From Echinarachnius parma (lineage: Eukaryota; Echinodermata; Echinoidea; Clypeasteroida; Echinarachniidae): a DNA stretch of 64,000 nucleotides. The notes below the pieces were generated by a model. It searched no databases. It saw only the letters and a list, made by a program, of their open reading frames with translations, and had not been told where the DNA came from. The stretch covers positions 55,863-119,862 of the forward strand of contig JBAMJV010003001.1 of the NCBI GenBank assembly GCA_037951105.1. The letters run 5' to 3'. A program made the translations under genes and the position numbers. This document shows positions 1 to 64,000 of the stretch, in pieces (position 1 is the first letter of the stretch; each line of letters starts with the position of its first letter).

Positions 1-1860
1 AACCATTTTGATAACATCGTGTATTTGTATGCATTCAATAATTTCCTGCATCGTGATAATTCTTTGGGTTGTGGTTAATAAAGGGTTGGTACAGCTCTGG
101 TCAAAATTAATTTTAGTAACTAAAACTTATGAAACGTATTAAAGTTATTATTAGAATGTAAAAGCTATAATTCAAACCTTTAATTGTTCCCCTGGTTTCT
201 GCCATCTGTTGAGATTTTTAATTTCCTGCATTGTGATCATTGTTTACTGCTTGATGTAGAGATTCACTTATTCTGCCTTTTGGTCTAAGATTACCTGGTC
301 TATTCATCGTGCAATCATCCAACTAATCCCTTATCTCAATTTCTCTAGTTATTGTTTCTCTTTTGATGTATCACGGTGGATATCCTTTTCCAAATAATAA
401 AACACCCAAACCATTTTGATAACATATCCTGTATTTTATGTTTTCAGTAATATCCTGCATCGTGATAATTCTTTGGGTTGTTGTTAGTAAAGGGTTGGTA
501 CAGCTCTGGTCAAAATTAATTTTAGTAACTAAAACTTATGAAACGTAAGTTATTATTAAAATTTAAAAGCTATAATTCAATGATGCTTGAATTGTAGAAA
601 AACATATAAACAGCTAAATAGTTACAGGGCTGTTTTCATTAAAACATCAGCTGTTGTCACAAGTGGGCACCCTCCAGACACCTGAAATTTTCAACCATTT
701 ATTCCACTTATTCCACTTATTCTGTCCTTTGGTCTAAGATTCCCTGGTTCATTCATCGTGCAATCATCCAACTAATCCCTCATTTCAATTTCTCTAGTTA
801 TTGTTTCTCTTTTGATGTATCACGGTGGATTTCCTTTTCCAAGAATCCAAGTTATAAACACACCCAAACCATTTTGATAACATAATCCTGTATTTTATGT
901 TTTCAGTAATATCCTGCATCGTGATAATTCTTTGGGTTGTTGTTAGTAAAGGGTTGGTACAGCTCTGGTCAAAATTAATTTTAGTAACTAAAACTTATGA
1001 AACGTATTAAAGTTATCATTAAAATGTAAAAGCTATAATTCAATGATGCTTGAATTGTAGAAAAACATATAAACAGCTAAATAGTTACAGGGCTGTATTC
1101 ATTAAAACATCAGCTGTTGTCACAAGTGGGCACCCTCCAGACACCTGAAATTTTCAACCATTTATTCCACTTATTCCACTTATTCTGTCCTTTGGTCTAA
1201 GATTCCCTGGTTCATTCATCGTGCAATCATCCAACTAATCCCTCATTTCAATTTCTCTAGTTATTGTTTCTCTTTTGATGTATCACGGTGGATTTCCTTT
1301 TCCAAGAATCCAAGTTATAAACACACCCAAACCATTTTGATAACATAATCCTGTATTTTATGTTTTCAGTAATATCCTGCATCGTGATCATTCTTTGGGT
1401 TGTTGTTAAGAAAGGGTTGGTACAGCTCTGGTCAAAATTAATTTTAGTAACTAAAACTTATGAAACGTATTAAAGTTATCATTAAAATGTAAAAGCTATA
1501 ATTCATTGATGCTTGAATTGTAGAAAAACATATCAACGGCTAAGTTACAGGGCTGTTTTCATTAAAACATCGGCTGTTGTCACAAGTGGGCGCCCTCCAG
1601 ACACCTGAAATTTTCAACCATTTATTCCACTTATTCCACTTATTCTGCCCTTTGGTCTAAGATTCCCTGATTCATTCATCGTGCAATCATCCAACTAATC
1701 CCTCATTTCAATTTCTCTAGTTATTGTTTCTCTTTTGATGTATCACGGTGGATATCCTTTTCCAAATAATAAAACACACCCTAACCATTTGGATAACATC
1801 CTGTATTTTATGTTTTCAGTAATATCCTGCATCGTGATGATTTTTTTGGTCGGGTTGTTG
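1..1860. repeat. ~460-bp tandem array, about four units
   Basis: Successive units begin with AACCATTTTGATAACAT at about 1, 409, 867, 1329 and 1783, giving periods of 408, 458, 462 and 454 bp. Each unit repeats the same landmarks, for example GGGTTGGTACAGCTCTGGTC and GTATCACGGTGGA. The first unit lacks an internal stretch present in the next three. No coding potential is visible. The array lies in the ACTR8 intron upstream of exon 4175-4427. The same family occurs in inverted orientation at about 16983-18075, so the two form a long inverted repeat around two ACTR8 exons. Confidence 0.9.
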
Positions 1861-2295
1861 TTAAAAACACAGATTATTTGATTTGGGTATGGATCCAACA
1901 TGCATTCTCCCTAGACCACAGTACAACTACTTTCAGTCTCAGTCCTGAACGGGTCAACTACCATCGCCTACTCTCTCAATCCTTGGCCAATTATCCCTGT
2001 CCCCCTTCTTTATACAACATGTCCCTTCCCTCCAGGTTTTGTATTACAAGGAGACGTGTTGTCCATTGTGTTCACGCGTTATGAAGGAAAATGGACACAT
2101 GACATGATTGACAAAAGATCCTCATTCTCCATGACCACTTAAGCAAATCGAATAGGGTTTTCTGCAAGATGTAGGTTACAAGTTATAGTTTCATACCCTG
2201 AAATATCATTCTGATTGATCTACTATCTTTAAAGTTATCGTTGCAGAAAGTCCCGTTGTAATTAATTTTGGGACATGTTGTATTTAAACCTCCGT
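1861..2295. other. ACTR8 intron, nothing recognised
   Basis: AT-rich intronic sequence between two tandem arrays. A 68-codon open frame at 1878-2084 has no recognisable similarity and no splice-site support. Confidence 0.5.
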
Positions 2296-2890
2296 TTTGT
2301 TTGTGTTTAGATTGCTGTCATCAGCATATCCCAAATCCCTCTCAACAAGTTTCCTTTGTTTGTGTTTAAATTGCTGTCATCAGCATTATCCCAAATCCCT
2401 CTCTCACAAGTTTCTTTTGTTTGTGTTTAGATTGCTGTCATCAGGATATCCCAAATCCCTCTCTCACAAGTTTCTTTTGTTTGTGTTTAGATTGCTGTCA
2501 TCAGCATATCCCAAATCCCTCTCTTACAAGTTTCTTTTGTTTGTGTTTAGATTGCTGTCATCAGCATATCCCAAATCCCTCTCTCACAAGTTTCTTTTGT
2601 TTGTGTTTAGATTGCTGTCATCAGGATATCCCAAATCCCTCTCTCACAAGTTTCTTTTGTTTGTGTTTAGATTGCTGTCATCAGCATATCCCAAATCCCT
2701 CTCTAACAAGTTTCCTTTGTTTGTGTTTAGATTGCTGTCATCAGCATATCCCAAATCCCTCTCTTACAAGTTTCTTTTGTTTGTGTTTAGATTGCTGTCA
2801 TCAGCATATCCCAAATCCATCTCTCACAAGTTTCTTTTGTTTGTGTTTAGATTGCTGTCATCAGCATATCCCAAATCCCTCTCTCACTAG
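2296..2890. repeat. 60-bp minisatellite, ten units
   Basis: About ten units of exactly 60 bp, each containing TTTGTTTGTGTTTAGATTGC, ATCCCAAATCCCTCT and ACAAGTTTC. Differences are mostly single bases, for example CAGCATATC versus CAGGATATC and CTCTCACA versus CTCTTACA. Because 60 is a multiple of three, long repetitive open frames appear in more than one frame; these are artefacts of the period and not genes. It lies within an ACTR8 intron. Confidence 0.95.
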
Positions 2891-3849
2891 TCATTGAATG
2901 TGACTTGAAAATAAGTGTATGAATCCTGAAAGGGGCCAAAATTCATTGTTCTTGCTTTGTAAAGCCAATGTTAAAAGCGTATTTGATACTGCATTGGAAT
3001 GCATGAATGGATCATCGACATCGGTACCTAAGGCAAATAGAGGTAGCACATACATGTAGGCCACGCCTCCCGTAGCAACCGTATGGCTTTTTGGTTCGGC
3101 TGAGAAATCCTTTCGTCTGGGGTGTACGCACCAAAAAACTTGATACATCTTGGTCAGGGTAAAAACAGGAAAAGGCATTTGACGTCAAAGGTAAAATTAG
3201 GATTGGTCTTCCAGGAAGTTAGTAGAGAAATTGTCTTAGTGTTGTGATCTATAAGCATGATGATTTCATATTTTTGAACATTACATTCTTCCAAGGTCTT
3301 CTACTTCCTACACATTTTATTGTTTAGTAATCCTTGGTATCTGTTTTTAATTATGTGCAGAGAGAGCATACATGTACAGGACAGACTTATGACAGAATAT
3401 GAAAAACAGAATAGTGGAGTTTTGATAGTGATGTCATTATTCAGTTTTTAGAAAGAATACTGTATGATAAAGAGTGGATATACATATTAAAGTGATATTT
3501 CAGTAAAAAGTAAATAAATTTGAAAGACAGTTTATGAACAGCTTTTAATAAATTTTTGAAGGAATTTGAAATGCAGTTTGTGGAGATAAGTTTTTAAGAA
3601 AGAATTTCATAAAGAGTTGTTTGTTTAATACCTGACTTGTTATTAAAGTAAAACACTATAGAAATAATTTCAGAAAGAGTTGTGTGTTACTTGACAAACT
3701 AAAGATGGTGTGTGCATGATGAGTGTTTGTGTCCTTAGCAACAGTGTTTATATTTGTTGATGAATACAAATATTAAAGTAAATCGGTTTGACAAAGGCCT
3801 CTGGCCGAAATATCACTACAGAAAATCATCTCACTATTGTTTGTATCTT
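2891..3849. other. ACTR8 intron, no feature recognised
   Basis: AT-rich single-copy-looking intron sequence. A 95-codon frame on the - strand (2891-3178) has no family motif. Confidence 0.45.
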
Positions 3850-4035
3850 ACCTTTTGATGTGTGGATATATGTATGGAAAGCTACCTATTAAGCCGCAAA
3901 CATATTACGATGTGTGAAATAACTGATATTGTTTTATTTGTTCGTTCTTTGATTCAATGTGCTTTTTGCTCTCGTTTTCAGACCAGCAAACTAAAGAGTG
4001 ACGACAGAGTCACAGTGTTTGTTACTTGACTAGGA
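3850..4035 (+). pseudogene. Decayed tandem copy of the 5' part of ACTR8 exon 4175-4427
   Basis: The block starting TGTGGATATATG repeats the block starting TGTGGATAATTGG at about 4051, including GCTACCTAT, GATTCAATGTG, a pyrimidine tract, CAG and then ACCAGCAAACT. Exon-like sequence starts at 3982, exactly 193 bp before the true exon start at 4175. If spliced at 3981/3982 it would stay in the ACTR8 frame for about 15 codons and then meet TGA. It could therefore be an inert relic or a decoy acceptor. Confidence 0.75.
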
Positions 4036-4174
4036 AAATATTGATAAAAATGTGGATAATTGGATATGCATCAAAAGCTACCTATCGTTAGAATTAAACA
4101 AAAAAATTATCTTGCGTGATATCAACTTATTTGGTTGTTTCTATGATTCAATGTGTTTCTTGCTCTATATTCAG

Positions 4175-4427
4175 ACCAGCAAACTGAAAAGTGACAACGG
4201 AGTCATGGTGCGAGACGATGCAATGGGCGGACCTTCCGGCGATCTCGGCCTTCCCCCCGTCAATCAAAGGACTGGCTCCCCTCTCATTGGTCAGTGTCAT
4301 GGTGATGTCATAGTCCAGGCTGAGGAAGCCCCGCCTCCCATCATCTCCCGCAGGATCTCCACATCTCAGACCCTGGACAAGCCCCTGGGCCTGGACCAGG
4401 CGATCCTGTACAGCATAGACTGCTGTG
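4175..4427 (+). CDS. ACTR8: ACTR8 coding exon (antepenultimate), actin-related protein 8
   Basis: ARP8 is a nuclear actin-related subunit of the INO80 chromatin-remodelling complex, where with actin and ARP4 it forms a module that contacts extranucleosomal DNA. This exon follows a TATATTCAG acceptor and ends before GTGAGT. It is read in phase 0 for 84 codons plus one base. The first part is low in conservation and rich in Gly, Pro and Ser (a typical insertion loop of ARP8). The end carries LGLDQAILYSIDCC, which I recognise as the ARP8 signature ahead of actin subdomain 3. Earlier exons lie upstream of the window. A truncated duplicate of the start of this exon lies 193 bp upstream. Confidence 0.92.
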
Positions 4428-4982
4428 GTGAGTAGGCAAACCTATTCTTTATAATAGAAAAGAAGTAATTGTGTGAAATAAGAAATGTGTTGAAATTGAA
4501 ATATTCATAATGAAAAGTAATGTAGTGGGCACTAATGTGATATGTCTTTATCAACAAGAGTGTTGTCTCAAGATTGTTATTATGTTATAGTCATGCAGTG
4601 TATGTTGGAACTTGGAAATGATCGGAAAGTGGGGAAATGATGTCATAAAGTGTGATATAAATTCAACAATTTATTGCAATTTTGTCAAATTCATGCTGGT
4701 AATGATTATAATTTCATCTTTCAATCAACAATACATGTATGTCTATTGAGATAACCAATAACCATAAAATATTCACAGACTAAGGAACATCATCAGAATT
4801 ATGTTGAAATTTCAGAATCAATTAGCTAAACGTTGGCTGCACTTGGCGGCATCGAAGATCAAACTTCAAGTAAACCGCGATGTCCCGCTGCTCCTTTTGT
4901 TCATCTTTAGAAACGGACTGGTATTTGAATTCATTAGTGAGAGTTGTGACTCCATCCATCCATCCAACTCCTTGGTCAGACC
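4428..4982 (+). other. ACTR8 intron start, nothing recognised
   Basis: The intron opens with GTGAGTAGG at 4428. The stretch to the first TTAA-flanked element is AT-rich and shows no gene or repeat I can name. Confidence 0.6.
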
Positions 4983-5547
4983 TTAAAGGGACTTAGTAAC
5001 ATTGTCCAAATCCTCAAAATCCATTTGGAATTCTAGCGGTTCCCTCATACCTTGTTGTATTTGTATTAACAATAAAATCATAGGTTTCGGTTTTTTCAAA
5101 TTTGTTACGGTTGAAGTGTTCAGATGTCAAATTATCCAATGGATCGTCAGAACCGTGTACAAAGTGAGACCAATGAATAGTGAATGTCACTTTGCATTTT
5201 TGCTCATTACTCGGCCATATAAAGTCCATTTAGCTTGAAATTTTCACACAACACCCAATGGACATCAGATAACAACAATATACATGTACATTGGGTGATT
5301 TCAAGTATGGTGTTTAGGGCTGGTGTTTGTGTGTAATAAACACTAACACTGGCCTTAAACACGATACTTGAAATCACCCAATGGGTGATTTCAAGTATGG
5401 TATTTAGGGCTGGTGTTAGTGTTTATCAAACTGGTGTTTGTGTGTAATAAACACTAACACCGGCCTTAAACACCATACTTGAAATCACCCATTGTATCTA
5501 CCCCTTATCACTTTTTGCACTTGTCAACAAGGTTACTAGATCCCTAA
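4983..5547. mobile_element. TTAA-flanked MITE, family M2, with a nested insertion
   Basis: The left end reads TTAAAGGGACTTAGTAACAT and the right end GGTTACTAGATCCCTAA, imperfect inverted termini. The same interior (GGTTCCCTCATACCTTG, TGTATTAACAATAAAATCAT, CACTTTTTGCAC) recurs at 9982-10367, 16036-16420 (inverted), 31383-31770 and in fragments near 32.2, 39.1 and 40.5 kb. No open frame is present, so it is non-autonomous. A foldback element (5294-5489) interrupts it. Confidence 0.8.
5294..5489. mobile_element. Foldback/TIR element of two hairpins inserted at CATTG
   Basis: Two hairpins lie in tandem, 5294-5378 and 5384-5489. Each starts GGTGATTTCAAGTATGGT and ends with its inverse, and they are separated by CAATG. 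The whole is flanked by CATTG at 5289-5293 and 5490-5494. The related M2 copy at 9982 shows the empty site TATACATTGTATCAAC, which supports a 5-bp CATTG duplication. The termini match those of the 2.9-kb element at 18290-21228. Confidence 0.85.
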
Positions 5548-5720
5548 AGGACCTAATGGGGTCTGTATTAACCCGTTGACTACTGAAACCGGGTGGGTTG
5601 TGTACAAAGTCTATTGGGATTTCACAAACTCGCAGGGAACGGGTTGAATCTATGGGGATTGCATAATGTATTAGGGAACTGGTTTATTTACGTCATTAAT
5701 AGTTTGCAAGAGTATTAGAC

Positions 5721-6361
5721 GTGATGTCACGAATTGATTATTGTAATAGTGTGTTGTATGGGCTCCCAGACCTGCAAATCAGCAAGTTGCAAAGAATTCA
5801 AAATTCAGCTGCAAGATTGGTTGTACGAGCCAAAAAACATGAGCATGTAACTCCAATCTTGCAAGAGTTACATTGGCTCCCTGTGAAATTTTGGATTCAA
5901 TATAAAATTCTTTCCTTAGCATACTTGTCCTTGCAAGGTCGGGGCCCCGAATACCTTAAAAGTTTATTAACAGATATCGTCCTGCTAGGAATCTGCGCTC
6001 CCAGAGTAAGTCCCTCTTACTTTGTCCAATATTTAATACAATATCTTATGGGGCACGTACATTTGCATTTGCAGCAGCAACACTATGGAACAATCTCCCT
6101 GAAAATATAAAACAATTAGACTCTATTGAAAAGTTTAGGACCAGTTTAAAAACCCACTTATTTTTGAAGTAATATACGTATATAAATACATTTTTTATTT
6201 TGTTATTATTTCACTGTCACTTGTGTTAGACTTCTTTCTTATTTTCCATCTCTTACCTATCTCTGTACTTATCCTTTCATGCTTCCTTCTTATGCGCATA
6301 GAGACTCTATTCTAGGTGTGATATGCGCTATATAAGAAATGTTTATTATTATTTATTATTA
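5721..6361 (+). pseudogene. 5'-truncated non-LTR retrotransposon, C-terminal RT-domain remnant
   Basis: From 5721 to about 5960 the + strand encodes a segment typical of the C-terminal region of CR1/L2/Jockey-type reverse transcriptases: SRIDYCNSVLYGLPDLQ, LQRIQNSAARLV and LHWLPVKF. Further downstream a frame change separates it from WNNLPENIK-like residues, also typical. The catalytic RT core is absent, so the copy is 5'-truncated. It ends in a short TTATTATTA tail near 6340-6361 after GCGCTATATAAGAAATG, the usual terminus of such elements. It lies in the same orientation as ACTR8. Confidence 0.8.
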
Positions 6362-6989
6362 GAAGAAAAGGTGAATACTGTGTATCTAGTTTAGGCATAC
6401 TGCTTGGATGTTTTTTCATGCATCCCTGTATTTAATGGACGGGGGAGGGGGACAACATATGTCCAGCTTCTAATGAAGTAGATCATGAATTTGTACAACT
6501 GCATCTGGATGATACATTTGAATCACTTTTAACCTGTTCCCTTCAAGATTCTGAAACCCCCCCATTGACTTTGTACATATCCCACCATGTTCCCATAGGT
6601 AAGACATTTGTTTGCATGTATATCTTTCATTAAACATAAACATTAATGCATCACTTTTCATAGGAAGGGGCGTAGCCCAGTTTGGAGGGTGGGGGAAGAT
6701 GTCAATGTTCAAATCTTTCTCCAATAATATATATAGTCATTAATGCATGATTTTTATATCCTTTTCCCGGCTTTTGACAATATTTCCACCAGCTTCTGAT
6801 GAGAACGAAATGAGACCATCCTGTCTGTGGAAGGGGGCAATGGGAGGTGGCAAGCCGTTTTCGGAGGGTGGGGGAAGGCGTCAATTTTCAAATTCAAGTT
6901 AGACATTTGTTTGCATGTATATCTTTCATTAAACATAAACATTAATGCATGACTTTTCTATCCTTTTCTTGGCTTTTGATTTTCACCAG
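6362..6989 (+). pseudogene. Two decayed tandem copies of ACTR8 exon 6990-7156
   Basis: Exon-like starts follow CCAG at 6467 (CTTCTAATGAAG, then TTTGTACAACTGCATCTGG) and at 6793 (CTTCTGATGAGAACGAAATGAGACC). Both resemble the true exon start CTTCGGACGAGACGAAG. The intervening intron block ACATTTGTTTGCATGTATA, CATTAAACATAAACATTAATG is also repeated (near 6604 and 6903), so the unit is a tandem duplication of exon plus upstream intron. The first copy has an open frame to a good donor, ATAG|GTAAGA, at 6599; its length would shift the ACTR8 frame. Confidence 0.7.
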
Positions 6990-7156
6990 CTTCGGACGAG
7001 ACGAAGAAGAAGATGTACAGCTGCATCCTGGTGGTGGGAGGGGGCATAGCCCTGTTCCAGGGGGCATCCGACATGATCCAGCAACGCATCCAGACCAAGA
7101 TGCCCCCATCTTTCCGCAGGGCTGTGGACAGAGTCGAGGTCATCTGCAAGTCAAAG
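6990..7156 (+). CDS. ACTR8: ACTR8 coding exon (penultimate)
   Basis: The exon lies between a TTTTCACCAG acceptor and a GTCAGT donor and completes the split codon from the previous exon (G|CT, Ala). It then encodes SDETKKKMYSCILVVGGG, followed by MPPSFRRAVDRVEVI. The hydrophobic strand and GGG turn correspond to the actin-fold subdomain 3 segment that in actin reads VLSGGTTMYPG and contacts nucleotide. The KKKMYS and MPPSFRR motifs are characteristic of ARP8. It is 167 nt long and ends in phase 0. Two decayed copies lie immediately upstream, and the following intron is 19,291 bp. Confidence 0.95.
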
Positions 7157-7682
7157 GTCAGTCTGATGTGATAATACAAATAATTGTAATGATAATACAA
7201 ATAATTTTGATTTTAAATATATAGTCAGCACTTGCCCTATTGCCCGGGGCAAGTAAAAAATGATTTCGGGCAAGTAAAATGTCATAAATGGTTTGGTTGC
7301 CCAATCGGGCAACTACCAATTCTGTGATTCTTCAAGAGAAACTGTTATTCACAAGGTGTAAATCTCATCTAGAAGTGAGCGGGCAAGTACATTTTCTGTT
7401 CGGGCAAGTAAAATTTGAAAATGTATTAATCTACATGTACTTGCATGAACGGAGGTGTGTCTAAGTGCTTTACAAGGTTATTATTACCTCAGTCATCAAA
7501 AACACACACACACAGTCAACCTGACTTGAAGTACTCTTCCTTAACTCCCCAGGAGTATTCTAGCCAGGTTACCTACATGTATTATAGGTGCTCACATGCT
7601 TTACAAACACCTCCATTCCTACCAAGTACCCGTGTGATACACCTGGGTAGATGTGAACAAATGTGGATAATTGTCTTGCTAA
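7157..7682 (+). other. Intron with clustered GGGCAAGTA motifs
   Basis: From about 7228 to 7415 the motif GGGCAAGTA(A) and its inverse occur repeatedly (for example 7250, 7270, 7380 and 7402), suggesting a short degenerate element. Nothing else is recognised. Confidence 0.4.
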
Positions 7683-7962
7683 AGGGGCCATCACAAATCA
7701 AAAACGTAGCCCACCCGAGACGTTCGCAGGGCACCGAAACCTGCTCCCAAATTCAGCGATTTTCGCCCGACTCCTTTTGTTTACTGATGGGCGCCGGATT
7801 TCTGATCACTGATGTCCATAGGGTTCGCCCGAGCCCCGTCCAATATGTGACAGGGAGCAAAAAAAATACGCTCGACTCCTTGGCGGATTTGAAATTCCGC
7901 GACTCTCTGGCGATCTATAAATTCGGCCGGGGTCCGTTTGATTTGTGACGCAGGCTTTAAGG
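7683..7962. mobile_element. GC-rich TIR element, family G (short copy)
   Basis: It starts AGGGGCCATCACAAATCA and ends GATTTGTGACGCAGGC, inverted termini next to CTAA on the left and TTTAA on the right. The interior has GGGCACCGAAACC, TCAGCGATTTT and CCCCGTCCAATATGTGACAG, shared with the longer copies at 42943-43614 and 44935-45513. It is GC-rich and CpG-rich, unlike the surrounding intron, and has no ORF. Confidence 0.75.
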
Positions 7963-7973
7963 ACAATGGCGGT

Positions 7974-8054
7974 GGGCATACACAGCGTTCGAGCATGGGA
8001 CCTCCCGATGGGAGGGCACATGCTCTACCAGTCTTGCTACACCACGTCTACGCC
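7974..8054 (-). other. tRNA-Gly-like sequence (SINE head or tRNA relic)
   Basis: On the - strand an A-box-like TAGCAAGACTGGTAGAGC is followed by CCCTCCCATCGGGAGG, resembling the tRNA-Gly(CCC) anticodon arm, and by the B-box-like GCTCGAACGC. The T stem does not pair well and the acceptor arm is unclear, so this is not a convincing functional tRNA. A tRNA-derived SINE fragment is the likeliest reading. Confidence 0.4.
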
Positions 8055-8149
8055 AAGTTAGCCTATTCATTGCTTTTGCACCGTTCTTCCGGAGGGACCT
8101 GTATCATCATTATAACCCCTTTCAATGGATGCACTTCCAACAATAATAA

Positions 8150-8587
8150 TTCAGACATCTCATGACTTACAAATAAAAACTCTAGTCGGTAGTAAACAAT
8201 TTTTAATAGTCGGTAGTAAACAATTTGGTAAAGTTCTGTTTGTTAAATTGCAGAATCAACACTACATATGTTTGATTGATCAAAAATTGGTGAATGAAAC
8301 CACAAAATAAAAACTCTCGTCAGTAGTAAACAATTTTGTAAAGGTCAGTTTTTGTTAAATTGCAGAATCAACACTACCGTATGTTTAATTAATTAAATTT
8401 GGCGAATGAAACCTTACGAAGGCTAAAAACATTACCTGGTAGTTTTTTGTCTTGTTTAGAAGGTGATGATTTGTTTTTATATGACTTGACACGTGGCAGT
8501 TTCACCTACAGCTTCATACCTGTACATTTACTTGTAGGTCTTCTTTTAATAGTCCTCTGTCACTACCATATTGACCTTTGTGTAGAT
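8150..8587. repeat. Intron repeat family I, copy 1
   Basis: Two internal sub-copies share GTAGTAAACAATTT and TTAAATTGCAGAATCAACACTA. The block continues with ACATTACCTGGTAGTTTTTTG, GGTGATGATTTG and TGTCACTACCATATTGACC. The same series recurs at 9683-9981 plus 10368-10400, at 12935-13100 (diverged) and at 14675-14860, all within the same ACTR8 intron, which suggests old local duplications. Confidence 0.75.
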
Positions 8588-9682
8588 TTCTCCGGTCCCC
8601 GGTCTCCGGTCTTCAGACCGGACCAGAACTCGGACCGGTAAAATCACGCAAGCATCGGCAAAAATGCAATGTTTGGGGCTTATATTGCTCTTTTTATATG
8701 CCAATAATATTACAAATATTGACGCTTTGATGGGTGTACATATCAATCTTGACGGGAAAATATTTTTTTTTTTTTTTTTTTTTTTTTTATTAACTCAGTT
8801 TCGAAAGAAAAATATTTTTTCCGAAGTAAATTGGACCTAGAAATCGATCGTTTGTTCAGCTGAACAGAATTTAAAAATGACCCCCAAAACAATGCAAAAA
8901 CTGCGCTGAATATCGGTAAATTTCCAAAGAACGTTCGGGAGGTAAGCTGAAGTCGGCTGCTGAAATCGAAGGTTGAAGTTAGCAGCAAGTTTTCAGTATA
9001 GTACCTCGCAGCGCGCGCGATATCGCGAGACAATCGAGTGCTATGCTAACTTCAGTTACCCGGCTAGCACCACTGCTGCGATCAAAATTTAACAATATTT
9101 TGCGCAGTTTTTTCATTGTTTTGGGGCTCATTTTTTGTTCTGCTTAGCTTTCAAACGCCATGCAATCATGTAAATAGAATATCAAAACAAATAGAAATGG
9201 TGTAGATTACCAAAATACGCATTTTGAGCCACTTTTTGAATGCACTGGCTCATCAGCTCGATCATACAGATATTCATCAGATGTCTCCCCGAGAGTGTCG
9301 GCCTAACTTTGTGTGAACATCCGTCGGCAATATCGTTCAAATGACTAGCAATTTTGCGCATCCTGTTCTATTTCTAACTGTCAAACGAAGTAACGAACCA
9401 AGAATTTCCCAAAAATAACCACTCTTTAAAGTAAATGATATCGATTGCCCCATTTTTATTTGAATTCCACTACTTTTCAAAGCGATTATGGACAATTTTC
9501 TTAATGTTTTTCAGTCATTTGTATCACCGGTTTTTTCCACCGGTCTCAGCTTTTTCAACTTCAAACTCGAACCGGCCCGTGACCGGAACGGAAGCCCAAG
9601 TTTGCCAGTATTCCGGTTCCGGTCCGGGTTCGGGTCACAACATTACTTCAAAATGATCACAATTTTACCATGAAATTTCATG
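8588..9682. repeat. CCGG-bounded insertion-like segment within repeat family I
   Basis: A ~1-kb segment lies between repeat I copies. Its ends are rich in (A)CCGG: GGTCCCCGGTCTCCGGTCTTC and CAGACCGGACCAGAAC near 8595-8640, and CACCGGTCTCAGC, CCCGTGACCGGAACGG and GGTTCCGGTCCGG near 9538-9632. A T28-like tract lies at 8762-8789. No ORF with recognisable motifs is present. A degenerate DNA transposon is plausible but unproven. Confidence 0.4.
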
Positions 9683-9981
9683 TTTAAAATAAAAACTCCA
9701 GTCAGTAGTAACATTTTTTGTAAAGGTCTGTTATTGTTAAATTGCAGAATCAACACTATGTTTAATTTATTAGAATTGGCGAATGAAACCATACAAAGGC
9801 TGAAAACATTACCCGGTAGTTTTTTGTCTTGTTTAGTAGGTGATGATTTGTTTTTATATGACTTGCTAGTGAAATAATCTGTGATGCAAATATTTGTTTG
9901 TGTTCCTCCTCACCACCAAACTTGACACGTGGCAGTTTCACCTTCGGCTTCATACCTGTACATGTGCTTGTAGGTCTTCTT
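9683..9981. repeat. Intron repeat family I, copy 2
   Basis: It repeats the landmarks of copy 1 (AAATTGCAGAATCAACACTA, ACATTACCCGGTAGTTTTTTG, TGACACGTGGCAGTTTCACC). It continues at 10368 with TTGTCCTCTGTCACTACC after an M2 element that interrupts it at TTAA. Confidence 0.75.
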
Positions 9982-10367
9982 CTAAAGGGACTTAGTAACA
10001 TTGTCCAAATCCTCAAAATACAATTGGAATACTAGCGGTTCCCTCATACCTTGTTGTATTCGTATTAACAATAAAATCATGGGACAGGTTTTGGTTTTTC
10101 AAATTTCCCTTTCGTTAAAAAGATATTTACGATTGAAGTGTTCAGATATTAAATAATCCAACGGATCGCGAAAACCGTGTACAAAGTGTGTGCAATGAGT
10201 TTGTGAATATCACTTTGCATTTTTGATCATTACTCGGCCATATAACGTCCATTTGACTTGAAACTTTCACACAATACCCTGTGGACATATCAAATAACAA
10301 CAATATACATTGTATCAACCATTCATCACTTTTTGCACATGTCAACAAAGTTACTAGATCCCTTTAA
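9982..10367. mobile_element. TTAA-flanked MITE, family M2
   Basis: The termini are CTAAAGGGACTTAGTAACAT and AGTTACTAGATCCCTTTAA. Repeat I copy 1 shows the empty site GGTCTTCTTTTAATAGTCCTC, so the insertion point is the TTAA. No ORF. This copy also shows the empty site of the foldback element found in the 4983 copy. Confidence 0.85.
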
Positions 10368-10554
10368 TTGTCCTCTGTCACTACCATATTGACCTTTCTG
10401 TAGAAATAAACATTTTCTAGCAATCCCAAACTGATACTTCAAAATGATCACAATTTTACCATGAAATTTCATGTTTATCTTTCAAATTGTCAATGCCTTC
10501 TATGTTTCCCCGAAAATTCAGTGTGAAAATGAATAATTATTTCTCCTACCTCAA

Positions 10555-10985
10555 ATACCAAGAGTATGGCAATTTCCTGTCATCTATCTATCTAATGTAT
10601 CTATCAAGACATAGTTCATCCAGAGGTTGGACAAAGCCCTCCTCATGACATTTCCATTCTCTTCTGTCTCTAGCTATCCTGGGCCACGTGGCCGTTCCCA
10701 TGTATGATGTTAGTTCATCTCTCCATCTTTTCTCTTGCCTTCCTCTCCTTCTCTTTCCCTTCCTTGGTTGCCATAAACGATGTGTCCAGCTATTGTCCTG
10801 AAGTCTTGCTACATACCCAGCCCATCTCCATGTTGTTATTCTCTTACTTTCTCCATAATGTCTTTAACCTTTCTTTTCTGTCTTATGACTTTGTGATTAA
10901 TTTTGTCCAGTCATCTGCTTCCTTCTTAATGTCACCATCACACTTGAGTATCCTTCTTTTTATGAAAGTTGTATCAAAGTTTATA
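10555..10985 (-). pseudogene. Non-LTR retrotransposon C-terminal remnant
   Basis: Read on the - strand, the segment encodes the basic tail GKRRRGRQEKRWRDELTSY followed by WPRIARDRREWKCHEEGFV, preceded by a WAGHVARL-like block with frame breaks. This is the C-terminal signature of many RTE/Jockey-like ORF2 proteins. Stops and frame changes show it is dead. The RT core is absent. Confidence 0.75.
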
Positions 10986-11121
10986 AATTAAAACAAAAAT
11001 GGAAGTGCTACGTTTCGCCGATTGACGACCGGCTCCATCTGGCAACTCTCCAGAGGGAGTGTGGTCTACTAAACTATTATATCTACTTCGACTGGATGAG
11101 CAAGAATATACATCAACGTTA

Positions 11122-11503
11122 TTAAAGGTGCACCTGTAAAGCGTCAGATATTGCCCAAAATGACATTTGAGATGACTTCAATCCTATACCAAAATCATTC
11201 TAAGATATGTCCGAATGATGTGTGTGAAAGTTTCATTGAAATAGAACACTGCTTTCCTGGTTAAAAGGGCCAAAATTTGCGTCAGCTTTTACAACTAATT
11301 ACTTTATGACGTTTATGACCGCTTATAAACGCTCTTGAGCTGAATGATTATCAATGATAGATATCGTCATACTAAAGGGGCTTTTGAAAAATCTAACCCT
11401 ATTTTATTCATCTCTTACCATAAGCCAAACGGCACGTTAGAAGAGAAATGTGGAAGCTCAAACTATTTTTGTGGAGATAGAGACTTTACAGGTGCACCTT
11501 TAA
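11122..11503. mobile_element. TTAA-flanked MITE, family M3
   Basis: The termini TTAAAGGTGCACCTGTAAAG and CTTTACAGGTGCACCTTTAA are perfect inverted repeats including the TTAA. A second copy is at 14861-15228. No ORF. Confidence 0.9.
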
Positions 11504-11559
11504 CATAATGGGCAATCCATGAAAGCTAATAATGAAGGAAAAAAACTGTCACATACATG

Positions 11560-12210
11560 TAGGTACGATGAAGTTTCACATTTGTTATTTGAATTGCCAT
11601 ATTTATATGGTTTGCCTTCCATGTTTTTGAGTAAATTGCCAGTATAACGGATATCTGTTTTTCACATTGATTGTGAGTGTTTCTCTATTTCCTGTCTCTT
11701 AACCCCTTGACCACGGGAACCGAGTGGGTTGTGTACAAAGGCATGTGAGACTTCCGCGTTTCCGCGGAATTCCGCGTTTTTGAAATATATATAATTCATC
11801 CTTAAACCTTAGAAATATGGGGTAAAACGAACACTTGTAGATTTTATTTTCGTAACATAATTCATAATTATATAGCGCCACACAGTGTTGGCTCACAGCA
11901 CAGTCCGAAGGAATGGCAGCCACCGTAAGTTAGCGATGTGCGCATTCCGTGAACGTACGTGAGTATAGACCCATAAATACCAGTAGATATCTGCTTTTCT
12001 CACTGTCTGTGAGTGTTTCTCTGTTTCCTGTATCTTCAGATTGCTTACTGTCCCCATCACACTTGATTTGACTCTTTACAGTTACATTTTTTTAAAATTT
12101 TGTTTTCAAAGGTAATTTAAGAATTGTTCCCATGAAGTTTCATGATGGACATTTGAATTGTCATTTGGTTTGCTCGCTATGTTTTCCAGTAAAGTCCCAG
12201 TCTTAAAGGT
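11560..12210. repeat. Diverged tandem duplication in the ACTR8 intron with a TTAACCCC insertion
   Basis: The block GATGAAGTTTCACATTTG, GAATTGCCATA, TGGTTTGCCTTCC near 11569-11645 is echoed near 12132-12195. GAGTGTTTCTCTATTTCCTG near 11673 is echoed at 12010. Between them, sequence from 11699 starts TTAACCCCTTGACCACGGG, like the element end at 27261, and contains the palindromic CCGCGTTTCCGCGG. Confidence 0.5.
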
Positions 12211-12388
12211 ATGGTGACAAGAAAACTGCCTCAAAATTGGGTTTTACTGTATCTAAGGTAGATTTTCATGAAGATTACTAATACAAACATATTTTCCTCG
12301 TGGGAAAACCCGGTAAAATAAAAAAATCAACTTGTAAATTCACTTTCGGAACCCCCGTAAAAAAACTGAGTCCCGGGCGAACAAAAAA

Positions 12389-12410
12389 TGACGTCATCTT
12401 TGTGACGTCA
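12389..12410. promoter_or_regulatory. Paired CRE-like palindromes (TGACGTCA x2)
   Basis: Two perfect TGACGTCA octamers lie at 12389-12396 and 12403-12410, 14 bp start to start. CREB/ATF proteins bind this octamer; whether it acts here is unknown. They lie in the last ACTR8 intron, within sequence that itself looks repeat-derived. Confidence 0.35.
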
Positions 12411-13316
12411 CCTGCAGGCAATCGCAGTTTAGCTCGGTCATAGACGTACACGCTGAGTGCAATACTCACGTTGACACAGAGATATTATTTCCATTTGTTT
12501 CAATATTTGCAAACATTTGTTCAGGTTTATATCATGGACGATATACACTCAGATGTGTAGCTGCATCCTGCTACAATTCATTTCTTAGCAATTCTTAAGC
12601 ATTTTCAGTAAAACCTCAATTTACAAGCAAAAACGAGTTTGTTTTACAAGCAAGTCATAGGCTCTGCATGTAAACAATGCACATTCCTCCGCGTTGCGGT
12701 CTGCATGTGATGTCATGAATCGGGTGACACGTGCGCACATTCCCGCTCTGCTATAAATGACTTTTTTTAGGAGCATGGAACGCCGATGCGAAATAAAGCA
12801 AAAAAGTTGCATGAAATTTACCTTTTTTCCCAAAAAAGAGTGTGGTATATCAATAAAGGCACATATTTAAAGCTATAAACCTGAATCAAAGCCGGGATTT
12901 CCCCCCTCCTTTAATAATCACATTTTGAATTGATACATCTCACGACTTACAGTTACAAATTATATTCAGTAGTAAACAACCTATAAAAGTTTTTAATACA
13001 TGCAATATGCAGAATCAACAATACATTATATGTAACTGATTCAAACTGATTGAAACCATACAAAAGTTAATAACATCACCTGCTGGTACACGTTTTGTTT
13101 TTAAAGCTAGAAAGCAGCATTGGCAAAGTTATGAAAAGCCAAACTAATTGTTCAATATTGTTGAAATTGTATGGAAGAGGGTTAATATGGTAAAATCTGA
13201 ACTTTAATGTCAAGTATAGAGATATATGTTAAAAGTTCCATGTGCCGCTGAGATTGGGCCAATATTTTGTATATGGTTTGCTCGACTTCGCTGGATATAT
13301 GTACCCGAGGTTACAC
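12411..13316. other. Intron; diverged repeat I fragment at 12935-13100
   Basis: From 12935 to 13100 landmarks of repeat family I survive (CAGTAGTAAACAA, GCAGAATCAACAATACA, ACATCACCTGCTGGTA). The rest is AT-rich with no recognised feature. Confidence 0.5.
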
Positions 13317-13453
13317 GCTTAGAGGGATAGTTGAGTTTTGGTATAGAGTAGAGCTGAGTCAAACCGGATATTTTGCATTTCGAATATGAGTCGTGTAAAA
13401 ACGGTCGGATATCGAATATTCGAAAAAAAATAAATAAATAAATAAAAAAAATA

Positions 13454-13490
<37 letters not shown>

Positions 13491-13813
13491 CATAATTTTT
13501 TTAAATAGATATTCTGTCCGTTTTTTCAATTAGAATCGGCAGTATAGTGTGATGTTAGTGTACAAACTGCTGTCAAGATGAAATACTTTGATATCTCATC
13601 ATAGATTCTTCTAAATTTGGCACTCACTATACCACTTGTATATTAATCCTCTTACCTTTGGTTTATTATTTGTTTTGTTTATTTGTGAATTTATGTAAAA
13701 TACCTTAACTTTTAACTTTAGCAATAGATAAGCAGGGTTCAATGTGCCTTTTTTTGATCGAATTTATCGAATAGGGATTACAAAATTAAACGGGAAAAAA
13801 AAAAAAAAAAAAC

Positions 13814-13872
<59 letters not shown>

Positions 13873-14486
13873 CGGATATTCGTATCCGAAAATTTGTATT
13901 CGGTATCCGACCTTCACGGTCGGATATCGAATAGCCATTCGATTTGACTCAGCTCTAGTATAGAGGGCGCTACACAAAATCATTTTTTGGGAGATAATGA
14001 AAAACAGAGTGTCAAATTCGAAAGAGCATACAATTTTAATGACAGAATAAACTTTATTTGATCCAAATTGGTTCAGAAATGGCTGAAATATCCATAAACA
14101 TAACCATTTGTAATAAATGTGGGGCCCCACAATTATTCGATCATTTTTAACCAGCCGTTAATTTTTTTTTTTAAATGCTTCCTTTTTTCAAAATTTACAA
14201 AAGAGATATTTAAATAGGTGTTGATTATCTCTCTATCTAATCACTATTTTAACAAAACATCACATGCAAAATATTTTATTTAAAATGGTTAAAATCGATG
14301 AGTGTTAAGAGAGCGCCCTCTTGAGTTTTAATGGTTCCTATTGAATGATAACAGGCTTTTTACTTAGTCATTTGTAATGTTTTATTTATTTCGGCCATGG
14401 TGGAGTTTAATGGTGCCGGTTTTGGTTACTAAAATTCAGTTTGACCAAAACTGTACTCTCTTTACCAGAACTCAACTATCCCTTTA
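13317..14486. mobile_element. MITE, family M1, interrupted by an hAT-like element
   Basis: The left end is TTAGAGGGATAGTTGAGTTT and the right end AGAACTCAACTATCCCTTTAA. The interior shares ATATTTCAGCC-type and GGGGCCCCACAATTATT blocks with copies at 16418-16982, 37141-37684 and 46097-46655. The normal M1 end, TAGCGCCCTCTATACCAAAAC, is split by the 13349-13957 insertion. Confidence 0.8.
13349..13957. mobile_element. hAT-like non-autonomous element with 8-bp target duplication
   Basis: The inverted termini TAGAGCTGAGTCAAA and TTTGACTCAGCTCTA are perfect over 15 bp. They are flanked by GTATAGAG at 13341-13348 and 13958-13965, an exact 8-bp target duplication as expected for hAT transposons, whose ends also often start TAGAG or CAGAG. 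The interior holds GGATATTCG/CGAATATCC repeats and long T and A runs. No transposase remains. Confidence 0.9.
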
Positions 14487-14624
14487 AGTTTGCATGGCAC
14501 GCGGTGTGCACATGGTGCATGTGCAGAACATTTTTTAATTTCAAACATTTTTATTGCTCAAATAATTAATTTAAAAACAGTTTTGGTTCATTCGTGTACA
14601 TTTACAGATAAGTTCTTTCACAGG

Positions 14625-14652
14625 ACGGGTGGGGGGGGGGGGGGGGGGGGGT
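14625..14652. repeat. G-run
   Basis: A run of more than 20 G, interrupted once, GGGTGGG then uninterrupted G. Confidence 0.9.
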
Positions 14653-14674
14653 TGTTCCCAAATAGTGCTACTTA

Positions 14675-14860
14675 GCTTTAAAGTGATGATTTGTTTTTGT
14701 ATGACTTCCTAGTGAAATAATCTGTGATGCAAATATTTATAATTGTTCCTCCTCATCACCAAACGTGACACATGGCAGTTGAACTTATTCCTCATACCTG
14801 TACATGTTCATGCACTTGTATAATATGTATTCTTTTGATAGTCCTTTAGTCATGATCATA
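14675..14860. repeat. Intron repeat family I, copy 4 (partial)
   Basis: It has GTGATGATTTGTTTTTGTATG, CTGTGATGCAAATATTT and TTCCTCCTCATCACC as in copy 2. It is interrupted at 14861 by an M3 element. Confidence 0.7.
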
Positions 14861-15228
14861 TTAAAGGTGCACAGGTGTAAAGTGTCAGATATTGCCCAAA
14901 ATGACATTTGAGACTTCAATCCTGTACCAAAATCATTGTAAGATATGTCTGAATGATGTGTGACAGTTTCATTGCAAACAAACACTGCTTTCTTGGTTAA
15001 AAGCGCACAAATTTGCGTCGGCTTTTAAAACTAATTACAGTATGACGATTACGACGTTAATGACGTTAATCTGTTGACGCTCTTGAGCTGAATGATTATC
15101 AATGATAGTTATCTTCATACTAAAGGGGCATTTGAAAAGATCTAACCCTTTTTTTATTCTTCTCTTACCATAAGCTAAACAACAAAGTGATTTTTGTGGA
15201 GTTAGACACTTTGCAGGTGCACCTTTAA
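14861..15228. mobile_element. TTAA-flanked MITE, family M3
   Basis: The termini are TTAAAGGTGCACAGGTGTAA and TTTGCAGGTGCACCTTTAA. The interior matches 11122-11503 (GTCAGATATTGCCCAAAATG, TTGAGCTGAATGATTATC). Confidence 0.9.
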
Positions 15229-15257
15229 TAGTTTTATTTACAAATATGTGTACCATA

Positions 15258-15713
15258 CCAGTCCCAAGCTAACTCACCACTGTCATGTTGTTGTCCACGT
15301 GATCTTTGCTTTGCCAGTCCCAAGCTAATTCACCATTATCATGTTGGTGTCCACGTGATCTTTGCTTTGCCAGTCCCAAGCTAATTCACCATTATCATGT
15401 TGTTGTCCACGTGATCTTTGCTTTGCCAGTCCCAAGCTAATTCACCATTATCATGTTGTTGTCCACGTGATCTTTGCTTTGCCAGTCCCAAGCTAATTCA
15501 CCATTATCATGTTGTTGTCCACGTGATCTTTGCTTTGCCAGTCCCAAGCTAACTCACCATTGTCACGTTGTTGTCCACGTGTTCTTTGCTTTGCCAGTCC
15601 CAAGCTAATTCACCACTGTCACGTTGTTGTCCACGTGCTCATTGCTTTGCCAGTCCCAAGCTAACTCACCACTGTCACGTTGTTGTCCACGTGCTCATTG
15701 CTTTGCCAGTTAA
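15258..15713. repeat. 56-bp tandem array, eight units, one CACGTG per unit
   Basis: Units read GCCAGTCCCAAGCTAATTC, ACCATTATCATGTTGTTG, TCCACGTGATCTTTGCTTT with few differences. CACGTG (the canonical E-box palindrome) is present in every unit, the first at 15296-15301, while the flanking base after it varies (ATC, TTC, CTC). It lies in the last ACTR8 intron. Confidence 0.95.
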
Positions 15714-15959
15714 TTCCCACAAAAGTTATTTCTTCTCATCTTCTATGTATGATCTGTTAGTTTCTTATTGTCACCAACACGTTTAGTCTTTCCTCTTTGG
15801 ACATGTATTAAAATGTTGATAATTATAATGACCAAATTCATTTACTAAAGGCACCAAATAAATGTTTATCCTCTCAGATGATGAAATTTGCTGGTTTGCA
15901 AGCACTAACAGTCATATCATTATAAATTATAAATTGTTTTACTTGTCTACGAGCAGCAC

Positions 15960-16035
15960 TCCATAGATGTAGACCATGGTTTACACAAACCTCCTTTGTG
16001 AATCCAGGCCATGTTTGTGAAACACCCCCCTGGTT
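15960..16035. repeat. Isolated 58-bp satellite unit
   Basis: AAACCTCCTTTGTGAATCC followed by AGGCCATGTTTGTGAAACAC and six C is one unit of the satellite at 21955-24055. It runs directly into a TTAA-inserted element at 16036. Confidence 0.9.
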
Positions 16036-16420
16036 TTAAAGGGATCTAGTAACTTTGTTGACATGTGCAAAAAGTGATGAATGGTTGATGCAATGTATAT
16101 TGTTGTTATCTCATATGTCCACAGGGTATTGTGTGAAAATTTCAAGTCAAATGGACATTGTATGGCCAAGTAATGAGCGAAAATGCAAAGTGATATTCAG
16201 TAACTCACTGCACTCACTTTGTACACAGAAGAAAAACTCGCCCGGAGTTTTTCTTATCTGAATACTTCGATCATACATATCTTTGTAACGAAAGGGAAAT
16301 TTGAAAAACCGAAACCTGTCCCGTGATTGTATTGTTAATACGAATACAACAAGGTATAAGGGAACCGCTAGAATAACAATTTTATTTTGAGGATTTGGAC
16401 AATGTTACTAAGTCCCTTTA
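16036..16420. mobile_element. TTAA MITE, family M2 (inverted copy)
   Basis: It begins TTAAAGGGATCTAGTAACTT inside satellite sequence and ends GTTACTAAGTCCCTTTAA. A second M2 right end at about 18085-18139 also finishes in TTAA followed by TACATAAACC. The satellite consensus GGTTTTAATACATAAACC is the empty site, so 16036-18139 as a whole replaces a single TTAA. Confidence 0.8.
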
Positions 16421-16982
16421 AAGGGATAGTTGAGTTCTGGTAAGGACAGTACAGTTTTAGTGAAACTGAATTTTAGTAACCAAAACCTGCATCATTACAT
16501 TACAAACTAATAGTTATAACTAGAAAGGAACACAAAATTACAAATGACGTAGTAAAGATCATGTTATCATTCAAAAAGAGCCGTTAAAACGTAAGAGGGC
16601 GCTCTCTAAACACTCATCGGTTTCAACCATTTTGAATAAAATATTGTGCATGTGATGCTTTGTTGAAATAGTGATTAGATAGAGAAATAACCAATAACTA
16701 TTTAAATACCTATTTTGTAACTTTTTTGAAAAGAGGAAGCATTTTAAAAAAAATTTAACGGCTGGTTCAAAATTCTCTAATAAACCCGGGGCCCCGGGTT
16801 TATTACAAATTGTTATATTTATGGATATTTCAGCCGTTTCTGAACCGATTTTGATCAAACAAAGATGATTTTATTGTTTAAATATTATGCTCTTTCAAAT
16901 TTTACACTCAGTTTTTCATTACCTCACAAACCAATTAAGTAGTCTAGCGCCCTCTCTACCAAAACTCAACTTTCCCTTTAAC
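16418..16982. mobile_element. TTAA MITE, family M1
   Basis: It begins TTAAAGGGATAGTTGAGTTC and ends AAAACTCAACTTTCCCTTTAA. It has the GGGCCCCGGGTTTATTACA centre and the block CTAGCGCCCTCTCTACC near the right end. Confidence 0.9.
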
Positions 16983-18075
16983 AACAACCCAAAGAATGAT
17001 CACGATGCAGGAAATTACTGAAAACATAAAATACAGGATATGTTATCCAAATGGTTTGGGTGACTTGTGTTTTATTATTTGGAAAAGGATATCCATTGTG
17101 ATACATCAAAAGAGAAACAATAACTAGAGAAATTGAAATGAGGGATTAGTTGGATGATCATTACGATGAAATGAACCAGGGAATCTTAGACCAAAGGGCA
17201 GAATAAGTGAATCTCTACATCAAGCAGTAAACAATGATCACAATGCAGGAAATTAAAAATCTGAACAGATGGCAGAAACCAGTGGAACAATTAGATGTTT
17301 GAATTATAGCTTTTACATTTTAATGATAACCATAATACGTTTCATAAGTTTTAGTTACTAAAATTAATTTTGACCAGAGCTGTACCAACCCTTTATTAAC
17401 AACAACCCAAATAATGATCACGATGCAGGATATTACTGAAAACAAAATACAGGATATGTTATCAAAATGGTTTGGGTGTTTTATTATTTGGAAAAGGATA
17501 TCCACCGTGATTCATCAAAAGAGAAACAATAACTAGAGAAGTTGAGATGAGGGATTGGTTGGATGATTGCACAATGAAATGAACCAGGGAATCTTAGACC
17601 AAAAGGCAGAATAACTGAATCTCTACATCAAGCAGTAAACAATGATCACAATGCAGGAAATTAAAAATCTCAACAGACGGCAGAAACCAGGGGAACAATT
17701 AAAGGTTTGAATTATAGCTTTTACATTCTAATAATAACTTTAATACGTTTCATAAGTTTTAGTTACTAAAATTAATTTTGATCAGAGCTGTACCAACCCT
17801 TTATTAACAACAACCCAAAGAATGATCACGATGCAGGAAATTATTGAATGCATACAAATACACGATGTTATCAAAATGGTTTGGGTGTGTTTAATACTTG
17901 GAAAAGGAAATCCACCGTGATTCATCAAAAGAGAAACAATAACTAGAGAAGTTGAGATGAGGGATTGGTTGGATGATTGCACAATGAAATGAACCAGGGA
18001 ATATTAGACCAAAGGGCAGAATACTGTAAGTGAATCTCTACATCAAGCAGTAAACAATAATCACGACACAGGAAA
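16983..18075. repeat. Inverted copies of the ~460-bp array of 1-1860
   Basis: Units start near 16983, 17398 and 17807 with ACAACCCAAAGAATGATC, the reverse complement of the array at 1-1860. About 2.5 units are present. With 1-1860 they bracket ACTR8 exons 4175-4427 and 6990-7156. Confidence 0.9.
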
Positions 18076-18139
18076 TCTGAAACCGCTAGAATTAGAATTT
18101 TATTTTGAGGATTTGGACAATGTTACTAAGTCCCTTTAA

Positions 18140-18289
18140 TACATAAACCTCCTTCGTGAATCCAGGCCATGTTTGTGAAACACCCCCCTTGTTTTAACAC
18201 ATTAACCTCCTTTGTGAATCCAGGCCATGTTTGTAATATACCCCCCTGGTTTTATGTAACCAAACTTGATTGGTAGATGCCCTACATTG
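18140..18289. repeat. Two 58-bp satellite units then the start of a 157-bp unit
   Basis: AAACCTCCTTCGTGAATCC appears twice, then from 18256 TGTAACCAAACTTGATTGG, GATGCCCTACATTG matches the 157-bp array at 21229. The 157-bp unit is broken at CATTG by the 18290-21228 element. Confidence 0.85.
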
Positions 18290-20399
18290 AGTGATTTCAA
18301 GTTCGGTGTTTAACGCTGGTGTTAGTGTTTAATAAACACTAATACCGGCCTAAACACCGAACTTGAACTCTTGCAGTGTTAGGAGTTGACCTCTGGAATT
18401 TTGCAACTTCCGGTGGCTGGTGTTGTAATTTTATGGAAATGTCGTCTGCTTGAACTGAGCTTCATGGCTGGTGTTAAGGATTTGCGTACAAATTTCCCAT
18501 TCACTAACACTAGCCCCTAGGGATTTAAGAAATGGTGATTTCAAGTTCGGTGTTAGTGCAGTGTTAGAGCAGAAGTATGTATACGATGAATTCATAATTG
18601 ATTAGAATTAATGGAACGATTAATGAACCAATTAATTCAAAGACGGTTTTGAGATAGTCAGCTTGGGTTGACGATCCAACTAAAAATAAACCAACGTACC
18701 GTACAAGATAAAGAAAAAACAATTAGGCAATTAAACAAAGTAATGCTAGAGTCTAGACACAAAAAATAACGGAAAATTTAGATTTTTTTCTTTCCATTAG
18801 TACTATAATAGAGTACTAGTAGTAGAAGAAGAAGTAGTATAGTTCTAAAGTAGTAGATTGTGGTATATTTTAAAAATGTATCATTAATAATGTAATCAAA
18901 TTGACCCTCGTTCATTTGTCAAGTGACCGCCACCAGCCCCCCCCCCCTCTTCCCCCGCCGCCAATGATTTAGTGTGAACGTCAAATCAATGAATTAATCA
19001 TAACGTAGGCTAGTTCGATCTTAATTTAGAATATGATTGAATACTTGTGTTTGCAAATATCGATAACACACGGTCTATAAAGTACCTAGATTTACCGTCT
19101 TCTTGAAGGGTTATTATTTTTGTAAGCCAATAGTGATACATTTATTGGGGATACATTAATTATTAAGATCAATAAACAACCAATACGAGTCTGATCTTGA
19201 GTCTAATTTATGGTAATTAATTAGGTCATATGGTAATTACACGTACGCCAAAATAACATAAACAAACAACGTAATAGCTATATAGACTTCGCTTCGCCGA
19301 TCGCTTCGGCATGTTCTTCTCCAGTCCAAGACCAAGTGGATTTTTATTTTACACAGACTTCAATCATAGTTAATACCATCACCAGCTTGCTGAAAATAGA
19401 TATAGCCTCTGACATGGACCTGTCCTGTGCTGTGTCCATCCTTTTCTGTGTAACTGTAAGTCATAATAATTAATATAATATGTCAAACTCAAGCTAGTAA
19501 CATGTAGATCATAGAAATTTAGAATAGATGTGTTAACTCGTTAATTGGCCAGAACTAGCAGTTCAAGTTAATACTATTAATATTTTGTACTTACTTACTT
19601 ATCTTTTTCTAGTACTATCTAGTAGATGTAGTAGCCTAGTCTACTAGTTCTAGACTATAGGCATAGTCCTAGGAGAACTAGTTAGTCAAGAGCTGACAGG
19701 CCGGATAGGCCTACTGTACTACTCTCTAGATATGTCTTAAGCATAGCATATACTCCTGGCCCCTGGCCTGGGGCTAAGGCTAAGGCTAAGCTAAGTCTAA
19801 GATCGAGTAAGTTTAAGGCTAACAATTTAGCAATAGCATCATCCTAGCCTATTATTAAGACTAATAATCCTTACTTAGCCTAGCCTAGCTAGGGCTAGGC
19901 TAAGCATAATTAAAGACTTCACTCAGTCTTAGACTTAGTGTTTTAGGCAGCCATAAAGCAAACATTCGTCTCTGTTTATTCCACTTGCACTGCACTGACT
20001 GACGCTATTACAAATCGGTCTTGACTAGACTGCTCTAGTTCTATATATTGGTACTGGTAGTGATATCATGCATGCTGCATGGAATATTGCTTAATTATTC
20101 ATGTAATTATTATATTATAGTTCGACCGTGCTTGCCTGGCTTCGCCTGGGCATAGGCCCAGTATGGCAGTAGGCCTAGACCTAGTCAGAAATAAACTGGA
20201 CTAAACTAGATAAGACTAGTCTATATAGCTAGATATAGACAAGGCCTTTTTTGCAACTTCCTGGCCGGTTTAATAACAAATATATAAAAAATAAAATAAA
20301 ATGTTTCGGAGGGTAATCGACCGAGAAAAAGTCATACCGTACCAACTACTTCGGTAGTCAAGTAGCTAGCTCCGTGTGTCAAATAATTAAATTAAATTA

Positions 20400-20481
<82 letters not shown>

Positions 20482-21228
20482 GGTTGATTGATTGATTGAT
20501 TGATTGATCGATTGGTAGATTGACCCGATTAATTCACCATAATTATAAATTATTTAATTCAATCATTGTTTTATTAACTCACTATATATTACTGATCACT
20601 CACTCATTGATTGGTTGATTGATTGTTAGATTAAATGATTGATGGATAGATTGACCCGATTCATTAACTAGTATAATTATAAATTATTTAATTAAATCAT
20701 GGTTTTATTAACTCACTGATCACTCACTCACTCACTCATGCATGCACATGCAACGCCGTTAACGGCCACGAGCAGACTAAGAACGCCGCAACTTATGGCG
20801 TAATGCGTAGTGAATGTTCCGCTGCGTATAGCACTGTTCAGCTGCAAATCAATTTTGTCAAAATTCGCGCATGACACTCGTGACACGTCTTTAGAATTAT
20901 TCTAATAACAAAAGAAATAATGCAAATGGTATGATTTTACGTTTACTAACTGACAGAACTGCATATTATCGTCTCAGATTACCCTGAATTATGAACAGCA
21001 GTATCATAAACGTAATGATTGAAATGATTTGAAAAGGGGTTTCGGCATTTTCGTCGGCATTTTAAACCCTTTTTGTTCTTTTTCGCTGGTGTTAGGGCGG
21101 TGTTTAGATATCGATAGCACTATCGGTATCGGTTCTCTCAAACCGAACAGCTGATTTTGAGCTCGATTTAAGCAGCTCTTGGAGTAACACCACTCTAACA
21201 CCAGCCCAACACCGAACTTGAAATCACT
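18290..21228. mobile_element. 2.9-kb non-coding TIR element inserted at CATTG
   Basis: It starts AGTGATTTCAAGTTCGGTG and ends with the inverse, CACCGAACTTGAAATCACT. CATTG flanks both sides (18285-18289, 21229-21233), and the neighbouring 157-bp array shows the uninterrupted site CCCTACATTGGCCTCC. The left end contains a nested 85-bp hairpin (18290-18372) and the terminus recurs at 18537. No ORF with recognisable motifs exists. The interior has CTAG-rich sequence (19600-20260) and (GATT)n. The ends relate it to the foldback at 5294-5489. Superfamily unknown. Confidence 0.85.
20398..20515. repeat. (GATT)n microsatellite
   Basis: About 28 copies of TTGA/GATT with two interruptions (ATGGTTGA, ATCGATTG). 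A shorter related tract is at 20600-20650. Confidence 0.98.
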
Positions 21229-21917
21229 CATTGGCCTCCATTATATTCTGGGGTCAAAGGTCACATAAGTAGGTCAAAGGTCAAATGAGGGTCAATGTGA
21301 AGTTTTACCTGCAAGAGTCTATTAGGGTTGATAACTTTCCAACCCTGCATCTGTTTGTAACCAAACTTGATTGGTAGATGCCCTACATTGGCCTCCATGA
21401 TATTCTGGGGTCAAATGTCACATAAGTAGGTCAAAGGTCAAATGAGGGTCAATGTGAAGTTTTACCTGCAATAGTCTATTAGGGTTGATAACTTTCTAAC
21501 CCTGCATCTGTTTGTAACTAAACTTAATTGGTAGATGCATTACATTGGCCTCCATAATATTCTGGGGTCAAAGGTCACATAAATAGGTCAACGATCAAAT
21601 GAGGGTCAATATGAAATTGTACCTGCAAGAGTCTATTAGGGTTGATAACTTTCCAACCCTGCATCTGTTTGTAACCAAACTTGATTGGTAAATGCCCTAC
21701 ATTGGCCTCCATGATATTCTGGGGTCAAAGGTCACATAAATAGGTCAAATGAGGGTCAATGTGAAATTTAACCTGCAAGAGTCTATTAGGGTTGATAACT
21801 TTCCAACCCTGCATCCGTTTGTAACCAAACTTGATTGGTAGCTGCCCTATATTGGCCTCCATGATATTCTGGGATCAAAGGTCACATAAGTAGGTCAAAG
21901 GTCAAATAAGGTCAAGT
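21229..21917. repeat. 157-bp tandem array (4.4 units) with AGGTCA direct repeats
   Basis: GGCCTCCAT starts recur at 21233, 21390, 21547, 21704 and 21854. Units carry GGGTCAAAGGTCA and AGGTCAAAGGTCA, each a direct repeat of nuclear-receptor half-sites with one-base spacing (DR1); in unit 1 they lie at 21251-21263 and 21271-21283. A third half-site-like GGGTCA follows. Confidence 0.92.
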
Positions 21918-24056
21918 GCGCGTAAGTGGGCGAGACACTTTACGGCTATCGCCTTGTTTTAATGCATAAACCTCCTTTGAGAATCCAGGACATGTTTGTG
22001 ATACACCCCCCTGGTTTTGATACATAAACCTCCTTTGTGAATCCAGACCATGTTTGTGAAACACCCCCCTGATTTTGATACATAAACCTCCTTTGTGAAT
22101 CCAGGCCATGTTTGTGATACACCCCCCTGGTTGTAATACATAAACCTCCTTTGTGAATCCAGGCCATGTTTGTGAAACACCCCCCTGGTTTTAATACATA
22201 AACCTCCTTTGTGAATCCAGGCCATGTTTGTGAAACACCCCCCTAGTTTTAATACATAAACCTCCTTCGTGAATCCAGGCCATGTTTGTGAAACACCCCC
22301 CTGGTTTTAATACATAAACCTCCTTTGTGAATCCAGGCCATGTTTGTGAAACACCCCCCTGGTTTTAATACATAAACCTCCTTTGTGAAACACCCCCCTG
22401 GTTTTAATACATAAACCTCCTTTGTGAATCCAGGCCATGTTTGTGAAACACCCCCCTTGTTTTAATACATAAACCTCCTTTGTGAATCCAGGCCATGTTT
22501 GTGAAACACCCCCCTAGTTTTAATACATAAACCTCCTTCGTGAATCCAGGCCATGTTTGTGAAACACCCCCCTGGTTTTAATACATAAACCTCCTTTGTG
22601 AATCCAGGCCATGTTTGTGAAACACCCCCCTGGTTTTAATACATAAACCTCCTTTGTGAAACACCCCCCTGGTTTTAATACATAAACCTCCTTTGTGAAT
22701 CCAGGCCATGTTTGTGAAACACCCCCTTGTTTTAATACATAAACCTCCTTTGTGAATCCAGGCCATGTTTGTGAAACACCCCCCTGATTTTGATACATAA
22801 ACCTCCTTTGTGAATCCAGGCCATGTTTGTGATACACCCCCCTGGTTGTAATACATAAACCTCCTTTGTGAATCCAGGCCATGTTTGTGAAACACCCCCC
22901 TGGTTTTAATACATAAACCTCCTTTGTGAATCCAGGCCATGTTTGTGAAACACCCCCCTGGTTTTAATACATAAACCTCCTTTGTGAATCCAGGCCATGT
23001 TTGTGAAACACCCCCCTAGTTTTAATACATAAACCTCCTTCGTGAATCCAGGCCATGTTTGTGAAACACCCCCCTGGTTTTAATACATAAACCTCCTTTG
23101 TGAATCCAGGCCATGTTTGTGAAACACCCCCCTTGGTTTTAATACATAAACCTCCTTTGTGAAACACCCCCCTGGTTTTAATACATAAACCTCCTTTGTG
23201 AATCCAGGCCATGTTTGTGAAACACCCCCCTGGTTTTAATACATAAACCTCCTTCGTGAATCCAGGCCATGTTTGTGAAACACCCCCCTGGTTTTAATAC
23301 ATAAACCTCCTTTGTGAATCCAGGCCATGTTTGTGAAACACCCCCCTGGTTTTAATACATAAACCTCCTTCGTGAATCCAGGCCATGTTTTTGAAACACC
23401 CCCCTGGTTTTAATACATAAACCTCCTTTGTGAATCCAGGCCATGTTTGTGAAACACCCCCCTGGTTTTAATACATAAACCTCCTTTGTGAAACACCCCC
23501 CTGGTTTTAATACATAAACCTCCTTTGTGAATCCAGGCCATGTTTGTGAAACACCCCCCTTGTTTTAATACATAAACCTCCTTCGTGAATCCAGGCCATG
23601 TTTGTGAAACACCCCCCTGGTTTTAATACATAAACCTCCTTCGTGAATCCAGGCCATGTTTGTGAAACACCCCCCTGGTTTTAATACATAAACCTCCTTT
23701 GTGAATCCAGGCCATGTTTGTGAATCACCCCCCTGATTGTAATACATAAACCTCCTTTGTGAATCCAGGCCATGTTTGTGAATCACCCCCCTGGTTGTAA
23801 TACATAAACCTCCTTTGTGAATCCAGGCCATGTTTGTGAAACACCCCCCTGGTTTTAATACATAAACCTCCTTTGTGAATCCAGGCCATGTTTGTGAAAC
23901 ACCCCCTGGTTTTAATACATAAACCTCCTTTGTGAATCCAGGCCATGTTTGTGATACACCCCCCTGGTTTTAATACATAAACCTCCTTTGTGAATCCAGG
24001 CCATGTTTGTGAAACACCCCCCTTGTTTTAATACATAAACCTCCTTTGTGAATTCC
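21918..24056. repeat. 58-bp satellite array, about 36 units
   Basis: The unit is ACATAAACCTCCTTTGTG, AATCCAGGCCATGTTTGTG, AAACACCCCCCTGGTTTTAAT. Four shortened 39-bp units (near 22380, 22649, 23156 and 23487) lack the stretch between the two TTTGTGAA motifs. Variants TTCGTG, GATACA and GGTTGTAAT recur in blocks, suggesting higher-order amplification. Repetitive open frames on the - strand are artefacts of the array. Confidence 0.97.
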
Positions 24057-24500
24057 AGCCATCTTGTCTATCAACAGTAGATATGAACATGTTGATTCAC
24101 TCTGCCACAGTTTACGCAATTTTTGTAGACCGGAACAACCGTTTCTCTACCTCCTCAGGATTGCATTGTGGGTTACTAGGGGGAACTACATGAACCAATC
24201 ACAGAGTAGGTTCATACGCGTCGTCACTGGATCGAGGTCAATAATACAAGTTCATTTATGCATACGTCACCATGGATCTCATTGTTCTCATACGCGTGAT
24301 AAAATCTAGGGCAGTGCGCAGGAAAATAAGCGTGATAGGCTACGCGCTTCACAGGATGATGATTGGTCAAGTCTTTCTAGGTTAATACGCGATGACGTAG
24401 AGAAACGGTCATCGGAGGCTTCAAAAAAGCGAATCGCTCCGCCATCTTGCCTACATGTATGTACAAAGTATGGGCATGTGACTTGCGCGTGATAAGTGGA
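24057..24500. promoter_or_regulatory. Promoter-like patch: YY1-like, CCAAT and CRE-like motifs
   Basis: CAAGATGGCGG (YY1-type) is on the - strand at about 24441-24451 and a related CAAGATGGCTG at about 24057. CCAAT-type sites are ACCAATCAC (24194) and GATTGGTC (24361). CRE-like TGACGTAG lies at 24393 and several ACGCG CpG motifs occur. After the - strand ATGGCGG an open frame of about 22 codons runs to 24381. It may be an internal or antisense promoter, or merely a CpG-rich repeat. Confidence 0.3.
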
Positions 24501-25051
24501 CCTTCTAGTTATAAACGAGTGGTTGGTTTGTTTATTCATAATTCTATGGTTTGCTCACAGCAAACAATTCTTGGAATATCACACATTTACCCATTCAAGA
24601 CTTACATATATACTTATATATCTTATTTCATTTTGCTACAACATATATTCTCAATTGTATCAAATTAAAAAAGCCTTTTATCATAATGGGTCGTTTTCTA
24701 TAAACAAAGAGAAAAACATAAAGAGTTATGGATCCTGTCTACAGTGGTCACTTTTATTGTGTCCCTTGGGACCTGGGTGGTCACTGTACACAGGTTTGAA
24801 TATAGATCCTATTCAGTGGAAAGTCATTGGAAAAAGACAGGACTAACAAATCCTGCCGTTACATTTTCACTCTCAAAGGCAGGAAATACAGCTTAACCAT
24901 TAGTGATAAGTGACGTGAGTACTACAGTATGAAAGCAAGGTTAATAGTATTTGTGTGCTGGCACAAATACTAGGATCAATGGATGGGGTTAGAACGTGAC
25001 TTTAGTTAAACATGGCAGGCAGTGGCGTAGTGAGGGGAGCCTGGGCTCCTG
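24501..25051. other. Intron, nothing recognised
   Basis: AT-rich sequence with no motif or repeat I can support. Confidence 0.5.
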
Positions 25052-25572
25052 GGCCCTGTTTCATGAAACGGTCTTACTTTTATCTAAAGACCGTCTTAAT
25101 TGTCACGTACGTGACTATGACTGAATTACGTACATAAGGCAGGGCTCGACACTCGCACTGGGCCAGTGGCCAGTGAAATTGCACTAAAGGCCATTCAAAA
25201 ATTTATAAAAGTCATATTTTGGTGGCCCGATCGGCCAAGCAGCTTTTCAACCCGACATTGACAAAATTAGAAAAATCTTGTTTTCTTCCATGTCATGCTT
25301 CATCTATAATTACAGGTCAGATCAAGAAAAGTGGTATTTTGAATAATCTTCAAGAATAATAGAAAGTTAACTCATGAAAATAAAATTGTTGGGCCAGTAA
25401 ATTTTTCTTTTGGGCCACCAGAATAGGGGAAGTAATTATTTCACTGGCCTGACCGGACCACTAACAAAAATGGTAAGTGTTGAGCCCTGCATAAGGTACG
25501 TAATTCAGTCATAGTCACGTGACAATTAGGACGGTCTTTAGATTTAAGACCCTTTCATAAAACGGGGTCCTG
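25052..25572. mobile_element. Palindromic element interrupted at its centre
   Basis: The left arm has GGGCCCTGTTTCATGAAACGG, AAGACCGTCTTAATTGTCACG and GACTGAATTACGTAC. The right arm has the inverses GTACGTAATTCAGTC, CGTGACAATTAGGACGGTC and TCATAAAACGGGGTCCTGGG. The arms meet in a short ATAAG loop that is split by the 25140-25489 insertion. Confidence 0.8.
25140..25489. mobile_element. hAT-like MITE inserted into the palindrome loop
   Basis: The termini CAGGGCTCGACACT and AGTGTTGAGCCCTG are near-perfect inverses. CATAAGG flanks both sides (25133-25139 and 25490-25496), seven matching bases of a likely 8-bp duplication. CAGGG ends fit hAT. No ORF. Confidence 0.8.
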
Positions 25573-26447
25573 GGCCCCAAGCCCCCTCCCCAAGCCATTT
25601 TTGCTTCAATAGGCTGGAAATACAGCTTAATTTCATTAGTGTTTTAGCGTGCCATCGAGTATAAATACAAGGTTAACAGTCTTTGTATGCTGGCGCAAAC
25701 AGTAAGATAAATGAAATAACAAAAATCTCGAACCAACAAGGACATGCGTCCACTGTTTCGCTTGTCAACCAAAGCACTTAAAGGGTTAATATTGGGGCAC
25801 AAAGTTTATTGACCGGGAAAACGTGTACTTTAGCTGGCCACGTGGGTAACAAATACACGGAGGCTCAGGGCAATTTAGCCCCTAGAATGCCCCCAAAACA
25901 ACCCTGTAACTTTGCATAGACCAACAACAGCCGATTACATAACCACTGACATAGCAGCAGACTCAACAACAAGTGTTATGTACCCTACTTTTGGAGTGCA
26001 TGTTCAGATGGCGTTTCCTATGGACAATGTACAATTGGAAAACATGGCAGCCTCCAGTGGTCAATCAAAACCCAAAACAGATGATTTTGATATCTAATAT
26101 TTATTATTTTCATTATAAGTGGTTCCCAAGAGGAAATCTGTGTCTTCCTTATTAATTTAGTTGCAAAGGACAGGCAGTTGGCAGAACTACATGCACTGAT
26201 CGGTAACAATGAGCAAATAAGTCAGCGTTTGGCTTCCCTATAATGAAACCTGCTCATATAAAGACCATTTTTTATGTCACCCTTTAGCAGTCTACATATG
26301 GGCAGGTTTGACTTAGGGAAGGCGTCAAAATTATATATAGCGGTAGGACAGCAGTGATAATTCTGATGCCTCCCCTTGATAGCATACATGTATTTAAAAC
26401 AAATAACAGAGGTATTTTAATATCTATTCTTAATGATTGATTTGCAG
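25573..26447 (+). other. End of last ACTR8 intron
   Basis: No repeat recognised. A 61-codon frame (25912-26097) has no family motif. The intron closes with TGATTGATTTGCAG before the last coding exon. Confidence 0.5.
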
Positions 26448-26591
26448 GACCAGGATTCTAGAGTGACGTGCTGGAAGGGTGGGACGGTGCTGAGTTACCT
26501 GGACACGACGCAGGAGCTGTGGATCATGCGGGATGAATGGCAACAGGAAGGACTTAAACTCTTGAGGGAAAGGTCCCCTTTCGTCTGGTGA
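26448..26591 (+). CDS. ACTR8: ACTR8 terminal coding exon
   Basis: It follows a TTTGCAG acceptor in phase 0, as the previous exon requires, and encodes 47 residues and TGA at 26589-26591. WKGGTVLSYLDTTQELWI corresponds to the actin segment WIGGSILASL...FQQMWI, closing the subdomain 1/3 interface, and the protein ends RERSPFVW, an ARP8-type C-terminus ending Phe-Val-Trp. Joined to 4175-4427 and 6990-7156 it gives a continuous 188-codon 3' end of ACTR8. The 19.3-kb preceding intron is about 90% repeats. Degenerate copies of this exon follow downstream. Confidence 0.96.
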   Translation, partial: DQDSRVTCWKGGTVLSYLDTTQELWIMRDEWQQEGLKLLRERSPFVW

Positions 26592-27135
26592 TCTCATAAC
26601 TGAAGAATGAATAATAATAATAATTCATTAGAAAGTGCGAGGTAGAAAGAATACCTTTAGTGACCATTGGGAAGGAACATTGTAGGTTACCTCGCTATAT
26701 TCTGGAGAACCCCCAGGAACTGTGGATCATCCAGAAGAAGGACAGCTGGAAGGACTTAAACTCTTGATGGAAAGGTCCCCTTTTGTCTGGTGATCTCATA
26801 ACTGAACAGTGAAATATTCTTCAGACAGAACAATGAAGAGAGAGAGACAGAGAAAGAGTATATTTTGTTTAGTGAGCTATTGCAAGTGAACATTGTAGGA
26901 TACCATGACTTCATCTGGACAACCCCCAGGAGCAGTGGATCATCCAGAACAAAGGACAGCTGGAAGGACTTAAACTCTTGATGGAAAGGTCCCCTTTTTG
27001 TCTGGTGATCTCATAACTGAACAGTGAAATATTCTTCAGACAGAACAATGAAGATAGAGAGAGAGAATATATTTTGTTAAGTGAGCTATTGCAAGTGAAC
27101 ATAGTAGGATACCATGACTTCATCTGGACAACCCA
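26592..27135 (+). pseudogene. Two degenerate tandem copies of the ACTR8 terminal exon and 3' flank
   Basis: CTGTGGATCATCCAGAA, then GAAGGACTTAAACTCTTGA, then GTCTGGTGATCTCATAACTGA appears at about 26708-26806, and a near copy at 26933-27022. Both match the true exon and its 3' flank but carry small indels that remove the frame (TGA within the LKLL segment). The two copies are closer to each other (shared ATTCTTCAGACAGAACAATG) than to the exon, so the second arose later. They may be transcribed as 3' UTR. Confidence 0.9.
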
Positions 27136-27260
27136 TCTAACCCTAGAACTTTGACAACTCTAATGTCCACATGTGTATTGCATAGCCATAACATCTGATA
27201 ATTGATTAGCTCATCGGTTAAGAAAGAAAGGGGCACTAAAGTCACTTTTTGTACTTCTAT

Positions 27261-27799
27261 TTAACCCCTTTACCACGCCATTTGATATACTGCTTCAATA
27301 GCTATATACGAGATTATTTTACGGACCGGTCGAATTACCGCATTGGGCGCGCACAAAAGAACCGATCGATATCTGCTTGACCATGGCATTGTATTCACTT
27401 CTATTCAACCTAGCGTGAGTTCGCTGGTCAAGTAGTACACACAATAGAGGCGATCGATATGCATGGTATAGGCTCAGCGAAGTGAAAATCTGGCAACTTC
27501 TGTGAACTGGCTTGTATATGTGTTTGTATACGAATATCCTGAAAGTAGACTTGTGTATTACCATGATAAAATTGTAATAAAACAATAACCACGCAACTAG
27601 AGTCTGAGAAACTTGATATACCTTTAGCCAAGGTTTCAATCTTTGTATTCAGCTAACTAATATTGTACTTACAAGATGCATACATGTATGTTTATGCAAT
27701 TAATATAGCCCTTTCTCGGAACCGAGAACCCTCGGTTCCCGTATATGAGTAGGCGCATCGGGAACCAAGAATTCTCGGTCCCCGTAGTGATCGGGTTAA
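27261..27799. mobile_element. TTAA-flanked element with CCC termini (piggyBac-like MITE?)
   Basis: It starts TTAACCCCTTTACCACG and ends CGTAGTGATCGGGTTAA, short imperfect inverted ends. TTAA plus CCC is the piggyBac arrangement. The interior has CGATCGATAT twice and, near the right end, the hairpin CGGAACCGAGAACCCTCGG. No transposase ORF remains. Confidence 0.5.
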
Positions 27800-28042
27800 T
27801 AGATAACCATGTTAAAAGTTTGGGAGCCTTTGATATAGAAACCCGATTATAGCTCTATTTTACTTTTGATAAATAGTTCCAAAATTAGAAATAATTATGA
27901 TCTGAATATTTGATATCACATAGAGAAGGCCCTAATCTACTGTACAAGATAGTTTGCCAATCAAGACAAGAAATTGACTTTTAACCCCTTTCACGCTCTC
28001 AACCAACAAGTAACTATCAAGTTGGGGGGGGGGGGGGGGGGG
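27800..28042. other. Intergenic with G18 run
   Basis: AT-rich sequence ending in a run of about 18 G at 28024-28043. Confidence 0.6.
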
Positions 28043-28309
28043 GCGTTGCATAAAACTCAAAGCGCAAAGTTGCGTTTGATTTTCGACACAAGTCACCAAA
28101 AATCAAACGCAACTTTGCGTTTTATATCAAACGCAACTTTGCGTCTGATCCATATCATAATTCAACTTGCGTTGGATATCAAACGCAAAGTTGTGTTTGA
28201 TCCAGATGTTTATGCAACGGTCAATTGCGATCAAACGCAAAGTTGCGTTTGATTTTGCGTTCGATCAAACGCAAAATCAAACGCAACTTTGAGTTTTATG
28301 CAACGCCCC
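28043..28309. mobile_element. Self-complementary element built of TTTGCGTTTGAT motifs
   Basis: The ends GCGTTGCATAAAACTC and GAGTTTTATGCAACGC are exact inverses. Inside, GCAAAGTTGCGTTTGAT and its inverse occur about eight times in alternating orientation. No ORF. Confidence 0.75.
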
Positions 28310-29060
28310 ACTGGACATACACTGTCAGGAGGGATAAAGGGCAACAAATAGGTCTCCTTGAGTGAAATTAACATTTCTCTTTTCCTTGGCAATTTGTGAA
28401 GCTATTTCAGCTGCCATCTTTTGAAGGAATCTCTTATTTACCAGGGTTTCTTTTCCAATATGCTAGCTCTTGACTGAAACCATACTAGTCATTGACGAAT
28501 GAATAAGACTAACAAACTGAATGACACTTGTCATGTTGAAGCCGGATGTAGCAAAGCCAGTGCATTCATTACTCTACATCAAATGAAAAGCTTAATTCCA
28601 AAAGACGCTAAATCCACCTTTTCAATTTCGGAGAAAATCAGGTTTCTTTGTCCAACTTGCGAAGTACACGTTCCTATGGAAATATACAAATTGAACGTTC
28701 CATATCGTGTAATTTGTCCAAATGTCGGATTTCTAAATCGCTGCGTTGCTTATCAATGTACTGATATATTTAACTCAATTTTTATTGAAAGTGGATTTAG
28801 CGCCTTTTGGAAGTAAGCTCTTCATTAATAGTGAAGTTGTTGTTATTTGGGATTGAAGGACTCCTCTTTATGGGTACACTCTAATGACCTTTGCCAAGGG
28901 TTTTGATCTTGAAGCAAGCTTGTGCCAAGTAAAATTTTGATTAACATTTTTCAAAAATCATCAGAATCTCGATGAATCTCGATGAAGAGCCTAAAATACT
29001 ATGGTTAAGCATTTGTATATGGCTTTATCGTAACGTAGGTTGAATTTCCAAGGCTTTAAT
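28310..29060. other. Intergenic, no supported gene
   Basis: A 105-codon + strand frame at 28499-28816 has two CxxC-like pairs but no recognisable family, splice context or homologue I can name, so it is not called. Confidence 0.4.
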
Positions 29061-29345
29061 TACAGTCAAACCTGCTATTAAATGCGACCACCTGTCTATA
29101 TCGACCACCTGCTCATAACGACTGCTCTCTAGTTCCCCCTGAAAATCATGTGTTAATATAAAGCGACCTGCGTAATGCGACCACCTGCCTAACGCGACCA
29201 GCGACCACCCCGTTCGGGTCCCGACGCACATATAAACCTGTGTAAAGTGACCACAAAATTAGCACTTGAGCGACCAAGACATCAACTCGGTCGCCTCTCG
29301 TTGCTCAATGCTCCAATTCTGAGGGTGTCAATGCATAAAACAAAC
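29061..29345. mobile_element. Mariner-like repeat (TACAGTCAAACCTG end), copy 1
   Basis: It begins TACAGTCAAACCTGCTA and holds sub-repeats of GCGACCACCTG and GACCACCTGCTCATAACGAC. The block continues to GTCAATGCATAAAACAAAC. It is about 80-90% like the copy starting at 38249. The TA-flanked end suggests a Tc1/mariner-type element. Confidence 0.6.
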
Positions 29346-29573
29346 ATTTCAAATGACAATGAACTTCAGACAGACCAACACCAAGTGCTTAATGACTTAT
29401 AACAAAGAGTATTCGTGCTTATCACCACCTGATGCTGATACAGAAATGCGTCGAACAAAGGCACTTCACTCAACATCACAACATAATTTGACATCTAACA
29501 AATTTTTTGATCGCCGAGGCAGTGTGTTTCTCACTCTTTGCAATGATAATCTGTGCCAATTAAACGACCAAAC

Positions 29574-29820
29574 AATAGGCCCGTTCTCACTGGCTTAATT
29601 AGCGCGATTTGCATCACGATCAGAATTTCGAAAGTATTTTTCTGTTGACCGCTCACACACGCAGCGCGCGCCAAATAATCACGATAAATCCAAATAATCG
29701 CGATGATTTCTGAAAAGGCGCGATCCTCATCGTGATCCTCATCGCGATTATTTTCAAAATTGTATATCCACACGGCAATAGAAATCGCGACTATTTGCAC
29801 CAGTGAGAACGGGCCTATTT
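29574..29820. mobile_element. TIR MITE (GGCCCGTTCTCACTGG ends)
   Basis: The ends AATAGGCCCGTTCTCACTGG and CCAGTGAGAACGGGCCTATT are inverted repeats. The interior is rich in ATCGCGAT-type words. No ORF. Confidence 0.85.
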
Positions 29821-29935
29821 TGAAATTTTAATTTCACTTCAAAAGATTATGCAAACATTTAATATCATTTAAAATATAATGCCAATATATAATTTCATTT
29901 TTTGTTGTTATGCATGCAGCAAATACTAAATGAAA

Positions 29936-31014
29936 CTATGGACACATGCATGTATACAGATGCCAATTAATTACACATGTGCATATAGGCACAATATGCA
30001 ACCGAAGCCTATTCAGGCTACGCCAAGTCATCCAGGGTTGGTTTCTCTGATGGCTGCATATAGGCATACGCATGTCTACTGGCATGTCCTCCAGTCTCTT
30101 CCCAGAGTGTTCTTGAAACCTTCTTGAATACATGCTGCAGTCCAGGTGGGTCAATTCAGATGAAAGGAAGCATTTCCGTGACTTAAGGTGCCGAGGATGC
30201 AGTGGGTGGTCATGGAGGGGATGTCTTATGTCCCCTTTTTTTTTTTTATCTCAGTCGTTCCTTCTGGCTAGCAACAGCTCTACTTATTTCAGAGGGTGCG
30301 ATGCCAGAGAGAAGATCAGTTCTGGTTGGTCTCATACATCCTGTAATGTAACGGCAGCTTGTGTTAAGCACAGGATCAATCTTCTTTGCACGTGCTGAGT
30401 ATTCCCACACCGCGAAGGCATATTCTGCAGCAGAATAGCAGAGAGCCAGAGTGGTAGCTTTGATTGTTGTTGGGTTTGCTCCTCACTTGGATGTGCTCAG
30501 TTTGCCAAGAAGGGCATTCCTGGAGCTGACTTTTCCCTTGAGCTTGGTGATATGGGCATGTACGTCAAAGATCTACCTAAGGTCACCCCCTAGGTAGACA
30601 GGACTGTCACAGTGTTCCAGTCTAGTTCCACTCCAAGTGATATTCAGTTTCCGGTTTTGGTGCAAGTTCTTCAGATGAAAGGCGCATACATGAGTTTGGG
30701 TTGGATTAGCCTTCATATGGTTCTCTTCACGGGCGTAGACATGTCATTGATACCCATTCAACTGGGGGGGGGGGGGGTGATCTATTCATCCATCCCCCCC
30801 AGTTGAATAGGTATTACGTAACTCACTACGCCCGTGGTTCACTTAGTTTGTAGAACGAGGATAGGATGGTAAGTGCCTCACACAATGTGGCTTCTGCCTT
30901 AGGGAAGTCATCACTTTGGGTGGTGATACACAGGTCGTCTGCAAAGATGAAGCTCCTGGTGTTGGGGTGGATAGGTTGGTCGTTAACATAGATGTGGAAC
31001 AGAGTTGGTTTCAA
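29936..31014 (-). pseudogene. Degenerate non-LTR reverse transcriptase fragment
   Basis: On the - strand, 31014-30830 encodes LFHIYVNDQPIHPNTRSFIF followed by ADDLCITTQSDDF, including the RT catalytic FADD. After a ~75-bp interruption with a G-run, VYLGGDLR, HITKLKGKVSSRNALLGKL, YSAAEYA and ARAKKIDPVLNTSCRYITG follow with in-frame stops. TWRSLNRLRLHI near 30000 matches the usual NRLR tail. The domain order is that of a Jockey/I-like RT 3' half. It is dead and lacks the endonuclease and N-terminal RT. Confidence 0.85.
30757..30836. repeat. Small insertion with G14 and C-run palindrome inside the RT relic
   Basis: ATACCCATTCAACTGGGGG and CCCCCCAGTTGAATAGGTAT are inverse arms around TGATCTATTCATCCAT. 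CACGGGCGTAG and CTACGCCCGTG are outer inverse arms. It splits the RT reading between SEPR and the upstream part. Confidence 0.7.
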
Positions 31015-31382
31015 ATTTAACAGCAGTATATAATATAATGGACCCAGAAGTAATATCTTGTCCCAAAATGTATATTGGACTGTAATTTAGTGCACAAAGA
31101 CTTAAGTGTGCAAATTTGTATCAAAATAGTTCATACTTGATTATTGCCAGATCTGTTGCCCAAATATCGTTTTCCCATTTTTCACCTGAAAAGCAAGTGA
31201 AAAAAGGGGTCCTTCCTATTAAAAATGGGTATGATTTTTGTTCAAATATGAAATGATTTTGTCTGAACTTGAAATTATTTTGCCCAAATATTACAGGTCT
31301 GCCCGAAATTCCATGTTATCCCCCCCAAACAAGATTCCCTATGGTCCAGACTACCAAAATCACCATCTATAGCAACTTATAT

Positions 31383-31770
31383 TAATGGGATCTAGTATAT
31401 GTGTTGACATGTGCAACACAGTGACGAATGGTTGATACAAATGTGTATTATTGTGATCTGATATGTCCACTGAGTAATGTGTCAAAAATTCATGTTAAAT
31501 GAATATTGTAATTATGTACAAGTAATGAGCGAAAATGCAAAAAAGATATTCGCTAACACATTGCACTGACTATGTTCAAATAGCCTAACCTTTAAATTTC
31601 TAGTGGATAATTAAACATCGGAACACTCCTATCGTAAATATCTTGTTTAAGTGAGGGAAAAAACTGTTGCCTGGTTCTATTGGTTACACAAATACAACAA
31701 GGTATGAGAGAACACCTAGAGTTCTAAGTAAGATTTGTGGATGTGGACAATGTTACTACATCCCTTTAAC
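31383..31770. mobile_element. Diverged M2 MITE
   Basis: The ends GGGATCTAGTATATGTGTTG and GACAATGTTACTACATCCC, plus TGATATGTCCACTG and GGTATGAGAGAAC inside, match family M2 in the orientation of 16036-16420. Confidence 0.7.
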
Positions 31771-31813
31771 ACGCGCACTTTTACGCGCCCTTTAACTTGA
31801 AGATCTATATAAA

Positions 31814-32044
31814 GCCCTCCGCACACAGAACCGACTCGACCCGATCCGACCCGACTGGTTTTCAGTTGGTTCAGCTCAGTATAATGTATGTTGCCTCAGG
31901 ACTCCTGTTTTGCTGGTCAAGAGCCAGTCAGAGATAATTCGAGGCCGATTCAACATGTTAAATCGGCTACGACTGAGCGCAACCTACTCTAGACCGACTG
32001 AAAACCAGTCGGATCGAATCGAGTCTGCTCTGTGTGCGGAGGGC
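31814..32044. mobile_element. TIR MITE (GCCCTCCGCACACAG ends)
   Basis: The left end GCCCTCCGCACACAGAACCG, GACTCGACC and the right end GAGTCTGCTCTGTGTGCGGA then GGGC are inverted. The inner arms GACTGGTTTTCAGT and ACTGAAAACCAGTC extend the TIR to about 55 bp. It is followed by TTAA. Confidence 0.8.
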
Positions 32045-32049
32045 TTAAC

Positions 32050-32525
32050 ATGTTTGAGTTTCAAAGACCTAGTCATTTGTAATGTTGTATACCTTTCGAG
32101 CATGGTGGAGTAATAACTATTAGTTTATAATGTTACTGTCCATGTTTGGTTACTAAAGTTCAGCCTTACCAAAACTGTACTACCCTTTTAAATGGTTCTC
32201 TCATACCTTATCATAATCATATTAACAATAAAAGCACGGGACAGGTTTCGTTTTTTTCGAATTTCCATTTCGTTCAAAAGATATTTACGATTGAAGTGTT
32301 CAGATATGAAATTGTCTACGGGATAATTTCATGCCGTGTGCAAGGTAAGTACAATGAGTTTAATAGTGAATGTCACTTTGCTTTTTTGCTCATATCTGAG
32401 CAAAAAAACATCCAATTAACATGAAATGTTCACACATTACTTTGTGGACATATTAGATCACTCCAATACACATTTTATTAATAACTCATCACTTTTTGCA
32501 CTTGCCAACAAACTTACTAGATCCA
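32050..32525. repeat. M1 end fragment followed by a diverged M2 copy
   Basis: 32060-32192 is the reverse complement of the left end of the M1 copy at 37141 (GGTTACTAAAGTTCAGCC, ACCAAAACTGTACTACCC). 32195-32525 carries M2 landmarks (TTAACAATAAAAGCACGGGA, GATATTTACGATTGAAGTG, CTTACTAGATCC). Confidence 0.7.
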
Positions 32526-32625
32526 TTCATTCAATGATACAATTTTGTCATTTCATGTCCATTTCAAACCCCATGTACATTTCTGTATTGAAAATCGTAA
32601 TAAGTCAGGCCCATTACTCTGTGTG

Positions 32626-32875
32626 TGCGCGTGTGTTTTTTTTTTATGTGTGTGTTGGGGAAGAGGCCATAAAATGTACAAAAATACATCATGAAATTCA
32701 TTGACCATTATTTTAATACAATTGAATATCATAAGTCAGTTATATTAAGTGGCTGTATGTTTTTATGTTTATGTGAACGAGGACAATGAGGAAACTAATC
32801 TCCACGTAAACATTTTTTGCTTACATAAAAAACAAACACTGTACTATTTATTGTTATGCAATTATGTATATTCGT
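32626..32875. repeat. Duplicated segment (also at 44170-44375)
   Basis: GTGTGTTGGGGAAGAGGCC, GAAATTCATTGACCATTATT, GGCTGTATGTTTT and GAGGAAACTAATCT recur in the same order after the (GT)n of 43885-44172. Here the GT tract is short. Confidence 0.85.
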
Positions 32876-33660
32876 GCAAAACCGTCTCATATTCGGGCAA
32901 AATAACGTTATTTTCGGACTAAGCCATCAAAAACATATCAATTTCGGGCATCAAAAAGGCGAGGACCATTCCTTTTTTTTGCTTGTCAGGTGAAAATTCG
33001 GGAAGGAAAAATATTCGGGCAAAATACCCCAGACCTCCCCCCTGAGAAAAATATTCCCCTACGCCCATGATATTATTTAGCATTCATTTTCCGGGTTTCT
33101 TAAGACTTCCCCTGTCGTACGGGCGCCTATTATCCCGAAACGGATCATTATTTTGTGACCTAGGCATAACATAACTAACCCTGGCTGAGTACCCCACTTG
33201 CACGTAGCCTACACGTTGTTACCTGTCGTGACTTTTTATTTAAATTAGGTCTATTTCCGGGTCCCATTATAAAGCGGGAATGAAGCTCAGTATATCAATT
33301 ACTGATCAGTATTTTGGGACGAATCCCCACTGAGAAATGTTCCCCTATATACGCCCATGATTTTATTTAGCATGAATTTTCCGGGTTTCTTAAGGGCGCC
33401 TTATCCCGAAACGGATCATTTGTGAGCTAGGCATAACATAACTAACCCTGGCTGCGTACCCCACTTGCACGTACACGTTGTTACTTGTCGTGACATCACT
33501 TCCGGGGGGGGGGGGGGGGCAAATTTGAGCGGTAAGGGAAGCTCACTATATCAATTACTGATCAGTATTTCGGGACGAATCCCCCAACACAATTATAATG
33601 GGGGATAAAAACACAGGTGCGCGCCTATACGGTAATTATGTACCATTATTCCTTTGGTTC
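32876..33660. repeat. Dispersed repeat family H, two adjacent copies
   Basis: TACGCCCATGATTTTATTTAG, TTTTCCGGGTTTCTTAAG, CCGAAACGGATCATT, TACCCCACTTGCACGTA, AAGCTCACTATATCAATTAC and GATCAGTATTT occur twice here and again at 34622-35050 and 42235-42860. No ORF is seen. A C/G-run sits within most copies. Confidence 0.8.
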
Positions 33661-33880
33661 TATTAGTAGACATAGCCTACTTGATTTTTTTTTCTTCTGA
33701 TTTGTATACATTGAACCTTCACTGAAGCCAACAAACGTGAACTGAGAAGGCCCCAATGTACTGCCGAGCATCGGATCGGGAATAAATGATTTCCACTACG
33801 GCTTCCATTGTTCATTTTGTCCAAATATAAATGAATTCTTAATATATCTCCTTCATTTATATGTATAAAGGCAACCAAAG
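33661..33880. other. Intergenic, nothing recognised
   Basis: No feature seen between the H family copies and the microsatellite. Confidence 0.4.
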
Positions 33881-34108
33881 TGGTGGTGGTGGGTGGTGGT
33901 GGTGGTGGTGGTGGTGGTGGTGGTGGTGGTGGTGGTGGTGGTGGTGGTGGTGGTGGTGGTGGTGGTGGTGGTGGTGGTGGTGGTGGTGGTGGTGGTGGTG
34001 GTGGTGGTGGTGGTGGTGGTGGTGGTGGTGGTGGTGGTGGTGGTGGTGGTGGTGGTGGTGGTGGTGGTGGTGGTGGTGGTGGTGGTGGTGGTGGTGGTGG
34101 TGGTGCAT

Positions 34109-34138
<30 letters not shown>
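33881..34138. repeat. (GGT)n microsatellite with (AGT)n tail
   Basis: About 73 tandem GGT units, then GCATGT, then about eight GTA/AGT units. Long poly-Gly, poly-Trp, poly-Val, poly-His or poly-Pro frames here are artefacts. Confidence 0.99.
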
Positions 34139-34139
<1 letters not shown>

Positions 34140-34621
34140 AAACAGACGTGCATGTACGGTGTGTGTGTGGGATGCATGTGTGTACGTTCGTTTGTGCTTG
34201 TATATCGGTCTAATCACGAGACATGCTTTCAAAAAAATTAGTATATCAAATTTCCTTCCAATGTATGCGCCCGATTGCATTATTTCGAGTGAAAAAATTG
34301 CAAAAGCTCCCTAAGCCAATACCCCCTTCCAAACCTTCCCCCTAAGGCGCTTCGCGCCCTCGAGCTTGGTCGCTCCGCTCCCTCGCATCACCCCCCCCCC
34401 CCCCCCCACATCTCAAAACAGATTTACGCCACTATTCGGGCAAGCTAATGTTACATTCGGGCAAAGTCATCATATTTTTGCGCAAAGCCGTCTCATATTT
34501 GGGCAAAAATAACGTTATTTTCGGACTAAACCATCAAAAACATATTTTTATATTTATTTATTTTTTGGCTTGTCAGGTGAAAAGTTGGGAAGGAAAAATA
34601 TTCGGGCAAAATACCTTAGCC
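34139..34621. repeat. C-run-bearing repeat fragments
   Basis: CCTTCCAATGTATGCGCCC, GATTGCATTATTTCGAGTG and GCAAAAGCTCCCTA recur at 39483-39545, and an altered version at 36760-36815. CGCTCCGCTCCCTCGCA and a C17 run follow. Fragments with GGGCAAA precede the next H copy. Confidence 0.65.
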
Positions 34622-35070
34622 CCTCCCCCATCCCCCCTGAGAAATGTTCCCCTATATACGCCCATGATTTTATTTAGCATGAATTTTCCGGGTTTCTTAA
34701 GTGCGCCTTATCCCGAAACGGATCATTTGTGAGCTAGGCATAACATAACTAACCCTGGCTGCGTACCCCACTTGCACGTACACGTTGTACTTATCGTGGT
34801 CGTGACATCACTTCCGGGGGGGGGGGGTGGGGGGCAAATTTGAGCGGTAAGGGAAGCTCACTATATCAATTACTGATCAGTATTTTGGAACGAATCCCCA
34901 ACAAAATTATGATGGGGGATAAAAACACAGAAAGTGCACGTCTACGGTAGTAATTATGTATCATTATACCTCTGAGTGTTCTATTTGTAGACATAATTCC
35001 CTTGTTTGTGATTGAACATTCCCTGTTGAGGCTAACAAATGTGTAATGAGAATGCCCCATATACACTGCC
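34622..35070. repeat. Dispersed repeat family H, copy 3
   Basis: It carries the same ordered landmarks as 33350-33660, with G11TG5 in place of the G13 run. Confidence 0.85.
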
Positions 35071-35440
35071 AAACATCATTAAAAGTCAAGAGGGCGCTCT
35101 CTAAACCCTCATCGGTTTCAACCATTTAACATGAAATGTTGTGCATGTAATGTTTTGTTGAAATGGTCATTAGATAGAGAGATAATCAACAACTATTTCA
35201 AAACCTCTTTTGTAAATTTTTTAAAGGAGGAAGCATTTAAAACAAAATTAATGGCTGGTTCAAAATCATCGAATAATTGTGGGGCCCCACAATTATTACA
35301 AATGGTTATGTTTATGGATATTTCAGCCATTTCTGAACCGATTTTGATCAAATAAAGTTTATTCTGTCATTAAAATTGTATGCTCTTTCGAATTTGACAC
35401 TCAGTTTTTCATATCTCACAAAGAATATTTTGTGTAGCGC
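35071..35440. mobile_element. M1 MITE, partial
   Basis: AGAGGGCGCTCTCTAAACC, GTGGGGCCCCACAATTATTAC, GATATTTCAGCCATTTCTG and ACACTCAGTTTTTCAT match the right two thirds of M1. The right end is lost into a G/C-run segment. Confidence 0.8.
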
Positions 35441-36000
35441 CAGGGGCGTCGATCACGGGGGGGGGGGGGGGGGGGATGGGGGGATATATCCCCCCCCCCC
35501 CCCCCAATATTTGAGGTGGGGGGGATGGCCTGTATTATCATCCCCCCCAATATTTGGGAGGGTAAAAAAAAAAAAAAAAAAAAGTATACTGGCGCACATA
35601 AATGTGGAAGAGGCTACCATAAGCAAAACAAGAAGTGCGATCCGCCCTTTGGTTTTCTGCAAAATTGATTTCATTAATTGTGTTTATCTATAACACGGTA
35701 ACTCAGAAACAAGTTTATAAAACGTGAAATTGATGCCTTAGGTATGCTCCAGATTGCACAATTTCAAGCCCCACACCCACCCCTCCAGGCGCGGATCTAC
35801 GGGGGGGGGGGGGGGGGGGTTAGGGGGTTTAAACCCCCCCCCCCCCCCTTGGGCTGCCAAGTGAAAATGTGATGTGCATAGACAAACGCCATCATGGGTT
35901 TAAACCCCCCCCCCCCCCCCCCCTTGGGCTGCCAAGTGAAAATGTGATGTGCATAGAAAAACGCCATCATTGTGTCCAGACCCACACAGTATCCGTCCCG
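35441..36000. repeat. Cluster of G-runs and C-runs with an A22 tract
   Basis: G20 at 35458-35475, C15 at 35491-35505, A22 at 35565-35583, G18 at 35802-35819, C15 at 35836-35848 and C18 at 35906-35923. The block TTGGGCTGCCAAGTGAAAATG, TGTGATGTGCATAGA is tandemly repeated (35849 and 35924). No gene. Confidence 0.85.
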
Positions 36001-36190
36001 GGGGGGCCACTCAACTATATTGCTGTACACACGCGCGACCAAAAAAACGCGTAAAAAGGGTACTTTTTGCCGATCATGGCGCGTCACGCGCGTGACGCGT
36101 TTAGGGTGTCAAAAAGGCCAAAATCTGAAAAAAGGGTATGTTTGTGGAGTTAAACAAATACGCGTTTAGGGTATCTTTTTTTCCAAACTT
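36001..36190. mobile_element. TIR element family C, left-end fragment
   Basis: GGGGGGGCCACTCAACTATA, TTGCTGTACACACGCGCGACC and AACGCGTAAAAAGGGTAC match the left part of the complete copy at 40783-41179. The right half is missing. Confidence 0.85.
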
Positions 36191-37140
36191 GTTTCCCGGA
36201 CTTGTCTGGAGTTTGCCGGGGATTTTGTGCGACTTCGAATGATTCCAGGGGATTCCAGATCTCGGGAACGTCCCTTGATCGCACGATCATACCCCCCCGC
36301 CCCCCTCCACCATTCCCAGGTCCCCATTCAACTCTGAGATACAATCATAATATGAGACACATTTGAAGGGGAGTGTCTAGAATTATATCCCTTGTATCAT
36401 TGTAACCCCTAGTGGCGTAGCTACGGGGGGCACGGGAAGCAAAATGTGTCTAAATCATTCGCATAGCTGCACTATACGTAGTCCAAAATGTCTAGGCAAA
36501 GATCACCATCAGTCATCTTCTCCAGAGTCGACATCTGCATCAGTTGAGCATGGTCTACTGAACCTAACCCAAGGGACCCGTGTCGTGGGTCTAGTCACAC
36601 GGTACTTGAAAATGGGCGTCAACAGGCGGGGGACGGGGAAGGGGGACATGCCCCCCCCCCCCCCCCCATACATTTCCCTCCCACTTTTTCTTATGCATAC
36701 ATTATGTATGTTTGATTCCATAGCTTGAACTACGAATCATATAATATTTTTTGTCTCGGGTATGGACCAAATCGCACAATTTAAAGCCAAAAATATGCAA
36801 AAGCTCCCTACAGTGGGAGGGGGACACCCCCTCCCCCGCTTGGTCGCTTCGCTCCCTCGCAATGCCCTCCACTTTAGAGAACATTTTCCCCTTCTCTTGA
36901 AACTGATCCTTCTACATCAAACACATCATTTACAGATCCACTTTATTAATCAGACAGATCTGAATTCAAATGTATGCCAGAAACAATAGTTCCACCAGGA
37001 GATACACATGGGATCAACAGCGTGTGTTTTAGTGTGTTCACGGGCGTAAATCCCGGGGGATGGGGGATATATCCCATCCCCCCACTTATTGATGCGGGGG
37101 TGGCCTGTACAAATACCAACATCCCCCACCTTTTTAGAAG
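36191..37140. other. Intergenic with short C-runs, no gene
   Basis: It contains GTGGCGTAGCTACGGGGGG, a C16 run at 36651-36667 and a block like 39483 (GCAAAAGCTCCCTACAG). Short frames here have no family motif. Confidence 0.5.
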
Positions 37141-37684
37141 TTAAAGGGGTAGTACAGTTTTGGTAAGGCTGAACTTTAGTAACCAAACCTGGACAGTAAC
37201 ATTATAAACTAATAGTTATTACTCCACCATGCTCGAAAGATATACTAAATTACAAACGACTAAGTAAAAAGCCTGTTATCATTTTAAAAGAGCCATTAAA
37301 ACACAAGAGGGCGCTTTCTAAAAAGGCATTGGTTTCAACCATTTTTCATACAAAATAATGCATGTGATGTTCTATTAAAATAATGATTAAGTGGATAGAT
37401 CATCAACAACTATTTAAAAAACGCTTTTGAACATTTTGGAAAAAAGTGTAAGCCTTTTTTTAATTTGTCGAAAAAATCATCTAATTATTTGGGCCCCAAA
37501 TAATTATAAGATCAAATATATTTATTGATATTTCAGCCGTTTCTGGACCGATTTTGACCAAATAAAGTTTATTCTGCCATTAAAATTGCATGTTCTCTCA
37601 AATTCGACACTCAGTTTTTCATTATCTCACAAAAAAAGTGTGATGTGCAGCGCCCTCTCTACCAAAACTAAACTACCCCTTTAA
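37141..37684. mobile_element. TTAA MITE, family M1 (diverged)
   Basis: The ends TTAAAGGGGTAGTACAGTTT and AAAACTAAACTACCCCTTTAA enclose ACAAGAGGGCGCTTTCTAAA, GATATTTCAGCCGTTTCTGG and AGCGCCCTCTCTACC. Confidence 0.9.
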
Positions 37685-37911
37685 ATCTATAATTCTTACA
37701 AAATGCATAATAACAATGATAATGGTAATAATGATGAGGACAATAATAACCATACTTCTAAAGTGATATTTTAAACACCAATTTCAAAAATTTCTCCACG
37801 TGGGAGGGGGTAAACCCCCTCACACACTCTCCCCCACCCTCCCCCAGGCACGGACGATGTGAGCGTATTTGAGTCTGGTGTGTGTGTAGGTTCGATTGTG
37901 TTTGTATACTA
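37685..37911. other. Intergenic, nothing recognised
   Basis: Short AT-rich and C-rich stretch without a supported feature. Confidence 0.4.
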
Positions 37912-37913
37912 TA

Positions 37914-38189
37914 CAGGGTGGCCCAGAAAGAATGCAACACCTACGATCGTTAATTTCATCAACATCATCGACCAAATGTCATTGTTTTTTTGTTTAATTG
38001 GGTAGAACATTCTTTTTCAAAATAAAATGATACCATAAGCATTGATTTTGGGTAAGGCGTTTGGATCCTAGGGTCATTTTCTGAGGCAATGTCGTTTCCT
38101 ACCCAATCAAACAAGAAACAATGACATTTGGTCGATGAAGTTGATGAAATAAACGATCGTAGGTGTTGCATTCTTTCTGGGCCACCCTG
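37914..38189. mobile_element. Mariner-type MITE with long TIRs and TA duplication
   Basis: The ends CAGGGTGGCCCAGAAAGAAT and ATTCTTTCTGGGCCACCCTG are flanked by TA on both sides. The inverted arms run on through GCAACACCTACGATCGTT and beyond ATTTCATCAAC to about 80 bp each. TA target and CAGGGTG ends fit Tc1/mariner. No transposase. Confidence 0.92.
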
Positions 38190-38248
38190 TATATATAGCA
38201 GTCTAATCATGAGGGAGATGATTTAAGTCATGATTTCTTTAAAGTTAG

Positions 38249-39472
38249 TACAGTCAAACCTGCTAATGCGACCACCTGTCTATATCGACCACCTGCTCAT
38301 AACGACCGCTATCTGGTCCTCCCCTGAAAAATCATGTGTTAAGCGACCTGCGTAATGCGACCACCTGCCTAACGCGACCAGCGACCACCCTATTTGGGTC
38401 CCGACGTACATATAAATCTGTGTATAACGACCACAAAATTAGCGCTTGAGTGACCAAGGCATCAACTCGATCGCCTCTGGTCACTCAAGGCTCCAATCCT
38501 GAGCAGGTCAATGCATAAAACAAACTTTTATAATGACAATAAACTTCAGACAGCTTATAGATTGACTTTGGCTGGTCACCTAGCTATCACATTTCGATTC
38601 AAGTATTTTAGTCTCTAATATATGGGATTGAATATTCCAGGGTCATTATTACATCGAGTATAAGGAATTCGACAGATTTTCGTATATATTTTTCAAACGT
38701 AGTTTTCAGTACATAATTATAAATGATAATTATATGTGTACTAAAGAGTGAACATTTATGAAAATAATTATAAGTATCATAAAATCGCGTCCTTCTATCT
38801 GATGTTTGAACAGCCGGTTAGTTTCTCAACAATTGCGCGGAGTACTATTTACTGAGTATTAATTATTTATTACGTGGACGTGGTTTGGCAAAATATTCTC
38901 GTTGGCACTTAACCAATTTAATCAATCAGTCCTAGGCCCCGTTGCAGAAAGAGATACAATCGATTGTAAGTTACAATTGATTGTAAGTCAGAAAAATTTA
39001 CGCATCTAAAACACGTGATCTGACTTACCATTAATTGCATCTTACAATCGATTGTTTCTCTTCCTGCAACGGGGCCCTGAACTGGTTTTAGCGTATTGTA
39101 CGATTTTAATAGTTAGAAATGTGGTAGGAGTCTATTTTAAAGGGATTGTCCAAATCCTCACAACCAAATTGTAATGGTGGTGGTTCCCTCATACCTTGCT
39201 GTATTCGTATTAACAATAGAAGCATGGGACAGGTTTTGGTTTTTTGAATTTCCCTTTCGTTAAAAAGATATTTAAGATTGAAGTGTTCAGATGTTAAACT
39301 GTCCACTGGACACGTGCGTGTACAGATGCCAATTAATTACACATGTGCATATAGGCACAATATGCGACCAGAAATTCAAAATGGCCGCCCACCTGTCTAA
39401 TGAGACCACCTGTCTACACCGATCACTTTTCGCCGGTCCCTTGAGCGGTCGCTATAGACAGGTTTGACTGTA
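38249..39472. mobile_element. Mariner-like element with TACAGTCAAACCTG ends, with nested MITEs
   Basis: The left end TACAGTCAAACCTGC and the right end GACAGGTTTGACTGTA are inverted, each bounded by TA. Both sub-terminal regions carry GACCACCTG-type repeats. Nested inside are a TIR MITE (38935-39076) and an M2 fragment (39140-39310). ACAGATGCCAATTAATTACAC at about 39322 is shared with 29951, the tail of the RT relic. Confidence 0.65.
38935..39076. mobile_element. TIR MITE (GGCCCCGTTGCAG ends)
   Basis: GGCCCCGTTGCAGAAAGAGA and CTCTTCCTGCAACGGGGCC are inverted ends. ACAATCGATTGTAAG and CTTACAATCGATTGT form inner arms. It is 142 bp with no ORF. Confidence 0.9.
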
Positions 39473-40129
39473 TTATCAAATTTTCTTCCAAGGTATGCAC
39501 CAGATTGCATTATTTCGAGTGAAAAATTGCAAAAGCTCCCTACCCCTCGGGCGCTACGCTCCGCTCCCTCGCAGTTGTGCCCCCCCCCCCCCCCCAATCC
39601 GTTGACCCTCGCTACGCCACTGAGTCCTCTACCCATTGTTCAGGTTTCTCAACAACATTTTGAACCATTTCAAGAACTCAGGATTTGGTGTATGTTTTAA
39701 TGATGTTCATATTTTTTGTAAATAAATTATTCCAAAATGTTTCAGAAACAAGACATGGTAGTTATCATTTGTTTGTATAGTAACTATACACAAATATCTC
39801 GAGAGACCTGCGATCCATTGTATAAATACCTTGGCGTTGTCACATGCTGTATGATATTGCAATCGGTATTATCAGATATACAGTCACACTTAAATTGAAT
39901 CTGCTGGTACTGAACGAAACATGAAAAAGCTTTTACTTACAAATTCAACTTATATAACCCCCCCCCCCCCCCCCAAAAAAAATAGAGGTCTTTTGAATAT
40001 CTTCAACTGAGGCAAAGTTTCAACTTAGTGTGAAGTTGACTGTAGTTCTTATTGACAAGTACATGTACATTAGAGGTTTATTTAAGGTAGACCTTGTTTA
40101 GGGTTAAATGTTTAAGGTGGTTAAACATT
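39473..40129. repeat. C-run-bearing fragments, otherwise unrecognised
   Basis: 39483-39600 repeats the 34250-34400 type block ending CGCTCCGCTCCCTCGCA and a C-run. C16A7 lies at 39959-39981. Confidence 0.5.
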
Positions 40130-40365
40130 TCCATTATTTTTAGAGGTTTAATTGAGAGCAATTGACGTAGACCTTGATAAGGGGTATGTTTTAGGGGTTA
40201 TACTTGTTTAGGGGGCAAAATTGTCAAAAAAGCACGCGAAAATACTTGAATAGGGTATAAATTTGACCAATGGATAAAACTTGTTTAGGGTGGGTTTGAA
40301 AAACCTGTGGTCGCGCGTGTGTACAGCAATATAGTTGAGTGCCCCCCCCCCCCCCCCCCCGGGTG
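40130..40365. mobile_element. TIR element family C, right-end fragment
   Basis: GAGAGCAATTGACGTAGACC, AAAAAGCACGCGAAAATAC and GGTCGCGCGTGTGTACAGC match the right half of 40783-41179. A C19 run replaces the CCCCCCGGG end. Confidence 0.85.
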
Positions 40366-40529
40366 CTAAATGATACAAAATGTTGCATTTCCTAATTCGT
40401 GATCATGGGGGAAAAGAGAAACATATATTACAAACCTTTGTGCGGTTTCACATCAAACAAAAATCTAATTGTTGAACTCAGTTGAACCATGCACATACAT
40501 TATAGGTCCTGGTCAGAATTGTGTTAAAG

Positions 40530-40782
40530 GGATCTATAGTAACCATGTAACATTGTCCAAATTCACAAAACTTTATAAGAAATATAGCGCTTCTCTCAGC
40601 TTGTTGCAATCGTATTACCAAAATAAGCAGGGAACATGTCTTTGCTTTTTTAATTATTTTCTTTTGGTTAAAAAGATATTTACGACTGAAGTGTTCGTTT
40701 TTTCTTAACTATCCACTGGATAGTCATAACTGTGTACAAACTACAAAGTCAGCGCAACGAGCTAGCAAATATGACTTTGCAT
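40530..40782. mobile_element. M2 MITE, partial and diverged
   Basis: It carries CATTGTCCAAATTCACAAAA, AAAGATATTTACGACTGAAG and TGTGTACAAAC in M2 order. Confidence 0.6.
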
Positions 40783-41179
40783 CCCGGGGGGGCCACTCAA
40801 CTATATTGCTGTACACACGCGCGACCAAAAAAACGCGTAAAAAGGGTACTTTTTGCCGATCACGGCGCGTCACGCGCGTGACGCGTTTAGGGTGTCAAAA
40901 AGGCCAAAATCAGAAAAAAGGGTATGTGTGTGGAGTTAAACAAATACGCGTTTAGGGTATCTTTTTCTCCAAACTTGTTGAGAGCAATTGACGTAGACCT
41001 TGTTTAGGGGTATGATTTAAGGGTTATACTTGTTTAGGGGGCAAAATTGTCAAAAAAGCACGCGAAAATACTTGAATAGGGTATAAATTTGACCAATGGA
41101 TAAAACTTGTTTAGGGTGGGTTTGAAAAACCTGTGGTCGCGCGTGTGTACAGTAATATAGTCGAGTGGCCCCCCCGGGG
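40783..41179. mobile_element. TIR element family C, complete copy
   Basis: The ends CCCGGGGGGGCCACTCAAC and GTCGAGTGGCCCCCCCGGG are inverted. The TIR continues TATATTGCTGTACACACGCG for about 45 bp. The interior is rich in CGCGTTTAGGG and TTGTTTAGGG. No ORF. Confidence 0.9.
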
Positions 41180-41580
41180 TATCCGTATCGTCATTGGGTC
41201 AAACCCCCCCCCCCCCCTTAGCAAAATAGCCCCCAAAAAAAATCGCCTCGCCGCTACGCGGCTCGTGGACGATGCATCGTCATTGGGTCAACCCCCCCTT
41301 AGCAAAATAGCCACCAAAAAAATCGCCTCGCCGCTACGCGGCTCGGACTTCGCCGCTTCGCGGCTCGTGGACGATGCTCCGCATCGTCATTGGGTCAAAC
41401 CCCCCCTTAGCAAAATAGCCACAAAAAAAATCGCCTCGCCGCTACGCGGCTCGTGGACGATGCTCCGCATCGTCATTGGGTCAAACCCCCCCTTAGCAAA
41501 ATAGCCACAAAAAAAATCGCCTCGCCGCTTCGCGGCTCGTGGACGATGCTCCGCATCGTCATTGGGTCAAACCCCCTGAT
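41180..41580. repeat. ~86-bp tandem array with nested palindromes
   Basis: CGTCATTGGGTCAA, CCCCCCTTAGCAAAATAGCC, AAATCGCCTCGCCGC, GCGGCTCGTGGACGATG recur about five times. CGCCGCTACGCGGC and GACGATGCTCCGCATCGTC are palindromic within units. One unit carries an extra CGGACTTCGCCGCTTCGCGG. Confidence 0.9.
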
Positions 41581-42234
41581 CATCCCCCCCAACCATGAGA
41601 AGAAATCGACGCCCTTGTGTAGCGCCCTCTATAACCCAAAACTCAACTATCCCTTTAAGTAAACCCCTCACAAAAAGTTCCGCAATTCAAGTTGGAGCGT
41701 TCATATCTTTCCTATCACTTTATTACCGTTCATGAATCTGGTATCACTGGAAAGCTTGTATTCTCCCCTTTACATTGATATGACATTTGCTATGAATATT
41801 TAATCATTGAATGTGCATGACACCCGAATATGGGGCAAAGTCAAAATTGAAATGTTGCAAAATGCATTGATATAGTCGACAGTGTACCTTCCTTTTGTTG
41901 GGAGAATAAAGAATGATGTTTAGTCGGTCATGCGTGAATGTCAATGGCGTATTATCATTTTATTTGGAGGATGAAATGTGTCTATGATTTTGAGGTGGTG
42001 CAATAACGTTTGTGTATGTTGTTAGGAAGATGTAATGTGTTTTAATGACTGATTAAGAAATCATCATTATGTTTGTCTTTTACACAGATTATTGCAAGTT
42101 TGTCAGTTTTCCAAGCTTACACAAATTCGACCACAATTACAGTACAAACGTCACTTGTTATTGTCGAAACAACAAAAGAATTCATAATTGTTTTCATGAC
42201 CACTTCAAAATCATTCCATTCTCCAGGGAAAATA
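41581..42234. other. Intergenic, nothing recognised
   Basis: It starts with an M1 right-end fragment (GTGTAGCGCCCTCTATAACC) up to 41658, then AT-rich sequence without a recognised feature. Confidence 0.5.
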
Positions 42235-42860
42235 CCTTAGCCCCCCCCCCCCCCCCCCCCCTCCCCCCTGAGAAATTCTCCACTATATACGCCCATGATT
42301 TTATTTAGCATGAATTTTCCGGGTTTCTTAAGGGCGCCTTATCCCGAAACGGGTCATTTGTGACCTATTCATAACTAACCCTAGCCTTTAACAAGGCTTC
42401 GTGTCTCAAGCAAGCAATGGCTGCGCTGCATGCAAGATCAGGAACGACTGAACGCCTGATGGAGGCTATCTGGCAAAATGATGAATTCACGTGCGATCCC
42501 CTCGCCAAGAGAGTGTGCATTGTAGTCGCGCTGTCCAGTCGTTCCTTGCATTCAACTCAGTTCAGACGAGACAGGCTTGTCAAAAGACTAAACTAACCCT
42601 GGCTGCGTACCCCACTTGCACGTACACGTTGTTATTTATCGTGGTCGTGACATTTCCGGGGGAAGCAAATTTGAGCGGTAAGGGAAGCTCACTATATCAA
42701 TTACTGATCAGTATTTTGGGAAGAATCCCCCAACAAAATTATGATGGGGGATAAAAACACAGAAAGTGCACGCCTACGGTAATTATGTATCATTATACCT
42801 CTGAGTGTTCTATTTGTAGACATAATTCCCTGATTTGTGATTGAACATTCCCTGTTGAGG
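42235..42860. repeat. Dispersed repeat family H, copy 4, interrupted
   Basis: It has the C20 run then GAGAAATTCTCCACTATATAC and the usual H order to GTGTAATGAG. It is interrupted at 42386-42591. Confidence 0.85.
42386..42591 (+). other. 206-bp exon-like insertion with 12-bp flanking repeats
   Basis: It is absent from other H copies. It is flanked by ACTAACCCTAGC (42374-42385) and ACTAACCCTGGC (42592-42603). A 59-codon frame runs from ATG at 42417 to TAA at 42594, beginning MAALHARSGTTERLMEAIW and rich in Arg and Leu. I do not recognise the product. It may be a retrocopied exon piece or a transposon fragment. Confidence 0.5.
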
Positions 42861-42877
42861 CTAACAAATGTGTAATG

Positions 42878-43850
42878 AGTGTAACCTGTCTATATAGAGG
42901 TCACCTTCCTAGTAGTGTGGTCACGTTTCGGTATTCCTAATGCCTGCGTCACAATTCAAACGGACCCCGGCCGAATGTATAGATCGCCAGAGAGTCGCCG
43001 AATTTCAAATCCGCCGGGGAGTCGAGCGTATTGTTCGCTTGAAATCTACGCTGTCACATATTAGACGGAGCTCGGGAGGCGCCCGTTAAACATAAGTGAT
43101 TATAAATCGCTCGGCGCCCGTTAGTAAATAAATGGGGCCCGTAGAAGCCCCCGACGGCCGCCCGTCGGCCGCCCGTCGGCAGCCCGACGCACGCTCAAAG
43201 CACGCCCGACTTTGTACAAGTCGCGTGGGATACGGGAGTAGGTCGGCCAAGTATCGCAAGGAGGCCGTGCGGCGGTCGCGCAGCTCTGCCTTGTCCGTCC
43301 GAATTTTAAAACTTAAAATAGTCTAAAATTGTCGGATTGTCGCCCGAATATCGACCGAATGTTTGCCGATGCCCGAGTGATCTACGGGCGATGTACGGGC
43401 GACGTTTTTACGAGCTCTGCGACCTCAAAATTCGGCGTTTGAAAATCGCTGATTTGGGAGCAAGTTTCGGTGCCCTGCGGACGTCGGCCGAACCCTGAAA
43501 ATCCCGGCGGAGCCCGCAGTACTCGCGCGGACACCGGCCGTAGTCCTGGCGAAAATGCCCTTTTGAGCTCGCAGAGAAGTCGGGCGGACTCCGTTTGTGA
43601 TTTGTGACGGCCCCTTAATAATTGGGTGGTTGCTGTAGACAAGCTTGTCTGTATTTCCAATACTTCCCAGTCTATCTGGCTGTCATGATGTACGTGCACC
43701 ATCGAGGGCAAACAAAAAATCCCGAGAGAATTAAGAGCTGCTCAGGGTTATTGGTTCATTCGTTGACCCAGGAAGATACAATTATGTATGCGATTCGTGA
43801 TTCGTCAATAGATTTAGCTTTCAAAGAAAAGGAATGCACAAAGAAATCCT
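42878..43850. repeat. Duplicated segment (also at 49390-49680), interrupted by family G element
   Basis: AACCTGTCTATATAGAGGTC, GTGGTCACGTTTC, GGTGGTTGCTGTAGACAAG, CTGTCATGATGTACGTGCAC and GAGCTGCTCAGGGTTATT recur in order at 49396-49600. The second copy lacks 42943-43614 and so gives the empty site TTCCTAATTGGG. Confidence 0.85.
42943..43614. mobile_element. GC-rich TIR element, family G (long copy, inverted)
   Basis: It starts GCCTGCGTCACAATTCAAAC and ends GATTTGTGACGGCCCC, near TAAT/TTAA on each side. Sequence is very CpG-rich (GGCCGCCCGTCGG repeats near 43150). It shares its body with 44935-45513 in reverse complement. No convincing ORF. Confidence 0.8.
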
Positions 43851-43884
43851 GATATGAAGTTGTTGAAAGGAAGTAATGTATGTA

Positions 43885-44051
43885 TGTGTGCGTGTGTGCG
43901 CGCGTGTGTGTGTGTGTGTGTGTGTGTTTATTTGTGTGTGTTTATGTGTGTGTGTGCGTGTGCGTGTGTGTGTGTGTGTGCGTGTGCGTGTATGTGTGTG
44001 TGTGTGTGTGTGTGTGGGTGTGTGTGTGTGCGTGTGCGTGTGCGCGCGCGT

Positions 44052-44095
<44 letters not shown>

Positions 44096-44099
44096 GTGG

Positions 44100-44172
<73 letters not shown>
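43885..44172. repeat. (GT)n microsatellite with GC and AT interruptions
   Basis: About 290 bp of TG/GT with GCGC, TTTAT, TATG interruptions. Poly-Cys/Val and poly-His/Thr frames are artefacts. Confidence 0.99.
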
Positions 44173-44174
<2 letters not shown>

Positions 44175-44400
44175 GGGGAAGAGGCCATAAAATGTACAAA
44201 AATAATTCGTGGAATTCATTGACCATTATTTTAATACATAATGAATATCAGTCAGTTATATTAAGTGGCTGTATGTTTTCATGATTATGTGAACGAGGGC
44301 AATGAGGAAACTAATCTTCACGTACACATTTTTTGCTTACATGAAAACAAACACTGTACTAGTGATTGTTATACAAGTATGTATATCAAATTGGAGAGAT
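44173..44400. repeat. Duplicated segment (also at 32640-32875)
   Basis: It has GTTGGGGAAGAGGCCATAAA, TCATTGACCATTATT and GAGGAAACTAATCTTCACG in the same order as the copy at 32640. Confidence 0.85.
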
Positions 44401-44934
44401 CAGCGTGCATGTGACTGTATGGGTTAATGACTGTGTTCGTGTTTGAGTTTATCCATGGGTGTTGATCACGGGGGGGATGGGGGGATCCCCCTCCCCAAAT
44501 ATTTGAGGTGGGGGATGGCTTGTATTATTATCCTCCCTAATATTTGGGGTTCAGATATATAAAATAACGTCAAAATGAAGGGACGATGCCCCCTCTCATT
44601 CATTATATGAATGTTGATACAATAGTTTTCTTTATATCACATCTTGAGATTGCTAAACTGTCCAAATCCAAAATATTCCGGGGGCTGTGCCCCCTGGACA
44701 TCCATGAAGGCCATCAGACCAAGTCCCCTTTGACACATTTATTTAGGATTTCTCGCTATGCCCACTAAAATTTAGCTAACTTTATATACATTAATATTTA
44801 ATAGCTAACTATTTTACCTAATTGAATAATTATGAACGACATTTTTAGTTCTGGATATCAAAATAATATCCATTTACGACGTTATGGCAAGTAAAAATTC
44901 GTACGATGCATTTTTTTTTAACTCCGCGTTAAAG
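44401..44934. other. Intergenic, nothing coding
   Basis: It includes a fragment like 35440-35545 (GATCACGGGGGGGATGGGG, AATATTTGAGGTGGGGGATGG) and AT-rich sequence. Confidence 0.5.
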
Positions 44935-45513
44935 GGGCCGTCACAAATCACAAACCGAGCCCGCCCGACTTCTCTGCGAGCTGAAAAGGGCATTTTCGCC
45001 AGGACTACGGCCGGTGTTCGCGCGAATACTGCGGGCTCCCAAATCAGCGATTTTTAATCGCCGAATTTTGAGGTCGCAGAGCTCGTAAACAGGTCGCCCG
45101 TAGATCGCTCGGGCATCGGCAAACATTCGGTCGATATTCGGGCGACAATCCGAAAACTTTAGACCATTTAAGGGTTCAAAATTCGGACGGACACGGCAGA
45201 GCTGCGCGACCGCCGCACGGCCTCCTTGCGATACTTGACCGACCAACTCCCGTATCCCGCGCGACTTGTACAAAGTCGGTCGTGCTTCGAGCGCGATCCC
45301 TGCTGGTGCCGGGCTGCCGTCGGGCGGCTTCTACGGGCCCCGGTCTATTTATAACCACTTATGTTCAACGGGCGCCTCCCGAGCCCCGTCCAATATGTGA
45401 CAGCGTAGATGTCAAGCAAAAAATACGCTCGACTCCCTGGCGGATTTAAAATTCGGCGACTCTCGGGCGATCTACAAATTCGGCCGGAGTCCGTTTGATT
45501 TGTGACGCAGGCT
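44935..45513. mobile_element. GC-rich TIR element, family G (long copy)
   Basis: TTAA then AGGGGCCGTCACAAATCA on the left, and GATTTGTGACGCAGGC then TTAA on the right, so a TTAA target is likely. The body has CGCAGAGCTCGTAAACAGG, CGCCGCACGGCCTCC and GGCGCCTCCCGAGCCCC. Confidence 0.85.
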
Positions 45514-46094
45514 TAAACAAATTTGTTGAAATCGTACGGCGAGGAAAAATGCAACGGCGACCGCACGATAGCCGCGGCACCCTTGCGGGCGCCGCAAGAT
45601 TCCCGGAAGATTTCACCTAAAAGTGGCATCGTACGGGCGCCGTATTCCAAATCGGAGCATTTGTGACCTATAAGTATCCCGCGCGACTTGTACAAAGTCG
45701 GTCGTGCTTCGAGCGCGAACCCTGCTGGTGCCGGGCTGCCGTCGGGCGGCTTCTACGGGCCCCGGTCGATTTATAATCACTTATGTTCAACGGGCGCCTC
45801 CCGAGCCCCGTCCAATATGTGACAGCGTAGATGTCAAGCGAAAAATACGCTCGACTCCCTGGCGGATTTAAAATTCGGCGACTCTCAGGCGATCTACAAA
45901 TTCGGCCGGAGTCCGTTTGATTTGTGACGCAGGCTTAAACAAATTTGTTGACATCGTACGGCGAGGAAAAATGCAACGGCGACCGAACGATAGCCGCGGC
46001 ACCCTTGCGGGCGCCGCAAGATTCCCGGAAGATTTCACCTAAAAGTGGCATCGTACGGGCGCCGTATTCCAAATCGGAGCATTTGTGACCTAAG
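45253..46094. repeat. 422-bp tandem duplication across the right end of the family G element
   Basis: TATCCCGCGCGACTTGTAC starts at 45253 and again at 45675. The units are nearly identical through GAGCATTTGTGACCTA. The duplication includes the right half of the G element plus flank containing GGCGCCGCAAGATTCCCGG. Confidence 0.95.
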
Positions 46095-46096
46095 CA

Positions 46097-46655
46097 TTAA
46101 AGGGATAGTTGAGTTTTGGTAAAGAGAGTACAGTTTTGGTCAAACTGAATTTTAGTAACCAAAACCTTCACCATTACATTACAAACTAACAGTTATAACT
46201 CTACTATGCTCGAAAGAAATACAAATTTACAAATGAATAAGTAAACAGTCTGTTATCATACAAAAAGAGCAGTTAAAACTCAAAAGGGCGCTCTCTAAAA
46301 ACTCATTGGTTTCAACCATTTTAAATCAAATATTGTGCATGTGTTTTGTTAAAAATAGTGATTAGATAGAGAGATAATCAACAACTATTTAAAACCTCTT
46401 TTGTACATTTTTTTAAAAGAGGAAGCATTAACAACAACAAAAATTAACGGCCGATTCAAAATTATTGAATAGTTGCGGAGCCCCACAATTATTACAAATG
46501 GTTATGTTTATGGCTATTTCAGCCATTTTTGAACCGAATCTGATCAAATAAAAAGTTGTATGCTCTTTCAAATTTGACACTCAGTTTTTCATTATCTCAG
46601 AAACAAAATTATTTTGTGTAGCGTCCTCTATATCAAAACTCAACTATCCCTTTAA
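46097..46655. mobile_element. TTAA MITE, family M1
   Basis: The ends TTAAAGGGATAGTTGAGTTT and AAAACTCAACTATCCCTTTAA are near-perfect inverses. The interior is as in other M1 copies. Confidence 0.93.
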
Positions 46656-46735
46656 CGTGAAATGTTCACGCACTACCCACTGGGCATGTCAGATTACACC
46701 AATTCCACATTTTATCAACCATTCAACTTTCACTC

Positions 46736-46960
46736 CTGACGACGGACAGTCAACCTGTTCGAAACGTCGAGCCCCTCCTACCACCAACCCTCTCCTTACA
46801 ATAACTATACCGGCGCTGTAGTTCTTATCAGAACTACAAGCTCAGAAAGAATACCAACAGTCCTTTCCAGGACTATACCCAACAGTCCTTTCTAGGACTA
46901 CCACAGTCCTTTTTAGGACTATCCTAGAAAGAATACCAACAGTCCTTCTCAGGACTAACC
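46736..46960 (+). other. Hammerhead-like core and stem-loop array (Penelope-type terminal region?)
   Basis: CTGACGA at 46736, a 6-bp stem GGACAG/CTGTTC with a TCAAC loop and GAAAC at 46761 resemble a hammerhead ribozyme core with one extra C; such motifs are known from Penelope-like elements. A 9-bp hairpin TGTAGTTCT/AGAACTACA (46817-46838) follows. Then come four hairpins with the same AGTCCT/AGGACT stem and loops TTCC, TTCT, TTTT and TCTC (46859, 46884, 46905 and 46941). No upstream catalytic strand pairing is evident, so ribozyme activity is unproven. Confidence 0.5.
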
Positions 46961-47199
46961 AATCCTCTCCTTATACATGGTGCAACCGCAAACCACACGT
47001 ATCATTCAACTTTATATGCACATTTCAACATATTTACTAGATCCCTTTAATAATATTATATTGCTGATTATTCGCCGTCATAACTACATGTATCATGTTG
47101 GTAAACATGTTTTGAAGAAGAAAAAAATAAGCCTTGGATCGTCAGGTTTCTATTACGAATGTCATCAATATATTATAAACCAAATGTATTGAACGAATT
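46961..47199. other. Intergenic, nothing recognised
   Basis: It contains an M2-like piece at 47026-47052 (ACATATTTACTAGATCCC). Nothing else. Confidence 0.4.
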
Positions 47200-48180
47200 T
47201 AATTAGAATTCATTGTACACGTCAATAAAATTCTTGATGATTTGAATGCAGTCTTATCATGTACAATCGTAGTAGGTTTTCCATATCAATGTCGTAAGTT
47301 TGTTATTCTCTTATACACAATACCCACGGACTATCATGTAAATATCATCAATTACGTCAATTATAAACCTTGATTGAATGAAATAAGACGTAATTGAATT
47401 GAAACCATGCCATGTTTAATTAGACTGTTAAAGTTATATAATATACAAAGTATTTTTTTCATACAAATGTTGTCTTTCATACCAATGTTATCACCCACGG
47501 ACTGTCAGGATCATCAATGACATCAAGTATTAACCTTGTTTGAATTAAAAGGGATTTAATTGAATAGTAAACAATGACATTCTTAATGAAACTGATGAAG
47601 TTGTATGCATGTACAAAATATGTTTCCATGCCAATATTGTAAGTTTGTGATTATCTTCTATATCACCCACGGACTGTGAGGTTTATATCATCAATGACGT
47701 CAATTATAAACCTTGCTTGAATTAAAAGGGATTTAATTGAATAGTATACAATGCAATTCTTAATGAAACTGATGAAGTTATATTATCATGTACAAAGTAT
47801 GTTTTCCATACCAGTGTTGTAAGTTTGTTATTCCCGTCTAATTTATATCACCCACGGACTGTGAGGTTTATATCATCAATGACGTCAATTATAAACCTTG
47901 CTTGAATTAAAAGGGATTTAATTGAATAGTATACAATGCAATTCTTAATGAAACTGATGAAGTTATATCATGTGCAAAGTATGTTTTCCATACCAATGTT
48001 GTAAGTTTGTTATTCCCGTCTAATTTATATCACCCACGGCCTGTCAGGTTTATATCATCAATGACGTCAAGTATAAACCTTGCTTGAATTAAAGGGGATT
48101 TAATTAAATAGTAAACAATGTAATTCTTAAATAAGCCGATGAAGTTATATCATGTAAGAAATATGTTTTCCATACCAATG
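47200..48180. repeat. ~160-186-bp tandem array with a CRE-like octamer per unit
   Basis: CACCCACGGACTGT marks units near 47333, 47494, 47665, 47851 and 48033. TGACGTCA is perfect at 47695-47702, 47880-47887 and 48062-48069; older units have TTACGTCA and TGACATCA. The rest is AT-rich (GGGATTTAATTGAATAGT). Confidence 0.92.
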
Positions 48181-48614
48181 CTGAACTGAGCTGGAGTCCG
48201 CTTGCATGTACATAACTAAGATGAGAAATACAAAACATGATTACCATTTGAACTTTAATTGCGAGAAAAGTATCATTGTTTATTTCTTCAACAATCATAA
48301 AATACAACGCTTTTACAAAATTAGTATACGTCATTAAGCATTCATACTTTAATTATGTAGAACTAAATTGGACAGTGGATCGTGAATGTGTTGTGTTGAG
48401 TTGTGTTTGAAAAACTGCATGCAGGGAGGTTGGTTGCATTTTTCTCTGACGCAAATATTGACCCTAAAACAATATTCTTTACGACAAAATTTAATTTAAA
48501 AATCTAGGATCCGCACTTCACCTTAAACGTATATTACTATGAAATATAAACCTTGTTCGTTGTTCTTCTTGTACAACTTTGCCTTTAATTGTTACTAAAA
48601 ACGTCGGTCTGTGG

Positions 48615-48709
48615 AAAATAACACACATTGTGTCACACGTGAGGATGCTCCCCGTAGAGGTCATTTTACGGGGAGCTTCCTCGCGCGTGGCACAATGTGC
48701 GGTTATTTT
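48615..48709. ncRNA. 95-nt near-perfect hairpin (pre-miRNA-like or short MITE)
   Basis: AAAATAAC at 48615 pairs with GTTATTTT ending 48709. CACATTGTGTCACACGTGAG and GATGCTCCCCGTA pair with TACGGGGAGCTTCC and TCGCGCGTGGCACAATGTG around a ~10-nt loop. The 33-bp main arm has about 29 Watson-Crick pairs, two G-U and two mismatches. Size and loop suit a microRNA precursor, but a short palindromic transposon is equally possible. Confidence 0.4.
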
Positions 48710-49389
48710 ATAGTGCTTGTTTGGGGTCCTCGGGGCGAAGCCCCAGAAGCTTTTGAGTTTAAGCAGTTCAGAATTGTCTACATGCGTGTACATATATGAA
48801 AACAAGTGACAAATTTTCTCAGGCTTTTTTACGATACGGTACAAAATTGAAATTTTGTGTACAAAATGTATGGGGAGTAGTCCACAACTTTGCCAGAGTG
48901 CGTTGCCAATTTGAGTCACTCGTAGAAATAAATGGCTCTTTTCAAAGAGCCATAGTTTTCTTATTTCTTGACCGATTGTGCTCAACATGTCAGGGACTAT
49001 TCATCTTATTTAGTGTCTTATATTGCATACAACTATTCTTTTGGATTGCATTGTCCTTTAAGGCCAACAGTCATGACAGTGCACGTACTTTTTTGAACCC
49101 GCCCCTTGTACCCGCTCATTCAAGACTTTTCGCCATGTCCACTAAAAAATTACTATGCATAGATTCTCTATTTTATCATTTGTATATTATATGGATACAC
49201 ATCTTGAGTTTTATCAGTTGGCATGTACATTAACCTGTACATAGAGATCACCTGCTTATAAAGATCATTATCTGCCTCCCTTGGGCGGTCATTACAGAAT
49301 GTACAGTCAAACTTGTATTATCGGTCATATTTCTATCTGTATATCCTAGTATACTGTATACAAATTATAGTCCATGTATACCTGTGTGA
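48710..49389. other. Intergenic; mariner-like end fragment near 49235-49312
   Basis: CCTGTACATAGAGATCACC and TACAGTCAAACTTGTA near 49234-49318 resemble ends of the 38249 family. The 145-codon frame at 48796-49233 has no family motif. Confidence 0.45.
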
Positions 49390-49680
49390 CTGTATCAACC
49401 TGTCTGTAGAGGCCACCTTCCCAGTAGAGTGGTCACGTTTCTGTCTTCCTAATTGGGTGGTCGCTGTAGACAAGTTTGTCTGTATTTCCAATACTTCCCA
49501 GCCTTTCTAGCTGTCATGATGTACGTGCACCATCGAGGGCAAACAAAAAATCCCGAGAGAATTAAGAGCTGCTCAGGGTTATTCGTTCATTCGTTGACCC
49601 AGGAAGATACGTATGCGATTCGTGATTCTTCAATAGATTTAGCTTTCAGAGAAAAGGAATGCACGAAGAAATCCTAATAT
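49390..49680. repeat. Duplicated segment, uninterrupted copy of 42878-43850
   Basis: It has the same ordered landmarks as the 42878 copy and keeps the empty site for the family G insertion at TTCCTAATTGGG. Confidence 0.85.
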
Positions 49681-49702
49681 GGAGTTGAAAGGAAGTAATG
49701 TA

Positions 49703-49705
<3 letters not shown>

Positions 49706-49778
<73 letters not shown>
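49706..49778. repeat. (GT)n microsatellite
   Basis: About 36 uninterrupted GT units. Confidence 0.99.
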
Positions 49779-49780
49779 AT

Positions 49781-51430
49781 CCATGGGAACATCCATGTAT
49801 ATGATGCATAATTATGTTTACGAATTTGTTATTGATGTTTTTGTTCTGTTTATTTGGAGGAATAAAACATGAACAAAACAACAACAAAATGTGCGTGTGT
49901 GTGTGTGTGTATGTGGGTGTGTGTGTGTGGGTGTGAGTGCGTGCGTGCGTGCTTACGTGCGTGTGCGTGCATGTGTAGGTGGAAGGCATAACTGTCTGTA
50001 CGTATTTCCTGTACGTTATATTTACCCTTCATCCGAATCCCCGGTCGTTATTGAATCACGAGAAGGATACAACGTATTATTTCTTTCCTGAAAGTATCGA
50101 TTGTGCAAGCCGATGTAGTAGGCCAGCTATCATGGCTATCGTCTCGAAAGTACAAACTATAAATTATTGAAAATAATTAATTAATAACAAATAAGTTCGA
50201 CAATGAGCAGACTTCTTATCGTGTATACTTACTCTCTATATAGAGGATGCTATATTTTTTATGTTACAGAAAGACAGATTTCTGTTTCATAAAGTTGTTG
50301 AATGATAAAACATTACTTAGCCTACATTATGGCTTTACATGTTCTCTTGTCACAATGTAGATTATCAATAGAATTAGTTATTAGTTAAGGTTACGAGCTT
50401 CGACAAGGACAATTATAATGTTGAAGTGTTTACCAGTTTGCTGAAAGAACTAATTAGAGAACAAGTTGGGATGAGATGAAGCAATTATCATTTCATATCT
50501 AGATGTAGACAGTGGCAGTTGTTTTTTAATCCTAAAGGCGAACTTCTATCAGAATTTCCATGAGTGCTGTGTATTTAGGTGACAAATATTCATTCTTGTT
50601 TTCGTTTTGTTGGTCATGTTCATTATGACGACCGTAGCAATATAATTAATAGAATAATGAACACCAGTCATTATAAAGAATACAACGTATGGTTTGTTCC
50701 CTTAAAGTATTGACTGTTCAAGCCTGATTTGTTTTTCTCGAAAGTACAAACTACATGTATAACTTATTGAAAATAATGAATTAATAACAAATAATTTCGA
50801 CAATGAGCAAACTTAATTTTGTTTCGTGTATACTTACTCTCTGGAGAATGCTTTAATTGTTTTTATGTTAGAGAATGTTAATAAAGTTGCTGAATTATAA
50901 AACTACTACTTCCCAAAACAAACGCAAAACCCTCTTTAACTTTAAAATATGTATGCTAAAGCAACACACAGGAACCCATTAGTCCTAATAGTAATCTTGT
51001 ATAACAAACTTGTATGTATACATTGGACATAATCGATGACGTCATGGTTCTCGCAGACATAATAATTATTTCAATCATATACAAATATCGGAATTCCTTT
51101 GACGTATATTTTGACCCTTTTAATTTATTTACCAGGTTTTCATTCCTCAAACCACGAGCTGGTTGTATTAATATTCGCAATTGGTACGCTTGCCAATGAA
51201 AGTCTTTAACAATAATACTTCATCGGGCCATTATGATTCCCTTCCTTATCATTATCAGCTCAAAAGAAGCACTATATACTTTTTGGTCGTCAAGTGTTTT
51301 ATGAGTTCTTATAATGTTTGTTGTATGGCTTCGTAAGGCGCCGCGGCCTGTGGCCAATACTCCTGGAAACGTGTTCCTTGTTCGATAACAAAAGAGCTTT
51401 ATACACCCTAAAGGAATATGCTTGATATAT
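49781..51430. repeat. 1.65-kb tandem duplication, unit A
   Basis: It begins CCATGGGAACATCCATGTAT and ends CCTAAAGGAATATGCTTGA. It contains a GT-rich tract at 49891-49975, a stretch echoed twice within the unit (near 50170 and 50770: TTATTGAAAATAAT, TTCGACAATGAGCA) and no recognisable gene. Confidence 0.95.
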
Positions 51431-51560
51431 CCATGGGAACATCCATGTATATGATGAATAATTATGTTTACGAAATTGTTATTGATGTTTTTGTTCTGTT
51501 TATTTGGAGGAATAAAACATGAACAAAACAACAACAAAATGTGCGTGTGTGTGTGTATGT

Positions 51561-51609
<49 letters not shown>

Positions 51610-52930
51610 TGCGTGCGTGCGTGCTTACGTGCGTGCGTGCTTACGTGCGTGTGTGTGCATGTGTAGGTGGAAGGCATAACTGTCTGTACGTATTTCCTGT
51701 ACGTTATATTTACCCTTCATCCGAATCCCCGGTCGTTATTGAATCACGAGAAGGATACAACGTATTATTTCTTTCCTGAAAGTATCGATTGTGCAAGCCA
51801 ATGTAGTATCGTCTCGAAAGTACAAACTATAAATTATTGAAAATAATAATAACAAATAAGTTCGACAAGGAGCGGACTTCTTATCGTGTATACTTACTCT
51901 CTATAGAGGATGCTATATTTTTTATGTTACAGAAAGACAGATTTCTGTTTCATAAAGTTGTTGAATGATAAAACATTACTTAGCCTACATTATGGCTTTA
52001 CATGTTATCTTGTCACAATGTAGATTATCAATAGAATTAGTTATTAGTTAAGGTTACGAGCTTCGACAAGGACAATTATAATGTTGAAGTGTTTTACCAG
52101 TTTGCTGAAAGAACTAATTAGAGAACAAGTTGGGATGAGATGAAGCAATTATCATTTCATATCTAGATGTAGACAGTGGCATTTTTTTTAAAATCCTAAA
52201 TGCGAACTTCTATCAGAATTTCCATGAGTGCTGTGTATTTAGGTGACCAATATTCATTCTTGTTTTCGTTTTGTTGGTCATGTTCATTATGACGACCGTA
52301 GCAATATAATTAATAGAATAATGAACACCAGTCATTATAAAGAATACAACGTATATATGGTTTGTTCCCTTCAAGTATAGTCGTTCAAGCCTGTTTTGTT
52401 TTTCTCGAAAGTAATTTCGACATTGAGCAAAACAAAATTTTTTTCGTGTATACTTACTCTCTGGAGAATGCTTTAATTGTTTTTATGTTAGAGAATGTTT
52501 ATAAAGTTGCTGAATTATAAAACTACTAGTTCCCAAAACAAACGCAAAACCCTCTTTAACTTTAAAATATGTATGCTAAAGCAACACACAGGAACCCATT
52601 AGTCCTAATAGTAATCTTGTATAACAAACTTGTTTGTATACATTGGACAAAATCGATGACGTCATGATTTTCGCAGACATAATCATTATTTCAATCATAT
52701 ACAAATATCGGAATTCCTTTGACGTATATTTTGACCCTTTTAATTTATTTACCAGGTTTTCATTCCTCAAACCACTAGCTGGTTGTATTAATATTCGCAA
52801 TTGGTACGCTTGCCAATGAAACTCTCTTTAAATAAGACTTAATCGGGCCATTATCATTATCAGCTCAAAAGAAGCACTATATACTTTTTGGTCGTCAAGT
52901 GTTTTATACACCCTAAAGGAATATGCTTGA
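51431..52930. repeat. 1.5-kb tandem duplication, unit B
   Basis: It is nearly identical to unit A but has a longer GT tract (51541-51660), small deletions and no ~95-bp segment containing GGCGCCGCGGCCTGTGGCC. It ends at the same CCTAAAGGAATATGCTTGA. Confidence 0.95.
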
Positions 52931-53118
52931 GGCTTGAAAGTTTTCATGAAGACCCGATGAAAGCGGCCTTCCTTCCTGTTACTGGTATCATCAATAGTTT
53001 AAATGTGTTATGTGTAATAATAATCGTCATCATAGTCAAAATCATAATGATGATAATGATAATAAATTAATAATAACAGAATAAATGTATTATTACGACA
53101 AGGCGAAGAAGAAGGAAA
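52931..53118. other. Short AT-rich spacer
   Basis: It contains AT-rich (ATA/ATG)-type simple sequence leading into the GGA/GAA tract. No gene. Confidence 0.5.
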
Positions 53119-53433
53119 AGAGGAGGAGGAGGAGGAGGAGGAGGAGGAGGAGGAGGAGGAGGAGGAGGAGGAGGAGGAGGAGGAGGAGGAGGAGGAGGAG
53201 GAGGAGGAGGAGGAGGAGGAGGAGGAGGAGGAGGAGGAGGAGGAGGAGGAGGAGGAGGAGGAGGAGGAGGACGAAGAAGAAGAAGAAGAAGAAGAAGAAG
53301 AAGAAGAAGAAGAAGAAGAAGAAGAAGAAGAAGAAGAAGAAGAAGAAGAAGAAGAAGAAGAAGAAGAAGAAGAAGAAGAAGAAGAAGAAGAAGAAGAAGA
53401 AGAAGAAGAAGAAGAAGAAGAAGAAGAAGAAGA
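53119..53433. repeat. (GGA)n then (GAA)n microsatellite
   Basis: About 50 GGA units (53119-53270), an ACGAAG switch, then about 54 GAA units to 53433. The last unit abuts the 3' end of the retrotransposon. Poly-Arg, Lys, Leu and Pro frames are artefacts. Confidence 0.99.
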
Positions 53434-53627
53434 CTTTTCAAAAGGATATCTTTATTTACAAACTATAAATCAAAAGTCAGAAGTTTACAATAAAAGAATA
53501 GTACACAAACGTAAAGTTTGTTTACAAAGGTTATACAAGTATAAACATTGTTACCGAAGTAAACAATGTAAAAACAATACAACGTACATGTAATAACAAA
53601 CGCATCTACATAAGGTAGATGCAAACT

Positions 53628-56600
53628 CTAAAACAACCAAATCAATTTGCAATCATCGAAAAGGAACAGAGTATTATTATGTGACCACGTTTTTAAAAAA
53701 GCATCGACATTGTGGCACAAATGATAATAATGAAATTCATATAAAATCCTGCTTTTTAACCTATGCTGCCAAATAATCACAGGATTGGAAAAAGAATTCG
53801 TACGAAACAAAGTATAAATGACACACTTGCAACTAATGATCAAAAAATTAGCGAGGCGCACCGCCTCCCTGCTACGACCACCTGCACACGGGACAAGGGA
53901 CCAGTATAAATCAAAATTTAAAAGTAAAGATGGGAACAAACGATTCAATAATACGGACAAAAGAGTAAGGACCGGTTGAATGGCCGGGCATTGAATAAAT
54001 AAATGTTCGATTGTACCTGGTGCATCCTTGCACCAGCCGCAGTGTCGCGAAAAAATATCAGGATTTATATGATGCAAAACAGTAAGTGAGGGCAATATAT
54101 TGTGAAAAAGCTTAAACTGGACATCGCCTTCCTTCTTCGACGTCGGTAGCTTGTAGACAAGGGCCCACTGCAGCTTGGTTGACTCGTCGACGGACCCAAT
54201 TCGGTGCCAGTGCGAAACATGGTCGGAAAGTTTGTTAATGATCTTGTTGAACATCCTGTAGATAGATTTTGACGAAGCTTTGCTTCCATTTTCAAGCATC
54301 GGCAAGCAGACGTCGATCGCAACCGATGGGAAAGATGAAATTGTCTGTAGATCCACATGTGTCGATATCTTGCACCCAAGCTCGTTGAACCAGGCTGGAA
54401 ACGCGCTAGCGATGGCAAGGCGCAGGTGCTGGAGTTCGCGGCGGAGGAGACGAAGGGAAGGCGGGCGAAGTCCTTTAAAAAATATATGTAAAGCGGAGGG
54501 GTCAAGCCACAGACCAGACAGGGGGTCAAGCAAGTGGCGGACTAGTTGGGCCCCGCACGCCAAGGGTCGAGCAGGGGGGCAGCAACCAACATAATTATCA
54601 TTTGGTAACAAAAAACAAGTTAATGGCATATTGGCAGCATAATTAAACGAGATAGATCGTGTATCTATACGGGCTCCGGACACCATCCAAGCACGCAAAA
54701 CCTCACCATAAAAAACCGGCAAACTAACAAGAAATTTAGGGTTAATTTCAACGTGAAACAATTGATAATCATAACCCAACTTACAATATTGTCGAAAAAA
54801 ACATTTCATAAAAAGGTAAGCCGGATGTGAAGTAAGATTGAAAAAACGTTGAAGAAAACCGAACCTAAAAGAAAAAACGCGTGCTTGGAGGCAGACTAGA
54901 CCAAGTCCTCCTTTGTCAGGTTGTTCAAAAAGAACTGATTTTTTCAACATATGTCGCTTCTTAGACCACACAAAATCAACAAGTAAATTCTGGAGTTCAT
55001 TTAGAATATTGTCTGGGGGAGAAAGAACCGCTAAACAGTGGAAAACCTTAGAGGCTGCCAGCTGATTTGCAATTAAAACTTTCCCTTTAAAAGACAAAGA
55101 ATAAACAAGCCGAGACCAAGAAGCAAACGTTTTAATTAATTTATCTTTACACTTACTCCAATTCTGACGCACATAATTAATTGTGTTTCCCAAATGAACT
55201 CCAAGAAACGGGAGACCTTCATTATTCCACATAAAATTCAAGGGCGAATCATTGCGCCCCATCCATCGGCCAACCCATAAGCCCTGAGACTTTTGTGTAT
55301 TAAGACAAGCAGCAGAGGCGCGGCTAAACAAATCATAAGCCTTCTCAACCACAGCGAACCCTGGGTCCGAAGTAATAAAAACAGTTACATCATCTGCATA
55401 CGCAGATATAGCACAATTTACATTAGTTCCAGGTATACATAAACCATGATTAATCAAAGTATTCCTTAAAGTAACTAAAAACGGTTCAATTGCAATAGTA
55501 TAGAGTAGTCCTGAGAGGGGGCACCCCTGACGAATCCCCTTCTCAAAAAGGAAGGGGGAAGTCAGTGACCCACTTACTTTTATAAGGCTCTCAGCACCCT
55601 CGTACAAAGTCTGTATATAAAAAATAAAACGATCACCAAACCCCATTTTCTTCATAACGTTGAACAAATAAGAGTGATCCACATTATCAAAAGCCTTTTT
55701 CTGATCTAAATTAATCAAGGCCAAGGGTATATCTTCAGCATTTGCATAAAAAATAGCATCACGAATTAAATTAATATTATCATAAATGGACCGGCCAGGA
55801 ATACAATATGTTTGATCCTCACCAATAACATTGCCAATATATTGCGTTAGCCTGCCAGCCAGCACCTTGGCAAGAATTTTATAATCCGTATTCAAAAGAG
55901 AAACGGGGCGCCAATTTGAAACATCGGCCAAATCTCCTTTTTTAGGGAGCAACGTTATAACTGCCCGTCTAAGAGAGGGAGGCAGAGCCCCTGACTCAAA
56001 CGACGAACAAATAACAGAGAAAAAATCATCACGTAAAGTAGGCCAAAAGACCTGAAAAAATTCTGATGTGAGCCCATCTAAACCGGGCGACTTATTCTTG
56101 CCAAGGTTGTACTGCAACATCAAACTCCTCCTCCGAAAGAGGGTCTTCAAGATCCTCTAACAGGGAGGGGTCATAAACAATGGAATCGGGTAATAAATAT
56201 TCTAGGGCACTCTTATCGACAACAGAAGACGAGTATAAAGACTCATAAAAATTACGAACATGCATTCTTATTTCATTCGGATCTTCTGTTATACAACCAG
56301 AAGGGAGACGAATGCGAGACATATTTTTAGAATTCGAATTCGACTTTTCAAGATTAAAAAAGAAACTAGAACAAGAATCAGACTCATTCGTGTATCTAAA
56401 GCGAGACCTTATGAGAGCACCCTGTGCCTCATTTTTCAATAATAAATTAAGTGCATCTCTTTGTTCAGCAAGTACATTTCTAATCTCAAGAGTAAAGTCT
56501 GGTGTAGACTGAAGTTCATCAATCCTTCTATTAATATCAAATAAAGCTGACCGTTTCTCTTGCCTAATCTTAGAGCTATACATTTGAGTAATAGACTTAA

Positions 56601-57493
56601 TATGAACTTTACCAAAATCCCACCAAGAAGCAACTTCCACAAAATTATTCTTTTCCTTCTGCCAATCTAACCAAAAGGATTTTATAATTTCCCTATAATT
56701 CTCATCCTCTAATAAAGTATTATTAAAGTGCCAATAAGCACTTCCTCCACGAATTGAAGGGGGCTTAAATTTCAACAGCACCGCTGAATGATCAGAAAGG
56801 GAACAAGGAATAATATCACATGAATGAACAGAAGAAAATAAACATAGCGGTACATAAAAAACGATCTAGCCTGGACTTAGAAGCCCCATGAACACTAGCC
56901 GAATTATTTCTAAACCAAGTAAATTTCTTTACACCAGGATTCAATCTACGCCAAGTATCACAAAACGAAAACGAATTAAATACATTCTTCAAAGCAACTG
57001 AAACTTTAGCCCTGTGTTCTACTGACATATGAAAACGATCAAGTACTGGGTTCTCCGTGCAATTAAAATCGCCCCCAATGACAATAGTGCCATCATTACA
57101 GCTAGAAACATGATCATGAAGGGCTGTTATGGTACGTAAAGCCAGCCGATCATCATGGGGGATGAGGGTATTATAAATGTGATATATGGCCCTATTGAAA
57201 CAAATTTTATGATATAAAATATACCCATCACAAACAGAAAGTGAAGACAAACACTCTATTTTTGAGCTATTCAATAACGTTGTGACCCCTGACCCACGAG
57301 AGGAGCTTGGCGAACAAAAAGGAACATAAGACCATTCCCTCCAACAAGAGCTATTTTCATTTAGCTGATAAGTCTCTTGCAAAAAGACTATATCTGGGTT
57401 AGAGGTCAAATGATCAACAAAAACTTTAAAAGACGCATTTTGCGAAATCGCCGAGCACCCACCCGTATTGAGGGTCAGCAGTGACAAAGCCAT
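53628..57493 (-). pseudogene. ORF2 (endonuclease and reverse transcriptase), copy 1, frameshifted
   Basis: Likely start at the ATG of 57493 (MALSLLTLNTGG), the normal opening of an APE-type endonuclease. The endonuclease has LQETY, IGGDFNCTENP and, after a shift, SDHSAVLLKF. The RT has NKSPGLDGL, NLDQKKAFDNVDH, GIRQGCPLSGLL and AYADDVTVF. The C-terminus has a CxxC...H....C knuckle (HCGWCKDAPGTIEHLF). Two breaks are visible against copy 2: one extra A in the run near 56853 (ends a frame at 56816) and a 2-bp loss near 56107. The rest, 56150-53628, is one open frame of about 840 codons. Expected intact length is about 1,290 residues. Confidence 0.9.
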
Positions 57494-57586
57494 CACAAAA
57501 GAAAAACAACCAACCATAAACAGAGCCATACGTAAAAAACAAAAAAAAACAAAAACAACAATCACAAAACCAAAAAACAAGCTAGA

Positions 57587-59142
57587 CTACACGTCTAGCG
57601 TGTTAACTAATTTATAAATCCTCTGTTGCATGCTTTTCTTAAATAGCGGACTATTCTTCAAGGGCTTCAATTGTTTCACTAAACCAGGAATATTGGAAGT
57701 GTATTTGCGAGCTATTTGAGTTGGTTTTTTCCTGCCTTTAACCGAAGCTAAAAACTTAATAATTTCAGAAGCCGACAGGGGGCCTGGTGTGAGGGGGAGA
57801 GTCTCTTCATGTATCGACTCTTCATCAGTCTGGGACTGGGTATCCTCCCAGGTCATAGAGTCAGTGTCTGTCAAGTCTGCGGCGGGGTCCTCGGTCGAGG
57901 ACAATGGGGTGGAGGGGGGTTCAGGAGTTGGGGTGTCGAGGGCCTGTGTAAGCGTAGGGGACTTGTTCACCAAAGGGGTAAGAGACTTCTTCTGCATTTT
58001 CCTCTGAGGGGATGGGGTCTTGAGTGGTGTAAGGGTATTAGAAATCTCTTCTGCAGGTGTGGCTGCAGTCTGTTTCCGCTTGGAGACAACATCCGAAAAG
58101 GACCTCCTGGGCAAGGGAGGTTCACTCCACAAGGGGGGAGTGGGTTTGGGGGAGCCAAGTTTATGAGATGGGGAGGGACCCCCATCACCCTCACGTACAG
58201 CATCAATCTGGGGACCCTTAACCCCCGATGGACTGGGTGGAAGGGCTGATGAAGCTACAGAGGATGGTGGGTTCAGCGAGGAGCAAGAAGGCTGGGGGGA
58301 GGTGGGACGCAAAGGGCCGGATTGGGGCACCTCAACAGGAGGGGGCGCGTCACGAGCTAAACTAGCAGTCATCCCAACAAGGGGAGGCGGGGGGAGGGGG
58401 CAGTGTGCTTCACTCCAGTAGCGGGGGTCGGCCCGAGGGGGGGTCGGTCGTCTGTCGAAGTAGTAGGTTTGTTCAAAGTCGTAGGGGGTGGGGCAATGTT
58501 GGCTTGAGATTTCGGCTTTTTGCATGAGCGCGAAATATGTCCAAATTCCCCACAATTTAAAGCACCGTGCAGACTCCGTAGACAAACACACGATAATTAG
58601 TACCCGAGTGGGTAAAATTAATATGGTCGGGAGGGGTAACATTTGGATTCATGAGCACTTGAACTTGTCTCCGGAAGCTCATTACATGTGTGAGCTTCTT
58701 ATTCTTCAACCCTAGTGAATGGGCCTACATTGAGAGACAACCTTACAAAACGAACCTATATTCTCAACTAAGACAGAATTCGGTATCTCTGGGTACACAT
58801 TAGACAAAATGAGCTTAGTGGTGGGGCGTACGAGAGGGGTTAATTCGATGAAAGCCCCCTCGTAATTCAATCCACGATTCACAGCACGCACCACTGACTC
58901 TTTGGAATTAAGATAGATAGCAATGCGACCGTTCGAGATTCGAGAAGCAGAGACAATATGCTCAGGTGGAATGTTCTGTACGAACGCATCAATGTACGTT
59001 TGAATCGAGACATTGTTAATGGCGCTAAAAGAAACCCCATTGTCCTCGTTACGAGTTTAAACTGTTCAACACCTACAATAGTAGGGTTACCAATAGGGCC
59101 TTGTGCCTGGCCCTGTACATGGCGATCCGATCGGCCTGCCAT
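57587..59142 (-). pseudogene. ORF1 (nucleic-acid-binding Gag-like), copy 1, frameshifted
   Basis: It starts at the ATG of 59142 (MAGRSDRHVQGQAQG) and stops at 57587, 94 bp before the chosen ORF2 start. The N-terminal half, in two frames, has an RRM-like pattern (SRISNGRIAIYLNSKESVV, LILSNVYPEIPN). A CCHC zinc knuckle follows near 58530-58565: its first Cys lies in one frame and the remaining C, H and C in the next, so a single-base change breaks it. The C-terminal half is Pro/Ser/Thr-rich and ends in a basic segment (RKKPTQIARKY). Further frame changes occur near 59040, 58715 and 58400. Confidence 0.75.
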
Positions 59143-59357
59143 ACAGCACAGCCAATACGAAAAGCAACACACAACCAAAAAAAAAAAACACCTCAAAATA
59201 CGGAAAAATTAATAAACCTGACAAAGCGAGACTGGTCTAAAGTAATCAGTGCATCAAAAAGATACAACCTATAAAAAAATCAAGGACCACGAAGGTCAAA
59301 AACACCCACACAAAAAAACAAATCCGGAGCCTAAAAAATACACGACCTACCTCAAAA
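59143..59357 (-). promoter_or_regulatory. 5' leader of retrotransposon copy 1
   Basis: About 215 bp between the (TTC)n junction and the ORF1 start. In non-LTR elements this region normally carries the internal promoter. No motif here proves it. It is A/C-rich on the + strand, with several A-runs. Confidence 0.35.
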
Positions 59358-59699
59358 GAAGAAGAAGAAGAAGAAGAAGAAGAAGAAGAAGAAGAAGAAG
59401 AAGAAGAAGAAGAAGAAGAAGAAGAAGAAGAAGAAGAAGAAGAAGAAGAAGAAGAAGAAGAAGAAGAAGAAAGAAGAAGAAGAAGAAGAAGAAGAAGAAG
59501 AAGAAGAAGAAGAAGAAGAAGAAGAAGAAGAAGAAGAAGAAGAAGAAGAAGAAGAAGAAGAAGAAGAAGAAGAAGAAGAAGAAGAAGAAGAAGAAGAAGA
59601 AGAAGAAGAAGAAGAAGAAGAAGAAGAAGAAGAAGAAGAAGAAGAAGAAGAAGAAGAAGAAGAAGAAGAAGAAGAAGAAGAAGAAGAAGAAGAAGAAGA
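59358..59699. repeat. (GAA)n microsatellite between the two retrotransposons
   Basis: About 113 GAA units with one phase slip (GAAAGAAG near 59468). It directly abuts the 5' end of copy 1 and the 3' end of copy 2. Confidence 0.99.
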
Positions 59700-59894
59700 C
59701 TTTTCAAAAGGATATCTTTATTTACAAACTATAAATCAAAAGTCAGAAAGTTTACAATAAAAGAATAGTACACAAACGTAAAGTTTGTTTACAAAGGTAA
59801 TACAAGTATAAACATTGTTACCGAAGTAAACAATGTAAAAACAATACAACGTACATGTAATAACAAACGCATCTACATAAGGTAGATGCAAACT

Positions 59895-62800
59895 CTAAAA
59901 CAACCAAATCAATTTGCAATCATCGAAAAGGAACAGAGTATTATTATGTGACCACGATTTTAAAAAAGCATCGACATTGTGGCACAAATGATAATAATGA
60001 AATTCATATAAAATCCTGCTTTTTAACCGATGCTGCCAAATAATCACAGGATTGGAAAAAGAATTCGTACGAAACAAAGTATAAATGACACACTTGCAAC
60101 TAATGATCAAAAAATTAGCGAGGCGCACCGCCTCCCTGCTACGACCACCTGCGCACGGGACAAGGGACCAGTATAAATCAAAATTTAAAAGTAAAGATGG
60201 GAACAAACGATTCAATAATACGGACAAAAGAGTAAGGACCGGTTGAATGGCCGGGCATTGAATAAATAAATGTTCGATTGTACCTGTGCATCCTTGCACC
60301 AGCCGCAGTGTCGCGAAAAAATATCAGGATTTATATGATGCAAAACAGTAAGTGAGGGCAATATATTGTGAAAAAGCTTAAACTGGACATCGCCTTCCTT
60401 CTTCGACGTCGGTAGCTTGTAGACAAGGGCCCACTGCAGCTTGGTTGACTCGTCGACGGACCAATTCGGTGCCAGTGCGAAACATGGTCGGAAAGTTTGT
60501 TAATGATCTTGTTGAACATCCTGTAGATAGATTTTGACGAAGCTTTGCTTCCATTTTCAAGCATCGGCAAGCAGACGTCGATCGCAACCGATGGAAAGAT
60601 GAAATTGTCTGTAGATCCACATGTGTCGATATCTTGCACCCAAGCTCGTTGAACCAGGCTGGAAACGCGCTAGCGATGGCAAGGCGCAGGTGCTGGAGTT
60701 CGCGGCGGAGGAGACGAAGGGAAGGCGGGCGAAGTCCTTTAAAAAATATATGTAAAGCGGAGGGGTCAAGCCACAGACCAGACAGGGGGTCAAGCAAGTG
60801 GCGGACTAGTTGGGCCCCGCACGCCAAGGGTCGAGCAGGGGGGCAGCAACCAACATAATTATCATTAGGTAACAAAAAACAAGTTAATGGCATATTGGCA
60901 GCATAATTAAACGAGATAGATCGTGTATCTATACGGGCTCCGGACACCATCCAAGCACGCAAAACCTCACCATAAAAAAACCGGCAAACTAACAAGAAAT
61001 TTAGGGTTAATTTCAACGTGAAACAATTGATAATCATAACCCAACTTACAATATTGTCGAAAAAAACATTTCATAAAAAGGTAAGCCGAATGTGAAGTAA
61101 GATTAAAAAAACGTTGAAGAAAACCGAACCTAAAAGAAAAAACGCGTGCTTGGAGGCAAACTAGACCAAGTCCTCCTTTGTCAGGTTGTTCAAAAAGAAC
61201 TGATTTTTTTCAACATATGTCGCTTCTTAGACCACACAAAATCAACAAGTAAATTCTGGAGTTCATTTAGAATATTGTCTGGGGGAGAAAGAACCGCTAA
61301 ACAGTGGAAAACCTTAGAGGCTGCCAGCTGATTTGCAATTAAAACTTTCCCTTTAAAAGACAAAGAATAAACAAGCCGAGACCAAGAAGCAAACGTTTTA
61401 ATTAATTTATCTTTACACTTACTCCAATTCTGACGCACATAATTAATTGTGTTTCCCAAATGAACTCCAAGAAACGGGAGACCTTCATTATTCCACATAA
61501 AATTCAAGGGCGAATCATTGCGCCCCATCCATCGGCCAACCCATAAGCCCTGAGACTTTTGTGTATTAAGACAAGCAGCAGAGGCGCGGCTAAACAAATC
61601 ATAAGCCTTCTCAACCACAGCGAACCCTGGGTCCGAAGTAATAAAAACAGTTACATCATCTGCATACGCAGATATAGCACAATTTACATTAGTTCCAGGT
61701 ATACATAAACCATGATTAATCAAAGTATTCCTTAAAGTAACTAAAAACGGTTCAATTGCAATAGTATAGAGTAGTCCTGAGAGGGGGCACCCCTGACGAA
61801 TCCCCTTCTCAAAAAGGAAGGGGGAAGTCAGTGACCCACTTACTTTTATAAGGCTCTCAGCACCCTCGTACAAAGTCTGTATATAAAAAATAAAACGATC
61901 ACCAAACCCCATTTTCTTCATAACGTTGAACAAATAAGAGTGATCCACATTATCAAAAGCCTTTTTCTGATCTAAATTAATCAAGGCCAAGGGTATATCT
62001 TCAGCATTTGCATAAAAAATAGCATCACGAATTAAATTAATATTATCATAAATGGACCGGCCAGGAATACAATATGTTTGATCCTCACCAATAACATTGC
62101 CAATATATTGCGTTAGCCTGCCAGCCAGCACCTTGGCAAGAATTTTATAATCCGTATTCAAAAGAGAAACGGGGCGCCAATTTGAAACATCGGCCAAATC
62201 TCCTTTTTTAGGGAGCAACGTTATAACTGCCCGTCTAAGAGAGTGAGGCAGAGCCCCTGACTCAAACGACGAACAAATAACAGAAAAAAAATCATCACGT
62301 AAAGTAGGCCAAAAGACCTGAAAAAATTCTGATGTGAGCCCATCTAAACCGGGCGACTTATTCTTGCCAAGGTGCTGTACTGCAACATCAAACTCCTCCT
62401 CCGAAAGAGGGTCTTCAAGATCCTCTAACAGGGAGGAGTCATAAACAATGGAATCGGGTAATAAATATTCTAGGGCACTCTTATCGACAACAGAAGACGA
62501 GTATAAAGACTCATAAAAATTACGAACATGCATTCTTATTTCATTCGGATCTTCTGTTATACAACCAGAAGGGAGACGAATGCGAGACATATTTTTAGAA
62601 TTCGAATTCGACTTTTCAAGATTAAAAAAGAAACTAGAACAAGAATCAGACTCATTCGTGTATCTAAAGCGAGACCTTATGAGAGCACCCTGTGCCTCAT
62701 TTTTCAATAATAAATTAAGTGCATCTCTTTGTTCAGCAAGTACATTTCTAATCTCAAGAGTAAAGTCTGGTGTAGACTGAAGTTCATCAATCCTTCTATT

Positions 62801-63760
62801 AATATCAAATAAAGCTGACCGTTTCTCTTGCCTAATCTTAGAGCTATACATTTGAGTAATAGACTTAATATGAACTTTACCAAAATCCCACCAAGAAGCA
62901 ACTTCCACAAAATTATTCTTTTCCTTCTGCCAATCTAACCAAAAGGATTTTATAATTTCCCTATAATTCTCATCCTCTAATAAAGTATTATTAAAGTGCC
63001 AATAAGCACTTCCTCCACGAATTGAAGGGGGCTTAAATTTCAACAGCACCGCTGAATGATCAGAAAGGGAACAAGGAATAATATCACATGAATGAACAGA
63101 AGAAAATAAACATAGCGGTACATAAAAACGATCTAGCCTGGACTTAGAAGCCCCATGAACACTAGCCGAATTATTTCTAAACCAAGTAAATTTCTTTACA
63201 CCAGGATTCAATCTACGCCAAGTATCACAAAGCGAAAACGAATTAAATACATTCTTCAAAGCAACTGAAACTTTAGCCCTGTGTTCTACTGACATATGAA
63301 AACGATCAAGTACTGGGTTCTCCGTGCAATTAAAATCGCCCCCAATGACAATAGTGCCATCATTACAGCTAGAAACATGATCATGAAGGGCTGTTATGGT
63401 ACGTAAAGCCAGCCGATCATCATGGGGGATGAGGGTATTATAAATGTGATATATGGCCCTATTGAAACAAATTTTATGATATAAAATATACCCATCACAA
63501 ACAGAAAGTGAAGACAAACACTCTATTTTTGAGCTATTCAATAACGTTGTGACCCCTGACCCACGAGAGGAGCTTGGCGAACAAAAAGGAACATAAGACC
63601 ATTCCCTCCAACAAGAGCTATTTTCATTTAGCTGATAAGTCTCTTGCAAAAAGACTATATCTGGGTTAGAGGTCAAATGATCAACAAAAACTTTAAAAGA
63701 CGCATTTTGCGAAATCGCCGAGCACCCACCCGTATTGAGGGTCAGCAGTGACAAAGCCAT
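59895..63760 (-). pseudogene. ORF2 (endonuclease and reverse transcriptase), copy 2, frameshifted in the C-terminus
   Basis: The endonuclease and RT are in one open frame from the ATG at 63760 down to 61190 (residue numbers here count from the upstream Met at 63844). Endonuclease residues: E68 in LQETY, D170/N172 in GGDFN and D262/H263 in SDH. RT: D625 in NLDQKKAFD and YADD at 727-730. Downstream, five one-base differences from copy 1 break the frame: an extra T near 61203, an extra A near 60972 and single-base losses near 60462, 60594 and 60286. The zinc knuckle and C-terminal tail are thus out of frame. Both copies could be inactive, or these shifts could be consensus errors. Confidence 0.9.
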
Positions 63761-63850
63761 CACAAAAGAAAAACAACCAACCATAAACAGAGCCATACGT
63801 AAAAAACAAAAAAAAAAAAAACAACAATCACAAAACCAAAACAAGCTAGA

Positions 63851-64000
63851 CTACACGTCTAGCGTGTTAACTAATTTATAAATCCTCTGTTGCATGCTTT
63901 TCTTAAATAGCGGACTATTCTTCAAGGGCTTCAATTGTTTCACTAAACCAGGAATATTGGAAGTGTATTTGCGAGCTATTTGAGTTGGTTTTTTCCTGCC
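63851..64000 (-). pseudogene. ORF1 3' end, copy 2 (partial)
   Basis: The last 50 codons of ORF1, ending NTLDV and TAG as in copy 1. The rest lies beyond the window, so its integrity is unknown. Confidence 0.8.

Follow-up and report, generated by a model that had tools for sequence, protein, structure and literature searches.

Layout of the locus

The window (the whole stretch of DNA that was analysed, 64,000 nucleotides) ends in two non-LTR elements that lie head to tail within a single kind of microsatellite (Table 1). Copy 1 is complete; the assembly truncates copy 2, since contig C3000, 119862 bases long, stops inside this copy at the last position of the window. At the 3' join of copy 1 the (GAA)n tract 53273-53431 is followed by GAC|TTTTC..., and the same letters, identical to the base, form the 3' join of copy 2 at 59700. 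The 5' join of copy 1 reads ...CCTCAAAA|(GAA)n, the repeat starting at 59358; this tract contains one extra A, at 59472. The two copies are separated by 12 substitutions and 12 gap columns in an alignment of 4308 columns. The sequence-only reading, which had described two near-identical copies placed head to tail in TTC, is thus correct on both the similarity and the joins. A search of the assembly for a haplotype-level empty site yielded no second near-identical place for the flank of the locus, the sole other match, an 86% partial repeat, being its neighbour in the contig. In the host genome, COX1 follows an echinoderm-type genetic code.

Table 1. Features of the two elements and of the surrounding microsatellites (window positions).
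Feature	Positions	Strand	Remarks
(GAG)n microsatellite adjoining the target array, outside (GAA)n	53120..53271	none	measured
Repeat downstream of copy 1: (GAA)n, which is (TTC)n in the element's orientation	53273..53431	none	read and measured
GTC at the 3' end of copy 1, as commonly seen ahead of TTC	53432..53434	minus	two letters ambiguous with the repeat
Copy 1, full-length L1-like non-LTR element, ~5.92 kb, (TTC)n at both ends	53434..59357	minus	read and measured
Copy 1 ORF2 piece, reverse transcriptase and C-terminal zf-RVT-like stretch	53628..56156	minus	RVT_1 1.1e-32
Copy 1 ORF2 piece with APE-type endonuclease region	56816..57586	minus	same sequence as the copy 2 endonuclease
Copy 1 ORF1 region, spread over several frames	57587..59208	minus	
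Repeat separating the copy 1 5' end from the copy 2 3' end: (GAA)n, which is (TTC)n in the element's orientation	59358..59697		
Copy 2, 5' part unassembled, cut by the contig end	59700..64000	minus	
Copy 2 ORF2, one frame of 886 aa with an APE endonuclease followed by a reverse transcriptase (YADD)	61190..63850	minus	

Coding content

The single 886-aa frame of copy 2 contains PF03372 followed by PF00078, which is the endonuclease-reverse transcriptase order of L1-like elements. No long terminal repeat is present, as copy 1 searched against the window matches only itself and copy 2. The frames are interrupted in both window copies. In copy 1 the ORF2 frame is broken between its two pieces, and the zf-RVT stretch scores 23.2 bits, under its cut-off of 27.5. 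The CCHC zinc knuckle of ORF1 is found in open copies elsewhere in the genome.

The best solved relative is L1 ORF2p (4.3e-67, alignment over residues 34-882). In the endonuclease active site, the letters N, QET, GDFN, D and SDH have their aligned counterparts in L1-EN. The best match of the endonuclease is the engineered L1 chimera LTX (29.2 bits), ahead of an L1 endonuclease (26.4) and LR1 (23.0) by a small margin. LTX carries a Tx1 hairpin.

Association of the family with TTC

The 3' ends were searched across the genome with 26 nt and up to 3 mismatches. This search found 112, of which 100 were listed and examined, and returned 0 matches in the reversed-sequence control. At 98 of the 100 examined ends (TTC)2 or more occurs within 60 nt, and at 77 the letters GTC stand directly ahead of TTC (GTC|TTC). 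The following 30 nt are at least 80% TTC in 84 cases, with 14 mixed, one (CTTT)n (L030) and one (GTA)n (L099), the last two being the exceptions to TTC. The 5' ends give a similar picture: a TTC or TTC-like tract lies upstream of all 36 full-length ones, the preceding 30 nt are at least 80% TTC in 34, and the exact join TTC|TTTTGA is present in 31. The phase of the join hardly changes from copy to copy at either end. Across 1.2 Gb the 24-mer (GAA)8 has overlapping matches numbering 40,594 on one strand and 41,216 on the other; by calculation, no more than ~1.2% of randomly chosen points would have one within 350 nt on a given side. Since TTC or TTC-like sequence borders 98 of the 100 examined 3' ends and every one of the 36 5' ends, a chance association is excluded. 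The elements also keep one orientation relative to the repeat. None of the 92 contigs with listed ends of the window family carries them on both strands.

The family combines a constant 3' end with 5' truncation (112 3' ends found against 36 5' ends, truncated copies being present). Among 11 copies that are truncated or diverged, three (L017, L020 and L030) have their upstream break outside TTC, as does a copy of the sister family (C84).

The repeat is also found without the element. Four element-free paralogues of the 3' flank of locus C1268 (two in C4012, one each in C7842 and C7364) adjoin a TTC array, and the CATC interruption of the C1268 array is common to two of these four. The same repeat therefore occurs in both flanks of the elements and at an empty site, the latter seen for one side of one insertion. 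On its left, the C1268 array had no match to the element-free paralogues, so that no single locus offers both flanks for comparing the filled with the empty state. Any target-site duplication is hidden by the flanking repeat.

The 3' tail of the element, A(n)GTC, is itself a variable short repeat at which slippage of the reverse transcriptase may happen, and the (TTC)n could in principle be an element-borne 3' tail of the same origin, as in some simple-repeat-tailed LINEs. However, TTC or TTC-like tracts precede all 36 5' ends, the truncated copies L012, L014, L019 and L035 have TTC right upstream of the break, and the TTC array is present in the element-free paralogues. An element-made tail is consequently rejected as highly improbable, and the element-free arrays identify TTC as the target. 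The proposal of a TTC-targeting lineage is sustained by the 3' ends, the 5' ends and these paralogues; the opposite pattern, with most copies in non-microsatellite flanks, was looked for genome-wide and not found.

A short non-autonomous family starting TTCTAT|ATCACATC was considered separately and rejected: of its 19 places, most correspond to the usual interior of the element, and the fused start is common to just three.

Age of the family

The last 1526 nt align over their entire length at 19 of 30 loci, which differ by a mean of 0.7% substitutions in a star-like manner. Elsewhere in the genome there are at least 16 stop-free ORF2 frames (16 of 54 rows) of 1307-1322 aa and 98-99% identity, a lower bound given that 51 of 12,814 candidates were scored. 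The family is young and has recently spread. The sequence-only reading had considered the lineage active or recently active, and recent activity is what the low divergence and the open ORF2 frames support.

Head-to-tail arrays and origin of the window pair

Seven close same-strand successions and two mixed-family arrays were found in the genome. The neighbours belong to different lineages at C10918, C14326, C801 and C1268, and mixed-family head-to-tail arrays need serial insertion. The earlier suggestion that the lineage builds tandem arrays in TTC therefore stands as regards their recurrence, and as regards insertion where the neighbours differ in lineage; for the window pair itself, whose tails are identical, serial insertion is a candidate origin.

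Tandem duplication of one copy, through unequal exchange within the TTC array or slippage during its replication, would account for the window pair without a second insertion, and we give it an even chance. Both window copies carry the rare tail AAAAGTC, which occurs at 5 of the 100 examined 3' ends. Tails are identical in 6 of 9 same-strand pairs less than 12 kb apart, the window pair included, a number matched in 0 of 100,000 random draws, so that some pairs, perhaps that of the window, would derive from tandem duplication or sequence exchange. At C712 a 1.24 kb flank is duplicated around a TTC array. On the other hand, no derived substitution unites copies 1 and 2 in the last 1526 nt, and each of the two has several nearer neighbours in the family than its partner; in a star-like family, both observations fit either origin. 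Other arrays combine different lineages and hence need separate insertions. The identical-tail pair of C1268 consists of two sub-lineages, and equal tails are thus no proof of duplication.

The pair might also be an artefact, in which copies from separate places were joined through the 340-nt simple repeat and the contig broke in copy 2. A contig end inside a copy is indeed the usual sign of an unresolved repeat, but the same arrangement occurs elsewhere away from contig ends, including the unmistakable mixed-family pairs of C10918 and C14326, which makes an assembly error improbable.

A sister family with the same target

A sister family with 55-58% amino-acid identity (~56% in ORF2) has the same 3' end and the same TTC target. 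Of the 21 sister ends listed as AAAAGTA, 20 were fetched: in 14 of these GTC is followed at once by (TTC)2 or more, five others have such a tract no more than 34 nt away, and in L191 TTC occurs once. A (GTA)n-targeting sub-lineage, hinted at by these ends and by L099, is rejected on these counts. A candidate conserved 3' stem, GACTTT...AAAGTC, forms in three of nine single folds (those of copy 1 and of the sister copies L157 and L159) and is absent in six; its paired letters hardly vary.

Proposed mechanism and significance

The elements are best explained as a young L1-like non-LTR family, with APE endonuclease and reverse transcriptase, that integrates specifically into (TTC)n/(GAA)n by target-primed reverse transcription (probability about 0.93). 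The endonuclease would make its nick in the (GAA)n strand, always at the same phase, GAA^GAA, with an uncertainty of two bases. An RNA ending in A(n)GUC, perhaps with read-through (UUC)n, would then pair with the GAA primer and be copied. A cut of the other strand, also at a fixed phase, would produce the join TTC|TTTTGAGG. Arrays would grow because TTC remains at either side of each new copy and can receive another. They may also enlarge by tandem duplication or inter-copy exchange, a possible explanation for the window pair. It is plausible that the microsatellite serves as a safe landing site.

A wider and more doubtful proposal is that two lineages ~56% alike in ORF2 keep the same TTC home and A(n)GTC|TTC joint, presumably through pairing of a (UUC) RNA end with the nicked (GAA). 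Mixed arrays would grow by insertion and repeat recombination, with neighbours swapping 3' ends, and the microsatellite would be a stable, shared, long-term habitat.

The family offers an unusually clean natural experiment: dozens of near-identical insertions can be read at both joins, reading frames are open, and a divergent sister shares the target. Two questions become testable, namely by what means an L1-type APE endonuclease recognises a triplet repeat, and whether the joint is set by the RNA end pairing with the primer. Target-specific elements can seed arrays inside microsatellites, which bears on repeat instability and on assembly breaks.

Comparison with known systems

The type of element is already known; the window family is a new, well-documented family and an unusually clear case. 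Mutsu and Dewa are members of the Tx1 group, and Kibi and Koshi are microsatellite-specific. Koshi targets TTC, as the window family does, and is a candidate relative of it, as is Kibi. A literature search found no open paper on Koshi/Kibi sequences or on the TTC target of these families.

With human L1 ORF2p the window family shares the endonuclease-reverse transcriptase domain order. It differs from L1 in its strict TTC target, its A(n)GTC tail and the CCHC zinc knuckle of its ORF1; for L1-EN, PMC8565326 gives the consensus TTTTT/AA.

Target-specific Tx1-clade elements encode an APE-type endonuclease, according to the part of PMC4640811 that deals with them, and a passage of PMC3706591 assigns Mutsu to 5S, Keno to U2 and Dewa to the tRNA-Leu spacer. 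To the extent of these passages, the window family resembles the Tx1-group elements (Tx1, Keno, Mutsu and Dewa) in its APE endonuclease and in sequence-specific insertion into repeated DNA. Target-specific insertion, a feature of the Tx1 clade, is shared by the window family, a candidate member of that clade. Togen, in (TG)n, and some HERO families also insert into microsatellites, but in the same part of PMC4640811 HERO has a restriction-like endonuclease and Togen is NeSL-related, whereas the window family is of the APE type. Utopia-1_NVit differs from it in both endonuclease type and target, and the account in PMC4640811 has its target-specific copies occasionally tandem in U2 genes, like the arrays of the window family.

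Joins and coding content of the two copies

The window carries two L1-like non-LTR elements within a (GAA)n tract, which is (TTC)n on the element strand. On this strand both copies close in ...TTTTGAAAAGTC, immediately followed by TTCTTC, and copy 1 begins with TTTTGAGGTAGG immediately after TTCTTC. The identical 3' joins and the 5' join of copy 1, as first described in a sequence-only reading, were re-read and borne out. Aligned over 4308 columns, the two copies are separated by 12 substitutions and 12 gap columns. A blastn search of the window with copy 1 as query gave no match besides copy 1 itself and copy 2. The window covers C3000:55863-119862, and this contig stops within copy 2 (window 64000), so that some of the array is absent from the assembly.

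The frames are interrupted in both copies. Copy 2 has an 886-aa frame in which an APE-type endonuclease (PF03372, 1.5e-8) precedes a reverse transcriptase (PF00078, 2.3e-32); the zf-RVT match in the reverse transcriptase piece of copy 1 is weak and below the cut-off. The 54 rows of a protein search include at least 16 stop-free ORF2 frames of 1307-1322 aa with 98-99% identity and at least 12 members of a diverged sister family (55-58% identity), both counts being lower bounds since 51 of 12,814 candidates were scored. ORF1 is open as far as the fetched stretch goes in four of eight loci (L041-L044), and the L041 frame contains a CCHC knuckle (PF00098, 1.7e-5).

Coordinates of the elements, repeats and duplicated or inverted segments (C, contig; L, fetched locus)
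Feature	Position	Strand	Remarks
Copy 1	window 53434-59357	minus	both joins read
Copy 2	window 59700 to contig end	minus	5' part beyond assembly
Tandem array	window 265-1850		463-bp unit
Minisatellite, large	window 21952-24062		58-bp unit (TTTGTGAAACACCCCCCTGG...), many sub-periods
Tandem array	window 45252-46092		422-bp unit
Tandem array	window 47489-48180		182-bp unit
Duplicated flank (L172-L174, L013, L182)	C712:140980-149668		full-length insertion between; breakpoint at TTC array edge
Four sister 3' ends in 0.35 kb	C12751:28842-29185		series of very short truncated copies, one TTC array
Inversion (L161)	C604, about 160090-160300		(TTC)n passes into inverted (GAA)n directly past sister 3' flank

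TTC tracts at the element ends

The genome searched comprises 1.2 Gb in 14,790 contigs. A 26-nt pattern of the 3' end (up to 3 mismatches) matched 112 places and its reversed control none; the figures rest on the 100 places listed, all of which were examined. In 98 of them (TTC)≥2 starts within 60 nt past the 3' end, and in 73 an uninterrupted run of at least 8 TTC units lies within 350 nt. By composition, the following 30 nt are TTC in 84 cases, mixed in 14, (CTTT)n in one and (GTA)n in one. The element is closed by a variable A(n)GTC tail, and GTC immediately precedes the first TTC pair at 77 of the 100 ends. The majority of tails have two units, AAAAGTC plus, as a rule, A(3-9)GTC; five ends, those of both window copies included, have the single unit AAAAGTC, and further shortened forms are also present.

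At the 5' end, a 28-nt pattern matched 36 places (control 0), all examined and all preceded by a TTC or TTC-like tract. The upstream 30 nt are at least 80% TTC in 34, the upstream 350 nt hold at least 8 TTC units in 35, and the exact join of TTC to TTTTGA is present in 31. Among the listed ends, 24 pairs are full length (5.7-6.1 kb apart). The (GAA)8 24-mer matches 40,594 and 41,216 times on the two strands; we calculate from this that no more than about 1.2% of randomly chosen points would have a match within 350 nt on a given side. Tabulated over all examined copies, the 3' and 5' flanks are overwhelmingly TTC, which upholds the proposal of a TTC-targeting lineage.

Upstream sequence was available for 30 loci, of which 19, including both window copies, cover the entire last 1526 nt at 98.2-100% identity to copy 1, with a mean pairwise substitution of 0.7% in a star-like pattern. 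The remaining 11 are truncated or diverged. Their upstream break lies directly in TTC in four (L012, L014, L019, L035), near TTC or in TTC-like sequence in four (L016, L028, L029, L034) and outside TTC in three (L017, L020, L030).

Element-free TTC arrays

Four places, at C4012 (twice), C7842 and C7364, repeat the C1268 3' flank beside a TTC array that lacks the element, as judged over roughly 0.6 kb per place; the array thus exists independently of the element. Two of these four places share the CATC interruption that follows the C1268 element. The comparison is one-sided and concerns a single insertion, since the left flank of the C1268 array differs from all four. At C712, a 1.24 kb flank lies on either side of the element (1245 columns, no mismatches, 2 gap openings) and its second copy ends in an element-free TTC array; this may reflect tandem duplication or else the way the region was assembled.

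Origin of neighbouring copies

Among the listed ends, another same-strand end follows within 1.5 kb of a 3' end in seven cases (C801, C1268, C3000, C12171, C12816, C10506 and C1853), and none of 92 contigs carries window-family ends on both strands. In the sister list, C3104 carries ends on both strands, but 23 kb apart. Separate insertions are required where arrays mix families: at C14326 TTC connects the 3' end of a sister copy to a window-family 5' end, and at C10918 a window-family copy is followed by TTC and a sister 5' end. They are also required at C801 and C1268, because a young copy adjoins a truncated one with 85% identity. On the other hand, tails are identical in six of nine same-strand 3'-end pairs less than 12 kb apart, a result matched by 0 of 100,000 random draws. 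One such pair, at C11954, also has a common flank and is therefore a duplicated segment; another, at C1268, consists of copies from two sub-lineages. The earlier idea that tandem arrays are built by insertion holds for the mixed arrays, C801 and C1268, and is qualified by the identical tails. The window copies share the rare tail AAAAGTC, and no derived substitution common to the two was found over the last 1526 nt; tandem duplication and double insertion are about equally likely for this pair.

At C10506, the neighbours L102 and L103 (95% and 99% identical to the window ORF2) both have the odd tail AAAAAAGTC, which suggests a 3'-end exchange between them.

Sister family

Six sister 3' regions were fetched: five close in ...GTAAATAAAGTTATCCTTTGAAAAGTC(A)nGTC followed by TTC, and the sixth (C1763) is broken off earlier. 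Sister 5' ends begin in TTC at C604 and C10918, the copy at C84 is truncated with its break in non-TTC sequence, and that at C11919 has its 5' end beyond its contig. There are 102 sister-type 3' ends (up to 2 mismatches; control 0). For the 64 exact short matches, a by-eye count of distinct starts puts CTTCTT no more than 12 nt downstream in 50. Among 20 fetched copies ending in AAAAGTA, 14 join (TTC)≥2 directly after GTC, five have it within 34 nt and one lacks it. Either the inversion at L161 forms a large palindrome or the assembly folds back on itself there.

Mitochondrial-like COX1

A single COX1, mitochondrial-like and with 14 in-frame TGA codons, was found (C14600, L183). Residues conserved in other animals are obtained when AAA encodes Asn (1 codon), ATA encodes Ile (18) and AGA encodes Ser (4). 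This points to an echinoderm-type code, tentatively because AAA occurs only once, and a hemichordate host may also fit.

Proposed integration and comparison with known systems

Judging from the joins, the (GAA)n strand would be nicked at one fixed phase and an RNA ending in A(n)GUC would be primed there. The TTC strand would receive a second cut, also at a fixed phase. The exact cut letters and any target-site duplication are masked by the repeat.

APE elements with specific targets (Tx1 and R1 clades) and microsatellites as targets are already known (PMC4640811); judging by its title, a 2004 paper by Kojima and Fujiwara reportedly deals with such targeting. The solved structures closest to the copy 2 frame are L1 ORF2p chains (residues 34-882, 4.3e-67), whereas the R2 match is much poorer (about 4e-20), and the active-site stretches of the endonuclease are alignable with L1-EN.
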